Source: a virus. Taken from it: a stretch of 44,008 nt of DNA. The position numbers and the translations under genes are program-made. The stretch is taken from IMG/VR virus record IMGVR_UViG_3300038678_000061, positions 1 to 44,008 of that record; one strand, 5' to 3'. Positions within the stretch are counted from its first letter, which is position 1; each line of letters starts with the position of its first letter. Positions 1 to 44,008 of the stretch are shown here, piece by piece. Under the pieces are notes generated by a model. That model was given only the letters and a program-made list of their open reading frames with translations, did no database searches and was not told the origin of the DNA.

Positions 1-1
1 G

Positions 2-127
2 TCCCCTTGCCGCTACTGAGGTCGATGGTGCGATTAAGGAAACAAAGGGCGGTAAGAAGCCGAGCGTTCCACCTGATGCACAAACGGCGGCTTCGGGATC
101 TACGTTATTATTTAAAATCGGAGGATT
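2..127. repeat. Terminal direct repeat, left copy
   Basis: These 126 bases recur exactly at 43883-44008; the bases just before the two copies differ (g versus t). The repeat lies inside one gene, whose frame continues cleanly from the right end into the left end. It is therefore either an assembly overlap of a circular or circularly permuted genome, or a short true terminal redundancy. Confidence 0.97.
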
Positions 128-134
128 GTTTTAA
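3..134 (+). CDS. Dit-like baseplate protein, C-terminal end (gene split by window ends)
   Basis: This is the 3' end of the gene that starts at 43314; joined through the terminal repeat it encodes about 233 residues. The frame here ends in a Gly-rich tail and stops with TAA at 132-134, sharing its last base with the ATG of the next gene. On its own it has no start codon. The N-terminal part at the other end carries the Dit-like signature, so the protein is probably a baseplate component next to the tape measure and the plug protein. Confidence 0.85.
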   Translation, partial: PLAATEVDGAIKETKGGKKPSVPPDAQTAASGSTLLFKIGGLF

Positions 135-454
135 TGGCCCTGCTTACATTACCATTAAGAAGCGATGTTCCGGCCTTTACGTTTCAAACTGATTTGGATG
201 GGACAACCTATTCTTTCAAGTTTCAATATAATAGCCGGATGGATAGATGGGCTTTTGATATTTCAACTGCTAATGATGAGCCTATAGTTTCAAGGATTCT
301 GGTTGTCACGGGAACGCTATTGCTTGAAAGGTTTTCCGATGCAAGATTACCGCAAGGGGATTTATTCGTTTTTAACAAAGAAGATGAGAATGTGAGCCCT
401 GGCAGAAACGATTTACAGAAGAACGTTTTTATCCTTTACGATGAGGCTGCATAA
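134..454 (+). CDS. Baseplate plug protein (Pam3 gp18-like)
   Basis: A 106-residue protein matching by pattern the small cyanophage Pam3-type baseplate plug family: an N-terminal IPL/LPL-like strand, a 'TYSFKFQYN..MDRWAFDI' core, a central 'LLVVTG..LLERF' type segment and a C-terminal 'DLFVF....PGRNDL' segment. In such phages the plug closes the tube side of the hub. ATG and TAA overlaps on both sides (134 and 454) show translational coupling with the Dit-like and hub genes. The family call rests on recalled motifs; the baseplate role is well supported by neighbours. Confidence 0.8.
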   Translation: MALLTLPLRSDVPAFTFQTDLDGTTYSFKFQYNSRMDRWAFDISTANDEPIVSRILVVTGTLLLERFSDARLPQGDLFVFNKEDENVSPGRNDLQKNVFILYDEAA

Positions 455-1299
455 TGGCGCAACTATTTAACAGAAAAGCTATTGTCACGATGGGGCCGAA
501 AGGTGGAGAAGGCGTAAGGATTGAAGGGCTTCGAGTAGCTTTTGACATTACAAAGACAAATAAGAAGTCTGCCAATACCGCAAAGGTAATGATTTACAAC
601 CTTAACGAAAGTAACAAGAGCATATTAAAAACAAAAGAAGACCTTTCTTTGACGCTTGAGATTGGCTACGGGATCAACAATATTGATTTACTTTTCACCG
701 GAGATATTGTAAGAAGCTCAACGCAAAGAAGCGGCCCCGATTTTATAAGTACCATTGAAGTTGACGACGGGGACCAGGCATTGACAACTGCAACAATCGA
801 TAAAAGCTATGTAGCCGGAACCAACATGAAAACAGTTGTTGACGATGCGCTCCAATCTATGAAGGATGCAGGGCAAATAATTATTGGCACAGTCAATAGT
901 ATAAAAGATGACATTGCTCAGAATGGGTTTTCGGCTTCGGGCCTTGCTGCTAATGTGATTGACCAGATTACGAAAAAACAAGGTTTGGAGTTTTCGGTTC
1001 AGGATAATGAAACTCAGATATTAGGGGAAAATGAAGACACCGGAGAGGAAGCAATTGTTTTGACACCCTCGACCGGATTAATCGGAAGTCCCAGAATCGG
1101 ATTGATAGGGAAAGAAGCGGCAAAGATAGACGGCATTGAGTTTAAGGCGTTGATTCAAACGACAAGATTTAAGCCGGGAAGAGTTGCACAAATAAGAAGC
1201 CGCGAGGTTGATGGATTCTTTAAAATATTAAAATCTAAGTTTACGGGCGACACCCACGCTCCGGCATGGTTTGTTACTTGTGAGGCGCAAACGATATGA
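454..1299 (+). CDS. Baseplate hub protein
   Basis: A 281-residue protein starting at the ATG that overlaps the previous stop. The N-terminal half has the beta-rich pattern common to tail hub proteins of the gp27/gp44 type ('NTAKVMIYNLNESN', then 'LEIGYG....LLFTGDIV' and a 'IEVDDGDQAL' strand), followed by a DNA-circulation/late-control-like middle part. It lies between the plug and spike genes, where the hub is expected in small contractile-tail phages. It should form the trimeric ring joining tail tube and spike. Confidence 0.75.
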   Translation: MAQLFNRKAIVTMGPKGGEGVRIEGLRVAFDITKTNKKSANTAKVMIYNLNESNKSILKTKEDLSLTLEIGYGINNIDLLFTGDIVRSSTQRSGPDFISTIEVDDGDQALTTATIDKSYVAGTNMKTVVDDALQSMKDAGQIIIGTVNSIKDDIAQNGFSASGLAANVIDQITKKQGLEFSVQDNETQILGENEDTGEEAIVLTPSTGLIGSPRIGLIGKEAAKIDGIEFKALIQTTRFKPGRVAQIRSREVDGFFKILKSKFTGDTHAPAWFVTCEAQTI

Positions 1300-1952
1300 A
1301 AGGAACTCCGACACTTGCAGAGCTTTTAATTCAGGCAATCAGGGGAGAGCTTTTAGACATTCACACCTGTTTGCCTGCTAAGATCCAAAAGTATGATCCT
1401 GGAACTCAAAAGGCAGATGTTATCCCATTGCTGAAGAAGAAATATAAATTTGATGCGGAACCAACGGACCTTCCAATTATTACCAATGTTCCAGTTCAAT
1501 GGCCTTCGGCAAATGACGGGGCCGCGTTTATTCATCTTCCTTTAAAAGCTGGTGATATAGGTTGGGTTGTTTTTGCAGAGCGTTCAATCGATACATGGCT
1601 TGCTGGTGAGGGCGCCAGTGTTTCCCCAGAAGATTCAAGGCATCATGATTTAAGTGACGCGATGTTTATGCCAGGAGGGTTGCCATTTAAAAAGGCCTTG
1701 TCGATATCGAGCCCGGATAACATGACATTGAAAAATAATAACATGACTATTGAAATCGATCCATCCGGTAAGATAAAAATTGAAGGATCGAGCCAAGAAC
1801 TCTTAGCAGTAATTGATAGTTTCATGGGAAATGTTATTAGCGCAAACGTATTGATCGGGAGTGGGTCATCGGCGGGTCCGTGGCCCTTAGACCCTGCAAC
1901 TATAGCAGCATTAACCCAAGATCAAGTTAATTTGAATACTTTAAAAATATGA
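1296..1952 (+). CDS. Baseplate spike / assembly protein (Gp138-like N-terminal domain)
   Basis: A 218-residue protein. Residues about 10-110 resemble the Gp138 N-terminal OB-fold domain: 'LPAKIQKYDPGTQKADVIPLLK', then 'PVQWPSAND' and 'GDIGWVVFAERSID.W'. The C-terminal part has polar repeats typical of a spike stalk ('KNNNMTIEIDPSGKIKIEG'). The start overlaps the hub stop by four bases. It probably forms the central membrane-piercing spike below the hub. The C-terminus shows no clear metal-binding tip. Confidence 0.75.
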   Translation: MKGTPTLAELLIQAIRGELLDIHTCLPAKIQKYDPGTQKADVIPLLKKKYKFDAEPTDLPIITNVPVQWPSANDGAAFIHLPLKAGDIGWVVFAERSIDTWLAGEGASVSPEDSRHHDLSDAMFMPGGLPFKKALSISSPDNMTLKNNNMTIEIDPSGKIKIEGSSQELLAVIDSFMGNVISANVLIGSGSSAGPWPLDPATIAALTQDQVNLNTLKI

Positions 1953-2308
1953 ACGATATTCAGATAAATACAGCAACGGAAGATATTGAGCTTGTTGGCA
2001 ATGACTTCGTATTGACTGAGGGAGTTGACGCTATAAGTCAACATTTATCCCAGCGACTTAAAACCTTTCTCAATGAATGGTTCCTTGATAATAGAATCGG
2101 AGTTCCTTATTTTGAGCATGTACTTAAAAAGAACTTTGATGCGGTTGTTGTCGATACGGTGTTTAAAAAAGTAATTATAGATACTCCCGGAGTGCTTGAG
2201 CTCTTATCCTTTAAAGCTGATTTAGATAATTCATCAAGAACTTTAAATATTACATTTAGAGCGAGAACTTCAGAAGGAATAATAAATTTTAGTGAGGAGC
2301 TACCATAA
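1949..2308 (+). CDS. Baseplate wedge protein, gpW/gp25 family
   Basis: A 119-residue protein of the usual length for the T4 gp25/P2 W family. It has the 'A..QHLSQRLKTFLNEWFLD...G' helix with the conserved W-F-L-D segment and the 'GVPYF..VL' strand. In contractile tails this protein forms the wedge core and nucleates the sheath. It overlaps the spike stop (ATGA) and its own stop overlaps the next start, in the usual order spike, gp25, gpJ. Confidence 0.85.
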   Translation: MNDIQINTATEDIELVGNDFVLTEGVDAISQHLSQRLKTFLNEWFLDNRIGVPYFEHVLKKNFDAVVVDTVFKKVIIDTPGVLELLSFKADLDNSSRTLNITFRARTSEGIINFSEELP

Positions 2309-3834
2309 TGGCCGGATTAGATGAATTTGGATTGACGATTAAGCGCCTTGCAGAGATCGAGGTCGAAATAGAGGCATTGTTGAGGGTGGCTTTTGGCGAT
2401 CAAATTAACACATTACCACAAAGTGTTATCGGACAATTAGTTGCTATCTTTGCAGAGCGAGAGGCTTTGCTTTGGGAACTTGTAGAAGCTGTTTATGATA
2501 GCCAATATCCAGACTCGGCAGAGGGAGCAAGCTTCGACCAGGTTGGAACGTTGACAGGATTCACAAGACTTCCGGCGATTGCATCGGTTATTGCAGAACA
2601 AGCCTTTTTTGGTACTATTTCAACAGTCATCCCGGCAGGAACTATTTTAAGCGTAAGCGGTGATAGCGCATCGAAGTTTGCAACTGACAATGAAGTTACT
2701 TTAGCGGCAGGGACCGATGAAATTCAAGATATAGACTTTAGCGCACCGCCGACAACCGGAACATTTAAACTTGTATTTGAAGGCGAAACAACCGCCGCCA
2801 TAAATTGGGATGACACAAACACTGAAGTCCAAACGGCCTTAAATGCGTTGACGGCTTTATCTGGAGTTGTCGTAACGGGAGATTTTACCGCCGGATTTAC
2901 TATTACCTTTTCGGGGGCCGATGGGGTTCAGCCTCAAATAGCTTTAACCTCAACTGATAATACCCTTAGTGATGGCGGGGCAATTACAATCAATATTGCG
3001 GAGACAACTCCGGGAGTATTCCAAGGGACAACAACGATGACGGCAACCATAACGGGGCCAGTTGTTGCAAACTCTGAAACGCTTACCGTTGTTGATAATC
3101 CTATTGCCGGCTTAACGTCCACATTCAACCCTGAAGATGCAACTGTGGGCCGAGACATAGAAGCTGATGCCGAAGCCCGTATACGGCGAAACACACGTCT
3201 CCAGATAAGTATTGCGGGACCAGTTGAAGCCATAAGGAATAATATATTAAATCTCAATGAGGTTTTGGGATCTATTCAACTTGAAGATGTCAGAGTTTTC
3301 GAGAATACAACCTTATCAGTTGATGCAAGAGGCATTCCTGGCAAAGCATTTGAATCGTTTGTATTTCAGGCCGGAGCCGTAGAAACTAGAGATCAAGAAA
3401 TTATTGATGCAATAGGGCGAGCAAAGCCCGCTGGAATAGAGGCTCATGGTGATGTTTCGGGAACCTACACGGACAGCCAAGGGTTTGACCATACTATTAA
3501 ATTCTCAAGGCCCACAGAGATTGATATTTATCTTGAACTTGACTTAACTGTTACTTCAGATTATCCTACTGATGGAGATACACAAGTTGAGAATATCATG
3601 GTATCATGGGGCGATGGACTCGGAACTGGTCAAGATGTGATTGTTTTTGGGTCAAATTCGTTGATATCTCAAGTGAATGATGTCCCGGGCATTAAAGATG
3701 TTGTTGTTAGGGTCAAAGACGGGGCAGGACCGACAACGGATGATAACATTGTGATTGATGATGGGATTACGCCAGGCATTGATGTTGAAAAATCAAGCTG
3801 GGATACCAGCAGAATAACAATAGCACACGTATAA
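2308..3834 (+). CDS. Baseplate J-like protein (gpJ/gp47 family)
   Basis: A 508-residue wedge protein. The N-terminus contains the baseplate J pattern ('FGDQINTLPQSVIGQLVAIFAEREALLWELVEAVY...YPDSAEGASFDQVGTLTGFTR'), and the 'DAEARIRRN' segment near residue 290 is a J hallmark. Residues about 145-245 look like an inserted beta-rich domain ('TGTFKLVFEG....TEVQTALNAL...VVTGDFT.GFTITFSG') of a type often carried by phage and surface proteins. It is translationally coupled to gp25 and works with it in the wedge that triggers sheath contraction. Confidence 0.88.
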   Translation: MAGLDEFGLTIKRLAEIEVEIEALLRVAFGDQINTLPQSVIGQLVAIFAEREALLWELVEAVYDSQYPDSAEGASFDQVGTLTGFTRLPAIASVIAEQAFFGTISTVIPAGTILSVSGDSASKFATDNEVTLAAGTDEIQDIDFSAPPTTGTFKLVFEGETTAAINWDDTNTEVQTALNALTALSGVVVTGDFTAGFTITFSGADGVQPQIALTSTDNTLSDGGAITINIAETTPGVFQGTTTMTATITGPVVANSETLTVVDNPIAGLTSTFNPEDATVGRDIEADAEARIRRNTRLQISIAGPVEAIRNNILNLNEVLGSIQLEDVRVFENTTLSVDARGIPGKAFESFVFQAGAVETRDQEIIDAIGRAKPAGIEAHGDVSGTYTDSQGFDHTIKFSRPTEIDIYLELDLTVTSDYPTDGDTQVENIMVSWGDGLGTGQDVIVFGSNSLISQVNDVPGIKDVVVRVKDGAGPTTDDNIVIDDGITPGIDVEKSSWDTSRITIAHV

Positions 3835-3837
3835 AAT

Positions 3838-4623
3838 ATGGCTGAACAAATAACAACACATGCAGCAGACGCAAAGGCAAGGCTTCTTTTCCAGTATCAA
3901 GGGAAAACTAACATTGAAGCCCTGTTGGATTCTCTAGGCGGGCAGCAAATACAGGACTTAGAAGATATCTTATTTGATATCAATTCAAGGCTTGATATTG
4001 ACAATAGTGAAGGGGTGCAGTTAGACAATATTGGAACTATAGTCGGGCAACCTAGAAACGGTCAAGATGATATGACCTATAAGCTGTTTTTGAAAGCAAA
4101 GGCGGGGGTCAATGTCTCTGAAGGTGATGTCGAAAGAGTCTTATCAGTATGGAAGATTATTACAGGCGGAACGATTGTTCAAGTTATAGATCAATATCCA
4201 GCGGCAATTGAATTATTTTCAGATGTTCCTGTTCCTGGCGAACTTGAAGTTGAAGCCTTTGCCTTAATGCAAGAGGTTGTCGGCGCGGGAATCAGCATAA
4301 CCTCTTCAATCATATCGCCTGACAATGCTTTCGGCTTTGAGAATAGTATTGATACCTTGGGTTTTGATGATTTATTCTCTACAGGTCAAAACACTTCTGC
4401 GAGCGCTTTTAAATTAATAGATTCAGGCGCTAATTTTGGGCCAGACGGCACAGTTCCAGGAAGTGAAGCTATTGAAGTAATGGGAAATGTAAAAGCACTA
4501 GTGGTAAGCATAGATAGCACAATTCAATTAACGTTAGATACCGATATATTCCCATCTACCCCTCTTTATTATGAGGTAATAGATGGTGGCGGTGGTGGTC
4601 TTTCAGAAGTTCAAGGTTCATAA
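3838..4623 (+). CDS. DUF2612-like baseplate protein
   Basis: A 261-residue protein beginning four bases after the J stop. The first 160 residues fit the DUF2612 pattern: 'LLDSLGGQQIQDLEDILFDINSRLDIDNSEGVQLDNIGTIVGQPR', then 'YKLFLKAKAGVNVSEGDVERVLSVWK'. The C-terminus ends in a Gly-rich stretch. The position between gpJ and the fibre fits a gpI-like connector that attaches fibres to the wedge. Confidence 0.72.
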   Translation: MAEQITTHAADAKARLLFQYQGKTNIEALLDSLGGQQIQDLEDILFDINSRLDIDNSEGVQLDNIGTIVGQPRNGQDDMTYKLFLKAKAGVNVSEGDVERVLSVWKIITGGTIVQVIDQYPAAIELFSDVPVPGELEVEAFALMQEVVGAGISITSSIISPDNAFGFENSIDTLGFDDLFSTGQNTSASAFKLIDSGANFGPDGTVPGSEAIEVMGNVKALVVSIDSTIQLTLDTDIFPSTPLYYEVIDGGGGGLSEVQGS

Positions 4624-4635
4624 AGGAGATATATA

Positions 4636-6297
4636 ATGCCAAGAAATAATCCAAAACCCGGCGGGAAAGTAGATTGGGACGCAACAGGCAACATCATCGA
4701 GCCAAATGCAGGGAGGAAAACTTCAGGTTGGTTGTTTAGCGTTAAACCACCGGCTCAAAATTTCAATTGGCTTTGGAATTTGCTCAGCTTACAACAATTT
4801 TATTCGAATGCACAAGTCGAAGATTGGATTGTTATTGATTCCGATGCCGATGAGGGCGATTATTCAACATTGACGGCATATCTAGCAGATTCCCCAGTAG
4901 CAGGGGATAGACTACTCATCAAAGAAGACCAGACCGTTACGGTTCAAACAGTCATCCCTTCAGATATAACGATAAAATTTCTCGACGGTGCCGGTATTCT
5001 TTGCGCGACAAATATCGCAACGTCAGTTTTGCAATTAGGTAGCAATATTGTTATTGAAAGCGTTTTAAATGTTATTCTAAGTCAAACAGGAACAACAGAC
5101 AAGGCAGTTGAATTCAACGGCGATAACGTAACAGGTCAAATCAATATTGAAAATGCTTCAACGGGAATATTGACAACAGCATTTAGTATGAATTCAGGAA
5201 AAGAAGGAAATAAAATTGATGGTATTATCAGTAACACAGGGGCCGGAGCAATAACAAATAAATTTACCGATAACAGCTCAAAGGCATCGAATGATTTAAT
5301 CGTTCGCGATTTAGACGAAGATAATTTGATTATTTCACATTCACACGCCGCGCCAAACAATTTGTTGATTAATGGTTGTTTCTCTGTCTTTCAAAGAGGC
5401 GCAACATTCGATTCGGGAACAACCCCTGCGAATGATAATGATACATATTTGGCTGATAGATGGAAGCTGCTTTCAGATGGGGATGATATTGTTGATGTTT
5501 CAAAAGATGAATCAGGGAGGCCGACCGGAAGTAAATCGTCAATCAAATTTGATATTGAAACTGCAAATAAAAAATTCGGCATTATTCAATTTGTTGAAGG
5601 GATTAATACCCGGAAAATAATAGGCGGAAAGGTATTTTTATCTTTCAAAGCCAAAGTTTCAGGCGGCGCAACAATTAACAATTTGAGAGCGGCGGTTTTG
5701 AGTTGGGATGGAACGGAAGATACATTAACCTCTGATGTTGTTGCGGCATGGGGCGCAGCCGGTGTCAATCCGACATTGGTTGGAAATTGGACTTTTGAGA
5801 ATATAGCTTCGAATTTAGAATTATCAACATCTTATCGAACTTTTAAAATCAAGAATATAGATATTGACACAGCCAGTGCAAAGAATATTGCGGTGTTTAT
5901 TTGGGTTGATGATACGGATGCAACGATCGGGGATATTGTCAATATTACAGATATTCAACTTGAAGCTGGGGATAAAGTTTCATCTTTTTTAGACAGAGAC
6001 ATTCAAACAGAGATCGCTCAATGCGAGAGATATTATGAGGTTAGTGATGGCAATAACTCCATATTTAGCTCAGACGTTACTAACGCTCTCGCATACCGTA
6101 ACAATATCGGTTTTGTCGTAACAAAGAGATTTAATCCGACTGTGGTTCTTACGAACTTCGGCTCGCCGTCTAATTTTCCGGCAGCGACAGGCCCGGTTAG
6201 TTTTATCGGGGCGCATGGTTTTTCAGAGCAGAGAGTAGCCAACGGTACTGGTAACGGCTTTTTTGGGTCAGAATGGACAGCGGAATCCGAATTATAA
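4636..6297 (+). CDS. Tail fibre / receptor-binding protein
   Basis: A 553-residue fibre-like protein with a strong ribosome-binding site (aaaggag) eight bases before the ATG. The N-terminus is a short attachment segment. The middle part has beta-solenoid-like repeats (D/N-rich, 'NIENASTGIL...NKIDGIISNTGAG'). From about residue 240 there is the common fibre module 'NLLINGCFSVFQRG...YLADRW', followed by a carbohydrate-binding-like beta sandwich ending 'QLEAGDKVSSFLDRDIQTEIAQCERYYEV'. It probably recognises the host surface. No chaperone domain is visible at the C-terminus. Confidence 0.82.
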   Translation: MPRNNPKPGGKVDWDATGNIIEPNAGRKTSGWLFSVKPPAQNFNWLWNLLSLQQFYSNAQVEDWIVIDSDADEGDYSTLTAYLADSPVAGDRLLIKEDQTVTVQTVIPSDITIKFLDGAGILCATNIATSVLQLGSNIVIESVLNVILSQTGTTDKAVEFNGDNVTGQINIENASTGILTTAFSMNSGKEGNKIDGIISNTGAGAITNKFTDNSSKASNDLIVRDLDEDNLIISHSHAAPNNLLINGCFSVFQRGATFDSGTTPANDNDTYLADRWKLLSDGDDIVDVSKDESGRPTGSKSSIKFDIETANKKFGIIQFVEGINTRKIIGGKVFLSFKAKVSGGATINNLRAAVLSWDGTEDTLTSDVVAAWGAAGVNPTLVGNWTFENIASNLELSTSYRTFKIKNIDIDTASAKNIAVFIWVDDTDATIGDIVNITDIQLEAGDKVSSFLDRDIQTEIAQCERYYEVSDGNNSIFSSDVTNALAYRNNIGFVVTKRFNPTVVLTNFGSPSNFPAATGPVSFIGAHGFSEQRVANGTGNGFFGSEWTAESEL

Positions 6298-6319
6298 AAT
6301 CAATTAACGGAGGTTTAAA

Positions 6320-6727
6320 ATGAAAAGAATTATCATATTATCAATATTATTGATCGCAAGCATAGCATTTGCGGCCCCGAAATTTAGGGAATCAAGCGAT
6401 TCCTTGCGAGTTCCGGGGACGGCAGTAATTAAAGTTTTTGAAAGCTATTCAACGGTAGGTGTTGGCATACCAATTGACCCTGATTTCTTAGCTAATGATG
6501 GGAGTTGGCAAATAGTAGTCAATGGTGCGGCTCCAGTATATGAGATTGCAATTGAGGGGTCTCTTGTAAGCGCCGATGGCCCATATGAGCCTATGAGTAC
6601 TATTGACCAAACTGATGTGAAATTGAGGCACTGGAATGGTAAGCCTGTTCCATATACTCAAGCTATTCTTAACAATATATCCGGCGGTGGGTCTATTGAT
6701 CTTTATTTGATAAAGAGAGGTAATTAA
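6320..6727 (+). CDS. Small protein with predicted signal peptide
   Basis: A 135-residue protein with a textbook Sec signal: MKR, a hydrophobic core of about 13 residues, then an A-F-A cleavage site before residue 20. The mature part is beta-rich with no domain I recognise. It is preceded by ggaggtttaaa and lies between two fibre-type genes. A signal peptide on a gene inside the tail-fibre block is unusual, because virion proteins are not normally exported. It could be a periplasmic or surface factor acting on the host. Confidence 0.7.
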   Translation: MKRIIILSILLIASIAFAAPKFRESSDSLRVPGTAVIKVFESYSTVGVGIPIDPDFLANDGSWQIVVNGAAPVYEIAIEGSLVSADGPYEPMSTIDQTDVKLRHWNGKPVPYTQAILNNISGGGSIDLYLIKRGN

Positions 6728-6729
6728 TA

Positions 6730-7863
6730 ATGAAAAAGTTATTTGTAATCTTCCTTTTATTAATTCCGATATCTGCCTATTCCCTAGTAGTAAGCGGTGT
6801 TGATGGCGGCGGCAATGCCGATACTCTCGAAGGGCAAAATGGTTCATATTATCTTGATGTTGGAAACGCGACAGGAACCTTACCGCCTTCATCATTTAAT
6901 AATATAAGTGCCGCGACAGTAAACACAACCGGCGATATATTTGCCGACGGCTTTATTGATGGCTTGAAATCAATGGGGTCGCTGTCTGATGATAATGCAG
7001 GGCTAGGAACGCCATATGATATGTTTACAACTTTTACAATATATACATCATACGGTGCAACAAGTTCTTCAAGCAATGTTACGGCTGATGCAAGTGCTGG
7101 AACTATAACGCTTGATTCAGGTGTTCCCGGTGAATTTATGTTTAGTGTAGATGCCTCGGTGACTGGCGTGAATGAGCCTGAATTAACATATGCAGTCTTT
7201 AGAAATGACACAACTGAATTAATATCCTTCGATAGACCTATTTCTGGGGTACACCATCACAGACCAACTTTTCATAGTATTTCAGGTGGCGCAACCTTTG
7301 CGAATCTAACCGCGATTAGATATCTATATGAAGCAGAAGGGGATCAAATACAGATAAATGAAGTAAACGAAACACCGGGCTTTGTATACGATATTACTTT
7401 TAATAGTAATGTGTTATATCCTACTGGCGTAGAGTTTATTAATGCTCTATATGATGGGAATAATAGTGGCGATGAGGTAGAAGTTCGGATTTTCAGCAAT
7501 ACATCATCTGCTTATCATGAAATGCGCGCCGCTGTTGGTGATTTGCCTGATGCGAAAGGGTCGGATGCGTTCAGAAATTACCGAAGAGAATTTGAAGTTC
7601 CAGAACCTATTGCAGATTATGTTAACGTGTCACTGAGAGAGACAAAAATAAAGATAATTCATACTGACCCTGGAAGTGTTGCTCATGACTTATATCTTGA
7701 TAAGTTGCAATTGCATGATGCTCATGGTACATCTGCTTTGAGTTTTAAACATATAGTTGCGCTGGCTGTTGGGGATACTATATCATTAAAAATAAAAAGC
7801 AATCAAGAGGCACCCATTTATGTGAAAAATTTACATTTTCACTTAGGGAAAGAAAGTAATTAA
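6730..7863 (+). CDS. Fibre-like protein with predicted signal peptide
   Basis: A 377-residue protein beginning two bases after the previous stop. Residues 1-18 form a signal peptide (MKK, hydrophobic core, SAYS). Right after it comes 'ADTLEGQNGSYYLD', a motif widely found at the start of phage fibre repeat domains. The rest is beta-rich with a C1q/TNF-like flavour ('GEFMFSVDASV', 'GDTISLKIKS'). The combination of an export signal with a fibre module is odd: either the signal-like stretch is a hydrophobic fibre anchor, or the protein is secreted. Confidence 0.7.
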   Translation: MKKLFVIFLLLIPISAYSLVVSGVDGGGNADTLEGQNGSYYLDVGNATGTLPPSSFNNISAATVNTTGDIFADGFIDGLKSMGSLSDDNAGLGTPYDMFTTFTIYTSYGATSSSSNVTADASAGTITLDSGVPGEFMFSVDASVTGVNEPELTYAVFRNDTTELISFDRPISGVHHHRPTFHSISGGATFANLTAIRYLYEAEGDQIQINEVNETPGFVYDITFNSNVLYPTGVEFINALYDGNNSGDEVEVRIFSNTSSAYHEMRAAVGDLPDAKGSDAFRNYRREFEVPEPIADYVNVSLRETKIKIIHTDPGSVAHDLYLDKLQLHDAHGTSALSFKHIVALAVGDTISLKIKSNQEAPIYVKNLHFHLGKESN

Positions 7864-7875
7864 AAAAGGCACAAA

Positions 7876-8196
7876 ATGTACTCAATTGACTGCTATATAA
7901 GGACAAATAATCAAGGTATCAGAACAGCTGTCACGGCTATTTTACCTGATAAAAATGACCCCCGCGTTAATATCTACGACTACAGGTTAAAGGAAGATGT
8001 AGACGAGGAGGGGGTAGGATTTTTGCATGCCATGATTCGCTTTGATTTAAAGTCAGATAGGGACAGCATTCTTAATAGTATAAAGGGTTTAAATGGTGTT
8101 ATTAACGCCTGTGAGGATGGTTCTTTTGTGCGCCCCCATATATGTGGCGGTGATGATGAGCCCTGCGTAATTGAGGACGGAGGGGTTTATAAATAA
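7876..8196 (+). CDS. Hypothetical protein in fibre block
   Basis: A 106-residue acidic protein that I do not recognise. It has an alternating beta/alpha pattern ('YSIDCYIRTNNQGIRTAVTAIL', 'GFLHAMIRFDLKSDRDSILNSIKGLNGV') that could be a small ferredoxin-like fold, and it ends Cys/Asp-rich. Its stop overlaps the start of the LamG-domain gene, so it is translated with the tail-tip proteins. No strong ribosome-binding site is visible upstream of its ATG. Confidence 0.6.
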   Translation: MYSIDCYIRTNNQGIRTAVTAILPDKNDPRVNIYDYRLKEDVDEEGVGFLHAMIRFDLKSDRDSILNSIKGLNGVINACEDGSFVRPHICGGDDEPCVIEDGGVYK

Positions 8197-8894
8197 TGTC
8201 ATTAGCTGGTGGGCTTATATCCGTATGGCACATGAACGGCGACTGGCTCGACTCTTTCGGGAGTAATGATGCTACAGCCGTCGGGGCCACTTTTGACTCG
8301 GTTAATCAAAAGCTAGGGGTTGCTTGTGGGAATTTTGACGGCACAGACGACCTCATTCATGTTGGGCCGGCTGTTATTCAATCGGCAGGAACTCTCTCTT
8401 TTTGGATGCGCCCTAATTGGAATAGCGGAGATTCGGCCAATAGGATTTTATTTGAGTCAATAGCTGGAAACAGCTGGTTTAGACTGCAGCATTTCCAAGA
8501 TAATAACTGGTATTTCCAGTGGGTAACTGGCGGGATAGGTTTTAATGTAGTAATATCGTCAGCGACAATGGTAGTAGTGAGTGGGGTCTGGTCCCTTATG
8601 ACGATAACTTGGGACGATGCGGCAAATACAATGGAGTGGTTTCAGAATACCGTATCTAAAGGAGTTAGAACGCTTCCTCTTACGACCCACGCCCTAACAA
8701 ATAATTTCTATATGGGGGCGACAAGCGGAAATACTATTAATTATAACGGCAAATACGATGAAGTTGCCACGTGGGGCAGAGTTTTAACCTCCGCGGAAAT
8801 AGCTGAGGTGTGGAACGGAGGTTCAGGGATAGAAATACCGCCAACAATAGCCGCCGCAGGTCGCAGGCGTAGAATGCTTTTAGGGAGAAATTAA
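8196..8894 (+). CDS. LamG/concanavalin-like domain protein
   Basis: A 232-residue protein. Almost all of it is a laminin-G-3/concanavalin-like jelly roll: 'LISVWHMNGDWLDSFGSNDATAVGATFD', 'ACGNFDGTDDLIHVG', 'GTLSFWMRPNW', 'GVWSLMTITWD', and 'YNGKYDEVATWGRVLTSAEI'. The end is a basic Arg-rich tail. Such domains bind glycans and often form phage receptor-binding tips or fibre accessory proteins. It is coupled to its neighbours by a TAATG overlap upstream and a directly abutting gene downstream. Confidence 0.8.
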   Translation: MSLAGGLISVWHMNGDWLDSFGSNDATAVGATFDSVNQKLGVACGNFDGTDDLIHVGPAVIQSAGTLSFWMRPNWNSGDSANRILFESIAGNSWFRLQHFQDNNWYFQWVTGGIGFNVVISSATMVVVSGVWSLMTITWDDAANTMEWFQNTVSKGVRTLPLTTHALTNNFYMGATSGNTINYNGKYDEVATWGRVLTSAEIAEVWNGGSGIEIPPTIAAAGRRRRMLLGRN

Positions 8895-9773
8895 ATGAAT
8901 TATAAATCACAAGTGGTTCAAGATGTGAGTATCCGAATTCATTCAATCAAAGATGACGGAACAGATAATACAGGCGATGCCGCTAATCTCTCAACAGTCA
9001 TTCTTGACCCTGATGGGAATGAACTTGAAGGAACAACGGATTATACAGAAGCAACTTTCGATGAAATCGGATCAACCGGTAAGTATGATTGTTTGTTTCC
9101 AGGTGCCGCGGGTGATAAAGTTTTTATATCGGTCGATCAAGATAATCCATACACAATTAATCTTATAAGCTCAACCGCCGACATAGGATCAAGCGGAAAA
9201 GATATTCGCATCGTAAGTCGCTATATCTGGGAACTCCCAACAGTTGCGGAAATATGGTCAAATGCAACAAGAACAATGACTTCATTCGGGACTTTGGTTG
9301 CCGATATCTGGGCGAATGTTTCAAGGACGCTTACTGATAAAACCGGATTCGAGATTTCAGGGACAAAAACAAAGCTGGACGATTTGAACGATCTTTCTCT
9401 TGGAGATATCCAGGGCGAGATTCAAAACGGTGTTCTGGCAAAAAGAATCATTATCACCGGAGATCCCTTTGAGATTGTCGAAGGCAATATTAAAACACTT
9501 GTTATTACTCTGGGAACCGAATGGGACTTAACTGGAAAATTTGTTTATTTCGTAATGTCGAAAATAAACTCTTCTGATGATCCTATTGTTAACAGGAAGG
9601 CTACAATTACGGATACTATTAACGGTATTGCTGAAATTGATTTACTCGCCACAGAAACAACACCGCAAGGATGCTATGAATATCAGATTGAACTCAGAAG
9701 AGATCCTGAAGATGATGAGCCAGAGACCGCGATGGAAGGGACGGCGGAAATAACCGAGAACCTAAGGAGCTAA
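8895..9773 (+). CDS. Probable baseplate/fibre accessory protein (BppU-like C-terminus)
   Basis: A 292-residue protein starting at the base after the LamG gene's stop. The N-terminal half is a beta domain ('VSIRIHSIKDDGTD...NLSTVILDPDGNELEGTTDYTEATFDEIGSTGKYDCLFPG'). The last 110 residues resemble the Ig-like N-terminal domain of BppU-type baseplate upper proteins ('DPFEIVEGNIKTLVITL...WDLTGKFVYFVMSK...IVNRKATITDTINGIAEIDL'). It probably links receptor-binding parts or acts as a structural tip protein; the exact function is not shown. Confidence 0.6.
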   Translation: MNYKSQVVQDVSIRIHSIKDDGTDNTGDAANLSTVILDPDGNELEGTTDYTEATFDEIGSTGKYDCLFPGAAGDKVFISVDQDNPYTINLISSTADIGSSGKDIRIVSRYIWELPTVAEIWSNATRTMTSFGTLVADIWANVSRTLTDKTGFEISGTKTKLDDLNDLSLGDIQGEIQNGVLAKRIIITGDPFEIVEGNIKTLVITLGTEWDLTGKFVYFVMSKINSSDDPIVNRKATITDTINGIAEIDLLATETTPQGCYEYQIELRRDPEDDEPETAMEGTAEITENLRS

Positions 9774-9776
9774 AAA

Positions 9777-9986
9777 ATGTCACTAGACGAAATATCAAGG
9801 GCGATCGGCGGCATGGAATCTTCTATAAAATCACTACACGAAGATCATCAAGAATTGAGGCTAGACGTTAAAACAATGCTTAAGGATTTACAGAGCCAAC
9901 GAACTAGAATAGCCTTTATGTCTGGGGGGCTGGGCGCGATTATGGGCTTTGCGTCCGCATGGATAAAAACTCATTGGGGGAAATAA
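9777..9986 (+). CDS. XhlA-like membrane protein of the lysis cassette
   Basis: A 69-residue protein with a heptad-rich N-terminal coiled coil (about residues 5-45) and one hydrophobic helix near the C-terminus ('FMSGGLGAIMGFASAWI'), ending with basic residues. This is the layout of haemolysin XhlA-type proteins that accompany endolysin genes. The stop overlaps the next start (TAATG). It could tether at the inner membrane and act with the holin. Confidence 0.7.
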   Translation: MSLDEISRAIGGMESSIKSLHEDHQELRLDVKTMLKDLQSQRTRIAFMSGGLGAIMGFASAWIKTHWGK

Positions 9987-10318
9987 TGACTACATCACAA
10001 AAACAACGACGATTTTCATGGTTAGTAAGTTGTCTTATTGATTGGGCCTACAAAAATGGCTATGAAATTGTTCTTGGTGAAACATATAGAACCAAAGAGC
10101 AGCAAGCTATATATGTTCAAACTGGCAAATCAAAAACTATGAATAGTAAGCATTTAAAATGCCTGGCAATCGATATAAATTTATTCAAAGATAATAAATA
10201 TTTAACTGAAACGCCTGATTATGAGCCACTTGGCAAATATTGGAAATCACTTGACCCCGAGTGTGTCTGGGGCGGTGATTGGGGGTGGGATGGTGGTCAT
10301 TTTCAATTTACTAAATAA
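9986..10318 (+). CDS. Endolysin, M15-type L-alanyl-D-glutamate/D-Ala peptidase
   Basis: A 110-residue single-domain peptidase. Zinc ligands are visible as H56 and D63 (H-x6-D in 'SKHLKCLAID') and H105 in 'GGHFQF', with the upstream 'GETYRTKEQQAIY' segment typical of VanY/M15 lysins. I chose the ATG at 9986, which overlaps the previous stop and follows a ggggg-a-rich ribosome site; an earlier in-frame ATG at 9959 would add nine residues of poor fit. It cleaves peptide cross-links in peptidoglycan. It has no cell-wall-binding domain, as expected for a Gram-negative host. Confidence 0.9.
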   Translation: MTTSQKQRRFSWLVSCLIDWAYKNGYEIVLGETYRTKEQQAIYVQTGKSKTMNSKHLKCLAIDINLFKDNKYLTETPDYEPLGKYWKSLDPECVWGGDWGWDGGHFQFTK

Positions 10319-10547
10319 AATACTATTAATCGCTCTCATCTTTATGGCAGTAGGCTGTACTGTAAAAACTCAAATCATAGAGCCCGACGGCAGCATTTAT
10401 GTCATTAAAAGCAAATCTGATTCATTGGTATCCGTGAAGAGTAATGATGTTGATATCATAGTAGACAATAGAGGCAAGCCAAATATATTTCAAAGCTTGC
10501 TTGAGTTTATATTTTTTAAATCATCTGAAATAACTCAGATAAAATAA
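10290..10547 (+). CDS. Small lipoprotein of the lysis cassette (possible outer-membrane spanin role)
   Basis: From the ATG at 10290 this is an 85-residue protein with a lipoprotein signal: a hydrophobic stretch followed by the lipobox 'MAVGC'. The start lies within the last 29 bases of the endolysin gene in another frame. The mature part is short, polar and ends with a second hydrophobic stretch ('FQSLLEFIFF'). Position after the lysin suggests an o-spanin-like lipoprotein, but no matching inner-membrane spanin is evident and the length is greater than classic Rz1. An upstream start at 10221 is possible but lacks a signal-like N-terminus. Confidence 0.65.
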   Translation: MVVIFNLLNKILLIALIFMAVGCTVKTQIIEPDGSIYVIKSKSDSLVSVKSNDVDIIVDNRGKPNIFQSLLEFIFFKSSEITQIK

Positions 10548-10561
10548 CGGAGGTAGTAAAG

Positions 10562-10828
10562 ATGGAAATATTGGCTATACTGAAATTGATTCCCGTGATT
10601 ATGTCAATCGTGGAGGTTGGAAAAAGGTTTATACCGAAGAAAAAGAGAAAGATTGTTAATCCTATCCTTGCAGGGATAACTGGCCTTATCGGTGCGTACA
10701 TGGCCGGCGGCACGACAGAAATACTTAACTTGCTTGTTATCGGTGGAACCGCAGCTCTTGGCGCTATCGGAGCTTACAAGATTCCGAAAGAGATCAGCCG
10801 AAAGATGGGTATAGAGCCTCAGAAATAA
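10562..10828 (+). CDS. Holin-like membrane protein
   Basis: An 88-residue protein. An N-terminal hydrophobic stretch (residues 3-20) is followed by a very basic segment (KRFIPKKKRK) and two further hydrophobic helices (about 33-50 and 55-73), then a basic tail. This is the profile of a small phage holin with two or three transmembrane segments. It has a strong ggagg ribosome site and is the last gene before two tandem terminators, which closes the late operon. Confidence 0.72.
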   Translation: MEILAILKLIPVIMSIVEVGKRFIPKKKRKIVNPILAGITGLIGAYMAGGTTEILNLLVIGGTAALGAIGAYKIPKEISRKMGIEPQK

Positions 10829-10868
10829 TCTCCTACGCCCGGCGCTCTCCTAGTCGGGCATTCCCACG

Positions 10869-10904
10869 CCGCCCCTTGTCTGGTCAATGAGGGGCGGTTT
10901 TTTT
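10869..10904 (+). terminator. Intrinsic terminator 1 of late operon
   Basis: An 8-bp perfect stem CCGCCCCT/AGGGGCGG closes a 13-base loop and is followed by seven T. It sits 40 bases after the holin-like gene. Confidence 0.92.
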
Positions 10905-10921
10905 ATTGCTCCCTCCCTTAG

Positions 10922-10952
10922 CCGTTATCCTTAATTGGATAGCGGTTTTTTT
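10922..10952 (+). terminator. Intrinsic terminator 2 of late operon
   Basis: A 9-bp stem CCGTTATCC/GGATAGCGG (one G-T pair) with loop TTAATT is followed by a T run. It directly follows terminator 1; the tandem pair insulates the late operon from the early promoter downstream. Confidence 0.9.
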
Positions 10953-10982
10953 ATTGCCTGTATATTTATTTTCAAATAATCC

Positions 10983-11010
10983 TTGCTTTTTATTTTATAG
11001 CGTGTATAAT
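10983..11010 (+). promoter_or_regulatory. Sigma-70-type promoter of the early region
   Basis: A TTGCTT box at 10983-10988, a 16-base spacer and a perfect TATAAT at 11005-11010 lie just after the double terminator and 40 bases before the first early gene. It should drive the small-gene block with the XRE regulator. Confidence 0.75.
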
Positions 11011-11050
11011 AGTATTTATAAGTTATTAAACAATTAAACGGGAGAAAGAA

Positions 11051-11158
11051 ATGAAGAAATTTAAAGCAGGAGATATAGTTAAACCTTGTGATGGTAGCTC
11101 TGTTCTAGGCATAGGGGATGATGGGAAATTTGATAATGGAGTTCATGGCATATATTAA
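11051..11158 (+). CDS. Short early protein, possibly the 5' half of a frameshifted gene
   Basis: A 35-residue reading frame with a good ribosome site (gggagaaag) encoding 'MKKFKAGDIVKPCDGS...'. It ends at TAA 11156-11158, while a second frame continues with 'REWEVLAVDCDLP'. From memory, single phage proteins join these two halves (a short KxGDxV start, then a REW-x-VLAV segment). A +1 shift near 11150 would fuse them. It is either an authentic short gene, a degraded one or a sequencing error. Confidence 0.5.
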   Translation: MKKFKAGDIVKPCDGSSVLGIGDDGKFDNGVHGIY

Positions 11159-11345
11159 TGAACGGGAATGGGAAGTGCTTGCAGTTGATTGTGATTTGCC
11201 TGTTAGGACTCCCGATATTATGAAGAACAGGAATAATACTATATTAAGAGCATTGGACAATAATCAAGTGATATTTATACGAAGTGAATATCTAGTATTG
11301 AAGCATCGTTGTAATGCTTGCCCTAATTGCGGCAAAGATATTTAA
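11118..11345 (+). CDS. Small zinc-ribbon-ended protein, possibly the 3' half of a frameshifted gene
   Basis: An open frame that overlaps the previous one by 41 bases. The clearly protein-like part starts near 11148 ('MAYINEREWEVLAVDCDLP') and ends in 'HRCNACPNCGKDI', a two-CxxC-type metal-binding tail. It has no ribosome site of its own for the ATG codons at 11118, 11121, 11139 or 11148, which supports either coupling to or fusion with the upstream frame. Confidence 0.5.
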   Translation: MMGNLIMEFMAYINEREWEVLAVDCDLPVRTPDIMKNRNNTILRALDNNQVIFIRSEYLVLKHRCNACPNCGKDI

Positions 11346-11354
11346 GGGGGATAT

Positions 11355-11561
11355 ATGAATATAGGACTACAAATAAAGGTAGCAAGAGTAGAGAAGGAAT
11401 GGACTCAGGAAGAATTGAGTGAGGCGACTAGAACGCCAGAAGAAAAACCTGTTTCAATAGCAACAATAATAAACATTGAGAAAGATCAGGGCAATCCCAA
11501 ACTAAAGACAATATTAAGATTGCTCAAACAACTAGATTACAAATTGAGAATTGAAAGGTAG
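11355..11561 (+). CDS. XRE-family helix-turn-helix regulator
   Basis: A 68-residue protein that is essentially one HTH_XRE domain: 'LQIKVARVEKEWTQEELSEATRTP....VSIATIINIEKDQGNPKLKTILRLLKQLDYKL'. It has a strong ggggg-ata ribosome site. It is the only classic Cro/CI-size regulator in the early leftmost unit and probably controls the promoter at 10983 or those downstream. No partner repressor with a cleavage domain is seen. Confidence 0.82.
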   Translation: MNIGLQIKVARVEKEWTQEELSEATRTPEEKPVSIATIINIEKDQGNPKLKTILRLLKQLDYKLRIER

Positions 11562-11597
11562 AAGCAGTTACACTTTGGATGAATAAGGAGGGGTAAG

Positions 11598-11828
11598 ATG
11601 ATTCAATTAAAAACAGGTGACTTTATAGAGGCTTCAAATATTACCGCAATTCGGATAGGCAAGAGGATTGTTAAGAATGAAAAAACATATCAAACACTTT
11701 CTCATCCTCCTAGGGTGCTAGTTGATTTCAGCCGGAATAATGTAATTTGTATACCGTTTAAGACGCTGAGAGATGCGAAGGCATATGCAGAAGAATTACA
11801 TGAAAAAGTGCAAGAGGAGGCCAAATGA
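11598..11828 (+). CDS. Hypothetical small protein
   Basis: A 76-residue protein, unrecognised. It starts as a beta-rich module ('IQLKTGDFIEASNITAIRIGKRIVKNEKTYQTL') and ends in an amphipathic helix ('LRDAKAYAEELHEKVQEEAK'), similar in shape to PH-like or DUF-type single-domain phage proteins. A strong aaggagggg ribosome site precedes it and its stop overlaps the next start. Confidence 0.6.
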   Translation: MIQLKTGDFIEASNITAIRIGKRIVKNEKTYQTLSHPPRVLVDFSRNNVICIPFKTLRDAKAYAEELHEKVQEEAK

Positions 11829-12001
11829 GTGACGTTCAATGCAAAAAGAACAGGAACGAAGTAATTTCAGCGGCTAAAGCATCGGTTATATTCTTTGAAC
11901 CGGATTCTGTCTGCCATTCGTGCCTCAATTTTGATATCTGTAGAGAAGAAGAGGAGCAGGCAAAAATAGAAGGGGGTTCTAATGGCTCACCCAGTCTGTA
12001 A
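11825..12001 (+). CDS. Small Cys-containing protein
   Basis: A 58-residue protein whose ATG overlaps the preceding stop (ATGA). It has 'CHSCLNFDIC', a possible metal-binding loop, and an acidic C-terminal half. It overlaps the next gene by 20 bases. The ribosome site is the gaggagg inside the upstream gene. Function unknown; it belongs to a run of small Cys-rich phage proteins. Confidence 0.55.
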   Translation: MSDVQCKKNRNEVISAAKASVIFFEPDSVCHSCLNFDICREEEEQAKIEGGSNGSPSL

Positions 12002-12179
12002 TAAGCTAGATAAGGCTGAGGGCAAAAAAACTGTCTCCTGTAATGGTGGATGCAAAAACTGGAGATTTTCTCACCTAGAAATTGCATGTGTATTGAGCGA
12101 GGTTTATTCAGTTGCGAAAGGGGAGCCTTGCTATATTTTTGAGGAAAAGGAACAGGCCGAGATTGAGAATGATAACTAA
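11982..12179 (+). CDS. Small Cys-rich protein
   Basis: A 65-residue protein with five cysteines (VC near residue 6, 'SCNGGCKNW', 'IACVL', 'PCYIF'), possibly one zinc site, and an acidic tail. The ribosome site (aaggggg) lies inside the previous gene. No domain recognised. Confidence 0.55.
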   Translation: MAHPVCNKLDKAEGKKTVSCNGGCKNWRFSHLEIACVLSEVYSVAKGEPCYIFEEKEQAEIENDN

Positions 12180-12190
12180 AGGGGGCTAAT

Positions 12191-12472
12191 GTGAAATTTA
12201 TTGTTCATAAAGATCCAAACGGGATGGAGCTAATTGAAACCTTCTGTGAAATGTCACCAGACAATCATGCAGACAGGGCCGTGAAATTAAAGATTCTTGA
12301 TTCAGACATTGTGGCGGCTGGCTTCTTGGGGGTTGAAGATGGCGCGGTGGTTTGCTGGGGATTCTCCAAGAGTCTTACTGATAAACTTGGGAGGGATATT
12401 GGTTGCCGGGGTGATAAGGATGTAAAGGTCTTTATGTTTCATAATCATACAGCATTGATGTGGAGGAAGTGA
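12191..12472 (+). CDS. Hypothetical protein (GTG start)
   Basis: A 93-residue alpha/beta protein read from GTG at 12191, since the overlapping ATG at 12189 is followed at once by TGA. The aaggggg ribosome site fits the GTG. The sequence has a 'VVCWGFSKSLTDKLGR' segment and a His-containing C-terminus ('MFHNHTALMW'). No family is recognised. Confidence 0.55.
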   Translation: MKFIVHKDPNGMELIETFCEMSPDNHADRAVKLKILDSDIVAAGFLGVEDGAVVCWGFSKSLTDKLGRDIGCRGDKDVKVFMFHNHTALMWRK

Positions 12473-12476
12473 GCCG

Positions 12477-12749
12477 ATGAGTAACATTGATCAAGAGAAG
12501 AGGCCCCGACATGCCGCATTACTGGAAAACTCTCCCAGGCTGCAAAAGGTTGCGGGATTTCTAGGGGGTGGGGGAACCTATACCACCTTGGAGATTCAAT
12601 TAGCTTGTCAGGTGTGTGCGGTCGGGTCCATTGTTTCCGAGCTGAGAGACACTAGGAACGGCTTTGATATCGTTTGCAAACAAATAGGCCGAGACCGTTG
12701 GGAATATAGAATGGTTGGCGGATTTGTAAATTTATTAAGAATAGTATAG
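12477..12749 (+). CDS. HTH_39-like winged-helix protein
   Basis: A 90-residue protein. Residues about 33-80 match the small phage helix-turn-helix family with 'TYTTLEIQLACQVCAVGSIVSELRD..NGFDIVCK..GRDRWEYRMV', where the alternating 'T-L-E-I', 'C-A-V-G/N-S', 'S-E-L-R' and final 'W/Y-E-Y' positions are typical. It probably binds DNA, as a regulator or replication accessory protein. Confidence 0.7.
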   Translation: MSNIDQEKRPRHAALLENSPRLQKVAGFLGGGGTYTTLEIQLACQVCAVGSIVSELRDTRNGFDIVCKQIGRDRWEYRMVGGFVNLLRIV

Positions 12750-12754
12750 GAGGG

Positions 12755-12961
12755 ATGATGAATAGAGGTAAGAAAAAAATAAAACATTCTCTTTATTGCG
12801 AATACGGGCATAATTGCGATAAGGATATTAATTGCATTGATGGTCATTTTTGTGATGCTTTCAGGTCATCAACGTCCTTTTCAACGTTAGATGAACCAGT
12901 CTTTGAACCTGACTTAGAAGGTCAGATGGATGCGATTTGGAATGGGAGCGTGGAAAGATGA
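12755..12961 (+). CDS. Small Cys-rich protein
   Basis: A 68-residue protein with 'LYCEYGHNCDKDINCIDGHFCDAF', four closely spaced cysteines plus histidines that could bind one zinc, and an acidic second half. The ribosome site is aggaggga before a double ATG. The stop overlaps the next start (ATGA). Function unknown. Confidence 0.55.
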   Translation: MMNRGKKKIKHSLYCEYGHNCDKDINCIDGHFCDAFRSSTSFSTLDEPVFEPDLEGQMDAIWNGSVER

Positions 12962-13128
12962 GACCTGAGTGCCTAAAATATGATGGTTGCCGGTTGCCTG
13001 TTGATTTATGCAATAGTGATTGTTCTGACCTGGTGACAGCGGAGGAGGGTATCAATCCTTTTGCCGAGGCAGAGGACAGGGGTTGCGCTGAATTACACTT
13101 TAAACAGGATATGGGAAATTTGACATAA
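12958..13128 (+). CDS. Small Cys-rich protein
   Basis: A 56-residue protein. I chose the ATG at 12958, which overlaps the previous stop, over an upstream in-frame ATG at 12937. It contains 'PECLKYDGCRLPVDLCNSDCSDL' and a later 'GCAE', a likely metal-binding knuckle of a type common in small phage proteins. No partner identified. Confidence 0.55.
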   Translation: MRPECLKYDGCRLPVDLCNSDCSDLVTAEEGINPFAEAEDRGCAELHFKQDMGNLT

Positions 13129-13184
13129 GGATTTCCATATATCAGAAAGTATGTACTAATTTAATATAAGGGAGAAGTGAGAAA

Positions 13185-13358
13185 ATGGAACATAGATTCT
13201 ATGATAAAGATATAGAAAAAACCGAGACTGTTTACAATAAAGACAAAACACCACACACAATAGAATTGGTATTCGTGGAAGGTACGGCAGCAGTTCTTTT
13301 AAATAGAGAAGATGTAATATCTCTCGCGAAATATTTTAAAATTGTGAAATTAATTTGA
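13185..13358 (+). CDS. Hypothetical small protein
   Basis: A 57-residue protein with a good ribosome site (gggagaag) and ATG at 13185. The sequence has a beta hairpin-like centre ('HTIELVFVEGTAAVLLNRED') and a C-terminal helix ('VISLAKYFKIVKLI'). No family recognised. Its last codons overlap the -35 box of the next promoter. Confidence 0.5.
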   Translation: MEHRFYDKDIEKTETVYNKDKTPHTIELVFVEGTAAVLLNREDVISLAKYFKIVKLI

Positions 13359-13383
13359 CAAACAATCCGCTCTTTGAGACAAT
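13355..13383 (+). promoter_or_regulatory. Sigma-70-type promoter before the recombination module
   Basis: A perfect TTGACA at 13355-13360, a 17-base spacer and GACAAT at 13378-13383. It lies about 140 bases before the coiled-coil gene that leads the ERF/YqaJ operon; the leader carries a terminator-like hairpin. Confidence 0.7.
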
Positions 13384-13458
13384 AAGAATGTAGCAACAAG
13401 ACATAACAGCGTTGGGGCTGGCGATAAGCAAACAGGTTCTCCCGCATGGGAAAACTTT

Positions 13459-13499
13459 AAGCCTCAATGGATATCCCAACATATCCGGCGAGGCTTTTT
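13459..13499 (+). terminator. Terminator-like hairpin in the leader of the recombination operon
   Basis: Outer stem AAGCCTC/GAGGCTT and inner stem GGATAT/ATATCC (loop CCCAAC) are followed by TTT. It lies between the promoter at 13355 and the first gene at 13526, so it either ends a leader RNA of about 110 nt or acts as an attenuator or antitermination target. Confidence 0.75.
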
Positions 13500-13525
13500 A
13501 CGTTTATAAGATAATGGAGGGTAAG

Positions 13526-13711
13526 ATGAAACTTTCAGAAAATTTAAAACGCCAGAGAAACGAAAACCCTGATGAATGGTTAATGGGTGAGTTTATAAGG
13601 AAAGCTCAAGTCCTTGAAGTAGAAAACGAACTCCAAGATAAAATAATAAAAACACAACAGGAACATATTGACGCTTTAAAAGAATTGATAACACTAAATA
13701 AAGGAGAGTAA
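13526..13711 (+). CDS. Small coiled-coil protein
   Basis: A 61-residue, highly charged helical protein ('NLKRQRNENPDEWLMGEFIRKAQVLEVENELQDKIIKTQQEHIDALKELI') with heptad spacing. I chose the ATG at 13526 because gagggta lies just upstream; an earlier in-frame start at 13412 would read through the terminator hairpin. It leads the recombination genes, two bases before ERF, and may be an accessory factor. Confidence 0.6.
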   Translation: MKLSENLKRQRNENPDEWLMGEFIRKAQVLEVENELQDKIIKTQQEHIDALKELITLNKGE

Positions 13712-13712
13712 G

Positions 13713-14462
13713 ATGACCAAAACAAACGAACTTGAGGTAGTAAACGAAAACAAACAAATTGCGGCCGGCGGAATCGATGTTAATCAAATCATGGCGCTTG
13801 CAATCGAAAAAGGCGATCTTGATAAAGTCGAAAAAATGATGGAGTTGCAAGAACGTTATGAGAAGAGAGAGGCGGAAAAAGCCTATCATGTAGCGATGAC
13901 GGCATTCAAGGCAAATCCGCCACAAATCAACAAAGATGCTCATGTTAATTATACTCATTCAAAAGGAACCACCGATTATAAACATGCTACGCTTGCCAAC
14001 GTAACAAGCAAAATCAATATGGCTTTAAGTGAGCATGGGCTTTCGGCAGCGTGGACAACATCACAGGAAAAAGGAATTGCCGTAACTTGCAAAATAACTC
14101 ATATCATGGGGCATTCTGAAAGCACAACACTTGAAGCCGCCGCCGATGCTTCGGGAGGAAAGAACGCAATTCAGGCAATCGGTTCAACGGTAACATATCT
14201 TGAAAGATACACTTTGCTTGCGTTGACCGGCCTTGCTACACATGAAGAAGACGACGACGGGGCCGGATCCGAAGCCATATATATTGACGATGAGCAAATG
14301 GCAGCTATCAATGAGTGGATAGAGTCTATCGGCGGCGATTGTCTTCAGAACTTTAAGAAATACATAGGTGTTGACGAGCTTGACAAAATCCTGGCAAAAG
14401 ACTACAAGAAGGCTATTACCGCTCTTAAGAATACAGAGAAAAAGAAAAAGGGGGCAAAATGA
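13713..14462 (+). CDS. erf: ERF-family single-strand annealing protein
   Basis: A 249-residue protein. Residues about 40-185 match the ERF family: 'AYHVAMTAFKANPPQINKDAHVNYTHSKGTTDYKHATLANV' is the conserved first part, and 'AIQAIGSTVTYLERYTLLALTGLAT' is the signature helix, followed by an acidic linker and a C-terminal basic tail. ERF proteins anneal complementary single strands during phage recombination and genome circularisation. It is coupled to the YqaJ exonuclease (overlap of four bases) and an SSB-like gene, forming a complete recombination module. Confidence 0.92.
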   Translation: MTKTNELEVVNENKQIAAGGIDVNQIMALAIEKGDLDKVEKMMELQERYEKREAEKAYHVAMTAFKANPPQINKDAHVNYTHSKGTTDYKHATLANVTSKINMALSEHGLSAAWTTSQEKGIAVTCKITHIMGHSESTTLEAAADASGGKNAIQAIGSTVTYLERYTLLALTGLATHEEDDDGAGSEAIYIDDEQMAAINEWIESIGGDCLQNFKKYIGVDELDKILAKDYKKAITALKNTEKKKKGAK

Positions 14463-15079
14463 TCATCGAAAATTTTGAGCAAATGTCGCCAGAATGGTTC
14501 GCGGCAAGGGTTGGCATTCCTTCGGCTTCGGCTTTTGATAAGTTGATTACAAGCAAGGGCGCTTTATCTACATCGAGACAGAAATTGATTTACAAGTTAG
14601 CCGGTGAAAGGGTGCTTGGTGAAAAGGAAGATGGTTATATAAATGGCAGTATGCAGCGCGGCATTGACCTTGAGCCTGAAGCAAGGGCTCTTTTTGAATT
14701 AATAACGGGGCTTGAGGTTAAGGAAGTCGGCCTTTGCTATTACGATGAAAGAAAAGACCGTAGCTGTTCGCCGGATGGACTTGTTGAAACTGGAATGACT
14801 CTCATGGAAGGGCTTGAAATAAAGTGTCCTGAGTTGGCGACTCATGTTGAGTATCTTATTGGTAACAAGCTGCCTACTAAGTACTTTGCTCAGGTTCAGG
14901 GCTCCATGTATATTGCCGGCCTTGAAAAATGGCATTTTATGTCGCACTATCCTTCAATGAAACCTTTAATAGTAGAGGTTTTGCGTGATGAGATATGGAT
15001 TGCAAAACTGGATAAGGCGCTGAATGATTTTGTGATTGAACTTGATGATACCCATAAACTTTTAATTGAAGAGGTATAA
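14459..15079 (+). CDS. YqaJ/lambda Exo-type exonuclease
   Basis: A 206-residue PD-(D/E)XK nuclease of the YqaJ family. Visible marks are '[22 protein letters not shown]' at the start, '[14 protein letters not shown]', the metal-binding 'SPDGLV', and 'GLEIKCP' (E-x-K). The '[23 protein letters not shown]' segment is also typical. It should resect double-stranded ends to load the upstream ERF protein. It is translationally coupled to erf and followed two bases later by the SSB-like gene. Confidence 0.93.
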
Positions 15080-15081
15080 TA

Positions 15082-15336
15082 ATGGCTTACGATAACAGCG
15101 GGATCTTATTCAAAAACGATAAAAAGGAGAAAGAAAATCATCCTGATTACAATGGCTCTATCACTATCAACGGAGTAGATCATTGGTTGTCTGCATGGAT
15201 CAAGGAAGGCAAAAAAGGTAAGTTCATGAGCCTGTCTATAGGCGATGTTAAAGAAAAGCAAGGTGGTGGATCTCAAAGCTCTTCTGGGGCAAGTAGTAGT
15301 TCGGATGATTTTGAGGATGACGACATCCCCTTTTAG
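15082..15336 (+). CDS. SSB-like protein with E. coli-type acidic tail
   Basis: An 84-residue protein. The N-terminal 50 residues form a small beta domain ('[37 protein letters not shown]') reminiscent of DUF736-type OB-like proteins. A Gly/Ser-rich linker follows and the chain ends in DFEDDDIPF, nearly the same as the C-terminal interaction tip of E. coli SSB. It is therefore probably a compact phage single-strand-binding protein that recruits host replication and repair enzymes to the ERF/YqaJ system. Confidence 0.72.
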
Positions 15337-15349
15337 AACGGATTAACTA

Positions 15350-15378
15350 TTGACTCCGTTTTAAATAGGTAGTATTAT
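15350..15378 (+). promoter_or_regulatory. Sigma-70-type promoter driving the first tRNA-like RNA
   Basis: TTGACT at 15350-15355, a 17-base spacer and TATTAT at 15373-15378. The expected start is near 15385, which falls exactly in the 5' strand of the closing stem of the RNA at 15381-15572. Confidence 0.78.
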
Positions 15379-15380
15379 AT

Positions 15381-15572
15381 TTATTGTGAGGTGGCGGAAT
15401 AGTAGACGCGACAAATTGGACGATATAATGTTGAGCTAAGGTAGTTGCTTCATCCAATTCTAGATGATTTATGCCAGTACATGCTCATTGCAGGGTGACT
15501 ATACGAGTTTCGATAGGCGCAATCCTAATCGGTAAACTAAAACTACTCGTCAAATCCCTGCCCTCACAATAA
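15381..15572 (+). ncRNA. tRNA-like RNA 1 with interrupted T-loop
   Basis: Ends pair over 11 bases (15381-15391 with 15562-15572). Inside is a tRNA-Leu-type D-arm (TG, GCG stem 15394-15396/15407-15409, loop GAATAGTAGA). A long stem AATTGGA/TCCAATT (15414-15420/15453-15459) replaces the anticodon arm. The T-stem GCAGGG/CCCTGC (15490-15495/15556-15561) has a T-loop (T...TCAAAT) split by an inserted stem ACGAGT/ACTCGT (15503-15508/15545-15550), which itself carries a hairpin CGATAGG...CCTAATCG. A second copy with compensating changes lies at 25793-25972. No canonical anticodon or CCA end is evident. It is not a standard tRNA and I know no matching family. Confidence 0.8.
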
Positions 15573-15588
15573 TTATTAAGGAGTCAAT

Positions 15589-16017
15589 ATGAAAGTCTGC
15601 TTTAAGTGTGGTTTAAGAAAGTCATTGTTTGAATTTTATAAGCACAAAAAAATGACAGACGGGCATTTAGGTAAATGTATTGTTTGCACTAAAGAAGATG
15701 TCTTGGAGCATAGGGTCGCCAATATAGATAAGATCAGAGAATATGACCGGAACAGGGGTAAGTTACCCCATCGTAAAAAACTCAGCACTGAAATAACCAA
15801 AAAGATACGAGAGGATTTACCCCACGTTTATAAAGCTCATACTACTCTCAACAACGCTATCCGTGACGGAAAGATAACTAAGCCATTGGTTTGCTCCATC
15901 TGTAAAAAAGAAAAACATCTCCACGGTCACCACGACGATTATTCAAAGCCTTTAGATGTAGAGTGGATGTGTGCGGTTTGTCATAAAGCTTTTCACAGAG
16001 ATTTAGACAATTTCTAG
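15589..16017 (+). CDS. HNH-type zinc-binding protein
   Basis: A 142-residue protein with an N-terminal CxxC...CxxC zinc ribbon ('CFKCGLRKS...CIVC') and a C-terminal HNH-like core: 'CSICKKEKHLHGHHDDYSKPLDVEWMCAVCHKAFH'. The HGHH and the CxxC pairs are the metal and catalytic positions of small phage HNH proteins. It is probably a nicking or homing-type endonuclease. It follows the tRNA-like RNA by 16 bases with an aaggag ribosome site, so it may share the promoter at 15350. Confidence 0.72.
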   Translation: MKVCFKCGLRKSLFEFYKHKKMTDGHLGKCIVCTKEDVLEHRVANIDKIREYDRNRGKLPHRKKLSTEITKKIREDLPHVYKAHTTLNNAIRDGKITKPLVCSICKKEKHLHGHHDDYSKPLDVEWMCAVCHKAFHRDLDNF

Positions 16018-16026
16018 CATTTAATT

Positions 16027-16097
16027 TTGACGGGGGGGGAAACTCTGAGGGAATGGTTCCTTGCGAATATGTTGTAGAGACTAACCGCCCCCGTCAA
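16027..16097 (+). other. Long-range hairpin in the intergenic leader of the cassette array
   Basis: A 10-bp perfect stem TTGACGGGGG/CCCCCGTCAA (16027-16036/16088-16097) encloses about 51 bases with smaller internal pairings (CTCT/AGAG, AGGGAA/TTCCTT). It lies between the HNH-type gene and the first attC-like site. The remaining bases 16098-16146 hold no gene. It may be a structured RNA or a DNA fold; no T tract follows it. Confidence 0.55.
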
Positions 16098-16146
16098 TCC
16101 TTAATTTCAATAAGCTCACTATTGCAGTGGGTTCATTAAAGGGAAG

Positions 16147-16352
16147 GATAACGATTTAGCTCAGGGTCTTCGGACGCTGGAGGAGTGTGGAAGATGCAAA
16201 GACATGAAAATATGATATGTGAAATTTGCGGAAAAGAGAATGAAAACAAACACCAAGACTACTGTGTGGATTTAGGTTGTTCGGGGAGAATGATATCCCT
16301 TAAAGCCCAGACAGACCCCGTGGCCGAAGTACCTTGCAGCGGCGGGGTTATA
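16147..16352 (+). other. attC-like recombination site A
   Basis: Outer boxes GATAAC (16147-16152) and GTTAT (16347-16351) pair. Inner boxes GCTCAGGGTCTTCGG (16159-16173) and CCGAAGTACCTTGCAGC (16324-16340) pair imperfectly with two unpaired extra bases on the right arm, as in integron attC sites. The loop of about 150 bases contains GGAGGAG, an ATG eight bases later, and the first part of the next gene. Same family as sites C and F. Confidence 0.75.
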
Positions 16353-16514
16353 AAGCCCTGCCCGTTTTGTGGCGGGCCAGGGAAAACATATACCTGGGAT
16401 GTGAAGGAACATTTAGTTTTCTGTGGCAACGAAGATTGCGAGACAAGGCCCCAGACGAAAGTGAAAATAAATGATAGAGAAGCCATAGAAGTATGGAACA
16501 GAAGGGCTTTATAA
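16194..16514 (+). CDS. Cassette protein: Cys-rich head fused to Lar-like zinc ribbon
   Basis: A 106-residue protein read from the ATG at 16194, eight bases after GGAGGAG. Residues 1-50 (two CxxC-type pairs, 'ICEICGKENEN...CVDLGCSGRM') are encoded in the loop of site A; the frame then crosses the GTTAT box and continues as 'KPCPFCGGPG...VFCGNEDCETRP...EAIEVWNRRAL', the Lar restriction-alleviation/zinc-ribbon pattern. The stop lies inside the left box of site B. The Lar-like part usually forms a complete small protein by itself, so the head looks like an added module. Confidence 0.72.
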   Translation: MQRHENMICEICGKENENKHQDYCVDLGCSGRMISLKAQTDPVAEVPCSGGVIKPCPFCGGPGKTYTWDVKEHLVFCGNEDCETRPQTKVKINDREAIEVWNRRAL

Positions 16515-16636
16515 CGAACAAGATCAGGGGCTTGCGGGCCACCTGAGACAAAGGAGGAAGCAAGACAATGACCGGAGAAGCAAAAAGCTCAGATGAAACG
16601 AGTGGTAGCGAGTCCCTTGCAGCGCCTGGGTTAGAT
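16510..16636 (+). other. attC-like recombination site B
   Basis: Left outer box TATAAC (16510-16515) carries the stop codon of the preceding gene; right box GTTAGAT begins at 16630 and fits GTTRRRY exactly. Inner boxes CAGGGGCTTGC... and ...GTCCCTTGCAG are partly complementary. The loop holds an aaggagg ribosome site and the ATG at 16568. Confidence 0.62.
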
Positions 16637-16804
16637 GGCGTGATGGTTAATAGGCAAGACCTAGAAAACTTGATACATTATGCTGATGGAATTGCCAAAA
16701 TATTAAAAGATGCTGGATATGAAGGGAAAGCCACTGCATTAGAAGATAGATATATGAAAATAGCTGATTCGATAGCGATGGGAGGCAGAAACCATGAAAC
16801 ATAA
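16568..16804 (+). CDS. Cassette protein, helical
   Basis: A 78-residue protein whose first 20 residues ('MTGEAKSSDETSGSESLAAP') are encoded in the loop of site B and resemble the head of the protein at 17895. After the GTTAGAT box comes a helical module ('VNRQDLENLIHYADGIAKILKDAGYEGKATALEDRYMKIADSI') of unknown function. It overlaps the next gene by 11 bases. Confidence 0.6.
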   Translation: MTGEAKSSDETSGSESLAAPGLDGVMVNRQDLENLIHYADGIAKILKDAGYEGKATALEDRYMKIADSIAMGGRNHET

Positions 16805-16958
16805 ATTAGTTAAAAGATTAGAAGCAGAGAATAAAAGGCTGAAAGCTGAATTGAGAGCGGCTAGAAAAGAAAAAATAAATAATTGCCCGATGTGCAGTGG
16901 CGTAACGGATGAATCACTAGATAGGATGAAAGAAGTAGCGATGTCTAAGTGCCACTAG
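16794..16958 (+). CDS. Cassette protein, coiled coil with CPMC motif
   Basis: A 54-residue protein starting inside the preceding gene (ggaggcagaaaccATG). The N-terminal half is a basic coiled coil ('LVKRLEAENKRLKAELRAARKEK'), followed by 'NCPMCSG' and a C-terminal Cys/His. The stop TAG lies four bases before the left box of site C. Function unknown. Confidence 0.55.
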   Translation: MKHKLVKRLEAENKRLKAELRAARKEKINNCPMCSGVTDESLDRMKEVAMSKCH

Positions 16959-16961
16959 CCA

Positions 16962-17166
16962 ACTAACGATTAAGCTCAGGGTCTTCGGACGCTGGAGGAG
17001 ATGGAAAGATGGAAAGAATATCAAAGGAATATATTTGTAAATGCGGGAACACCATGACAACTGATTGGCCATGTAAAGACATAGAGTGCCCCTGTGGTGG
17101 AATAATGCGCCCCCTTAAAGCCCAGACAGCACCCGTGGCCGAAGTACCTTGCAGCGTGGGGTTATC
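16962..17166 (+). other. attC-like recombination site C
   Basis: Outer boxes CTAAC (16963-16967) and GTTATC (17161-17166). Inner boxes GCTCAGGGTCTTCGG (16974-16988) and CCGAAGTACCTTGCAGC (17139-17155), identical to those of site A and nearly those of F. The loop contains GGAGGAG, ATG eight bases later, and the head of the next gene. Confidence 0.75.
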
Positions 17167-17329
17167 TTGCGTGTGGATTAACGTGAAAGAACGATTACCT
17201 AGAGCAGGACAAATAGCATTATGGTGGAATGAAGATATAAGGATAATAGAATTCGGTTCATCTGGGAGTTTCAACGGTGAAAATGTGACCCATTGGATGC
17301 CATTGCCTAAGCCACCACAAGCAAGATAA
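17009..17329 (+). CDS. Cassette protein: Cys-rich head fused to DUF551 domain
   Basis: A 106-residue protein. Residues 1-50, encoded in the loop of site C, have 'CKCGNTM...CKDIECPCGG' and the 'LKAQTAPVAEVPCS' linker shared with the protein at 16194. After the GTTATC box comes a complete DUF551 domain: 'WINVKERLPRAGQIALWW...VTHWMPLPKPP'. Other DUF551 proteins in this genome (23880, 26677) begin almost at the 'W-I' position without such a head. The stop lies in the left box of site D. Confidence 0.75.
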   Translation: MERISKEYICKCGNTMTTDWPCKDIECPCGGIMRPLKAQTAPVAEVPCSVGLSCVWINVKERLPRAGQIALWWNEDIRIIEFGSSGSFNGENVTHWMPLPKPPQAR

Positions 17330-17379
17330 CGACCTGAGATAAGCAGCAGGGTAGCTGTCTGCTTCATTGATTTGTTATG
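17325..17379 (+). other. attC-like recombination site D (short form)
   Basis: The shortest site, 55 bases. Outer boxes ATAAC (17326-17330)/GTTAT (17374-17378) pair, and inner boxes AAGCAG (17341-17346)/CTGCTT (17359-17364) pair perfectly, separated by unpaired central spacers. This is the canonical attC layout. The stop codon of the DUF551 fusion overlaps the left box. Confidence 0.78.
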
Positions 17380-17407
17380 TTGCGCGACTATTAAAGAGGG
17401 GGATACA

Positions 17408-17596
17408 ATGGAATACAGAATATTTACATCTAAATCATTCATTGATTTAGAAACAACCATAAATAATCAATTAAAAAATGGGTGGGAATTACAAGGTGGC
17501 GTGTCAGTAGCTGAATTTACACGTTCAGAAATGATTTATTGCCAAGCCATGACAAAAGCAAAGCAACATAACTTTGAGTTAACCGTGAACGGATAA
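17408..17596 (+). CDS. Cassette protein, DUF1737-like
   Basis: A 62-residue protein read from ATG 17408 (ribosome site gaggggga). It matches the DUF1737 pattern: 'YRIFTSKSFIDLETTINNQLKNGWELQGGVSV...IYCQAMTK'. Members are small alpha/beta proteins found on phages and mobile elements, with no known function. It lies wholly within its cassette, after the right box of site D, and its 3' end runs into the left half of site D2. Confidence 0.75.
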   Translation: MEYRIFTSKSFIDLETTINNQLKNGWELQGGVSVAEFTRSEMIYCQAMTKAKQHNFELTVNG

Positions 17597-17689
17597 GAGA
17601 GGTGATGTATGAAAAGTAAAAGTGTTATGAAAAGAAAGGCAATTCAAAAAGGGACAGCGGGTAGTGATACGGTTGAACGGCTTGTTATG
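17567..17689 (+). other. attC-like recombination site D2
   Basis: Outer boxes CATAAC (17567-17572) and GTTATG (17684-17689) pair over six bases. Inner boxes GTTAACCGT (17578-17586) and ACGGTTGAAC (17669-17678) pair perfectly except for one extra base on the right arm, the hallmark of attC. The loop contains gaggtg and the ATG of the next gene at 17609. Confidence 0.78.
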
Positions 17690-17851
17690 AAGCATTGCCC
17701 GTTTAGGATGGTATCAAAGGAGATTGGACATAAGCCATACACAATGGAAATAGAGGGCTTGTGGCATGTACAGTGCACATGCGGGGCAAGGGGGCCGATT
17801 TCGCCAACGGAGGATTGGGCAATTAAGTCTTGGGCTAGGTCTGCTTCATAA
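17609..17851 (+). CDS. Cassette protein, Lar-like zinc ribbon with basic head
   Basis: An 80-residue protein. A basic 26-residue head is encoded in the loop of site D2; the frame passes through the GTTATG box (read as Val-Met) and continues 'KHCPFRMVSKE...GLWHVQCTCGARGPISPTEDWAIKSW', a Lar/zinc-ribbon pattern. The first CxxC is only partly kept (HCPF), the second (CTCG) is intact. The Met at 17687 could be an alternative start. The stop lies in the left box of site E. Confidence 0.65.
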   Translation: MKSKSVMKRKAIQKGTAGSDTVERLVMKHCPFRMVSKEIGHKPYTMEIEGLWHVQCTCGARGPISPTEDWAIKSWARSAS

Positions 17852-17974
17852 CGTGTGACTTAACGGGCTTGCGAGCCTAAAAAGGAGAAGACCAATGAGC
17901 GAAAAGGACAAGAAAGAGAGCGAAGGCCAAAACAAACCGAGTGGCAGCGAGTCCGGGTTGAAGGATGGGTTATC
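17847..17974 (+). other. attC-like recombination site E
   Basis: Outer boxes ATAAC (17848-17852) and GTTAT (17969-17973). Inner arms (CTTAACGGGCTTGCGAGCC against the reverse complement of the bases before 17969) align with one extra base on the right arm. A second possible right box, GTTGAAG at 17958, makes the right edge uncertain. The loop holds aaaggagaagacca and ATG 17895. Confidence 0.65.
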
Positions 17975-18125
17975 TTGCATGCACCTTAGGGCGGATAACA
18001 GTTGCAATTTTTCAGAGGAAGGCTGTAACGCTTGGGCAGATTGGCATAATCGCCACAGAAAAGATGAGCCGATAGACCATTTTTGCATATTGCCAGTAAA
18101 AGAACGTGATGCATTTAACGCATAG
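17895..18125 (+). CDS. Cassette protein, Cys-rich
   Basis: A 76-residue protein. The head 'SEKDKKESEGQNKPSGSESG' is encoded in the loop of site E and resembles the head at 16568. After the GTTATC box the module 'CMHLRADNSCNFSEEGCNAWADWHNRHRKDEPIDHFCIL' has four Cys plus His residues that could bind metal. The stop lies three bases before the left box of site F. Function unknown. Confidence 0.62.
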   Translation: MSEKDKKESEGQNKPSGSESGLKDGLSCMHLRADNSCNFSEEGCNAWADWHNRHRKDEPIDHFCILPVKERDAFNA

Positions 18126-18128
18126 CAA

Positions 18129-18330
18129 GATAACGATTAAGCTCAGGGTCTTCGGACGCTGGAGGAGTATGAAAGATGGACACATGTATAAATAAAAAAT
18201 GTATGTATCATGACAAAGACGAAAATAACCCGAACAGTTGCTTAACGGAAATAGACATTACCATTTGCCCGAATCACCTTAAAGAAAAAACAGAACCCGC
18301 ATTCGAAGTACCTTGCAGCGCCGGGTTATC
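18129..18330 (+). other. attC-like recombination site F
   Basis: Outer boxes GATAAC (18129-18134) and GTTATC (18325-18330) are perfectly complementary. Inner boxes GCTCAGGGTCTTCGG and TTCGAAGTACCTTGCAGC pair with the same unpaired extra bases as in A and C. The loop contains GGAGGAG at 18161-18167 and ATG at 18176, the same spacing of eight as in A and C, but a different coding sequence. Confidence 0.75.
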
Positions 18331-18484
18331 TGCGGGCTTTAATGGCTGCATAAACACTGCTATAAAAGCTTTGCGTTATCTAGCCGACAACGAGAGGCCC
18401 ATTGGGGGGCAAGAAAATTATAATAGCGAGCACCTTTTACAGACGGCAGATGAGTTGGAGCGAACTATAAAGACAAGCAGATAA
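18176..18484 (+). CDS. Cassette protein: Cys-rich head fused to helical module
   Basis: A 102-residue protein. The head 'MDTCINKKCMYHDKDENNPNSC...ICPNHLKEKTEPAFEVPCS' is encoded in the loop of site F. After the GTTATC box a helical module follows ('FNGCINTAIKALRYLADNERPIGGQENYNSEHLLQTADELERTIK'). The stop codon is the TAA inside the left box of site G. Function unknown. Confidence 0.65.
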   Translation: MDTCINKKCMYHDKDENNPNSCLTEIDITICPNHLKEKTEPAFEVPCSAGLSAGFNGCINTAIKALRYLADNERPIGGQENYNSEHLLQTADELERTIKTSR

Positions 18485-18561
18485 CGTGTGAGCTAACAGG
18501 GCGGCAAAACACGTTGATTAAAAACAGACACGCCCCTAGCCGCTCCCGTTGAGCGTTGGGT
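18480..18561 (+). other. attC-like recombination site G
   Basis: Left box GATAACG (18480-18486), right box GCGTTGGGT (18553-18561), a common attC right end. Inner arms CTAACAGGGCGGC (18493-18505) and GCCGCTCCCGTTGAG (18539-18553) pair with extra bases on the right arm. A competing local hairpin AACGTGT/ACACGTT also exists. It holds no start codon; the next gene begins after the right box. Confidence 0.78.
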
Positions 18562-18590
18562 TCTAAGGCGTGTATCAAATGGAGGTAAAA

Positions 18591-18755
18591 ATGGCTTTAA
18601 TAGTTATTAGTGTAGATAGAGAGGATCTTCCACCACATACCGATGAGCAATTTGAAGAGTGGGTAAAATATGAGGTTGGACACTTAGGCGGGATATCATG
18701 TGACAACCCAATGAGTGACCGGGACTTAGATGCTTATGTGCGTAACTTTGAATAA
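18591..18755 (+). CDS. Cassette protein, hypothetical
   Basis: A 54-residue acidic protein read from ATG 18591 (ribosome site tggaggt). It begins 'ALIVISVDREDLPPHTDEQFEEWVKYEVGHLGG' and ends 'DRDLDAYVRNFE', a small alpha/beta protein of a type common in phage accessory regions; no family name known. It lies entirely within its cassette between sites G and H. Confidence 0.6.
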   Translation: MALIVISVDREDLPPHTDEQFEEWVKYEVGHLGGISCDNPMSDRDLDAYVRNFE

Positions 18756-18759
18756 GCCT

Positions 18760-18912
18760 TAGAACGATTAAGCTAACCGGATCGACAACGTAGTTGGCGA
18801 GTCCAAGGCGATGAGCGCCTATGTCGACGGGTAAAGCTTAATAAAAACAAGGAGTTAACTATGGACAAATGCAAGCATAAAGAAAAGCCTGGGGTTGAGC
18901 GCGGGGTTAGGC
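18760..18912 (+). other. attC-like recombination site H
   Basis: Left box AGAAC (18761-18765), right box GTTAGGC at 18906-18912, fitting GTTRRRY. Inner boxes GCTAACC (18772-18778) and GGTTGAGC (18893-18900) pair with one extra base. The loop itself has a strong nested fold: ATTAAGCT/AGCTTAAT, TCGACA/TGTCGA and AGGCG/CGCCT around 18767-18842. It also carries an aaggag ribosome site and the ATG at 18861. Confidence 0.72.
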
Positions 18913-18944
18913 CCAACATGAGGAGGTTAGAATGGAAAAACTGA
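18861..18944 (+). CDS. Short peptide crossing site H
   Basis: A 27-residue frame with a good aaggag ribosome site ('MDKCKHKEKPGVERGVRPNM'). It runs through the right box of site H and ends 13 bases inside the next gene. In site H the downstream frame does not match, so this looks like an unproductive version of the head fusions seen at the other sites, or a leader that couples translation to 18932. Confidence 0.4.
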   Translation: MDKCKHKEKPGVERGVRPNMRRLEWKN

Positions 18945-19153
18945 TTATAGAGAACAGGAGCAATCTTAGCATGGAAGATGCCTTAATTAGAGTGAAACAC
19001 GTTGTATCGGATGGGAAAATAAGCAAGACTGGCAAAGGTAAGCAATATTGCTTTATGACAACGTGGTCAGATGGAACATACGTGTGCGCTGATAAGAATA
19101 AAAAAAGTGACAGATTGATAGTTGGGTTTGAAGAGAGACATGTGAAGGCCTAA
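18932..19153 (+). CDS. Hypothetical protein, last member of the cassette array
   Basis: A 73-residue protein with an aggagg ribosome site. 'SMEDALIRVKHVVSDGKISKTGKGKQYCFMTTWSDGTYVCADKNKKSDRLIVGFEE' suggests a small beta-rich domain. The stop lies in GCCTAAC, which fits an attC left box (RYYYAAC), but I find no convincing right half nearby, so the array may end here. Confidence 0.6.
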   Translation: MEKLIIENRSNLSMEDALIRVKHVVSDGKISKTGKGKQYCFMTTWSDGTYVCADKNKKSDRLIVGFEERHVKA

Positions 19154-19178
19154 CATTGTAATATACGGAACGCCGGTG

Positions 19179-19508
19179 ATGCAAATGAATGAAAAGCGAT
19201 CAAAATGGCGTAAAAACCAAATAGCCAAGCGCAAAAGGTTGATTCTTGAGCGCCCGGCTCCTGACTATCCTGAAGAGATAAATACTCGTGAGCACTGGGA
19301 TGAAATTGTGATTAGGCGGCACTCGCCACAAGGCACAAAGGAAACGGTAATTACTTTATTTATGTGCCCGACTAAGATAGATTCTCATTTCTACTCTCGT
19401 GATGGGTATATGCGGTTGCTGAATAGTCGGCCCGTTAGGGTAGGATCGTATAAAGTAGGCGAATTAATTGGTAAACTATTAGGAAGGAGGGGGGTAGCTC
19501 ATGAGTGA
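19179..19508 (+). CDS. Hypothetical basic protein
   Basis: A protein of about 109 residues; ATG 19179 is preferred, although GTG 19176 and ATG 19185 are possible and the ribosome site is weak. The N-terminus is very basic ('KRSKWRKNQIAKRKRLILE'), followed by a charged middle ('YPEEINTREHWDEIVIRRHSPQGTKETVITLF'). The stop overlaps the VRR-NUC gene start, so it may assist that nuclease. No domain recognised. Confidence 0.55.
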   Translation: MQMNEKRSKWRKNQIAKRKRLILERPAPDYPEEINTREHWDEIVIRRHSPQGTKETVITLFMCPTKIDSHFYSRDGYMRLLNSRPVRVGSYKVGELIGKLLGRRGVAHE

Positions 19509-19857
19509 ATCAACCGAGCAACAAGCGGTAGTACAATGGTTTAATATAAAATACCCTAAATACCGGCTTATCAGTGTTCCTAATGGGCAGATGATCGGGG
19601 GGCGGAATAAGTTTGCGTTGATTAAGAAGTATAAGGCTGAGGGAATGACCAGTGGCGTGTCGGATCTTCTCTTGTGCGTTGCCAGGAAGGGCTACCATGG
19701 TCTATGGATTGAGATGAAGGATAAAGGTAAAAAGGCAAGCAGCTTATCGCCGGATCAAATATACTGGCAGTCAGAGATGAGGGATGCCGGGTATAAGGCT
19801 GAGTGGGCAGCAGGGTTTGATGAGGCTAAGAAAATCATAGAGGAGTATTTGTCATGA
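19501..19857 (+). CDS. VRR-NUC domain nuclease
   Basis: A 118-residue single-domain PD-(D/E)XK nuclease of the VRR-NUC family: 'ESTEQQAVVQWFNIKYP', 'VPNGQMIGG', then catalytic D55 in 'GVSDLLL' and E71-x-K73 in 'GLWIEMKDK', and 'LSPDQIYWQSEMRDAGYKAEWAAGFDEA'. Stand-alone viral VRR-NUC proteins are thought to cut branched DNA such as Holliday junctions. It has an aaggagg ribosome site and overlaps both neighbours. Confidence 0.92.
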   Translation: MSESTEQQAVVQWFNIKYPKYRLISVPNGQMIGGRNKFALIKKYKAEGMTSGVSDLLLCVARKGYHGLWIEMKDKGKKASSLSPDQIYWQSEMRDAGYKAEWAAGFDEAKKIIEEYLS

Positions 19858-20033
19858 TAACGATATATTCCAGTAAAGGCGTGACATGTCAGCCGTACAA
19901 TATCGCAACTGAGCGTATTGAGGATTGCCGTGAGTGGCTACTTGCTATTGACTTCATAGGTTGGCTTGCCAGAGAGGTTTTAAGTCTACTTGAGAAGCCT
20001 ATCAAAGGGCTTGACATTGTGAAAGTAGTTTAG
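19854..20033 (+). CDS. Hypothetical small protein
   Basis: A 59-residue protein starting at the ATGA overlap with the VRR-NUC stop. It has a short beta start ('ITIYSSKGVTCQPYNIATERIEDCREWL') and an amphipathic second half ('FIGWLAREVLSLLEKPI'). Coupled translation suggests a nuclease accessory role. No family recognised. Confidence 0.5.
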   Translation: MITIYSSKGVTCQPYNIATERIEDCREWLLAIDFIGWLAREVLSLLEKPIKGLDIVKVV

Positions 20034-20079
20034 TAGAGTTGATTTTACATAGAATAATTCAACAGTAGTTCATTAACCT

Positions 20080-20201
20080 TTAGCGAGGCCAGGAATGAAA
20101 CACAAACTTAAAAATAGAAACCCCTTGTTATGGATGCCGGTTGCTGAAAGGCGCTGGAGCGGCTCATTCCCGTTCGCTAACTCCATAACAGGGGGTTTGT
20201 G
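20080..20201 (+). other. Long hairpin with possible pseudoknot, intergenic
   Basis: A 17-bp stem (20118-20134 with 20182-20198, one G-T pair) closes a 47-base loop. In addition TTAGCGA (20080-20086) upstream pairs perfectly with TCGCTAA (20174-20180) in that loop, giving a pseudoknot, and CACAAAC (20101-20107) could pair with GTTTGTG (20195-20201) as an alternative. The gene-free stretch 20034-20218 holds nothing else. No T tract follows. It could be an RNA, a replication origin fold or a recombination site; the stem contains GTTATG/CATAAC like the cassette sites. Confidence 0.65.
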
Positions 20202-20218
20202 CGTTTAAGGGGCTTATT

Positions 20219-20458
20219 ATGAAGAAAAACAGATTGCTGGATTTGAATGACCATCTATTTGAACAATTAGAAAGATTAAATGATGATGATTTAGAAGGCG
20301 AAAAGCTTGGCCAAGAGATGAAACGAGCTGCTTCAATGGCTAATGTCGCAAAACAGATTATAGACGGTGGCAGGCTTGCTTTTGAAGCTAAGAAGGCAGT
20401 ATTGACAGGGTTGGTTGCCGAGGACGATGTTCCTAATATTCTAAAGCTTGAAGAATGA
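20219..20458 (+). CDS. Hypothetical helical phage protein
   Basis: A 79-residue all-helical protein ('LDLNDHLFEQLERLNDDDLEGEKLGQEMKRAASMANVAKQIIDGGRLAFEAKKA'), a type frequently seen next to replication or HNH genes in phages and never given a function. It overlaps the next gene by four bases. Confidence 0.65.
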   Translation: MKKNRLLDLNDHLFEQLERLNDDDLEGEKLGQEMKRAASMANVAKQIIDGGRLAFEAKKAVLTGLVAEDDVPNILKLEE

Positions 20459-21045
20459 AAGGGCAGCAGATAGATTACAGCGTCGATGAATTGGTATTTA
20501 TAGAAAATAACAGGACTCTTCCACGTAGGGATTTACATAAGCAATTTTGCATTAAATTTAAAAGAAATGATATTAATCAAACAAATATATCGGCGCTATG
20601 TAAACGTAAAGGATGGTCAACTGGCAGATCTGGTTGTTTTGAGAAGAAACAAACTCCTTGGAATTTAGGCAAAAAAGGCTATATGGGCCCAAATGTAACC
20701 ACGTTCAAGAAAGGCAATAGGCCCTCAAATTGGAAACCATTAGGGACTGAACGTACAAACAAAGATGGATATATAGAGATAAAAACAAAAGAGCCTAAAA
20801 CATGGAAGTTTAAGCAACGTGTAATCTGGGAAAAAGAAAATGGCTCAGTTAAAAAAGGCCATATAATTATTTTTCTTGATGGAGATAAAGAGAACTCCGA
20901 TATAGCAAATCTCTATCAAATTAGCCGTGCAGTAAATTCTCAATTAAATAGAGACGGATATGGAAATCTAACGGGAAATTTAAGAATGTCAGCAGCGATA
21001 ATGAAAAAATTAGAACTTAAAATATCGAATAGGATAAACCTATGA
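20455..21045 (+). CDS. HNH endonuclease
   Basis: A 196-residue protein. An N-terminal helix-turn-helix-like segment ('YSVDELVFIENNRTLPRRDLHKQFCIKF') is followed by the HNH_3-type part: 'GTERTNKDGYIEIKTKEPKTWKFKQRVIWEKENGSVKKGHIIIFLDGDKENSDIANL'. The 'GH-I-x-FLDGDKxN' core is the conserved catalytic segment of this family. Probably a free-standing homing endonuclease. It overlaps both neighbours by four bases. Confidence 0.85.
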   Translation: MKGQQIDYSVDELVFIENNRTLPRRDLHKQFCIKFKRNDINQTNISALCKRKGWSTGRSGCFEKKQTPWNLGKKGYMGPNVTTFKKGNRPSNWKPLGTERTNKDGYIEIKTKEPKTWKFKQRVIWEKENGSVKKGHIIIFLDGDKENSDIANLYQISRAVNSQLNRDGYGNLTGNLRMSAAIMKKLELKISNRINL

Positions 21046-21413
21046 AAGAGATATCCAATAAAGGTAATCGCAAAATTGCTAGGAAACTAAAATTCTCAAC
21101 TTCTCAATTTGATAGGAATATACGGAAGGAAATATTTAAGAGAGATAAATATACCTGTCAAATGTGCGGAGCAATCCCGGATCAAATACCAAAAGATTAT
21201 AATGGTAGATATACAATAAATGGAGTAAAGGTTAAAAGAAATAAAAGTAAAGTATATGGTTTGGTAACTTGTTTAGTCTTAGATCACATTATACCTTGGA
21301 AAAAGGGAGGGACTATAGAAAGTAAAAACTTGCAAGTATTGTGTGACCCTTGTAATTGTTCAAAGGGTGATAGATTATTATATAAAAAGGTGATTAATAG
21401 TGAAATGGTATAA
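21042..21413 (+). CDS. HNH endonuclease
   Basis: A 123-residue classical HNH protein: 'REIFKRDKYTCQMCG' starts the zinc/HNH fold, 'LVLDHIIPWKKGGTIESKNLQVLCDPCNCSKGD' gives the catalytic DH, the central N and the closing C-x2-C. It overlaps the HNH gene before it and the replication gene after it. A role as host-takeover nuclease, packaging-associated nuclease or homing enzyme cannot be separated from sequence alone. Confidence 0.88.
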   Translation: MKEISNKGNRKIARKLKFSTSQFDRNIRKEIFKRDKYTCQMCGAIPDQIPKDYNGRYTINGVKVKRNKSKVYGLVTCLVLDHIIPWKKGGTIESKNLQVLCDPCNCSKGDRLLYKKVINSEMV

Positions 21414-22119
21414 GCATTTTACAGACTCTTTATCAGATCCATTTATAGAAGAATTAATGGATAATTTTTCTCATGCCGGATATGTTGCATGGTTTGGATT
21501 GATAGAAATAATCTGCAAGGAAAATGGAAATAAATTAACAGGAAAGTTAGAAATTTCTCCGACATATCTCAAGCGAAAGTTGAGGATAAGTTCAGCAAAA
21601 CTCAAACAAATCTTCAGCTTTTGTTCAACAAACGGTAAACTTTTGTTTGACTTTTCTCAAGAAAAATGGAGTTTCGACTTTCCTAAAGTAGCGGAAATAA
21701 AGGATAACTACACAAAAGACTTGCAAGTTGCTAGCAAGAAACCTTCCAAGCATAAAGAAGAAGAGGTAGAAGTAGAAGTAAAAGCAGAAGAAGAAAAGAA
21801 AAAGACTAAGAAGCCTTCAGTTGTTCCTTCTATTTCTATTCAAGGATTAGCAGATGGATGGAATGAGATTGTCGCTACTGAAGATGGTTTTAAGAAAGTC
21901 ACCAAATTAACCGATGATCGTAAAAAAAGAATAAGAGCCAGATTAAGGACTCATCCTGAAGAAGAGTTTTGGAATAAAGTATTAAACAAAATACCCAGAG
22001 TTCCTTTTCTATCCGGCAAGAATGATAGAAAGTGGAGGGCTGATTTTGATTTTCTTATTAAAAATGACGAAAACGCTTTAAAAATATATGAGGGTAAATA
22101 CGATGCTGATAAAAAATAG
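21400..22119 (+). CDS. Probable replication initiation / replisome organiser protein
   Basis: A 239-residue protein starting at GTG 21400, overlapping the HNH gene. Residues 1-105 resemble the Lin1244/Lin1753-type N-terminal domain of phage replication organisers ('WYKHFTDSLSDPFIEELMDNFSHAGYVAWFGLIEIICKE...LEISPTYLKRKLRISSAKLKQIFSFCSTNGKL'). A highly charged linker follows (EEEVEVEVKAEEEKKKTKK), then a C-terminal domain ('RIRARLRTHPEEEFWNKVLNKIPRVPFLSGKNDRKWRADFDFLIKN') common to such proteins. No helicase gene is found, so host DnaB is probably recruited. Confidence 0.72.
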   Translation: MKWYKHFTDSLSDPFIEELMDNFSHAGYVAWFGLIEIICKENGNKLTGKLEISPTYLKRKLRISSAKLKQIFSFCSTNGKLLFDFSQEKWSFDFPKVAEIKDNYTKDLQVASKKPSKHKEEEVEVEVKAEEEKKKTKKPSVVPSISIQGLADGWNEIVATEDGFKKVTKLTDDRKKRIRARLRTHPEEEFWNKVLNKIPRVPFLSGKNDRKWRADFDFLIKNDENALKIYEGKYDADKK

Positions 22120-22131
22120 TAAGGAGGGAAT

Positions 22132-22320
22132 ATGGCTTCACCGGATGATGTAATGGAAATCAGGACAGACGGCAAATTTATAAATACTTTTGTCTACAAA
22201 CAAAGAAAAAAATATAAACGCTTATTCAGGCTTACTGGAATAGAAATAGTAAATTTAACTACATGTGAGACCGTTAATAAGAAGACTATTTTTGCCGACT
22301 CGCAGGAGGGGGAGGACTAA
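22132..22320 (+). CDS. Hypothetical small protein
   Basis: A 62-residue protein with a strong aaggaggga ribosome site. It has a basic centre ('VYKQRKKYKRLFRLTGIEIVNL') and an acidic end. Its stop overlaps the next ATG. No family recognised. Confidence 0.55.
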   Translation: MASPDDVMEIRTDGKFINTFVYKQRKKYKRLFRLTGIEIVNLTTCETVNKKTIFADSQEGED

Positions 22321-22673
22321 TGCTGAGAAAAGATGATAGAAAAGAAAGTAAAAGTATAGGTAAATTTCAAGCCACTAGGTGCCAGTTTGAGAAATACGGC
22401 CGGCCATGTAGATTAACAGGAACTAGCAGTTCAAGTAATGGGGAAGAGGCCAGGTTCTATTGCTCTTTCCATAACGATGTTTTAACTATGAGCGATAACC
22501 TGAATACGTTTAAAGAGTTCGAGCAATGGCATAAAGACTTTATGATCCACTATCCCTTGAAGTTTTACGGGAACCCCGTATACACTAAAGAAGGGGTTTT
22601 TACGGGCTATAGGGGCGGTGATTTCCATGATGAGAACACAAAGAAATTATGGGCCATGATGGGTAATAGTTGA
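22320..22673 (+). CDS. Hypothetical Cys/His-containing protein
   Basis: A 117-residue protein. 'TRCQFEKYGRPCRLTGTSSSS...ARFYCSFHND' is a plausible zinc-binding motif (C..C..C..H) like those in small phage DNA-associated proteins; the rest ('EFEQWHKDFMIHYPLKFYGNP...') is aromatic-rich. ggaggggga provides a strong ribosome site. Function unknown. Confidence 0.62.
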   Translation: MLRKDDRKESKSIGKFQATRCQFEKYGRPCRLTGTSSSSNGEEARFYCSFHNDVLTMSDNLNTFKEFEQWHKDFMIHYPLKFYGNPVYTKEGVFTGYRGGDFHDENTKKLWAMMGNS

Positions 22674-22733
22674 TTGTTTTTGATTGGGAGAGTCACAGAA
22701 GTAAGAAATAACTTTGAATGGAGGAGGATTGAG

Positions 22734-23006
22734 ATGTCGAAATGCTGGTGTAAGACAGGAATGACTATAGTTACCTTGGAAGATGTAGGGGAACATCACC
22801 ATAGAATGTGTCCGAAGTACAAGACAGAGAAGCATCCATATCTATTTTATTATGAAGACGGAGTGAACTCTTTTATACCTGCTCCTGACGAGGTGTTGAA
22901 TATTATAGATTTGGAACACTCCATAGAGTTAGATGAAGAAGTGGAGATTAGATTCAGGCGGTTTGATATGACTGATGAAGAGTTTGACGCTTTGCCCGTA
23001 GAATAA
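22734..23006 (+). CDS. Hypothetical Cys-rich protein
   Basis: A 90-residue protein read from ATG 22734, which follows aggaggattgag; a longer frame from 22674 has no ribosome site. It begins 'SKCWCKTGMTIVTLEDVGEHHHRMCP', a Cys/His cluster, and has an acidic second half. No family recognised. Confidence 0.58.
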   Translation: MSKCWCKTGMTIVTLEDVGEHHHRMCPKYKTEKHPYLFYYEDGVNSFIPAPDEVLNIIDLEHSIELDEEVEIRFRRFDMTDEEFDALPVE

Positions 23007-23079
23007 GATACTAAATTAGATGCAAGGTCCTTATGGAATAAAAGGGCATAACTTTGAATGGGAATAGGGAGGGAAGCTT

Positions 23080-23523
23080 ATGGAAGGGAAATGGAAGCAA
23101 GGGTCTTATAAGCATGGGCCGCAGCCAAGCGTGACATATCAATTATCACACTTACAGCAAAAGCCATTAAGATATTTTTCAAATGTAGGGTATAAGCATG
23201 AAGGAGTGCGGAGGGACAACATAAATGCAATAAAGAGAATATGTGGGTTTAGGCTTGCTAATGGAATTGAATTTTTAACATATTATTATTTGGGCCGCGT
23301 TCGATTCCCTTTTCATTGTCAATGGTTGAAAGAACGGGGATGCGAATTAAGCGTTTTTGATCCTGGTGGATGTACTATTATCTGGTCAAGAATTATCAAG
23401 GTAACGAAAGGCCAAAGAATCCCAAAAAAGGATTTAGATGAGCTTGGCACGGTATTAAAAGAACAGTCTGATCTTATCCATAGTGCACTCAGAGAGATAT
23501 ACAATAAACCAGAGAATAAATAA
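23080..23523 (+). CDS. Hypothetical protein
   Basis: A 147-residue basic protein, unrecognised. Aromatic and basic residues dominate ('YKHGPQPSVTYQLSHLQQKPLRYFSNVGYKHEGVRRDNINAIKRICGFRLANGIEFLTYYYLGRVRFPFHCQWLK'), ending in a helix. A strong gggaggga ribosome site precedes ATG 23080. The preceding 73 bases hold a repeat of an ATAACTTTGAATGG element also found at 22708. Confidence 0.58.
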   Translation: MEGKWKQGSYKHGPQPSVTYQLSHLQQKPLRYFSNVGYKHEGVRRDNINAIKRICGFRLANGIEFLTYYYLGRVRFPFHCQWLKERGCELSVFDPGGCTIIWSRIIKVTKGQRIPKKDLDELGTVLKEQSDLIHSALREIYNKPENK

Positions 23524-23562
23524 ATTTGATTACCGGATTAAGATGCAGAAGGAGAGAGGGAT

Positions 23563-23883
23563 ATGACAAGCAACCAAAAGAAAGCTCTTGACAGATTATG
23601 GCAGGCTAAGATCACTGGCGGCGAATGTTGGTATCCTGGATGTCACAAGGAAGGGAACGAGGGCCATCACACTATAAAGCGCCGTTTCCTAAATACAAGA
23701 TGGGACGTAGCAAATGGGCGGGGGCTATGTCGAGGGCATCATGACTGGGCAGAAAGAAACCCTATAGCTTACGAGGTTTTGATTACAGAGGAGATAGGGC
23801 TAGAAGCCTATGAAGCACTAAGGCAAAAGTCTTTAATGGTTGTAAAGCAATTTTATGATGAAATTCGGGAGGATTTGAAATGA
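23563..23883 (+). CDS. HNH-type nuclease (Ref-like)
   Basis: A 106-residue protein with 'CWYPGCHKEGNEGHHTIKRRFLNTRWDVANGRGLCRGHHDWAERNP', an HNH fold with zinc cysteines, the GHH catalytic pair and a late C-x2-HH. Spacing recalls the C-terminal domain of the P1 Ref nuclease (RecA-dependent) and other small phage HNH proteins. Its stop overlaps the next start. Probably a recombination or defence-related nuclease. Confidence 0.78.
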   Translation: MTSNQKKALDRLWQAKITGGECWYPGCHKEGNEGHHTIKRRFLNTRWDVANGRGLCRGHHDWAERNPIAYEVLITEEIGLEAYEALRQKSLMVVKQFYDEIREDLK

Positions 23884-24095
23884 TATGTGATTTATGTAGG
23901 GAAGCTATGGGGATGCCAAAAATGGATTGGATTAATATTGAAGACAAGTTGCCAGAAGATGAAGAAGAATGGGTGTTGACGTATGAACCTTTATATGGAG
24001 TTCAATTTTGTTCGCTCAATAGTGCTATATGGAGAAATACTAGACCTGGATTTTGGATGCAAGCACCTGAACCACCAAAGGAGGAATCATGCTAA
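23880..24095 (+). CDS. DUF551-like protein
   Basis: A 71-residue protein with a short Cys-containing head ('ICDLCREAMGMPK') followed by 'DWINIEDKLPEDEEEWVLTYEPLYGVQFCS...GFWMQAPEPP', the DUF551 pattern with W-I-x-V/I-E-D-x-L-P and the final P-x-P-P. It is the second of three DUF551-type genes in this genome. Function unknown in the family. Confidence 0.75.
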   Translation: MICDLCREAMGMPKMDWINIEDKLPEDEEEWVLTYEPLYGVQFCSLNSAIWRNTRPGFWMQAPEPPKEESC

Positions 24096-24199
24096 CTATT
24101 AAAGAAGTAAAGAAGGAATATTTCAGGATAGAAAAGCTATTAGGCAAGACGGCATTAAGTAGAGACCAGTATAATCAAAGGATAAACCATGAAAGCTAA
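24089..24199 (+). CDS. Short hypothetical peptide
   Basis: A 36-residue frame with a perfect ggagg ribosome site seven bases upstream, overlapping the DUF551 stop. 'LTIKEVKKEYFRIEKLLGKTALSRDQYNQRIN' is a single charged helix. Coding status rests on the ribosome site and tight overlaps. Confidence 0.5.
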   Translation: MLTIKEVKKEYFRIEKLLGKTALSRDQYNQRINHES

Positions 24200-24269
24200 A
24201 ACCTTCAGCCTTGCCTCTCTAAACTCTATGAAGGCGGCAAAGGCTTATCTTGAGGGGATAGAGTTGTGA
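24189..24269 (+). CDS. Short hypothetical peptide
   Basis: A 26-residue frame ('KAKTFSLASLNSMKAAKAYLEGIEL') overlapping the previous and following genes. It lacks a clear ribosome site and may simply couple translation to the DUF1367-like gene. Confidence 0.35.
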   Translation: MKAKTFSLASLNSMKAAKAYLEGIEL

Positions 24270-24709
24270 AGCTTTATCTTAGAAAAGTAGGCAATACTTA
24301 TATTGTCGATTCTGGGGATGACACAGATATTAAAAACGGTGAGATCGTAAGTGCCGAGATTAAGCGGCCCAGGAATTATAGGTTTTTAAAGAAATATTTT
24401 ACTTTAATCAATTATGCTTTCGGAGTATGGGAGCCGGAATGCTTAGATTATAACGGGCAACCAGTAGGGAAAAGCTTTGATCGGTTCAGGGATGATATAA
24501 CTATCCTTGCCGGATATTATACGCTTTCTGAGAATATCAAGGGCGAGCCTAAGGCTGAGGCTAAAAGTATTTCCTTTGGGAAGATGCAGGAAGATGAATT
24601 TAGTTGTTTGTACTCCAAGACAATCGATGTGATTTTGAAGCATGTCTTAAGGAACTATACGAGGGAAGACGTGGACAGTGTGGTTGATAACATAATCGGC
24701 TTCGATTAA
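24266..24709 (+). CDS. DUF1367-like protein (recombination-associated)
   Basis: A 147-residue protein from GTG 24266. It matches the DUF1367 pattern: 'EIVSAEIKRPRNYRFLKKYFTLINYAFGVWEP' is the conserved N-terminal block (K-R-x-R-N...H/R-x-K-K-x-F-x-L), and 'ISFGKMQEDEFSCLYSKTIDVILKHVL' the C-terminal one. These proteins occur near nin-region genes of lambdoid phages and are thought to act in recombination, without firm proof. It ends the unit before the promoter at 24740. Confidence 0.82.
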   Translation: MKLYLRKVGNTYIVDSGDDTDIKNGEIVSAEIKRPRNYRFLKKYFTLINYAFGVWEPECLDYNGQPVGKSFDRFRDDITILAGYYTLSENIKGEPKAEAKSISFGKMQEDEFSCLYSKTIDVILKHVLRNYTREDVDSVVDNIIGFD

Positions 24710-24739
24710 TATTTATTTTACCCTTTGTGTATTTTTATA

Positions 24740-24768
24740 TTGACACGGTGGGCAAGATTAGATATACT
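24740..24768 (+). promoter_or_regulatory. Strong sigma-70-type promoter
   Basis: TTGACA at 24740-24745, a 17-base spacer and TATACT at 24763-24768, 45 bases before the next gene in an otherwise gene-free gap. It should drive 24813-25699 including an XRE-like regulator. Confidence 0.85.
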
Positions 24769-24812
24769 TAGTTTCAAGAGGTAAGGGAAACTAAAAATTA
24801 GGGAGACTCAAA

Positions 24813-25034
24813 ATGCTCAAGCCAAAAAACATATCAAAGATTAAGTTCAGCCACTCGCTGGGGCATTTCACAAAAGAAGGCTTTGCTATAGAGGCAATGC
24901 CTGGTTGTTATGTAGCTGATGCAAACGGCGAGATAATGACTTTCTCTTTAAAGAGAATATGCCAGGACGTCATAGGGCAGTTTCATGAAGACAAGACAGA
25001 GCTTAGCTTTGTTGAGCCAGAGGTTTTATCGTAA
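24813..25034 (+). CDS. Hypothetical small protein
   Basis: A 73-residue protein, first gene after the promoter at 24740, with ribosome site tagggaga. The sequence ('HFTKEGFAIEAMPGCYVADANGEIMTFSLKRICQDVIGQFH') suggests a small alpha/beta fold, unrecognised. TAATG overlap with the next gene. Confidence 0.58.
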   Translation: MLKPKNISKIKFSHSLGHFTKEGFAIEAMPGCYVADANGEIMTFSLKRICQDVIGQFHEDKTELSFVEPEVLS

Positions 25035-25261
25035 TGCAGTCGGGGGTTCACGATAGTAATGGACAGGAGATTAAAGAGGGCGACAAGGTGCAAATTTCAG
25101 TACAGGCGATGACAGGGAAGCCAGTTGTGAGTATTCAGTCAGTTGGGTTTATCAGAGGAGCCTATCGATATATGTCCGAGGCTGGCAAAATTAATTCATG
25201 TATAGGCGATCTAGGCCATAATTGCACGACTGTAGTTATAGGCAATGAGGAGACATCATGA
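25034..25261 (+). CDS. Hypothetical small beta-rich protein
   Basis: A 75-residue protein with a small SH3-like start ('GVHDSNGQEIKEGDKVQISVQAMTGKPVVSIQSVGFIRGAYRYM'). 'D-x-N-G-x-E-I-K-x-G-D-x-V' is a common opening of YopX/SH3-like phage proteins. It overlaps both neighbours by one to four bases. Confidence 0.6.
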   Translation: MQSGVHDSNGQEIKEGDKVQISVQAMTGKPVVSIQSVGFIRGAYRYMSEAGKINSCIGDLGHNCTTVVIGNEETS

Positions 25262-25431
25262 CTAAGCACGAACTAAAACAAACCAGAAAGAATCTCGGCC
25301 TTTCCGTTAAGGAAGCAGCAAAGACATTTAAAGTATCATATTCCGGTTGGGGTAAATGGGAACGAGGGGAAAGACCGATACCAGGGTTATTGACGGTGGC
25401 CTTGGAGTTGTATGGTTATCTGAACGTCTGA
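25258..25431 (+). CDS. Small XRE-type helix-turn-helix protein
   Basis: A 57-residue protein, almost entirely an HTH domain: 'LKQTRKNLGLSVKEAAKTFKVSYSGWGKWERGERPIPGLLTVALELYG'. It lies downstream of the promoter at 24740 and upstream of the one at 25674, and so could time late gene expression. The start ATG overlaps the previous stop. Confidence 0.78.
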   Translation: MTKHELKQTRKNLGLSVKEAAKTFKVSYSGWGKWERGERPIPGLLTVALELYGYLNV

Positions 25432-25486
25432 TTTTGGGCGCTTGTTGTTTGGGCTATATGGTAAAATCAATCAAGGGAGAATGACC

Positions 25487-25699
25487 ATGAATCTACAAGA
25501 TGAATTGCTAAAAACAGGGAAAGCCGACGCGACAGCACAACCGGGCTGGTATGTGAAAACAAATGAAGAAGCCGAATATTTCTGGTATAGAAAAGACACG
25601 CATGAAGTTATCAGAGAATTGCGAGTCAGTGAAGCGTTTGGCTATATTTGGAAATCCTACCAATGCCCAAGATTTGACAACCTGAGTAAAGTATTATAA
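25487..25699 (+). CDS. Hypothetical small protein
   Basis: A 70-residue protein from ATG 25487, preceded by gggagaatgacc, a ribosome-site variant shared by several accessory genes here. 'TAQPGWYVKTNEEAEYFWYRKDTHEVIRELRV' suggests a compact beta domain. Its last 26 bases form the promoter at 25674. Unrecognised. Confidence 0.55.
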   Translation: MNLQDELLKTGKADATAQPGWYVKTNEEAEYFWYRKDTHEVIRELRVSEAFGYIWKSYQCPRFDNLSKVL

Positions 25700-25702
25700 A
25701 AT
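25674..25702 (+). promoter_or_regulatory. Strong sigma-70-type promoter before tRNA-like RNA 2 and terminase
   Basis: TTGACA at 25674-25679, a 17-base spacer and TAAAAT at 25697-25702. The start near 25709 gives a leader of about 280 bases that contains tRNA-like RNA 2 before the small terminase gene. Confidence 0.83.
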
Positions 25703-25792
25703 AATAACTTATACCCTCGGAAGATCCTTGTCGGCATGTATGGCAGCACTCTTCAAATCGCAAGGAAGGAAGGATTGTTTAATTAATCAGGT

Positions 25793-25972
25793 TGAGAGAT
25801 AGTGGCGGAATAGGTAAACGCTGTTTGGGAATCCTTCCTCTGATTGCTGGTATATGTGCCAGAACGTAGAAAAGGAAATTGTAGGGTGACTATACAGGTA
25901 ACAAATTGATAGCTTAATAAATAGGGGACAATAGCTGGCGCCCCATCCTGTCAAATCCCTGCCTATCTCTCA
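25793..25972 (+). ncRNA. tRNA-like RNA 2 with interrupted T-loop
   Basis: Ends pair over 10 bases, TGAGAGATAG/CTATCTCTCA (25793-25802/25963-25972). The D-arm is GCG/CGC (25805-25807/25819-25821) with loop GAATAGGTAAA, including the GG and A of real D-loops. T-stem GTAGGG/CCCTGC (25881-25886/25957-25962). The T-loop is split by an inserted stem ACAGG/CCTGT (25894-25898/25947-25951). The middle has CTGGTA/TGCCAG and TTCCT/AGGAA stems. Compared with RNA 1, D-arm, T-stem and the flanks GGGTGACTATAC and GTCAAATCCCTGC are conserved while outer and inserted stems change on both strands. It lies in the leader of the terminase genes. Confidence 0.8.
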
Positions 25973-25991
25973 CATTTAAGAAAGGTAAGTT

Positions 25992-26516
25992 ATGAGTGAA
26001 GAAGAAAAGATTGATAAGCGTATAGGCAACCGTTTCTGGGAGATGCGAAGCACTCACGGACGCAACCCCATATTCAAAGATTCGGCTCAATTATGGGATG
26101 CCTGTATTCAATATTTCGAATGGGTAGAACAAAACCCCTTGAAGGAACAAAAGCTTTTTAGCTTTCAGGGAGAAACCCACACCGGAACCGTTGACAAAAT
26201 GCGGGCTATGACCATCGGGGGGATGTGTATATTTCTTGATATATGCGAAAAGACTTGGGCAAACTACCGGAATAATAAAGATTTTTTACAAGTCGTTATG
26301 AGAGTTGAGCGAGTCATAAGAGATCAGAAGTTCTCTGGAGCCTCGGCAGACCTCTTGAATGCGAATATTATTGCACGGGACCTCGGTCTCAAAGATATGA
26401 CAAGCATTGACCATTCAGGGGGCATATCCTTTGCAGACGGCCTTAAGAAGATAGGCGAAACAGTAAAGGCGAACCCGGAGCTTGAAAAGAAGCTTGAAGA
26501 TGAATTGACCGATTAA
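25992..26516 (+). CDS. terS: Terminase small subunit
   Basis: A 174-residue protein with the pattern of DNA-packaging small subunits of this phage group: 'GRNPIFKDSAQLWDACIQYFEWVEQNPLKEQKLFSFQGETHTGTVDKMRAMTIGGMCIFLDICEKTWANYRNN' (including the HTH-like central part) and 'FSGASADLLNANIIARDLGLKD'. It recognises phage DNA and starts packaging with the large subunit at 28463; eight or so genes lie between them, which is unusual. The stop codon lies inside the closing stem of the RNA at 26512-26647. Confidence 0.85.
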   Translation: MSEEEKIDKRIGNRFWEMRSTHGRNPIFKDSAQLWDACIQYFEWVEQNPLKEQKLFSFQGETHTGTVDKMRAMTIGGMCIFLDICEKTWANYRNNKDFLQVVMRVERVIRDQKFSGASADLLNANIIARDLGLKDMTSIDHSGGISFADGLKKIGETVKANPELEKKLEDELTD

Positions 26517-26647
26517 GTATTTAAGGGTGGGCGGTTCAACTCCGTCGGAGGTGAGTACGGTGGGCGGGTTCAATTCCCGTCAGGCGAGTGGGGAGGGTCC
26601 CAGCCTAAACGGGTAGCCGGAAGAGCCTCCACCCTTAAATACTTAAT
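26512..26647 (+). ncRNA. Structured RNA with two T-arm-like hairpins (Y-RNA-like layout)
   Basis: A 19-bp perfect helix (26512-26530 with 26629-26647) joins the ends. Inside are two hairpins that look like tRNA T-arms: GGCGG-TTCAACT-CCGTC at 26530-26546 (its first pair competes with the outer helix) and GGCGGG-TTCAATT-CCCGTC at 26563-26581, each with a 7-base T-loop. A GGGA/TCCC hairpin follows (26591-26601). A long end helix plus tRNA-like elbow parts is the layout of bacterial Y RNAs (YrlA), but I cannot confirm membership and no Ro60-like gene is present. It is not followed by a T tract typical of terminators. Confidence 0.78.
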
Positions 26648-26676
26648 AAAAAATTGACCGACTAAGGAGAAGACCG

Positions 26677-26877
26677 ATGAATAAGTGGATAGATGTTGAA
26701 GATAGATTGCCAGAATTTGGGCCTCATATAGTTTGTTTGAAAAGCAAAAGCGTAATGGAAGCAAATTTCTCTCCTATACCTCACGCATATTGGTTCAAGA
26801 TCGGTGTTGACAAGATACATCCCGACAACCCCGTTACTCACTGGATGCCATTACCGGAACCGCCTAATGCCAAATAA
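26677..26877 (+). CDS. DUF551 protein
   Basis: A 66-residue complete DUF551 protein: 'KWIDVEDRLPEFGPHIVCLKSK...AYWFKIGVDKIHPDNPVTHWMPLPEPP'. Ribosome site aaggagaagaccg. It is the best-preserved of the three DUF551 genes here and shows that the domain normally begins within a few residues of the start codon, unlike the cassette-borne copy at 17009. Unknown function. Confidence 0.85.
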   Translation: MNKWIDVEDRLPEFGPHIVCLKSKSVMEANFSPIPHAYWFKIGVDKIHPDNPVTHWMPLPEPPNAK

Positions 26878-27088
26878 ACAACTAATCAAAAGACTACGCG
26901 AAGCCTTCAACCTACCTGAAAGCATGGTATCGGATGAAAAGGTTTTGGTGTGCACAAAGGACACTTTAATTCGTGCCGGAGTTGAGTTTAATATGGCGGC
27001 TGAGCCGTTAATTGATGCGCTGAAAGAAGAGTTTCGGCGGGTAACGGCAAAGATGCCAGTAAATTTTATTAGGGGGAGGGTTGACTGA
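26867..27088 (+). CDS. Hypothetical protein
   Basis: A 73-residue protein starting at ATG 26867 within the DUF551 gene's end. Helical ('NKQLIKRLREAFNLPESMVSDEKVLVCTKDTLIRAGVEFNMAAEPLIDALKEEFRRV'). Its stop overlaps the YopX-like gene start. No family recognised. Confidence 0.55.
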   Translation: MPNKQLIKRLREAFNLPESMVSDEKVLVCTKDTLIRAGVEFNMAAEPLIDALKEEFRRVTAKMPVNFIRGRVD

Positions 27089-27453
27089 TGAGAGAGATTA
27101 AGTTTAGGGCTTGGGATGAAGAATTAAAATTTATGGTAAATGAGTATATTTATTTTGTTGGTTTTGATGGGAGTGTTTGGTTTAATAATTGTGATAATAG
27201 CGGAGATGATCTAATTGACCAGACATCTAAGTTGAAGATCATGCAATTCACCGGCCTCAAAGATAAGAACGGCTTGACAGAATTATATGAAGGTGATATT
27301 ATAGATGTAAATGGATTAAAGGTAGGTAATCAATATGAAAACAAAGGACTACTCCAAGACCCAACTAATCTCCTTATACAGGGATTTGGAACATCGACTT
27401 GGGAGGCAACCAACAAAGAAGCAATGGGGAGAGGATGCAAATACTCCGAGTGA
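27088..27453 (+). CDS. YopX-like protein, truncated by HNH gene
   Basis: A 121-residue frame. The first 80 residues are a YopX N-terminus: 'REIKFRAWDEELKFMVNEY...LKIMQFTGLKDKNGLTELYEGDIIDVNG'. After 'EGDIIDVNG' the family pattern stops and the remaining 40 residues are unrelated, because they are out-of-frame reading of the HNH gene that begins at 27335. It therefore looks like a YopX gene broken by a homing-endonuclease insertion or replaced at its 3' end. Confidence 0.75.
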   Translation: MREIKFRAWDEELKFMVNEYIYFVGFDGSVWFNNCDNSGDDLIDQTSKLKIMQFTGLKDKNGLTELYEGDIIDVNGLKVGNQYENKGLLQDPTNLLIQGFGTSTWEATNKEAMGRGCKYSE

Positions 27454-27859
27454 TATGCCCATTAGATGCAATTTTGGAACATGGAATGCTTTTGTATTAG
27501 AAACTGGGGGGGAACCATATAAACCTTATTTGTCTGAATTAGCAAAGAAAAATAAAATACTTGCAAAGAAGGGCAAAAGAAGTAGCAATTGGAAGGGCGG
27601 GAGAATCCTTGATAGATTAGGTTATATTCAAATTTGGATGCCAGATCACCCAAATTCAAAAGGTGGTGGCTATATTCATGAGCATAGACTTATTATGAGC
27701 AATCATCTTGAAAGACCATTAGAACAACAAGAATCAGTACATCATAAAAATGGTATTAAGGATGATAACAGATTAGAGAATCTTGAATTAATGACAAAAA
27801 GGGTGCATCGTGGAATTGTAGAGTGTCCCCATTGTCGTGAGGAGTTTTCGATAAGATGA
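27335..27859 (+). CDS. HNH homing endonuclease
   Basis: A 174-residue protein beginning inside the YopX-like gene. Residues 1-60 form an HNH-associated DNA-binding repeat ('LEHRLGRQPTKKQWGEDANTPSDMPIRCNFGTWNAFVLETGGEP'). The nuclease follows: 'HEHRLIMSNHLERPLEQQESVHHKNGIKDDNRLENLELMTKRVHRG' with the catalytic VHHKNG and N residues, then a CPHC zinc-type end. Free-standing homing enzyme; its position overlapping a truncated YopX gene suggests recent insertion. Confidence 0.88.
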   Translation: MKTKDYSKTQLISLYRDLEHRLGRQPTKKQWGEDANTPSDMPIRCNFGTWNAFVLETGGEPYKPYLSELAKKNKILAKKGKRSSNWKGGRILDRLGYIQIWMPDHPNSKGGGYIHEHRLIMSNHLERPLEQQESVHHKNGIKDDNRLENLELMTKRVHRGIVECPHCREEFSIR

Positions 27860-28230
27860 ATATTAAAATAAGAGTGTGGGGCCATGTAATTGGTGAGGAT
27901 TACAGGATACACGAAAACTGTTCCTTTGATTGTGCAATGATACCAAGAGAATATGGCACAGGCGACATAATTTGTGACCATAAGAATCTTCTTTTTACTG
28001 GATTATTGGATAAACAGGGCAAGGAGTATTACGAAGGCGATATATATAAAAATCCAGAGTGTATCGGCTTGCTAAAGGTTGTTTTTCATAAAGGTTGTTT
28101 TTATGGGGAACAGATTGTCCATGTTGAGGGACTAAGTGGAGAAGATAATTTTGGAAGTATATCTTCAATTTCTCCTAATGAAAGATATGAGATCATCGGC
28201 AATATATACGAGAACCAGGAATTGATTTGA
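27856..28230 (+). CDS. YopX-like protein
   Basis: A 124-residue protein that keeps both ends of the YopX pattern: 'IKIRVWG', then 'LLFTGLLDKQGKEYYEGDIY' and the C-terminal 'YEIIGNIYENQELI'. It overlaps the HNH gene stop by four bases. YopX family members are common in phages and have no established function; this one appears intact, unlike the copy at 27088. Confidence 0.82.
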   Translation: MNIKIRVWGHVIGEDYRIHENCSFDCAMIPREYGTGDIICDHKNLLFTGLLDKQGKEYYEGDIYKNPECIGLLKVVFHKGCFYGEQIVHVEGLSGEDNFGSISSISPNERYEIIGNIYENQELI

Positions 28231-28261
28231 CCGTTATAACTATAAGCAAGGGAGGATAAGA

Positions 28262-28459
28262 ATGACCGACAAGCAATGCAACACAGAAAAGAGAGACGCG
28301 AAAGCATGTGTCATTGACATGAAAATTACCTTAGAATATTCAATAAAATTGCTTGAAGATTATAGGGGCGATCTTAAAATTGAGCTTCAAGATTTAACTA
28401 AAACGATCAAAAGCGCAAAGAATAAATTGAAGAAATTAGATGAAAAATTAAAAGGCTAG
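28262..28459 (+). CDS. Small coiled-coil protein
   Basis: A 65-residue highly charged helix-rich protein ('ITLEYSIKLLEDYRGDLKIELQDLTKTIKSAKNKLKKLDEKLKG') with a gggagg ribosome site, immediately before the large terminase. It could be a packaging accessory factor, but nothing more specific can be seen. Confidence 0.55.
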   Translation: MTDKQCNTEKRDAKACVIDMKITLEYSIKLLEDYRGDLKIELQDLTKTIKSAKNKLKKLDEKLKG

Positions 28460-28462
28460 GTT

Positions 28463-29920
28463 TTGACAAAAGAGCAACTAGCAGAACAGGCAAGCCGGAA
28501 ACTTTGGGTTTTCCCGAAACTTGTATCCGGTTTTAAGAGCCCAGGATATTTAAGAAAAGTTTGCGAAATCTTCATAGAATTATTTCACAAAAAGACTGAC
28601 AAGATCAAAGTCTTAATTGTTAATGGCCCCCCTCGACATGGGAAGTCAGAACAGTTTCCAATCCATGCCCCCGCTTTTTTGTTAGGCAATTTTCCCCGTC
28701 TTAAAATAATAATAACAGCGTATGCCGCAACATTAGCCGAAAACCATAGTGCTAAAGCAAGGGACATTTTTATAAAGTGGGCTAATATCCTATGGGGTGG
28801 GAATATTAGTAAAAAAGTGGCTGGCAAGGGGTTGTGGCAAACAGAGGAAGGAGGCGAAGTTCTGGCCGTAGGTCTTGAAGGCGGAGCTTCTGGTTTTGGC
28901 GCAGATGTATTACTTATAGATGACTATCACAAGAGCCGTAAGCAGGCAGAATCCCTCGTAGAGAGAGAAACAAATTGGTCATGGTGGCAAAGCGTAGCTG
29001 GGACACGTATACATCCCGGGGGGATTGTGGTAATCTTTGCTACAAGATGGCATGATGACGATCTTGTAGGCAGGATATTGGCACAGCACAAAGAAATGGG
29101 AGAGGATAGCCCTTATGAATTAACCCATATTGTAATGCCTGCTCTTGCTAAAAAAGATGATTTTTTAGGCAGGAAAGAAGGTGAGGCATTATGGCCGTGG
29201 CGATATAACGCTAAAAGATTAGCGCATGTAAAAAGAATGGTGGGGCCTTATGACTGGGCAGCTTTATTTGATGGCGAACCTACATCAAGAGGCGGCAAAC
29301 TCTTCAAGTCCATGTATTTCCGGTACTACACTTTCGACGCAATGACCAAAGAATATATTTGTTATCGTCAAGATATAGAGCCCATAAGAATAAAGAAGAA
29401 TGAACTAATCCGTCACGTATACTGTGATCCTGCCTTGGAGATTAAGAAAACAAATGATCCTACCGGAATGGCTGCATGGGGGTATTCAAGACGGCATAAA
29501 GTTTGGTTATTGCTTGACAGGGTAAACGAAAGAATAGAACATATCAAAATAAATGCAAGGCTATTGCTATTTGCATTTAAGAATGATTGTGTTAAAATAG
29601 GTATAGAAAATGAAAAGTTAGGGAAAGTTATTAAGAAGCTGTCCGCCGGTAACGACAAGGTAGGGGGTAAGTCAGTTCCTTTTGTCGAGATACCCACCGG
29701 GGGGGTTGGGAAATACGCAAGAGCAACCCCTATGGCAGGATATGTAGAGAATGAGCGCGTTTTCTTTCCGAGAGACGCACACTGGCTAGCCCCTTATGAA
29801 ACAAATCTTGTCAAGTTTACCGGTGCGGATGGCGATGAGGATGAAGATGTTGATATCACCTCAATGGCTGAGAACATGGAGAGCAGGAAAACGCTTGCTG
29901 AAGTGTTGGCAGGGAAATAA
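28463..29920 (+). CDS. terL: Terminase large subunit
   Basis: A 485-residue packaging ATPase-nuclease starting at TTG 28463, three bases after the previous stop. Walker A is GPPRHGKSE (residues 55-63), Walker B VLLIDDYHK (149-157), followed by the coupling-type 'FATRWHDDD' near 192-200. The RNase H-like nuclease domain begins around residue 320 with 'HVYCDPALEIKKTNDPTGMAAWG' and continues to 'GADGDEDEDVDITSMAENM'. It drives DNA into the prohead. It stands 2 kb from the small subunit, separated by a structured RNA, YopX and HNH genes. Confidence 0.95.
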   Translation: MTKEQLAEQASRKLWVFPKLVSGFKSPGYLRKVCEIFIELFHKKTDKIKVLIVNGPPRHGKSEQFPIHAPAFLLGNFPRLKIIITAYAATLAENHSAKARDIFIKWANILWGGNISKKVAGKGLWQTEEGGEVLAVGLEGGASGFGADVLLIDDYHKSRKQAESLVERETNWSWWQSVAGTRIHPGGIVVIFATRWHDDDLVGRILAQHKEMGEDSPYELTHIVMPALAKKDDFLGRKEGEALWPWRYNAKRLAHVKRMVGPYDWAALFDGEPTSRGGKLFKSMYFRYYTFDAMTKEYICYRQDIEPIRIKKNELIRHVYCDPALEIKKTNDPTGMAAWGYSRRHKVWLLLDRVNERIEHIKINARLLLFAFKNDCVKIGIENEKLGKVIKKLSAGNDKVGGKSVPFVEIPTGGVGKYARATPMAGYVENERVFFPRDAHWLAPYETNLVKFTGADGDEDEDVDITSMAENMESRKTLAEVLAGK

Positions 29921-29934
29921 AAGGAGAAGGACCG

Positions 29935-30174
29935 ATGGAAAAATCAAAGATAGAGATATATAAACAAGCCGGAATAACACCTGAAATAGCTGTAAGAGCT
30001 TTTCTTGTAACATGTTTTTTAATAGCAGGGAGTATTGTCGGCATAATTTGTATAACTGTTTACATAAATCCAGAAATAGTTAAATGGCTATTAGTTGGAT
30101 TAAGCTGCATTTCAACTTTTGGATTTGGTTACATGCTATGGCTAGCACAAGACAACCGAAGGAGCGAACAGTGA
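29935..30174 (+). CDS. Small two-helix membrane protein
   Basis: A 79-residue protein with two hydrophobic segments (about 22-42 and 48-68) and charged ends ('MEKSKIEIYKQAG', 'QDNRRSEQ'). Ribosome site aaaggagaaggaccg. Could be a membrane accessory such as a superinfection or secondary holin-like factor; no family is recognised. Overlaps the next start. Confidence 0.6.
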   Translation: MEKSKIEIYKQAGITPEIAVRAFLVTCFLIAGSIVGIICITVYINPEIVKWLLVGLSCISTFGFGYMLWLAQDNRRSEQ

Positions 30175-30362
30175 CAAAGAAAGATGCCTTGAAAATAAGA
30201 AAATTCAGGAAATCAGGAACATGGAGGGCAGTTGCAAAAATGGCAGCGGAAGAATGGCCTGATCGTGAATATTGTAGTGGGAATCAGATTGAAGGCATGG
30301 AGCTATGCAGAGAGGCAGCAAAAATCTTGAAACAAAACCCACTAAAGGCACCGTGGAATTAG
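30171..30362 (+). CDS. Hypothetical basic protein (GTG start)
   Basis: A 63-residue protein from GTG 30171, preceded by aaggag and overlapping the previous stop (GTGA). 'DALKIRKFRKSGTWRAVAKMAAEEWPDREYCSGNQIEGMELCREAAKIL' has a helix-turn-helix-like layout common in small phage regulators or packaging accessories. It ends just before the promoter at 30371. Confidence 0.6.
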   Translation: MTKKDALKIRKFRKSGTWRAVAKMAAEEWPDREYCSGNQIEGMELCREAAKILKQNPLKAPWN

Positions 30363-30370
30363 ATACATAC

Positions 30371-30399
30371 TTGACAAACATCTTGTTTTATAGTATAGC
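30371..30399 (+). promoter_or_regulatory. Sigma-70-type promoter before the portal gene
   Basis: TTGACA at 30371-30376, a 17-base spacer and TATAGC at 30394-30399; 26 bases to the portal ATG. Confidence 0.78.
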
Positions 30400-30425
30400 A
30401 TGATAGAAACAAATCCGAGGTTTCC

Positions 30426-31982
30426 ATGAAAGCATCAGATCAAGCCAAGCTAGACGCAGCCGCAGCAATAGGCAAGCAATTAACCCAATTCAAAAAAGAT
30501 AACTATTTCAATCGCAATTCCGGCTTTGGCGGTTCTAACGATCCAGTTAATCAGGCCGTATTCATAACGCCTACTATTCTGGACAGGGCAACCGTTGAGG
30601 ATATGTATGCGGGTGCATGGATAGTTCAAAGAGCAGTGAACGTATTGATTGAGGACGCAACAAAGACATGGGTTGATTTCAAAACAGAAGATCCAGCGGT
30701 TGTTGAGTATGTCACAGAGAAAGTAAAGGCCATTGAGCTACAGAAGAACACTTTTGAGGCTCTACGGCTTGCGAGGTTGTACGGTGGCTCTATTCTTGTC
30801 ATGGGGGCGCTTGACGGTGGGGAAGCAGATCAGCCACTTAATGAAGGCAGTATTAAGTCAATAGACTTCCTCTATACCGTTGATAGGTGGCAGCTAAATA
30901 TCAAAACAAGATACGACGACCCACTCAAGCCTAAATTCGGGGAGCCTGAACTATACGAAATCAACCCCATATTCGGGGGAAGCCAACAAACAATGCACGA
31001 GTCAAGGGTAATACGATTCGACGGCTCCTGGCTCCCAACTCAAAAGCAAGTAGCAAACTCAGGGTGGCATGATTCAATACTGTCATCGATGATTAGCGAT
31101 ATCAAGAATTTCATTATTTCAAATCAATCAGCAGGGCAATTACTTCAGGACTTTATCACTAAGGTTTTGAAGATGCCTAATTTGGCCGACCTTATTGAGA
31201 ACGAACAATTCAATGCCATCGAGGCCCGTATTCAATACGCTTTAAGGGCAATGTCAAATGTAGGGCTTTCCCTTATACAAGGTGGAGGCGATGGGGTCGG
31301 AGAGGACTACCAGAAGATACAAACACCTATAACCGGTTTCCCTGATCTACTGGAAAAAATGCGGGATATGGTTTGTGCGGCAATAGGGATCCCAAAGGTT
31401 AAGCTATTTGGGCAGCAACCTGGCAAGCTCTCCGGCCTTGATGAGACAATCAGGATATACGATGATGAAGTAGCAGCTTATCAAGAAACGGAGTTAAGAA
31501 GCCCCATTGAAAGAGCGTATACGCTACTACTGAAATCACAAGAGAATACCAAGGGCGAGCCCGATGTTTGGAGCCTTGAATTTAATCCACTCAGGAAGAA
31601 GACCGACAAAGAAAAGGCCGAGATATATGATATTACGTCGCAAGGTGATGAGCGATATTTAAACACAGGAGTTTTGAGTGCTGAAGAGGTAGCCAAAAAC
31701 AGGTTCACTCCTGACGGATTCAACCAGAACACTATCATCGATATTGATAACCGTGAAGAGATGGATGATATTGACGAAGAGGAAAAGAAAGATCAGGCCG
31801 GGCATGTTCATGAAGTTGATGAAGCGGAATTTACAGGGCCTGCTATCAAATCAAGCTCTGGAATAGATGAACATAGGCATGAATTCAAGGGGAGATTCAC
31901 ATCATCGGACAAAGGTGGTCCAGACCATACGCATCAAGTCAATGGAGAAACGACCGGGCCTCCGGTGGAGAGAGGGGAATAA
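30426..31982 (+). CDS. Portal protein (DUF1073 type) with His-rich tail
   Basis: A 518-residue protein. Residues about 50-430 fit the DUF1073/anti-CBASS-family portal pattern: 'LDRATVEDMYAGAWIVQRAVNVLIEDATKTWVDF', 'ALRLARLYGGSILVMGALDGG', 'ESRVIRFDGSWLP', 'IGIPKVKLFGQQPGKLSGLDETIRIYDDEVAAYQE' and 'EFNPLRKKTDKEKAEIYDITSQG'. The last 70 residues add an acidic stretch and three H-x-H motifs (GHVHEV, EHRHEF, DHTHQV), a likely metal-binding tail. It forms the dodecameric DNA gate of the head. Confidence 0.9.
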   Translation: MKASDQAKLDAAAAIGKQLTQFKKDNYFNRNSGFGGSNDPVNQAVFITPTILDRATVEDMYAGAWIVQRAVNVLIEDATKTWVDFKTEDPAVVEYVTEKVKAIELQKNTFEALRLARLYGGSILVMGALDGGEADQPLNEGSIKSIDFLYTVDRWQLNIKTRYDDPLKPKFGEPELYEINPIFGGSQQTMHESRVIRFDGSWLPTQKQVANSGWHDSILSSMISDIKNFIISNQSAGQLLQDFITKVLKMPNLADLIENEQFNAIEARIQYALRAMSNVGLSLIQGGGDGVGEDYQKIQTPITGFPDLLEKMRDMVCAAIGIPKVKLFGQQPGKLSGLDETIRIYDDEVAAYQETELRSPIERAYTLLLKSQENTKGEPDVWSLEFNPLRKKTDKEKAEIYDITSQGDERYLNTGVLSAEEVAKNRFTPDGFNQNTIIDIDNREEMDDIDEEEKKDQAGHVHEVDEAEFTGPAIKSSSGIDEHRHEFKGRFTSSDKGGPDHTHQVNGETTGPPVERGE

Positions 31983-32036
31983 TTAAATTTAGTTTAGCAG
32001 GTAGGCAGACAGACAAAGAAAGAGAGGTAGATAGAT

Positions 32037-32261
32037 ATGATAGTATTGATAAAGAAGTATCCAGATGATAAAACAGTAATAGATGATAGAGTTGATTGTG
32101 AAACAGCACATTCAGTGTCGTGTCAGGATAACATCCACCTTGTTTTATATAAGGGTGGAAAAATAATATATGATGGAATATTTACAGAAAAAACTAGAAT
32201 ATTTTTCATGGAATACGGTAAAACAATCGACAGCATAGCCTTTAAAGTAAACCCTAAATAG
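32037..32261 (+). CDS. Hypothetical small protein
   Basis: A 74-residue protein with a strong agagaggtag ribosome region, inserted between portal and head morphogenesis genes. Beta-rich ('NIHLVLYKGGKIIYDGIFTEKTRIFFMEYGKTIDSIAFKVN'). Probably an accessory gene; unrecognised. Confidence 0.58.
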   Translation: MIVLIKKYPDDKTVIDDRVDCETAHSVSCQDNIHLVLYKGGKIIYDGIFTEKTRIFFMEYGKTIDSIAFKVNPK

Positions 32262-32301
32262 TCAGGAGCCTACCTGCTATTTAATCAAAGGAGAATGACC
32301 A

Positions 32302-32514
32302 ATGAAAAGCTACTATGTAACAGTCATCGTTGTAAGGGTAGGCGAAGAAATGACATTCAGAAACGACATAATAGAATATGAGGAAATCACTTCAAAGAAT
32401 GTTATGCAGTTTCAGGAGAAAATCAAGTCAACGATCTTTGGGCAAGAAAGGGACGTCGGAGGGAATAAGATTCTTAATGTTGTTGTGAGCGCCTTTTCGG
32501 TGTTGGGGGATTAA
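32302..32514 (+). CDS. Hypothetical small protein
   Basis: A 70-residue alpha/beta protein ('SYYVTVIVVRVGEEMTFRNDIIEYEEITSKNVMQFQEKIKS...NKILNVVVSAFSVLGD') preceded by aaaggagaatgacca. Unrecognised accessory gene; stop overlaps the next start. Confidence 0.58.
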   Translation: MKSYYVTVIVVRVGEEMTFRNDIIEYEEITSKNVMQFQEKIKSTIFGQERDVGGNKILNVVVSAFSVLGD

Positions 32515-32750
32515 TGAAATACTATATTGCTATAATAGGCGAAAGTCATGAAATAATTTATTCAGATGAACGTGAATTTGATGAAGATGGATTAGAGAGA
32601 TGGCTTTACGAGGGAGGGGGGAGATCTGTCTTTGCCTCCCGTGATTACGAGGTAACAAAAAACGCCTACATGAAAGCATTGCAAAAGATGTTAGATACCG
32701 TTGGATGGGCGATAACAAATCTACCATCAAAAGAGGATTTGCAGAAATAA
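32514..32750 (+). CDS. Hypothetical small protein
   Basis: A 78-residue protein ('YYIAIIGESHEIIYSDEREFDEDGLERWLYEGGGRSVFASRDYEVTKNAYMKALQKMLDTVGW'), acidic with a helical end. Overlaps both neighbours by one base. Its beginning resembles the preceding gene's beta start, suggesting related small folds. Unrecognised. Confidence 0.55.
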   Translation: MKYYIAIIGESHEIIYSDEREFDEDGLERWLYEGGGRSVFASRDYEVTKNAYMKALQKMLDTVGWAITNLPSKEDLQK

Positions 32751-33610
32751 TGCCTCAACGTGAAGCCACAAAAAGCCGCCGTAAAGCCTTGAAATCTTCA
32801 GGCGTTCGCTTACCATCAAAGAACAAGCAACCATCCCGGCAAGCGTCCGGGAAGATGCTTGAGGTTCAGTATTTTAAAATCATCAAGACTCTGATTGAGC
32901 CATACTTTGTTGATATGCGCGAAAGGCTTATACCTTCACTGCCTGAGATTGTCGAGAGCTTTAAGCAGGCTAGAAGGGTCGATGATATAAAGCTTGACCA
33001 AACGTATGGAGAGATAATAACGCGCAGCATACGGGACGTGAGGATCGGCATTGCCCTACAAATACCAGAGTCGTTGCTTCGGATAAGGACTGAAGATCAA
33101 GCAACTACGTCAGAGAAGTTTCAGCGTAGGCAATTTGACAGGCAGATTAAAACCGTTCTTGGCATTAATCCTATAATAAGCGAACCGTTCCTTGAACCTC
33201 AAGTGACGGCATTCGTCGAGAGAAACGCGGCACTGATTAAAGATATTCCAGATCAATCAATTGCAAGAGTAGAAACAAAGTTAAGAACCGGCATTGAGGC
33301 AGGGGATTCTCTCAAGACATTAACGGCAACGGTCAAGGATGAATTACGGATTGCCAAGAACAGGGCTAAGCTTATTGCGAGGGATCAGACAAATAAGTTT
33401 CTAGGAAATCTTAATGAGCTTAGACAAACATCATTAGGGGTGGAAGAGTATACGTGGTCAACGTCAAAGGATGAAAGAGTCAGGCCAACGCATCAAGCCA
33501 AAGAGGGGAAGACATTTAAATGGAGTGATCCGCCCAGCGATACGGGGCATCCAGGCCATGACATAAATTGCAGATGCACGGCGCTGCCGGTGCTTGAAGA
33601 TTTTAAATAA
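32750..33610 (+). CDS. Head morphogenesis protein (Mu F / SPP1 gp7 type)
   Basis: A 286-residue minor head protein from ATG 32750, which overlaps the previous stop; an upstream in-frame start at 32705 is less likely. The C-terminal third carries the Mu F pattern: 'NRAKLIARDQTNKFLGNLNELRQTSLGVEEYTWSTSKDERVRPTHQAKEGKTFKWSDPPSDTGHPGHDINCRCTALPVLEDF'. It binds the portal and helps set up head assembly or ejection. The basic N-terminus (KSRRKALKSSGVRL) is typical. Confidence 0.9.
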   Translation: MPQREATKSRRKALKSSGVRLPSKNKQPSRQASGKMLEVQYFKIIKTLIEPYFVDMRERLIPSLPEIVESFKQARRVDDIKLDQTYGEIITRSIRDVRIGIALQIPESLLRIRTEDQATTSEKFQRRQFDRQIKTVLGINPIISEPFLEPQVTAFVERNAALIKDIPDQSIARVETKLRTGIEAGDSLKTLTATVKDELRIAKNRAKLIARDQTNKFLGNLNELRQTSLGVEEYTWSTSKDERVRPTHQAKEGKTFKWSDPPSDTGHPGHDINCRCTALPVLEDFK

Positions 33611-33623
33611 GGAGAATTGACCA

Positions 33624-33839
33624 ATGAATGTACTGAAGAGAATTTTCAATGCCTATATAACCGCAAAAGACTTTGAAACAAATATGCAAATAATGGATGG
33701 CATGAGAAATAGTAAAGAGCAATATACAGTAAGTCTCACATTAGATCAGATGAACATATTGACTACATGCGTCTCATATGGAATATTTAAATCCGAAGAG
33801 CTGAATGAGTATCTAAGCTATAAAAGAGAGCACAAATAA
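33624..33839 (+). CDS. Hypothetical small protein
   Basis: A 71-residue helical protein ('LKRIFNAYITAKDFETNMQIMDGMRNSKEQYTVSLTLDQMNILTTCVSYGIFKSEELNEYLSYKRE') preceded by aaggagaattgacca, inserted between head genes. Unrecognised accessory gene. Confidence 0.58.
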   Translation: MNVLKRIFNAYITAKDFETNMQIMDGMRNSKEQYTVSLTLDQMNILTTCVSYGIFKSEELNEYLSYKREHK

Positions 33840-33852
33840 GATAACTTTTTTA

Positions 33853-33881
33853 TTGACAAACTATTTCAATCCTGATATAGG
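33853..33881 (+). promoter_or_regulatory. Sigma-70-type promoter before the head protease operon
   Basis: TTGACA at 33853-33858, a 17-base spacer and TATAGG at 33876-33881. Its transcript would include a 47-codon frame and the terminator at 34085 before the protease gene. Confidence 0.8.
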
Positions 33882-33890
33882 TATAGACTA

Positions 33891-34034
33891 TTGATAGAAA
33901 AGCTCTTATTGATTAAAAGTTATTTGCTGCAATTGGCAGAACTTAAACATAGTGGCGAAGTAAATATTCGATTAACTTTCAGTCAAGGCACTATACGCGG
34001 ACTAAAGTTTTTCAAGTTACAAGAAGATAAATAA
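33891..34034 (+). CDS. Possible short protein (TTG start)
   Basis: A 47-residue frame read from TTG 33891, close to the predicted transcription start, with no ribosome site. 'KHSGEVNIRLTFSQGTIRGLKFFKLQEDK' looks protein-like, resembling the C-terminal part of small phage proteins. It may be a leaderless gene or a remnant. The rest of the gap to 34134 holds only a promoter and a terminator. Confidence 0.35.
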   Translation: MIEKLLLIKSYLLQLAELKHSGEVNIRLTFSQGTIRGLKFFKLQEDK

Positions 34035-34084
34035 CGGACTTCAGTTAAGCCCCTCTTCCTCCTTAGAAAAGGGATTTCTTAATT

Positions 34085-34126
34085 GCCCGGTACATTCTCA
34101 TAACGAGAGTTGCCGGGCTTTTTTTT
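34085..34126 (+). terminator. Intrinsic terminator directly upstream of the protease gene
   Basis: Stem GCCCGG/CCGGGC with inner CTC/GAG pairing is followed by eight T. The T run is followed at once by ggag, the ribosome site of the gene at 34135, so termination and late-gene expression meet here; read-through or antitermination is needed for transcripts from 33853 to reach the head genes. Confidence 0.85.
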
Positions 34127-34134
34127 GGAGTAAA

Positions 34135-35343
34135 ATGAGAGATTTTACATTAAAACTAGATGCTAGAAAAAGTGATAAATACGAAATCACTTCTCAAGGG
34201 TTTCTTGTTGTCGATGCAAACCTCACAAGGGCCGGGGTCTTTGATTATTACGATAAAGACGGAAAGCTTGTCAGAGAGTTACGATCTCCTGAAGAAGTTT
34301 TCAAACAAGAATCCCTTGATTCATTAAAGTTTGCCCCCCTTACTAAATTCCACCCCAAAGAGATGGTTGATTCTAACAATGCCAAACGGGTCCAGGTTGG
34401 GTCTATCGGGGAGAATATAGTAAGGAAGGGTATTTTTGCAAATGGCAAGGTTGTTATCAATGATAAAAAAGAAGTCGATGAAATCCTTGCTAAATGGGAC
34501 AGGGGTGAAGATGTAGAGCTATCAATGGGATATGATGCCGAAGTCGTTGATGTTGCCGGAGAGCATCATACCGATGGCAGTTATGACAAGATGCAAACAA
34601 ACATTCTCTATAATCACGGCTCTATAGTCACAAAGGGCCGTGCCGGAAGCCAAGTAAAACTTATTATGGATGCCGAAGATGAGGCAATTAAGTTAATCAA
34701 TGAAAAGCAATCAAAACTAAAAAAAGATACGGAGGGAAAGAAGATCATGAAAATAAAAAGAGAAGCAATTTCAATTGGCGGGTTCAGGACGGATGCTGTT
34801 CTGGAAGATGTAGACGATAGTGCAAAGGGCGTAATAGGTACGCTTGAAGGTCATATCGATGGGGCCGTTGCTGTCATTACCACCATGAAAAAAGATCATG
34901 ATGAGCTTCAAGCAAAATTTGACGAATCAGGTGAGGCTGGGAAAAAGCTTCAGGCGCGAGTTGATGAGCTTTCAGATCCTACGTCGGCAGTTGTTCAGGG
35001 CATGATAAAGGAAAGAGCCGACCTTGAAGCGGTTGCCGGTCAGGTTGATGTCAAGGTTGCTCACGAGGATGGAAAGCAAAAAGATTCCAAGACTCTCAAG
35101 GTCGATATAATCTCAAGCGTTTATCCTGAGTTCAAAGCTGATGATAGGTCTGATGATTATATTACGTCGAGATGTGATGCAATCGTTGAAGGTTTGGCGG
35201 CAGATAAAGACAGTAAGGCGGCTGCAACTCTTGGTGGTTTCAGGGTGGATGCTGAGCATAGCAAGGGCAAGGACAAGAAAGAGCCCCGCGAAGATTATCT
35301 TGAAAAGGTTAAGAATCTTCACAAAACAGAAGACGACAAATAA
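34135..35343 (+). CDS. Prohead protease fused to scaffold (DUF2213 type)
   Basis: A 402-residue protein. Residues 1-185 fit DUF2213: 'ITSQGFLVVDANLTRAGVFDYYDKDG...VRELRSPEEVFKQESLDSLKFAPLTKFHP', 'DVELSMGYDAEVVD' and 'NHGSIVTKGRAGSQVKL'. The rest is charged and coiled-coil-rich ('LEGHIDGAVAVITTMKKDHDELQAKFDESGEAGKKLQARVDEL'), like an internal scaffold. Such proteins cleave themselves and other head proteins during maturation. The His and Ser of 'HGS' are candidate catalytic positions. Confidence 0.85.
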   Translation: MRDFTLKLDARKSDKYEITSQGFLVVDANLTRAGVFDYYDKDGKLVRELRSPEEVFKQESLDSLKFAPLTKFHPKEMVDSNNAKRVQVGSIGENIVRKGIFANGKVVINDKKEVDEILAKWDRGEDVELSMGYDAEVVDVAGEHHTDGSYDKMQTNILYNHGSIVTKGRAGSQVKLIMDAEDEAIKLINEKQSKLKKDTEGKKIMKIKREAISIGGFRTDAVLEDVDDSAKGVIGTLEGHIDGAVAVITTMKKDHDELQAKFDESGEAGKKLQARVDELSDPTSAVVQGMIKERADLEAVAGQVDVKVAHEDGKQKDSKTLKVDIISSVYPEFKADDRSDDYITSRCDAIVEGLAADKDSKAAATLGGFRVDAEHSKGKDKKEPREDYLEKVKNLHKTEDDK

Positions 35344-35367
35344 TTTAATTCACGGAGGTATTGAAAA

Positions 35368-36144
35368 ATGCAATCAAGCGTTGAAAGTAATATGGAAATT
35401 GGGATGCCCGGTCAACTTGCCGATTCTGGTTTTCATGACATAATCACAAGAATAAATAACAGCAAGCAAAGAGTGTCAACTACCATCACGGCGGCGGACC
35501 TTGCAACAACTCTCACCATTAACGGAACCGCCTTTACTGTCAATTCGGGAGCCGCAACACTCACCGTTACGGAACTAAGGGATTTGATGATAACGGCAGT
35601 AAACGCCGGAAGCGAGCCAGTAACAGCAAGTATAAACGATGCTGATGAACTTTTCGTTGATGCCGATGTTTCCGGTACAGCGTTCACCGCAGTCGGCACG
35701 ACAAACTGTTCCGTTGCCGATGTCATACTTAATGAGGCAAACGTTCCCTTCGGTGTCTTGGTTGTTGAAGATTTGACGGGTCTATCTGATGATAGGGCTC
35801 ATCTTCCCCAGGCAACTGGCGATATAACAACTGTTGGCTCGGTGGCCGGAATCGCACTTCATACTCAGTTCGTAGAGCAGAGCGTAGGCGGCACAAACAA
35901 TCTTGGTTATGATCCTCAGAGTTCAATGAACGTTCTGAGAAAAGGCCGGGCATATGTTCAGGTTGAAGATGCCGTTGTTAAGGGTGGCCTCCCATTTGTA
36001 AGATTCGTTGCGGCAGCGAGTGAGCAGCTTGGAGCTTTCAGAAGCGATGCGGACACGTCTGATGCAGTAGCGTTGCCGGATGCAAGATTTGTAACTTCAG
36101 CGGGCGCGGGCGAGCTTGCAATAGTTGAAATCAACCTTCCATAA
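35368..36144 (+). CDS. Head decoration / structural cement protein with inserted domain
   Basis: A 258-residue protein with ggagg before ATG 35368. Residues 1-35 and 115-258 fit the structural cement protein pattern ('PFGVLVVEDLTG', 'VAGIALHTQFVEQS...YDPQSSMNVLRKGRAYVQVED'). Residues about 36-112 are a beta/alpha insert ('TINGTAFTVNSGAATLTVTE...GSEPVTA...VDADVSGTAFTAV') that clearly resembles an insert in the tail sheath at 39362. It stabilises the capsid lattice next to the major capsid protein. Confidence 0.78.
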   Translation: MQSSVESNMEIGMPGQLADSGFHDIITRINNSKQRVSTTITAADLATTLTINGTAFTVNSGAATLTVTELRDLMITAVNAGSEPVTASINDADELFVDADVSGTAFTAVGTTNCSVADVILNEANVPFGVLVVEDLTGLSDDRAHLPQATGDITTVGSVAGIALHTQFVEQSVGGTNNLGYDPQSSMNVLRKGRAYVQVEDAVVKGGLPFVRFVAAASEQLGAFRSDADTSDAVALPDARFVTSAGAGELAIVEINLP

Positions 36145-36172
36145 TTAAACTTAGAAAGCGAGGTAAAATAAA

Positions 36173-37123
36173 ATGATAAGAATTGATGGGGTAAAGGACA
36201 GGCTTGATGCCATAACGCCGAACGCATCGGTATTCTTTGCCAGAGAGCTGGAAGATATCGACTCAGTACTTTACGAAATAAAAAAGAAGGAGCTTGTTTA
36301 TCGTAAGTTTATTCCGGTAAATAGCCGGGTAAATGCTGGAGCTGATACTTACACTTACCGCATGTTCGATAAGGTTGGTACGGCGAAAATCATAGCTGAC
36401 TATGCTGACGATCTTCCAAGGGCCGATGTCGTTGGTAGTGAGTTCACAAGCAGGATCAAGTCACTCGGCACGTCCTTCGGATACAGCACCCAGGAAATAA
36501 GGGCCGCATCTATGAATAATGTTCCCCTTGAAACATGGAAGGCCAGCGCGGCAAGAAGGGCTATTCATGAGCAAGAGTCGGAAATCGCATGGAGAGGCAA
36601 CGATGATTCTAACCTCCCAGGATTCCTGAATAATGTGAACATCCCGATTACTGCGGCCCCGACTGGTTCGGGTGGATTTACTTGGGCGCTTAAAACACCT
36701 GATGAAATCATTGCCGATTTTACTCTTATCATAACTCAGGTGAGGAAGAACTCAAAGAAGAGGTTCAGCGCAGACACGGCACTTTTGCCGATAGATCAAT
36801 GGAATATAATCGCTACGACTAAAGTGAGTACTGCTAGTGATACGACAATCCTTGAATACCTTACCAAGCCCGGCAACTCTTTCGGTTTAAGCACCATCGA
36901 GTCAATACCTGATGAGCTTGAGCTTGCCTTTACCGGCGGCACTGAGGACGGAATGATTGTTTACGAGAATAATAGCGAAGTTCTTGAGCAAATAATATCT
37001 CTTGAGATGATTACTCATCCAGTCGAGCGACGGAACCTTAAATTTAATATCGATATAGAGTCAAGACATGGTGGAACCGTTTTAAGGTATCCCATAGCTT
37101 GCGCTATCATCACAGGTATCTAA
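36173..37123 (+). CDS. Major capsid protein (DUF2184 type)
   Basis: A 316-residue HK97-fold capsid protein matching DUF2184: 'YRKFIPVNSRVNAGADTYTYRMFDKVGTAKIIADYADDLPRADVVGSEFTSRIKSLGTSFGYSTQEIRAASMNNVPLETWKASAARRAIHEQESEIAWRGNDDSNLPGFLN', then 'TLLLP.DQWN', 'ILEYL' and 'LKFNIDIESRHGGTVLRYP'. Ribosome site agaaagcgagg. It is followed by a GC hairpin with a T-rich tail, common behind capsid genes. Confidence 0.93.
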   Translation: MIRIDGVKDRLDAITPNASVFFARELEDIDSVLYEIKKKELVYRKFIPVNSRVNAGADTYTYRMFDKVGTAKIIADYADDLPRADVVGSEFTSRIKSLGTSFGYSTQEIRAASMNNVPLETWKASAARRAIHEQESEIAWRGNDDSNLPGFLNNVNIPITAAPTGSGGFTWALKTPDEIIADFTLIITQVRKNSKKRFSADTALLPIDQWNIIATTKVSTASDTTILEYLTKPGNSFGLSTIESIPDELELAFTGGTEDGMIVYENNSEVLEQIISLEMITHPVERRNLKFNIDIESRHGGTVLRYPIACAIITGI

Positions 37124-37129
37124 AATAGT

Positions 37130-37157
37130 GGCGGGGTAAAACCCGCCTTATTTTATT
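37130..37157 (+). terminator. Weak terminator-like hairpin after the capsid gene
   Basis: Stem GGCGGG/CCCGCC (37130-37135/37142-37147) is followed by TTATTTTATT, an interrupted T run. It could lower downstream transcription relative to capsid mRNA or stabilise its 3' end. Confidence 0.6.
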
Positions 37158-37191
37158 AAGCTGATAACCTAAAATAACAAGGAGAAGACTA

Positions 37192-37608
37192 ATGATTATA
37201 ATTTACGACAAAGCAAATACTCTCAACCTTCCGTACTCCGATAAAGATGGGGCAGTCAATTATAAGATGTTCGTTCCCGGCAGGAATGATGTTGAATCCG
37301 AAATATGGGATGCTATCAAGGAATATAATGAAAAGAATTTTGACCATTATGGTAGATTCCTTGGCCCTGTCAATGAAGAGGCCGCTGGCGATGGGCCTAT
37401 CAATTATGCCGCCCTAAACGTGAAAGAACTATCTGTGCTTATCGAGAACACAATGGATATCGGACAACTTGGAGATATTGAAGCAGCCGAGAAGTCCAGA
37501 GAAAAAGGCGAGCGGAAATCAGTATTGAAAGAGATTGAGAATCAGATTAACAAGCTCGCTGCTTTTGACAAAAAGATCGAAGACGAAAAGGAAAAAGAAA
37601 ATAACTAA
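37192..37608 (+). CDS. Hypothetical head-region protein
   Basis: A 138-residue acidic protein with ribosome site aaggagaagacta. The N-terminal part ('NLPYSDKDGAVNYKMFVPGRNDVESEIWDAIKEYNEKNFDHYGRFLGPV') resembles small proteins seen between capsid and connector genes in this phage group; the C-terminal half is a long charged helix. TAATG overlap with the DUF4054 gene suggests a head or connector role. Confidence 0.62.
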   Translation: MIIIYDKANTLNLPYSDKDGAVNYKMFVPGRNDVESEIWDAIKEYNEKNFDHYGRFLGPVNEEAAGDGPINYAALNVKELSVLIENTMDIGQLGDIEAAEKSREKGERKSVLKEIENQINKLAAFDKKIEDEKEKENN

Positions 37609-37979
37609 TGTCAGACACTACCGCAAAGAATATTGAGCTTATAGCGCCGGAACTTGCCGTCTTCATGTGTCAGAATGGGGATCTTGTCACATTGATTCTC
37701 GAAGACGTAGCCGGTCAAATTTCATCGGCTAAATATGGGTCAAAGGAAGAACGGGCTCAACGGTATCTTGCGGCACATTTTCTGAGCTTGGCGCATCTAT
37801 CAAACCTGGGTCAGGGCGGTAGTGGCCCTGTTGAATCTGAAAAGGTCGGCGATGTTGAAATTAAATATAGCAAGGCCGATTTTGCAGATAAAAGCCGTTA
37901 TGATGAGACACCTTATGGAAGAACCTATATGACCATTAAACGTGGTTGTATAGGCGCTTTCATGACGGTGACTCCGTAA
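37608..37979 (+). CDS. Head-tail connector protein (DUF4054 type)
   Basis: A 123-residue protein fitting DUF4054: 'IELIAPELAVF', 'LILEDVAGQISSAKYGSKEERAQRYLAAHFLSLAHLSN', 'DKSRYDETPYGRTYMTIKRGCIGAFMT'. This helical bundle attaches to the portal as the first neck ring. Overlaps the next gene by one base. Confidence 0.88.
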   Translation: MSDTTAKNIELIAPELAVFMCQNGDLVTLILEDVAGQISSAKYGSKEERAQRYLAAHFLSLAHLSNLGQGGSGPVESEKVGDVEIKYSKADFADKSRYDETPYGRTYMTIKRGCIGAFMTVTP

Positions 37980-38428
37980 TGGCAAAAGTTAAATCACGGG
38001 TAAGGATAAGAGATAGCGATCCAGGATTTAAAAAGTTAAAGAAAAGTCTCAAGGGGCCTGACAGGGTTGATATCGGAGTCTTTGCAAAGCAAGGTAGCGA
38101 TCTTGTAATACAGGCGGCATCTAATGAATTTGGAACGGATCGTATTCCAGAGAGGTCGCATTTAAGGGCAGGAATAGACGAAGGCAAGGAAAAGATAAAT
38201 AGTTTCATTGCCGGTAGCTTCAACCGCATGTTTGCTGGCAGATCGACAAAGATAATTGAACTTGGAAGATTAGGTCTGCTCGGGACGTCTTTAGTGGTTG
38301 AAAAAATAAACAAAGGGCCTTTCGTTCCTAATGCGCCATCAACCCTAAGAGCTAAAAGACCTAAAACAAAGCCTTTGATTAATACCACCAGAATGAGAAA
38401 TTCATATACGCACAGGGTTGTTAAATGA
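37979..38428 (+). CDS. Neck / tail completion protein
   Basis: A 149-residue basic protein from ATG 37979, which overlaps the previous stop. 'RVDIGVFAKQGSD..IQAASNEFGTDRIPERSHLRAGIDEGKEKI' and 'LRAKRPKTKPLINTTRMRNSYTHRVV' are typical of gp10/virion-morphogenesis-type neck proteins (E-F-G-T, I-P-E/A-R-x-F/H-L-R, K-P-L-I-x-T). It should join connector and tail. Confidence 0.8.
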   Translation: MAKVKSRVRIRDSDPGFKKLKKSLKGPDRVDIGVFAKQGSDLVIQAASNEFGTDRIPERSHLRAGIDEGKEKINSFIAGSFNRMFAGRSTKIIELGRLGLLGTSLVVEKINKGPFVPNAPSTLRAKRPKTKPLINTTRMRNSYTHRVVK

Positions 38429-38757
38429 GCTTGCTTTTAAACGAGACTATCGGAATAAAGAGAGAAGGATCCGGAGGCGACTATGTGGGTGGATATTATG
38501 TCCCTGACACATTATCAAACACTACAGCAAAAGCTAACATCCAGCCACTTGGTGGAAGTGATTTATTGCAACTTGCCGAATCAGACAGACTGAAAGAGCC
38601 TTTGAGGTTTTATACAGGAATTGAATTACAAGAGAATGATCTAGTGACAAGGGCGCTCAATGGGCGTCAATACGAGATACAGAAGCTTGGCAATTGGTCA
38701 GTTTTCGGAAGGTTGAGGCACTATAAGGCCATAGGTCTATTGGTTGATGCACAATAA
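38425..38757 (+). CDS. Head closure-like protein
   Basis: A 110-residue beta-rich protein ('ETIGIKREGSGGDYVGGYYVPDTLSNTTAKANIQPLGGSDLLQLAESDRLKEPLRFYTGIELQENDLVTRALNGRQYEIQKLGNWS...HYKAIGLLVD'), the pattern of phage head-tail adaptors/stoppers. Overlaps its upstream neighbour by four bases. Confidence 0.75.
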   Translation: MSLLLNETIGIKREGSGGDYVGGYYVPDTLSNTTAKANIQPLGGSDLLQLAESDRLKEPLRFYTGIELQENDLVTRALNGRQYEIQKLGNWSVFGRLRHYKAIGLLVDAQ

Positions 38758-38785
38758 AACCGTATACGGCAGATAAGGCGCATTC

Positions 38786-39346
38786 ATGGGGCAATATAGA
38801 TTAAGCGAGGCAACTGAAAAGGCAATATTTGATTTTGTGGTTGCTGCGTCTGGCTTCGATAATGATAGGGTCCTATGGGATAAGCAAAGCGTTGTTGCTC
38901 CAAGGAAAGGCGTTAAACCGTCATTGGGATATATCACTTTAAATATTTCGGCAGGACCTTCTTCTCAGGGAACGCCGGAGTTGAACTATAAAGAACTTGA
39001 TACTTTTGAAAAGCCTTTCCGTAGAGCCTTTACGGTCACAATAAATGTTATCTCAAACTTGGCTTGGTTATCAGATGCACAGAAAATAGCAGATTCAATT
39101 CATCTTGACGGCAAAAGAGGCATTTTAACAGCCGCCGGAGTCTCGGTTCTTGATAGCGGCCCTGTTTTAGATATAAGCGAATTACTTGATACAAAATTTG
39201 AAGGACGGGCAACAGTTGATTTATTTATGTCTGATTGTGTAGTTAGAGAAGAGGTTATTGGTGAGGTTGCAAAGGTTGGCATCACTGGAACAATTGGTGA
39301 TATAGAAGATCCAGCATTAGAAACAGAATTAATTATTCCAGAATAA
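38786..39346 (+). CDS. Neck terminator protein (gp12-like)
   Basis: A 186-residue protein ('FDFVVAASGFDNDRVLWDKQSVVAPRKGVKPSLGYITLNISAG', 'RRAFTVTINVISNLAWLSDAQKIADSIHLDGKRGILTAAGVSVLDSGPVLDIS..LDTKFEGRATVDLFM') that fits the neck/tail terminator family found before sheath genes in this group. It lacks a strong ribosome site. It should cap the tail tube at the head end. Confidence 0.78.
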   Translation: MGQYRLSEATEKAIFDFVVAASGFDNDRVLWDKQSVVAPRKGVKPSLGYITLNISAGPSSQGTPELNYKELDTFEKPFRRAFTVTINVISNLAWLSDAQKIADSIHLDGKRGILTAAGVSVLDSGPVLDISELLDTKFEGRATVDLFMSDCVVREEVIGEVAKVGITGTIGDIEDPALETELIIPE

Positions 39347-39361
39347 AATGGAGGTTTGAAG

Positions 39362-40693
39362 ATGGGAACAGAAATAAAAGATATTGTTGTTATCAATATA
39401 ACAAGAGAAACGGCAAAGATAACAAGGGTTGGGTTCGGAACGCCGATGGTGTTCGGTATTCATACAAAGTTTGCTGAAGACTATCGGACATATACGAGCA
39501 TTCAGGGAGTCGGTGAAGACTTCGACATTACGGATGAAGAGTATATTGCCGCGAACGCTCTATTCAGTCAGGAGCTAAGCCCTGAAAGTATCGTTATCGG
39601 GAAGAGGGCTGCTAATGCCGCTCAGAGTGATGTTGTTACAGTTTCAAACGTGCAAGACACTATCACTTATACCGACACGATAAACGGGACGGCTTTTGAC
39701 TTCCTTTCCGATGGCACAGCAACAAACCTTGAAATAGCGGATGGCTTGGTGACTGCTATTAACTTGGGGGCTGAGCCAGTGACGGCAACGGATAATGTTG
39801 ATGGAACCTATGACGTTGACGCTGATGAAGCTGGAGAGGCTTTTACCCATGTGGTGAGTGATGACGGAGTGGGCGATGGGCTTACAAACGTGCCTACGAT
39901 TGACAATGTAAGTGTTGCCTCAGAGCTTTTAGCCTTGGAGCAGTCTTTTAACGATTGGTATTTCCTTATTAACACAAGGAGATCAACTGAGGCCGAACAA
40001 CTTCAAGACATAACGCAATCAGCGTCATTCATTGAACCTCGTTTGAAAATGTATTTTTACGCACTCGATCAAGCAAGTATGTTGACGGCAGTAACAACCG
40101 ATATCGGGAACGTACTGAAGGCCCTTTCATACAATAGAACGGCTGGAATGTATTCAGATGATCAGGCACTATATCCAGAATGTGCATGGATTGGAAGGGT
40201 CGCACCGGAAACGCCTGGGAGCGTTACATGGAAATTCTGGCAGCTTGCAGGGATCACACCTGATAACTTATCATCGAATGATATAACGAATCTCAAGGCC
40301 GCGAATCTCAACTTCTTTGAAGCTGTTGCGGGGGCTAATATCATATCTTCTGAAGCCAAGGTTGCAAGTGGTGAATTTATCGACACTATAAGAGGTTCAG
40401 ATAAGTTAGCAACAAGAATGGCAGAGAGGATCTTTGTAACATTGGTAAATGCTAAGAAAGTTCCGCTCACAAATGACGGCGGGGCAACTATCGAAAACGA
40501 TATGAGAGCAGAATTGCAAATATCTGTTGATGATGGCTTTTTAGTTGGAGATTCTATAATCGTAACAGTGCCGGATGCAAGCACCCTATCCCCAGCTGAT
40601 AAATCAGAGAGATTCTATTCAGACATAACATTTTCAGGTGATTTCCAGGGCGCTGCTCATAAGGTCGGAATCGCCGGAACATTATCAGAATAA
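39362..40693 (+). CDS. Tail sheath protein (DUF3383 type) with inserted domain
   Basis: A 443-residue sheath protein from ATG 39362 (ribosome site GGAGG at 39350). DUF3383 marks: 'ITRVGFGTPMVFG', 'RTYTSIQGVGEDFDITDEEYIAANALFSQELSPESIVIGKR', 'NDWYFLINTRRSTEAEQLQDITQSASFIEPRLKMYFYAL', 'YPECAWIGRVAPETPGSVTWKFWQLAGITPD'. Residues about 88-172 are an extra domain ('TINGTAFDF...ATNLEIADGLVTAINLGAEPVTATDN...DVDADEAGEAFTHV') like that of the cement protein at 35368, probably exposed on the sheath surface. This gene shows the tail is contractile. Confidence 0.92.
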   Translation: MGTEIKDIVVINITRETAKITRVGFGTPMVFGIHTKFAEDYRTYTSIQGVGEDFDITDEEYIAANALFSQELSPESIVIGKRAANAAQSDVVTVSNVQDTITYTDTINGTAFDFLSDGTATNLEIADGLVTAINLGAEPVTATDNVDGTYDVDADEAGEAFTHVVSDDGVGDGLTNVPTIDNVSVASELLALEQSFNDWYFLINTRRSTEAEQLQDITQSASFIEPRLKMYFYALDQASMLTAVTTDIGNVLKALSYNRTAGMYSDDQALYPECAWIGRVAPETPGSVTWKFWQLAGITPDNLSSNDITNLKAANLNFFEAVAGANIISSEAKVASGEFIDTIRGSDKLATRMAERIFVTLVNAKKVPLTNDGGATIENDMRAELQISVDDGFLVGDSIIVTVPDASTLSPADKSERFYSDITFSGDFQGAAHKVGIAGTLSE

Positions 40694-40705
40694 AGGAGGT
40701 TTGAA

Positions 40706-41098
40706 ATGTCAAAATCATATAGTCCCGGAGATGTATCTCTGATTATAGGCGGATCGATTGTAAAGTTCGATTCCGTCACGGTTGAGAGGAATGAAGACAA
40801 AAACACGATGACCGTTGGAACTCAAGGGGAGGTTACAAGAACAAAGAACTTGAGCAACCTGGCAACGATCACAGTCGTCTTGCCTCAGTCATCGTCTAAT
40901 AATGCGACATTGAGTGCATTCGAAGTTGCCAACAGCATTGTTCCCATATTGGTCAAAGATAATGGAGGTCTTTCATTGCATACAATGCCAGAGGGTGTCA
41001 TTACCGGCGTTCCTGGTTCAGAATATGGGAAAGAAGTAACAGACAGAACATGGATATTCCAAGGCGACTTGCCGGTTAATGTGATCGGCGGAAATTAA
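40706..41098 (+). CDS. Tail tube protein (DUF3277 type)
   Basis: A 130-residue protein: 'YSPGDVSLIIGGSIVKFDSVTVERNEDKNTMTVGTQGEVTRTKNLSNLATITVVLPQSSSNNATLSAF' and 'GVPGSEYGKEVTDRTWIFQGD'. This is the DUF3277 tube protein pattern that follows DUF3383 sheaths. Ribosome site aaaggaggtttga, nearly the same as that of the sheath gene. Confidence 0.92.
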   Translation: MSKSYSPGDVSLIIGGSIVKFDSVTVERNEDKNTMTVGTQGEVTRTKNLSNLATITVVLPQSSSNNATLSAFEVANSIVPILVKDNGGLSLHTMPEGVITGVPGSEYGKEVTDRTWIFQGDLPVNVIGGN

Positions 41099-41120
41099 AC
41101 TTTAATAGGAGACTAAGTAA

Positions 41121-41588
41121 ATGGGGAAAGAGACCACTTCCAAAACTATTGACGGAGAAGAATATACGTTCCATCAACTCGGAGCGGTTAAATCAAACAA
41201 GCTCTTGTGGAGGCTCAAAAGAATTGTTGGGCCTTCACTTGCAGCACTACTCAACGGGGCAGAAAAAGACAAAGGGAAAGGCAAAGGGCTTGAGTCTATA
41301 TTGAACTCTAAAGTTGATTTTGAAGAAATCCTTAATGGATTTTACGAAAGAGCAACGGAAGCCGAAGTTGAATATGTTACATCAACGCTATTGAGCCAAG
41401 TCATGCACAGCGGAGATGGCGCTTTAGACGATAACGGTAAAATTGATAAGCATTTCACCGGGGCATTGTCAAGGATGTATAAGGTTCTATGGGAAGCCCT
41501 AAAGCATGAGTATTCTGATTTTTTGGGAGAAAGTGGTATCGTCGCCAATTTAAGCAAAAGTGTTCAGGCTGGCAACCCAAAGAAATAA
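41121..41588 (+). CDS. Tail assembly chaperone, short form
   Basis: A 155-residue helical protein between tube and tape measure, the position of the gpG-type chaperone: 'DGEEYTFHQLGAVKSNKLLWRLKRIVGPSLAALLNGA' and 'EYVTSTLLSQVMHSGDGALDDNGKIDKHFTGALSRMYKVLWEALKHEYSDFLGE'. It ends at TAA 41586-41588 just after a slippery heptamer, allowing an extended form by -1 frameshifting. It binds the tape measure during tail assembly and is absent from virions in known cases. Confidence 0.88.
   Translation: MGKETTSKTIDGEEYTFHQLGAVKSNKLLWRLKRIVGPSLAALLNGAEKDKGKGKGLESILNSKVDFEEILNGFYERATEAEVEYVTSTLLSQVMHSGDGALDDNGKIDKHFTGALSRMYKVLWEALKHEYSDFLGESGIVANLSKSVQAGNPKK
41576..41582 (+). promoter_or_regulatory. Programmed -1 frameshift slippery site CCCAAAG
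   Basis: C CCA AAG in the zero frame fits X-XXY-YYZ exactly and lies one codon before the stop of the short chaperone. Slipping by -1 enters an open frame that runs to 41752. Confidence 0.88.
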
Positions 41589-41752
41589 ATATCGATTGGT
41601 TTATATGGCGCATAATACGCGCTGGCGATGCCACATTACACGAAATAGAAACACATTGGTCGCTTAATGATGTAGCCGATGCTCATGAATCTCTCGATAT
41701 AGAGATGGATTCAGACGAATACCAAAGACGCAATCCGCCAAAGGGGAAGTAA
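41582..41752 (+). CDS. Tail assembly chaperone, frameshift extension (T part)
   Basis: After -1 slippage the frame reads about 56 codons: 'EINIDWFIWRIIRAGDATLHEIETHWSLNDVADAHESLDIEMDSDEYQRRN' and stops at TAA 41750-41752, overlapping the tape measure ATG. It has no start codon or ribosome site of its own. The fused gpGT-type protein of about 211 residues is expected at a minor level. 'HWSLNDVADAHE' is typical of such T extensions. Confidence 0.85.
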   Translation, partial: EINIDWFIWRIIRAGDATLHEIETHWSLNDVADAHESLDIEMDSDEYQRRNPPKGK

Positions 41753-43314
41753 TGGGAGTACAAGTTAGAGACATATTTGTTACCCTTGGTTTTGATGTTG
41801 ATAACAAAGACCTTGATAATCTTGACCGCTCTTTGATGAATATTCAAAAGGGCGTTAGGAATATGTCTATTCTTTTTGCGGGTGCCTCAATTGCCGTCGG
41901 TGGTTTTTTAAAAGCTGCAGGCGAATTCGAGCAAGTCGAAGTTGCTTTCGAAACTATGCTTGGCAGTGCTGATAAAGCGAAAGAACTTTTAAAAGACATT
42001 ACAGATTTCGCACGAAAAACCCCTTTCAGTTTGACCGGAATCGTCGATTCATCAAAACAACTTCTCGCCTTTGGAATAGAGCAAGAGAAAATCATTGAAA
42101 CAATGACATCTCTCGGCAATATTGCGGCGGGGGTGGGCCGAGATAAGTTGCCGACGCTTGTTCGGGCTTTCGGGAAGATACGAACAAAAGGAAAGGCAAC
42201 AATGGAAGAGTTGAATATGTTGCTTGAAGCTGGCGTTCCTATCCTTGACGAACTGGCAAAGAATTATGGCGTTTCGACGGCAGAATTATTCAAGATGATT
42301 TCAGCAGGGAAGGTTGGGTTTGATGATGTAGATGCCGCATTAAAGAATCTATCATCTGGAAGTGGGAAATTTGCCAATTTGATGATAAAGCAAAGTAAAA
42401 CTTTTTTTGGTGTACTTTCAAATCTTAAAGATTTTATCATTATCAATGCAATCGCAATCGGTAAAGAGCTTTTGCCACAAGCCAAAGCACTGGCAAATTC
42501 AATTATAAATATTCTTGAAGCTAATCGAAAGCTTATAAAGGGTCGATTTGTCAAGTTCTTCAAAAGCCTTGCCGTTGCAATGGGCCTTATATTCAAGGCC
42601 GGTTTAGCGGTTGCCGAGGGGATTATAAATATAACGGACGCATTCGGGGGCTTGGGCGAGGTTATAAAAGGCGTTGTAATTGCGATGCTTGCTTTCACAG
42701 GGATTCAAGTCTTGTCGGCAATAGGGTCTATTACTACAGCTATTTTTGGTCTTGTTAAGGGAATGAAAACCTTAAAAATTGCAATGATAGCAACGCAAGC
42801 GTCGGCGCTTTTAATGCCGATATTGATCGGGGCGGCAGTTATTGCTCTTGGATTAATCATTGAAGATATAATTGGATTCTTTAGAGGCAAGGATTCAATC
42901 ACCGGATTGATTGTTGATGCCTTTGAAAAGAAGTTGCCTGATGCGTTTCTTGCCACAAAAGCGGCTTTATTTGCTATTAAGGAAACAGTTGGAATTGTCA
43001 TTGACGAATTCAAGTTATTGTTCGGATTCTTAAATGAATTCCTGATATTAAACCCACTTAAAGCAATCAAGGATTTTGACTTAGAAGGCGCGGCAAACTT
43101 TATATTTGGGAATGCGCCAACCCCCGCAACGGCTCCGGCTGGTGGTGGGTCACAAAGCAATCAGATTAGTATCAGCGCGCCCGTAACCGTGACAGTCCCC
43201 CCTGGCACTCCGGCTGAATTAGTCGGGGAATCCATAACCGAAGGCGTGGAGAGAGTATTCGGCGGCATGATCAGGCAAGCATCAAGAGCAACTGAACCGG
43301 TAACGGAGTTTTAA
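41752..43314 (+). CDS. Tape measure protein
   Basis: A 520-residue protein with the tape-measure domain in its first third: 'FAGASIAVGGFLKAAGEFEQVEVAFETMLGSADKAKELLKDITDFARKTPFSLTGIVDSSKQLLAFG', 'MTSLGNIAAGVG', 'RTKGKATMEELNMLLEAGVPILDELAKNYG'. Hydrophobic stretches follow (about 260-380), then a Gly/Pro-rich end. At 520 residues it predicts a short tail. Start overlaps the chaperone extension stop; its own stop overlaps the Dit-like gene start. Confidence 0.93.
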   Translation: MGVQVRDIFVTLGFDVDNKDLDNLDRSLMNIQKGVRNMSILFAGASIAVGGFLKAAGEFEQVEVAFETMLGSADKAKELLKDITDFARKTPFSLTGIVDSSKQLLAFGIEQEKIIETMTSLGNIAAGVGRDKLPTLVRAFGKIRTKGKATMEELNMLLEAGVPILDELAKNYGVSTAELFKMISAGKVGFDDVDAALKNLSSGSGKFANLMIKQSKTFFGVLSNLKDFIIINAIAIGKELLPQAKALANSIINILEANRKLIKGRFVKFFKSLAVAMGLIFKAGLAVAEGIINITDAFGGLGEVIKGVVIAMLAFTGIQVLSAIGSITTAIFGLVKGMKTLKIAMIATQASALLMPILIGAAVIALGLIIEDIIGFFRGKDSITGLIVDAFEKKLPDAFLATKAALFAIKETVGIVIDEFKLLFGFLNEFLILNPLKAIKDFDLEGAANFIFGNAPTPATAPAGGGSQSNQISISAPVTVTVPPGTPAELVGESITEGVERVFGGMIRQASRATEPVTEF

Positions 43315-44008
43315 TGGCTGATATTTTTAACATAATAACGGGCAAGGATAAAAGAGTTGCTTTGTCATATTTGTCCGGGGAAGATGCGGAAGCTCTTGAG
43401 CTTTTGAAGATAGATGCAACGAGAGCCGAAGAACATTCTTTCAAAGCGAAAGCCACTCAACATGAAGTTGAAGACGGCGCCAATATAACAGATCATGTTA
43501 TTAAAACAGGACGCACCGTTACACTTAATGGCGTTATCTCTGATGATCCTATAAGTATAACAGCCGCAGCCGTTGGAGGCATTGCCGGAATAACAGGAAG
43601 TTTAGTGCCAGGGCTAGGCGGGGCAGTTGCTACGGGGGTCGTTGCAAAAGTGGGAAGCGAATTAATATCAAACGGCTCAAAGCCATCAAAAGATGCAATA
43701 GATATCCTTGAATATATCTATGAAGAAAATATTCCATTGATGATAACAACATCTATCAAGACTTATACAAATATGATTATGGAATCATTGAACATTCCAA
43801 GGAATTCCAGAAATGCCAATTCGCTTGAATTTAGCGCATCTTTTAGAGAGATCCGGATAATTGAAAATGAAGTAGTTGAGATTCCCCTTGCCGCTACTGA
43901 GGTCGATGGTGCGATTAAGGAAACAAAGGGCGGTAAGAAGCCGAGCGTTCCACCTGATGCACAAACGGCGGCTTCGGGATCTACGTTATTATTTAAAATC
44001 GGAGGATT
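43314..44008 (+). CDS. Dit-like baseplate protein, N-terminal part (gene split by window ends)
   Basis: The first 231 codons of a gene that continues across the join to 134. The N-terminal 75 residues match the Dit-like domain: 'DATRAEEHSFKAKATQHEVEDGANITDHVIKTGRTVTLNGVISDDP'. A hydrophobic Gly/Ala-rich loop and 'YEENIPLMITTSIKTYTNMIMESLNIPRNSRNANSLEFSASFREIRIIE' follow. It should form the ring between tube and hub. The start overlaps the tape-measure stop (TAATG). Confidence 0.85.
   Translation, partial: MADIFNIITGKDKRVALSYLSGEDAEALELLKIDATRAEEHSFKAKATQHEVEDGANITDHVIKTGRTVTLNGVISDDPISITAAAVGGIAGITGSLVPGLGGAVATGVVAKVGSELISNGSKPSKDAIDILEYIYEENIPLMITTSIKTYTNMIMESLNIPRNSRNANSLEFSASFREIRIIENEVVEIPLAATEVDGAIKETKGGKKPSVPPDAQTAASGSTLLFKIGG
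43883..44008. repeat. Terminal direct repeat, right copy
   Basis: An exact copy of bases 2-127, located inside the Dit-like gene. See the left copy for interpretation. Confidence 0.97.

Follow-up and report, generated by a model that had tools for sequence, protein, structure and literature searches.

How small-gene cassettes of the integron type come to lie in a phage genome devoid of an integrase, and which way their genes face relative to the recombination sites, are the questions raised by a locus in a 44-kb IMG/VR virus record. The whole record (44,008 nucleotides), referred to as the window, carries a myophage gene set, namely terminase, portal, head protease, major head protein, sheath, tape measure, baseplate and an Erf-type annealing protein. 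The array of nine units (16152–19153) lies 3′ of the Erf gene; a hairpin leader precedes it, and two genes, one of them encoding a VRR-NUC nuclease, follow. The first-pass annotation had proposed integron-type cassettes in an integrase-less phage, and the data described below support this proposal.

We observed AAC and GTT boxes in alternation with small ORFs, close to the positions given earlier. The AAC boxes end at 16152, 16515, 16967, 17330, 17572, 17852, 18134, 18485 and 18765, and the GTT boxes start at 16347, 16630, 17161, 17374, 17684, 17969, 18325, 18560 and 18906. The eighth GTT box had been placed at 18555; it is at 18560 (GTTCTAAGG). The nine sites described before correspond to nine GTT/AAC pairs, to which an overlooked tenth AAC box (GGCCTAAC, 19147–19154) has to be added; this box closes the array. 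The features are as follows (G001–G006 are related phages described below; SD, Shine-Dalgarno-like sequence).

16098–16152, + strand: left flank; hairpin leader ending AAGGATAAC (GGATAAC at 16152), conserved in G002, G003 and G005; distal end of the array in the minus-strand reading (G^TTATCC).
16152–16514, + strand: unit 1; ~200-nt attC (16153–16346) with SD and ATG in the loop; gene 16194–16514, Lar domain (Pfam PF14354), stop in TAAC.
16515–16966, + strand: unit 2; attC with SD and ATG, 92% identical in G003; genes 16568–16804 (start in attC) and 16794–16958.
16967–17329, + strand: unit 3; ~200-nt attC; gene 17009–17329, DUF551 (Pfam PF04448), start in attC, stop in TAAC.
17330–17571, + strand: unit 4; short attC (17324–17380 including boxes), matched on the minus strand by the bacterial attC covariance model (25.9 bits); gene 17408–17596, DUF1737 (Pfam PF08410), own SD in the body, extending 24 nt beyond the AAC box.
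17572–17851, + strand: unit 5; attC with SD and ATG, common to G002 and G006; gene 17609–17851, stop in TAAC.
17852–18133, + strand: unit 6; attC with SD and ATG, 87% identical in G006; gene 17895–18125.
18134–18484, + strand: unit 7; ~200-nt attC; gene 18176–18484, start in attC, stop in TAAC.
18485–18764, + strand: unit 8; attC; gene 18591–18755, own SD in the body.
18765–19153, + strand: unit 9; attC; gene 18932–19153, own SD in the body, stop in TAAC.
19154–19230, − strand: right flank, presumed attI side with a putative attI function; minus strand ...TATTACAATG^TTAGG.
19176–19508 (unknown) and 19501–19857 (VRR-NUC, Pfam PF08774), + strand: flanking phage genes; same neighbour in G005 and G002.

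The Pfam assignments agree with the Lar-like, DUF551 and DUF1737 cargo named in the first-pass annotation.

In a circular integron cassette both ends are brought together in one attC, and the two ends of each cassette body are therefore expected to pair with each other. The nine bodies (16347–19154) have the format 5′ GTTNNNN ... NNNNAAC 3′, and their ends are reverse complements of one another within the same body. The summed score for own-end pairing was 89, compared to a permutation mean of 47. For positions 5–14 it was 53 against a mean of 15, and none of 200,000 permutations scored as high (p ≤ 5e-6). A chain search gave a score of 48 for the window and a maximum of 21 for 20 shuffles. 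The outer boxes (AAC/GTT) of one cassette are thus mutually complementary, a feature by which integron cassette arrays without their own integrase (CALINs) are recognized.

Alignment of the left arm of each site with the reverse complement of its right arm revealed paired inner boxes having 1–2 extra bases about 6 pairs apart (for example, GCT-CAGGGT-CTTCGG versus GCTGCAAGGTACTTCGG). Paired outer boxes, paired inner boxes and extrahelical bases in the inner boxes, which characterize attC, are all present. Folding single sites for minimum free energy with DNA parameters did not by itself yield an attC hairpin for the long sites, and arm alignment was used instead. We also built a covariance model (CM) from eight training sequences, seven Desulfobacterota attCs and the aadA1 attC; the latter also served as a control, and a 50-nt stretch overlapping it matched plasmids exactly. 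This bacterial-only CM matched the minus strand at 17324–17380 with 25.9 bits (E = 7.3e-5 over the whole window), compared to 6.2 bits for the plus strand. The covariance search suggested earlier was therefore positive: of the nine places, a single one gave a significant match, which was on the minus strand. The ~200-nt sites, whose loops are long and coding, lie far beyond this small CM. The same model detected attCs in the published phages TJE1, PH101 and MW202573, and weakly in P12002L. Judged by its sequence, the window array is a CALIN in a myophage-like genome. As previously claimed, no integrase was found in the window: the models for integron integrases (TIGR02249) and for tyrosine (PF00589) and serine (PF00239) recombinases gave no match; it does not contain a complete integron. 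An Rfam scan of the window gave no match, a DNA-level comparison of the array region to named phages yielded only ~80 nt at 80% identity in Staphylococcus phages, outside the array, and an exact 21-nt attC motif was absent from 84,980 species genomes.

The orientation of these sites relative to their genes was assessed by several features. Extra bases were counted by a fixed-spacing test, which replaced an automatic arm alignment with loose gaps that was noisy (right 47, left 15, tie 4). In the gene-sense reading, eight window sites favored the right arm, none the left, and one was tied; among all phage sites, 48 of 66 favored the right arm, 5 the left, and 13 were tied. The extra base on the right arm reported in the first-pass annotation is therefore real. 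Its likeness to attC in this orientation did not hold, however, as the canonical aadA1 control has its extra bases on the left arm in gene sense (25.5 versus 11.5), which indicates that the window sites are reversed. At six loci from other phages, the best CM matches, down to E = 0.07, all lay opposite to the cassette genes (17 of 17), whereas in the Desulfobacterota control integrons attC and genes are on one strand.

We also set intI on the right and recorded the direction of the cassette ORFs. Sixty-six of the 70 assigned phage ORFs aim at intI, compared to 1 of 14 in the bacterial arrays near intI. In this count two phage units are without a clear ORF, and in the five phages that lack intI, 'right' denotes the side on which attC polarity predicts it; the bacterial count omits one unit that is intI itself and three from a chain distant from intI. 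Several control contigs had no usable chain near intI. In the usual orientation, which recombination does not require, the gene is on the attC strand with attC at its 3′ end; the same 66 of 70 ORFs are opposite to this. One cassette of G003 (13269–13812) has its main gene in the canonical orientation.

The extra bases, the CM strand, the intI side and the breakpoints between relatives (see below) all place attC polarity on the minus strand, against the genes. We consider it highly probable, on these sequence features, that the sites are integron cassettes with gene polarity reversed relative to attC. The first-pass annotation had the cassette the other way round, as gene followed by attC with crossover at the top-strand GTT; the mobile unit in gene sense is attC followed by the gene, bounded by AA^C, i.e. 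G^TT of the minus strand. Read on that strand, the locus is arranged like a standard integron: the presumed attI-side flank at ~19154, then cassettes bounded by G^TT, each ending in attC, and the left flank. The cassette genes are on the strand opposite to attC and read toward attI, each of them 3′ of its own attC.

The breakpoints between related phages agree with this unit. G002 and G006 have in common a 349-bp block of 99% identity that begins at |TAAC, comprises attC and body, and diverges just past the next ATAAC. A unit duplicated within G006 also starts at |AAC. The flanks of the window array are shared with G003, G005 and G002, and this identity ends on, or only a few bases from, AAC boxes; the right-flank homology with G005 and G002 begins at or near the last AAC box. 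Gain or loss of cassettes thus has its breakpoints in the core, at the minus-strand G^TT. The sharp breakpoints anticipated earlier do exist, but they bound the mobile unit at the left AAC boxes and not at the right GTT boxes. At the left flank, the first attC differs between phages immediately past the AAC box, and exchange by IntI at this place is therefore indistinguishable from homologous recombination. We had also considered that the ORFs running over the GTT boxes reflect shuffling of N-terminal domains; this was dropped because breakpoints and polarity make attC and body one unit.

Translation signals are embedded in the sites. Among 62 cassette genes from seven phages that were placed with Shine-Dalgarno-like sequences, 27 start inside their own attC and 41 have the TAA of the terminal TAAC core as their stop. 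In the window, the genes of five of nine units stop exactly at this TAA, which bears out the earlier statement that most genes end in or near the left box. The conserved core GTTA, read backwards as TAAC, serves many genes as a stop codon. In the ~200-nt sites, the loop contains an SD, an ATG and ~45–50 codons that remain in frame across the GTT box and on into the body. Five such sites measure 204, 207, 207, 207 and 208 nt, the 208-nt site having one extra base before the Lar frame. As attC and body move as one, the gene remains whole. Also overlooked in the first-pass annotation were the gene starts within the sites, the related phages, and the IntI that two of these phages encode.

Arrays were found in six other phages (G001–G006). 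G001 is a 46-kb relative largely colinear with the window; its array scored little above shuffles by chaining, which is weak evidence alone. Marker genes were terminase, portal and tape measure in G002, terminase and head-tail adaptor in G003, tape measure and major head protein in G004, tape measure in G005, and sheath, baseplate and major head protein in G006, indicating that different virion types share the array system. Exact repeats at the genome ends (127 bp in G002 and G003, 57 bp in G004) suggest that these three genomes are complete. The relatives keep the locus and its flanks and have different cassettes.

No PF00589 match was found in G000–G003, G005 and G007. G004 encodes an integron integrase (TIGR02249, 397 bits; cut-off 265), and G006 a 46%-identical homologue of it that scores above the PF00589 cut-off. 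A search of genomes for this IntI returned only ~50% relatives. In both phages intI adjoins the attI end of the array, as in a complete integron, and is transcribed away from the array, and the cassette genes point toward intI. On the minus strand, this placement and direction are those normally seen for intI and attI. A candidate attI in G004 (CTAAACATG^GTTAGC) was picked out by eye. The 99%-identical cassette mentioned above is thus common to the integrase-plus G006 and the integrase-minus G002.

These observations led us to the following model. The plus strand of each site, equivalent to the canonical bottom strand, would fold, and an integron integrase acting in trans would cut at G^TT. 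This enzyme could come from the host, and the first-pass annotation had stated that a host IntI or another recombinase would be needed; a co-infecting phage (e.g. G004 or G006) would be a second source. New cassettes would join at the right end and old ones leave as circles, and transcription entering from the left would cover the genes as the last part of the erf/exonuclease operon. The array would then be a plug-in site for small genes. Some of these are likely to have counter-restriction functions, such as the Lar-like gene of the window and the DNA methylases found on cassettes in relatives. With no integrase in the window, activity in this phage is an inference, as are mobilization in trans, the position of attI and co-transcription. 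A more far-reaching version describes a cassette pool of the phages' own, in which attC lies 5′ of the gene and aids its translation (start in the loop, stop in the core), and helper phages encoding an integrase move cassettes among integrase-less phages of different virion types; the integron would be a means of gene exchange from phage to phage, and not only a bacterial passenger. We put this forward tentatively, at slightly less than even confidence.

Two other readings were weighed against that of flipped integron cassettes. The array could be an ordinary one in the usual orientation, gene then attC, with genes reading through attC into the next cassette and each move shuffling N-termini. 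Genes do stop at the box opening the next site, like those of canonical cassettes, many ORFs cross the GTT boxes, and similar attCs have differing bodies to their right. The polarity of the extra bases, the CM strand, and the position and direction of intI all contradict it, as do the 99%-identical unit of G002 and G006, the duplicated unit of G006 and the breakpoints at both flanks. Moreover, each move would halve genes. We regard this reading as very improbable.

It is also unlikely that the array is a dead relic, i.e. cassettes of a bacterial integron that were passively inherited and later changed by homologous recombination between phages. The lack of an integrase in the window is in line with such a history; flanking homology would permit ordinary recombination, and the divergence of the first attCs directly after the leader also fits. 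Against it stand the relatives that keep locus and flanks with differing cassettes, the presence in G002 and G006 of a single near-identical unit among unrelated neighbors, the maintenance of SDs, starts and stops in the 62 genes, and the persistence of integrase genes in G004 and G006.

Clusters of attC in phages are already known. Qi et al. 2023 (PMC9892861) described CALINs in virulent and uncharacterized phages (TJE1, PH101/H101, P12002L and MW202573), in which, like in the window, attC arrays are present without intI, and reported that IntI1 recombined five of six tested sites with attI1. The arrays of TJE1 and PH101 were termed typical, and in the passages of that paper considered here gene-versus-attC polarity is raised only as divergent sites in P12002L (PMC9892861). 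Unlike in those phages, the window array occupies a locus conserved among several cassette-sharing phages. In our CM scan, TJE1 is in canonical orientation. PH101 (attCs on +, genes annotated on −) and MW202573 (attCs on −, genes on +) are flipped like the window, and P12002L, with a single weak match on + and adjoining genes on −, probably is as well. Three of the four published phage CALINs re-examined here thus look flipped, P12002L on that one weak match.

The sedentary chromosomal integrons of Desulfobacterota (e.g. L028/G010) have the same attC box structure with extra G/C and A bases and the same intI-attI-array geometry, and an IntI ~50% identical to that of G004; they differ in having genes on the attC strand and away from intI, whereas the phage genes are on the other strand. 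In the atypical Treponema integrons, according to the parts of that report considered here (PMC3607928), intI is transcribed toward attI; in G004 and G006, by contrast, intI has its usual direction, away from the array, and the cassette genes are the flipped part. Complete integrons of temperate phages (Vibrio p16/p42, P1 L-II, Shewanella M16-3) resemble G004 and G006 in having intI within a phage genome, and the passages of PMC9892861 describe them as carried-along fragments of host integrons or class 1 integrons. The IntIs of G004 and G006 differ in sharing only ~46–51% identity, both between themselves and with the bacterial IntIs of this analysis, and in lying beside small phage-type cassettes. 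ORF-11 of attI1, as far as the corresponding sections of PMC8876359 describe it, similarly provides a coding start within a recombination site that aids cassette expression, but it lies in attI and acts by translational coupling, whereas in the phages the N-terminus of the cassette protein is itself encoded, in frame, by the attC loop. The titles and abstracts of open papers returned by our searches describe no flipped phage cassettes.

The present data suggest that several published phage CALINs deserve a re-reading of their polarity. In bacteria, integrons serve as gene-capture platforms; their cassette genes normally face away from attI, the newest cassette being the first to be read from the platform promoter. 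Here the polarity of recombination is kept and that of the genes is reversed, and a new cassette would consequently join the far end of the phage operon. Phage genomes encoding IntI are supplied as well, and a testable model emerges of how phages may swap small, probably anti-defence, genes via site-specific recombination.

Several elements were found in the window outside the cassette array, in the related phages G003 and G004, and in two published phages:

Window 15386-15575 (~190 nt): tRNA-Leu-type-acceptor-like element, GTGAGGTGGCGGAAT ... AAATCCCTGCCCTCAC, internal sequence GCAGGGTGACTATAC
Window 16016-16100: hairpin element, TTGACGGGGGG...CGCCCCCGTCAA, immediately ahead of the array leader
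Window 20101-20215: inverted repeat, CCCCTTGTTATGGA...TCCATAACAGGGGG
G003 13269-13812 (about 5588-6131 of its array locus, L004): exceptional cassette, main ORF of 196 aa, canonical direction
G004 4171-5676 and 6891-7403 (minus): second small array and second PF00589 recombinase gene
Phage PH101 (KR534323), 76.5-78.0 kb: CALIN, attC strand opposite to annotated genes
Phage MW202573, 2.0-3.7 kb: CALIN, attC strand opposite to annotated genes

The hairpin is conserved at 84% in G002 (4294-4208), and an element of similar look lies near 8650 in G003. The inverted repeat contains GTTATGG/CCATAAC, which resemble attC outer boxes, and has a 91% conserved counterpart beyond the G003 array (14866-14969).

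As in the window, attC sites and genes lie on opposed strands (flipped) in both published CALINs (Qi 2023, PMC9892861). The exceptional cassette is the only one in G003 whose main ORF runs canonically, its neighbours being opposite. The second small array of G004 carries a 68-nt copy, 94% identical, of the putative attI/intI-start region; the recombinase gene, detected with the PF00589 profile, is the second of its kind in G004.

Two short stretches, window 13080-13176 and 24089-24142, are 93-96% identical to G002, a phage that differs elsewhere; these matches reflect either recent exchange or conserved elements.

Both termini of the 15386-15575 element resemble a tRNA-Leu-type acceptor (GTGAGGTGGCGGAAT at the opening, AAATCCCTGCCCTCAC at the close). 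A partial second copy was observed at about 25870-25980. The element was recognized by neither ARAGORN nor Rfam, and parts of it are conserved in G003 (9850-10033). It is possibly an undescribed phage RNA.

Follow-up and report, generated by a model that had tools for sequence, protein, structure and literature searches.

Two stretches of a virus sequence of 44,008 nucleotides (IMG/VR record IMGVR_UViG_3300038678_000061, referred to as a whole as the window) can be drawn as tRNA-like RNAs, one shortly before an HNH gene and the other shortly before the gene for the terminase small subunit (terS). An earlier note, made from the letters of the window, took them for two diverged copies of an RNA whose structure is under selection, and named a packaging RNA, a decoy for tRNA enzymes, an anti-defence RNA and a regulator of the downstream genes as possible roles. 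What kind of RNA is this, and what might it do for a phage? The parts of both copies and the adjoining genes are as follows.

15381..15572, + strand: RNA copy 1, whole element (covariance model R1, 107.7 bits, E 3.4e-27; sequence)
15381-15391 / 15562-15572, + strand: copy 1 closing stem (sequence)
15392..15409, + strand: copy 1 TG and D-arm, TGGCGGAATAGTAGACGC (sequence, alignment A1)
15410..15489, + strand: copy 1 variable domain, with a visible AATTGGA.../TCCAATT stem (sequence)
15490..15507, + strand: copy 1 T-stem 5' strand, TGACTAT and 5' strand of the inserted stem, ACGAG (sequence, covariation)
15508..15545, + strand: copy 1 T-loop insert, a variable domain (domain listing)
15546..15572, + strand: copy 1 CTCGT, CAAAT, CCCTGC and 3' strand of the closing stem, CCTCACAATAA (sequence, covariation)
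15589..16017, + strand: HNH/endonuclease VII-like gene, context (PHROG 2340, E 1.4e-37)
25793..25972, + strand: RNA copy 2, whole element (covariance model R1, 104.5 bits, E 2.8e-26; sequence)
25793..25802, + strand: copy 2 closing stem (acceptor-like stalk), 5' strand, TGAGAGATAG, partner 25963-25972 (8 of 8 counted pairs covary family-wide)
25803..25821, + strand: copy 2 TG and D-arm, GCG GAATAGGTAAA CGC (kept in alignment A1, with GCG/CGC and GTG/CAC variants)
25822..25880, + strand: copy 2 variable domain, replacing the anticodon and variable arms (helix-position enrichment z 8.8 in 90 unrelated domains)
25881..25886, + strand: copy 2 T-stem 5' strand, GTAGGG, partner 25957-25962 (helix 3, 99.7% of cells paired)
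25887..25898, + strand: copy 2 TGACTAT (25887-25893) and 5' strand of the inserted stem, ACAGG (25894-25898) (invariant A1 columns; helix 4 covaries)
25899..25946, + strand: copy 2 T-loop insert, an H-type pseudoknot cassette (common to L040, L044, L268 and L269; both stems compensated)
25911-25914 / 25933-25936, + strand: copy 2 cassette stem S1, AGCT (compensatory changes)
25924-25927 / 25941-25944, + strand: copy 2 cassette stem S2, GGGG / CCCC (compensatory changes)
25947..25962, + strand: copy 2 CCTGT (25947-25951), CAAAT (25952-25956, 3' half of the T-loop) and CCCTGC (25957-25962, T-stem 3' strand) (invariant GTCAAATCC in A1)
25963..25972, + strand: copy 2 closing stem, 3' strand, CTATCTCTCA (sequence; covariation)
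25992..26516, + strand: terminase small subunit gene, context (PHROG 606, E 5.5e-53; Pfam GP3_package, 1.5e-23)

Copy 1 ends 16 nt upstream of the HNH/endonuclease VII-like gene and copy 2 about 20 nt upstream of the terS start codon. The R1 scores of the two strongly support their description as diverged copies of one RNA, and every feature on which the earlier comparison rested (D-arm, T-stem, flanks and two stems that differ between the copies and still pair) is present in the sequence. Both copies have the same order: a closing stem of 10-11 bp, TG, a D-arm of 3 bp, a variable stretch and a T-stem of 6 bp, whose 5' strand is followed by TGACTAT, the inserted stem, CAAAT, the other T-stem strand and the end of the closing stem. 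The D-arm of copy 2 is like that of type II tRNAs, with GG in the D-loop, and the last stem of its variable domain would be expected 2 nt ahead of the T-stem. The inserted stem (ACAGG/CCTGT in copy 2, ACGAG/CTCGT in copy 1) is real, but it lies within the T-loop, TG-ACTATACGAG...CTCGT-CAAAT, and encloses a further pseudoknot domain. The earlier account did not anticipate this insertion, nor the pseudoknots, nor the wholly different interiors that nearly identical phages carry, as described below.

Comparison of homologues strongly supports the claim that the RNA structure is selected. In 55 aligned sequences out of the motif-bearing IMG/VR stretches, 97.8% of the cells of 22 proposed pairs form base pairs, against 76.6% after shuffling, and pairing falls to 38-44% when the partners are slid by 1-3 columns. 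Two-sided changes occupy 266 cells (71±7.7 in shuffled alignments, 33-55 in slid versions). The covariation score is 0.575 compared with 0.153±0.010 for shuffles, so that homologues covary far above background, the opposite of what the earlier note had said would refute it. The stems of stalk, D-arm, T-arm and insert all covary, and each of the 8 counted pairs of the closing stem varies on both sides. Folding energies are weak against shuffled sequences (z -1.61 and -2.03 for the two window copies); single-sequence folding was therefore rejected as proof, and the evidence for structure is comparative. The closing stem has a median length of 19 bp compared with 9 bp for shuffled flanks, by a measure that tolerates single mismatches or bulges. 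In alignment A1 its sequence is free and its pairing alone is kept.

How widespread is this RNA? Among the viral sequences of IMG/VR, 74 stretches match the split motif pattern GGTGACTATACN{30,60}TCAAATCC, a version for longer inserts adds 28 stretches and one for shorter inserts a few. Nearly all matches of the first viral scan have the same stems around the motif. The same motif scan of 85,000 genome assemblies gave 28 stretches of which only about 6 are real. Model R1 gave 109 matches at 100 loci; some 100 of these matches are true copies. Searches of whole records with R1 revealed that many phages carry two or three copies, sometimes in tandem, with several different copies in one phage. 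In 50,697 phage records, searched with two 30-nt probes and one model check, the RNA was present in one, the uncultured phage MW202647. Since the family is also absent from Rfam 15, where the whole window has no family match at the gathering threshold, it appears to have been overlooked so far; we did not find it in a search of the openly licensed literature either. The window copies gave nothing meaningful in Rfam up to E 10.

Several carriers deserve a remark. Two opposite-strand hypothetical proteins, possibly spurious, are annotated across the copy in MW202647.1 (at about 39-39.3 kb; L165:4860-5112). L146 and L152 (G012:4136-4352 and 6885-7101) have identical printed sequence and flanks and lie 2.7 kb apart in the same phage record, the result of a recent duplication or an assembly artefact. 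On L012, a phage contig with 33 tRNA genes, copies of the element lie inside the tRNA region, and one of them has a very long inner domain. The L091 copy is on a contig binned with a small-genome bacterium (G028, about 1.1 Mb) and has a viral relative, L066; this may be a phage of a small-genome host or a binning error. When the MAG contigs L103 and L081 were considered as possible prophages the sole match was a methyltransferase. L002, L007, L050 and L262 come from isolate-derived phages, and searches of phage and plasmid records were empty for L007 and L002.

Throughout the family the RNA consists of a closing stem, a D-arm of the tRNA-Leu/Ser type and a T-arm, the anticodon is absent, and this frame is the most conserved part of the RNA in alignment A1. 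The likeness to type II tRNAs extends to the D-arm sequence (GCGGAAT.GGTAGACGC), the 3' half of the T-arm (TCAAATCC) and the order acceptor, D, T, acceptor. In contrast to a type II tRNA, the phage RNA has no anticodon arm, has a long stalk and usually has an interrupted T-loop. The next-best R1 matches in bacterial assemblies are host tRNA genes with a short length of 83-88 nt, assigned to tRNA-Leu/Ser from this length and their fit to the model rather than by ARAGORN, which again shows the frame to be tRNA-like. Phage G008 carries the same body twice, once with an interrupted T-loop (L113:5399-5562) and once with a canonical T-arm, GCAGGTTCGAATCCTGC (L163). Of five divergent copies compared with Rfam only the uninterrupted L163 reaches the tRNA family, with 34.3 bits and above the threshold. 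L163 also lacks an anticodon arm, and TAACA/TGTTA and GAGCC/GGCTC cross as a pseudoknot there. Together with the pairing of the D- and T-arms, the Rfam match of this copy and the tRNA genes next in rank strongly support the term tRNA-like.

The T-loop is a plain TGCAAAT in two further uninterrupted copies (L108:1520 and L004:3029), and these forms together with L163 place the insertion site between what would be T-loop positions 55 and 56. Removal of ACTATACGAG...CTCGT yields the T-loop of L108 and L004, hence the intron-like look of the insert. A T-loop intron, either archaeal bulge-helix-bulge or group I, was rejected as the main reading because the L108 and L004 RNAs also lack an anticodon and the T-stem of L163 differs as well. 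By sequence and pairing the D- and T-arms of a tRNA elbow are in place, and a contact between them is predicted on these grounds. No CCA end follows the stalk in the two window copies. ARAGORN, which looks for a cloverleaf with a 7-nt anticodon loop, made no tRNA or tmRNA call on them, nor any call on the other interrupted copies tested.

One variable domain takes the place of the anticodon region and a second usually interrupts the T-loop. These domains have nearly no sequence in common between copies, yet they are structured, and both can often be folded as H-type pseudoknots. Over 90 inner domains there is an enrichment of helices whose 3' strand ends exactly 2 bases ahead of the T-stem (z 8.8), with a 5' helix strand about 4-8 bases past the D-arm (z 3.1-4.9). 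Crossing helices are present in 46 of 86 inner domains (18.4±3.3 expected) and in 27 of 90 T-loop inserts (14.6±2.7 expected). Because nested helices, like tandem ones, are also in excess, a pseudoknot is not needed in every copy, and the H-type is the usual but not the sole fold. The best proof of the pseudoknot is the cassette in the T-loop of copy 2, which recurs in L040, L044, L268 and L269 in unrelated bodies. Among the five members GGGG/CCCC changes to GGAG/CTCC and AGCC/GGCT to AGCT/AGCT, and mean column identity is 94%, unpaired parts included. L269:1040-1145 has a reduced form of the RNA, in which a T-stem and stalk carry this cassette while D-arm and inner domain are missing. The inner domains of L066 and L091 show compensated changes as judged by eye. 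Extra T-arm-like hairpins with TTCGANT or TTCAATT loops were seen in the inner domains of L020, L101, L003, L023 and L012, and the motif AGGTGGAAGTCCT recurs within variable domains of L029, L024 and L124. The cassettes matched no known antitoxin RNA in Rfam, and a cassette search through plasmids, cultured phages and 145 genomes belonging to one phylum gave no match.

The interior of the RNA evolves in an unusual way. Relatives with flanking DNA that is 92-100% identical keep frame and stalk but have wholly different inner domains. Between L002 and L265 the upstream 100 nt are 100%, the downstream 100 nt 96% and the D-arm and T-core 100% identical, whereas the inner domains are 46% and the inserts 57% identical; unrelated inner domains average 50.6±6.7%. 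The interior has been replaced in the same manner at the other element site of this clade (L003, L007 and L263); identity in the upstream 100 nt is 92-98% there, and downstream conservation stops about 20-30 nt past the stem. Since the neighbouring DNA is almost unchanged, such replacement is hard to attribute to drift. L264 and L265 have both cassettes alike (99 and 100%) with one flank just 67% identical, so cassettes and flanks move independently. Pairs such as L066/L091, on the other hand, show ordinary drift and not replacement. At the stalk site of L003, L007 and L263 the related L262 (4424-4502, - strand) has a different tRNA-like body with a type I TAGCTCAAGTTGGTAGCA D-arm and a canonical T-arm, called tRNA-??? 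by ARAGORN. The site seems to accept tRNA-like RNAs of any kind. Cassette exchange may nevertheless simply follow from recombination between short homologous stretches, and difference as such need not be selected.

Do the neighbouring genes tell us what the RNA is for? At about 70 loci no neighbour family recurs and no distance is fixed, and proximity to terS is peculiar to the window phage. A scan of the genes next to the RNA with PADLOC revealed no defence genes, and no toxin gene adjoins it. A partner protein common to the carriers was sought and rejected, the best families being common phage proteins such as YopX (11 of 23 carriers) and HNH. YopX-like proteins were found in 0 of 5 RNA-free relatives, a small baseline, and a comparison of loci on the same question (12/81 vs 0/12) includes too few of them to decide. 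Three YopX/PHROG 98 genes lie around copy 2, at 25034-25261, 27088-27453 and 27856-28230 of the window.

A packaging RNA like phi29 pRNA would suit an element about 20 nt before terS. However, an RNA of that kind is a single one tied to the packaging genes. Here copy 1 precedes an endonuclease gene, terS does not recur as a neighbour, other carriers have their two or three copies elsewhere, relatives that share terS do without the RNA, and Rfam gave no match; the proposal is therefore unsupported and, in our judgement, extremely improbable. An antisense or guide RNA, with variable domains that pair with a target as in P4 CI or P1 c4 immunity RNA or in a vrRNA-like guide, would account for hypervariable parts on a constant frame, as in the VIPR vrRNAs (PMC13142463). 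The domains are structured rather than open, though, and their matches in their own genome equal those in the genomes of other carriers (mean difference 0.007±0.14 nt, n=55); for want of an excess, pairing with the own genome was rejected. Tandem YNNGG repeats as in vrRNAs were not noticed in the listed domains by eye. This explanation is very unlikely. It is also quite improbable that the RNA or its inner domains are a selfish or mobile element spread by homing-like recombination and of no function for the phage. Its distribution is patchy, for phages related through terS or the recombination genes (46-60% identity) do not carry it; its sites are scattered, tandem and duplicated copies occur, and genes for Erf, a YqaJ exonuclease and SSB lie directly upstream of copy 1. 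But no enzyme is commonly linked to it, copies in the same phage have unrelated interiors, unlike transposed copies, and covariation in the stalk means long-term selection on structure.

Two other explanations are closer contenders. The RNA could be a cis element of phage mRNAs (a processing signal, an antiterminator or a translation element) that acts on the operon around it, whichever that is. Counted with plain ORFs of at least 80 aa, some of which are not genes, the nearest downstream ORF shares the strand of the RNA in 75 of 94 cases, as does the nearest upstream one in 63 of 89; many copies, both window copies included, lie 11-50 nt ahead of a start codon. Yet the next ORF is on the opposite strand in 19/94 cases, copy B in the G009/G010/G012 clade is followed by a convergent ORF of 316 aa, and cassette replacement and several differing copies per phage would find no explanation. 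With neighbours so varied, about 20% of them opposite-strand, and relatives that lack the RNA, the suggested regulator of the downstream genes is likewise unsupported. We regard action in cis as unlikely. The leading rival, although it too is rather unlikely, is a tRNA mimic directed against the tRNA machinery of the host (RNase P, the ribosome or enzymes that modify tRNA), in which the constant elbow would be functional and the variable domains spacers required to fold but free in sequence. This would agree with the high conservation of the frame, with inner domains that retain fold and helix position but not sequence, and with the existence of a copy with a canonical T-loop. Such spacers should drift gradually, however, and instead they are replaced wholesale between flanks up to 100% identical, while one cassette keeps its sequence across five phages even where it is unpaired. 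Moreover the T-loop, which enzymes of this kind read, is usually interrupted.

The explanation that we tentatively prefer, without holding it to be probable, is that of a trans-acting phage noncoding RNA which serves as a display scaffold for exchangeable, mostly pseudoknot domains on a tRNA-derived frame. Read from the alignments, the RNA has a constant tRNA-derived frame, a long stalk and one or two exchangeable domains; what it does is an inference from these features. A display of pseudoknots in trans would fit best with a constant frame, folded payloads that can be swapped, several of them per phage, and a payload kept across unrelated frames. Stem covariation, kinship with tRNA, the long stalk, interior replacement, the recurring pseudoknot and the fixed helix position all speak for it. 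Against it stands that about 80% of the copies are co-oriented with the next gene, as expected of a cis element. Among the roles suggested earlier, a decoy or anti-defence RNA would fit cassette replacement best, but since the RNA has no anticodon loop it is unlikely to lure anticodon nucleases.

Such a scaffold might operate as follows. The RNA would be transcribed within phage transcripts and excised at its stalk of about 20 bp, plausibly by host RNase III. About two helical turns is the usual size of good RNase III substrates, and the length of the stalk thus makes release from polycistronic transcripts plausible. The tRNA-like elbow and the closed ends would then give a stable and compact RNA, like the tRNA scaffold for recombinant RNAs. 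As the core of the fold is tRNA-derived, the comparison with this scaffold, by means of which foreign RNA is expressed in the laboratory (PMC3753655), is a fair one. The pseudoknot domains would bind, block or decoy specific proteins, most likely defence proteins of the host or of rival phages, in the way that ToxI pseudoknots bind ToxN. As targets vary between hosts, recombination across the conserved frame would exchange the domains and leave close relatives with identical frames and different inserts. A broader proposal, that this is a general RNA display platform of phages whose swapped pseudoknot aptamers, each against a different defence protein, form a combinatorial counter-defence arsenal, is more doubtful.

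Known RNAs share parts of this picture. Bacteriophage T4 also encodes stable RNAs, rnaC and rnaD (species 1 and 2), for which we know of no function. At the end of T4 rnaC (L166:2909-3047) a canonical T-arm, CCGGGTTCGAATCCCGG, precedes what may be an acceptor strand. Homology was rejected, as R1 found no match in rnaC/rnaD with filters off, and the region is about 90% or more identical in most T4-like relatives found, without the hypervariability seen here. The bacterial Y RNA YrlA is a noncoding RNA that carries a tRNA-like module on a stem. The Rfam model of YrlA gave no match even at E 10, and the Ro-binding site in its closing stem has no counterpart in the phage RNA, whose stalk sequence is not conserved. 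In tmRNA, too, a tRNA-like domain occurs together with pseudoknots, but in the window copies no tag reading frame or CCA end was noticed and neither Rfam nor ARAGORN called a tmRNA. Antitoxins of the ToxI type are small pseudoknot RNAs, and a phage mimic of them is a case of counter-defence: phage TE escaped ToxIN by expression of a pseudo-ToxI RNA that neutralised ToxN (PMC5449768). The phage RNA shares the H-type pseudoknot with them; ToxI, however, is a tandem repeat beside toxN with no tRNA-like frame, and here there are no tandem repeats adjoining a ToxN-family gene. VIPR vrRNAs are likewise encoded by phages in several copies with constant and hypervariable parts, but they are YNNGG tandem repeats bound by the Vipr protein (PMC13142463), whereas the variable parts of the present RNA are folded domains and have no linked partner gene. 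As an analogy only, the noncoding VA RNA of adenovirus is abundant and inhibits a defence protein of the host (PMC6599070); it belongs to a different domain of life and differs in fold and target. In the openly licensed papers we found no described kind of RNA that combines a T-loop insert, pseudoknot domains and cassette exchange, and to our knowledge no one has described folded RNA domains being exchanged as a whole on a tRNA-like frame that stays constant.

The RNA resembles a viral system for RNA display or decoy, and the swapping of its domains suggests an arms race in which RNA is the weapon. Should the domains indeed bind defence proteins, they would serve as natural aptamers and could lead to defence targets as yet unknown, and the role of tRNA-like stable RNAs of phages, such as species 1 and 2 of T4, would become directly testable.

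Follow-up and report, generated by a model that had tools for sequence, protein, structure and literature searches.

A small RNA locus at positions 26512–26647 of the 44,008-nucleotide stretch of viral DNA analyzed here (the window) separates two genes in the DNA-packaging operon of a phage and almost certainly belongs to a real RNA family. Its fold is conserved, it is read from one strand, and it is spread over unrelated phages. The family is absent from Rfam 15 and undescribed; our full-text literature searches returned no paper describing such an RNA. On the modeled structure, we give an even chance to the proposal that this is a new phage-borne family of nested T-arm modules acting in trans as a mimic of the tRNA elbow. 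An earlier note on this DNA had described a structured, T-arm-mimicking RNA, likened its design to that of Y RNAs, and pointed to its place beside the terminase small-subunit gene; the structured mimic stands, whereas a Y RNA identity and a functional tie to terminase are not supported.

Location and fold of the element

The gene 5' of the element is a P22 gp3-like terS (PF16677), and the gene 3' of it is a DUF551 gene. An HNH homing-endonuclease-like gene (27335–27859) lies between terS and terL, 0.7 kb downstream of the element. The locus is bounded by a perfect 19-bp inverted repeat with arms at 26512–26530 and 26629–26647, and, as the earlier note had claimed, the 5' arm contains the terS stop codon TAA (26514–26516). 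The runner-up perfect inverted repeat in the window (arms within 300 nt) measured 13 bp, and among 100 windows simulated with a first-order Markov model the longest reached 16 bp, compared with the 19 observed. The folding energy computed for 26512–26647 was −65.2 kcal/mol versus −43.9 ± 4.0 kcal/mol in shuffles (z = −5.4; 0/200). Because T-arm 1 and helix 2 (26547–26552/26625–26630) compete with the two innermost pairs of the 19-bp repeat, the closing helix measures 17 bp in the fold common to the relatives described below, for which the computed energy is −61.7 kcal/mol with tertiary contacts left out.

All parts of this fold lie on the + strand. The 5' arm of the closing helix (helix 1; 26512–26528, reaching 26530 as the DNA inverted repeat and holding the stop codon) is followed by T-arm 1 (26530–26546; GGCGG-TTCAACT-CCGTC), which has a 5-bp stem, corresponds to model positions 1–17, and shows covariation. 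With no spacer, the 5' strand of helix 2 comes next (GGAGGT, 26547–26552), with two-sided changes in five of the six pairs. The GAGTA side of an internal loop (26553–26557) contains the AGUA of a loop-E/bulged-G signature, conserved in the alignment and assigned to this motif by sequence; it leads to the 5' strand of a stem, CGGT (26558–26561), that is invariant in 11/11 sequences. T-arm 2, or hairpin 3 (26563–26581; GGCGGG-TTCAATT-CCCGTC), has 6 bp including one G-U. Hairpin 4 (26582–26606), delineated by the fold and the covariation analysis, reads (A)GGC, a GAG bulge, and TGGGG on one side and TCCCA and GCC(T) on the other. Both T-loops (TTCAACT and TTCAATT) and the GGGA/TCCC hairpin had been listed in the earlier note and are present where it placed them. 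In the alignment, the linker AAACGGGTA (26607–26615) carries the GG found together with the second T-loop. The remaining segments are the GCCG strand of the invariant stem (26616–26619; covariation analysis), the GAAGA side of the internal loop (26620–26624; alignment), the GCCTCC strand of helix 2 (26625–26630; covariation analysis), and the 3' arm of the closing helix (26631–26647; inverted repeat, fold, and own-versus-cross pairing). Computationally, our model shows a three-way junction of the closing helix, T-arm 1, and helix 2, in which helix 2 leads through the AGUA/GAA loop and the invariant CGGU/GCCG stem into a domain formed by T-arm 2, the bulged hairpin, and the linker.

Rfam at gathering thresholds gave no match anywhere in the window, and ARAGORN reported 0 tRNA genes and no tmRNA there. 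Under relaxed Rfam thresholds, the two T-arms were the only matches, as tmRNA-model fragments (13.3 and 6.9 bits; cut-off 47). We rejected tRNA identity for the element on the ARAGORN result, the lack of an Rfam tRNA match, and the lack of a cloverleaf; tmRNA identity was rejected on finding T-arm fragments only in Rfam and none by ARAGORN.

The position and the fold bear on the main rival to our proposal, namely that the RNA works in cis on transcript processing or stability and marks boundaries within polycistronic phage transcripts, in this case the one separating terS from the gene that follows. The closing helix starts at the terS stop codon, a helix of this length would block exonucleases, and T-arm 1 adjoins a 6-bp helix without a spacer, giving a T-arm 1/helix 2 stack that resembles the T-arm/acceptor stack recognized by RNase P and other tRNA enzymes. 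The distal domain (T-arm 2, hairpin 4, and AGCCGGAA), however, is the most conserved part of the RNA yet would be unnecessary for punctuation, and we judge the cis-acting reading possible but on the unlikely side.

On either side of the element lies one copy of a direct repeat (14/15 nt) of the last terS codons, also read on the + strand. The left copy, AATTGACCGATTAAG, forms the end of terS (26503–26517), and the right copy, AATTGACCGACTAAG, lies at 26652–26666 with 14 of 15 positions identical. From the sequence, this arrangement suggests that the element may have been inserted with a short duplication.

Other stretches of the window also drew our attention. Upstream of terS, 25793–25974 contains a tRNA-Leu-like D-arm, with 21 nt identical to Enterococcus phage stretches. 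In it a 10-bp TGAGAGATAG/CTATCTCTCA helix around ~150 nt replaces the anticodon arm, and the T-arm appears broken; this stretch has no Rfam match, and its fold z is only −1.4. An intergenic stretch at 20107–20209, in which 47 nt are flanked by long imperfect inverted arms of 28 nt with 82% complementarity, is possibly a further structured RNA.

Relatives and a covariance model

BLAST identified relatives in the Klebsiella phages BU9 and KP13-27, which share the doubled T-arm and the conserved words with the window but have a closing helix entirely different in sequence. Pattern scans of IMG/VR added L007, L055, L067, L085, and L155; among the matches listed for the first T-arm pattern scan (at least 80 loci), most were ordinary tRNA genes. 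We built a covariance model, R1, solely from four unrelated viral contigs (L055, L067, L085, and L155). R1, built without the window, matched 26530–26630, the family core, at 85.2 bits (E = 4.2e-19), and Klebsiella-type copies scored 56–63 bits. The pattern of the last scan consisted of hairpin 4 and AGCCGGAA alone, with no T-arm or closing-helix sequence in the query, and R1 recognized three of its matches, L220, L222, and L225, at 60–86 bits.

The window shows every feature of the R1 family: T-arm 1, helix 2, the AGUA/GAA loop, the CGGU/GCCG stem, hairpin 3, the GGC(GAN)UGGG/CCCAGCC hairpin, and AGCCGGAA. In L220, L222, and L225, the loop-E signature is reduced to GUGUA or UAGUA. From viral scans that depend on exact patterns, the family comes to 11 sequences in all, representing nine phage lineages (L004, L005, and L007 count as one). 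BLAST searches started from L067, L085, L155, L220, L222, and L225 led to no named phage with the family other than the Klebsiella pair. When ~85,000 bacterial and archaeal genomes were scanned with a pattern that would have missed L220, L222, and L225, none of the 33 matches was a family member. Under strict filters, which divergent members may escape, R1 had no match in 369 gammaproteobacterial genomes or in 394 genomes of Demequina's class.

Covariation and strand

Two-sided changes were found in 13/27 base pairs, and 94.9% of cells pair across the 11 sequences. The covariation score was 0.457, compared with 0.135 ± 0.022 in shuffles and at most 0.094 when partners were slid by 1–3 columns; the alignment behind these values was fitted to the R1 structure, a bias in its favor, and this structure was drawn from four sequences, with which the other seven agree. 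The CGGU/GCCG stem and hairpin 4 are nearly invariant and hence give little information on pairing. An invariant U-G pair would read C-A on the opposite strand, indicating that the RNA corresponds to the + strand of the window.

These data also address the view that the locus is no more than an inverted repeat in DNA or a terminator of transcription. The outer arms do form a perfect DNA inverted repeat, but the internal helices covary, the invariant U-G pair exists on one strand only, the T-loops and the AGUA/GAA loop are conserved, and no terminator-like site was found at the element. The leave-out match of R1, the covariation, and the strand-specific U-G pair largely refute this view, which we find very hard to credit.

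The closing helix and the second T-arm

Each of L220, L222, and L225 carries T-arm 1 and a long closing helix, and its hairpin 3 has a T-loop. The doubled T-arm and end helix that the earlier note had singled out are, in other words, confirmed in 3/3 members fetched with neither in the query. A matrix of own-versus-cross flank pairing showed a member-specific closing helix in five of the nine lineages, each with another sequence. The flanks of the window paired with each other at −22.9 kcal/mol, those of the Klebsiella copies at approximately −20, and those of L220, L222, and L225 at −34.7, −25.5, and −14.6 kcal/mol, respectively; cross pairing of the window's 5' flank with other members gave −2.8 to −9.4 kcal/mol. 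In the same matrix, the flanks of L055, L067, L085, and L155 formed no specific closing helix. The window, the Klebsiella phages, L220, L222, and L225 make up a long-helix subgroup, defined by at least 11 pairs and a T-loop in hairpin 3.

The second T-loop is present in seven of the nine lineages, and a GG in the linker is found in exactly the same seven; L055 and L155 have neither. Nine lineages are a small sample, in which one arrangement in 36 would give this association by chance. The co-occurrence is as predicted by a contact like that between the T-loop and the D-loop in the tRNA elbow.

Genomic context of the family

Exonuclease genes neighbor the element in L055, with an integrase in the same stretch; a helicase gene adjoins it in L067, Erf-like and polymerase-exonuclease genes in L085, and RecE-like and SSB (recombination) genes in L220, and in L225 it lies near tRNA-Gly. 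The L155 element follows terL and is the only other copy near a terminase gene, and the closest terS relative that we found, L210 (60% identical), has no element after terS. A functional link to terminase, next to which the earlier note had placed the element, is not borne out, with relatives lying beside other genes. We rejected a terminase-linked packaging RNA because members adjoin varied genes, L155 being the one exception outside the window, and a gene-specific riboswitch because relatives lie beside different genes.

The Klebsiella copies sit on one arm (CACAAC/GTTGTG) of an RNA that has a tmRNA-like tag frame; in IME11, HK620, MK54, VLCpiS10a, and Bullseye_ER20, this arm bears other inserts. 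This tmRNA-like RNA (L004 2210–2750 and L008–L013) is found in many enterobacterial phages, with swappable inserts at one arm. The tag-like frame encodes ANEEMYLAVA or ANDDVVLMAA before a stop; 784 phage records contain a match to part of this RNA, it is unannotated in the records read, and the Rfam model tmRNA_permuted matches it below threshold only. Further RNAs lie beside other members. In L225, 995–1110 is a tRNA-like RNA that has an acceptor, a D-arm, and a T-arm, and in which an unusual insert replaces the anticodon arm; a real tRNA-Gly follows. In L085, three structured stretches surround the member (40–420), each starting or ending with AACAAAGATAA / TTATCTTTGT, and one of them resembles a tRNA in which another sequence takes the place of the anticodon arm.

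The context could also suit a mobile or swappable passenger, an RNA module kept by recombination with no phage function. Such a module would fit the direct repeat flanking the window element, the missing element in L210, the exchange with other inserts at the tmRNA-like RNA arm in Klebsiella and E. coli phages, and the scatter across unrelated phages. Compensatory changes over nine lineages nevertheless indicate selection on the RNA fold, and no transposase or mobility gene is linked to the element, the HNH gene in the window being the only one nearby, so that we regard a functionless passenger as improbable.

The cis-acting reading gains from copies that are co-directional between genes (window, L222, and L055) or placed in RNA arrays, and loses from the Klebsiella copy, which is embedded in another structured RNA. 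Because the neighbors are unrelated and several copies lie beside tRNA, tRNA-like, and tmRNA-like RNAs, we consider a stable RNA acting in trans more plausible than a gene-specific regulator; in the window itself a cis role is conceivable, since the element lies inside an operon.

Y RNA features

We fetched real YrlA loci for comparison (up to 92 bits), which run in the order closing stem, T-arm, acceptor-like hairpin, D-arm, and closing stem. The YrlA model RF02553 had no match in the window at the gathering threshold, none at E ≤ 10 in 25600–26900, and none in BU9 or the L007 record, and R1 gave only weak, T-arm-like matches on the YrlA loci. The D-arm (GCUC...GGUAGAGC) is absent after the acceptor-like hairpin, where the linker is ~8–20 nt long, holds at most GG, and is stemless. 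The conserved Ro-binding stem (GGCGAAUGC / CUUGUCGCC) is absent as well, the closing helices being unrelated in sequence and either uninterrupted or missing. No TROVE (PF05731) gene was found in the member records searched, some of which are fragments, and a Ro60 encoded by the hosts is conceivable. The phage carrying L222 encodes an RtcB RNA ligase (L222 5685–6782); the gene is absent from the other member records (1/11 with the gene). Salmonella YrlA is located in the rsr-rtcBA operon (PMC7790460).

On the features tested, the phage RNA is outside the YrlA family, and the Y RNA assignment did not hold up. A divergent Y RNA scaffolding host Ro60 (Rsr) and PNPase would account for a closing helix around a permuted tRNA-like module, ordered as in true YrlA loci, and for RtcB in one member phage. 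Against the missing RF02553 match, D-arm, Ro-stem motif, and TROVE gene, and with RtcB confined to a single record, this possibility is slim.

In the tRNA arrays of large phages (L015, L031, L042, and L079), we also observed an RNA in which a CGTACGG/CCGTACG helix surrounds a T-arm, an acceptor-like hairpin, and a D-arm-like stretch. This RNA is permuted tRNA-like, follows the YrlA order, and scores below the Rfam cut-off.

Discussion

The modeled fold makes it probable that the RNA is a tRNA-elbow mimic. The loop of T-arm 2 would dock on the linker GG, as the T-loop does on the D-loop in the tRNA elbow, and the distal domain would represent a reduced, circularly permuted elbow nested in the T-arm three-way junction. 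We propose that the RNA is transcribed with its operon or stable-RNA cluster, that the closing helix would insulate it, and that it may occupy in trans a host factor reading the tRNA elbow or T-arm. Candidates include TruB, TrmA, RNase P, and ribosome/tmRNA factors, for which the RNA could be a decoy or a scaffold, a role in trans that we suggest tentatively. In its fullest form, which is likewise speculative, the model holds that two nested permuted tRNA-elbow modules used in trans, sometimes grafted on a tmRNA-like RNA, might divert a host elbow-reading factor. If true, such an elbow-capturing phage noncoding RNA would be an RNA mimic unlike any described class. As judged from sequence, the cis-acting processing or stability element would be the main competitor of this model, and the Y RNA and mobile-passenger readings appear less likely.

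The family adds a member with strong covariation to the few phage-encoded structured RNAs known. Its nested T-arm design leads to specific predictions, namely T-loop modification and binding of tRNA-elbow-reading enzymes, and the presence of two members in the cultured Klebsiella phages BU9 and KP13-27 makes expression and deletion testable in existing systems.

Compared with YrlA (RF02553), the phage RNA shares a closing helix and a permuted tRNA-like module (stem, T-arm, acceptor-like hairpin, stem) and, by analogy, may act somewhat like the YrlA module; it differs in having a second T-arm and the AGUA/GAA loop and in lacking the D-arm, the Ro-stem motif, and a Ro60 gene. As in tRNA, where the T-arm stacks on the acceptor, T-arm 1 (5-bp stem, 7-nt TTCRANY loop) is stacked on a helix, and T-arm 1 of L220 and L222 matches phage tRNA genes by BLAST. 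Unlike tRNA, the phage RNA is permuted, has no anticodon arm or acceptor end, and is missed by ARAGORN. In relation to tmRNA (RF00023, RF04321), the element is without a tag reading frame, a CCA acceptor, or a full-model match, whereas its T-arm hairpins score as tmRNA fragments and the Klebsiella copy is placed in a tmRNA-like RNA. The T-arm side precedes the acceptor 5' side, as in the permuted tmRNA form (PMC11915505). The tag-less tmRNA-like RNA of mycobacteriophage DS6A, according to work cited in the same paper, is reported to inhibit host tmRNA in E. coli. That RNA is set apart by its description as a CDS-less tmRNA, against two T-arms and no tmRNA match in the present family; as described, both are phage-encoded tRNA-like RNAs without an ordinary decoding function.
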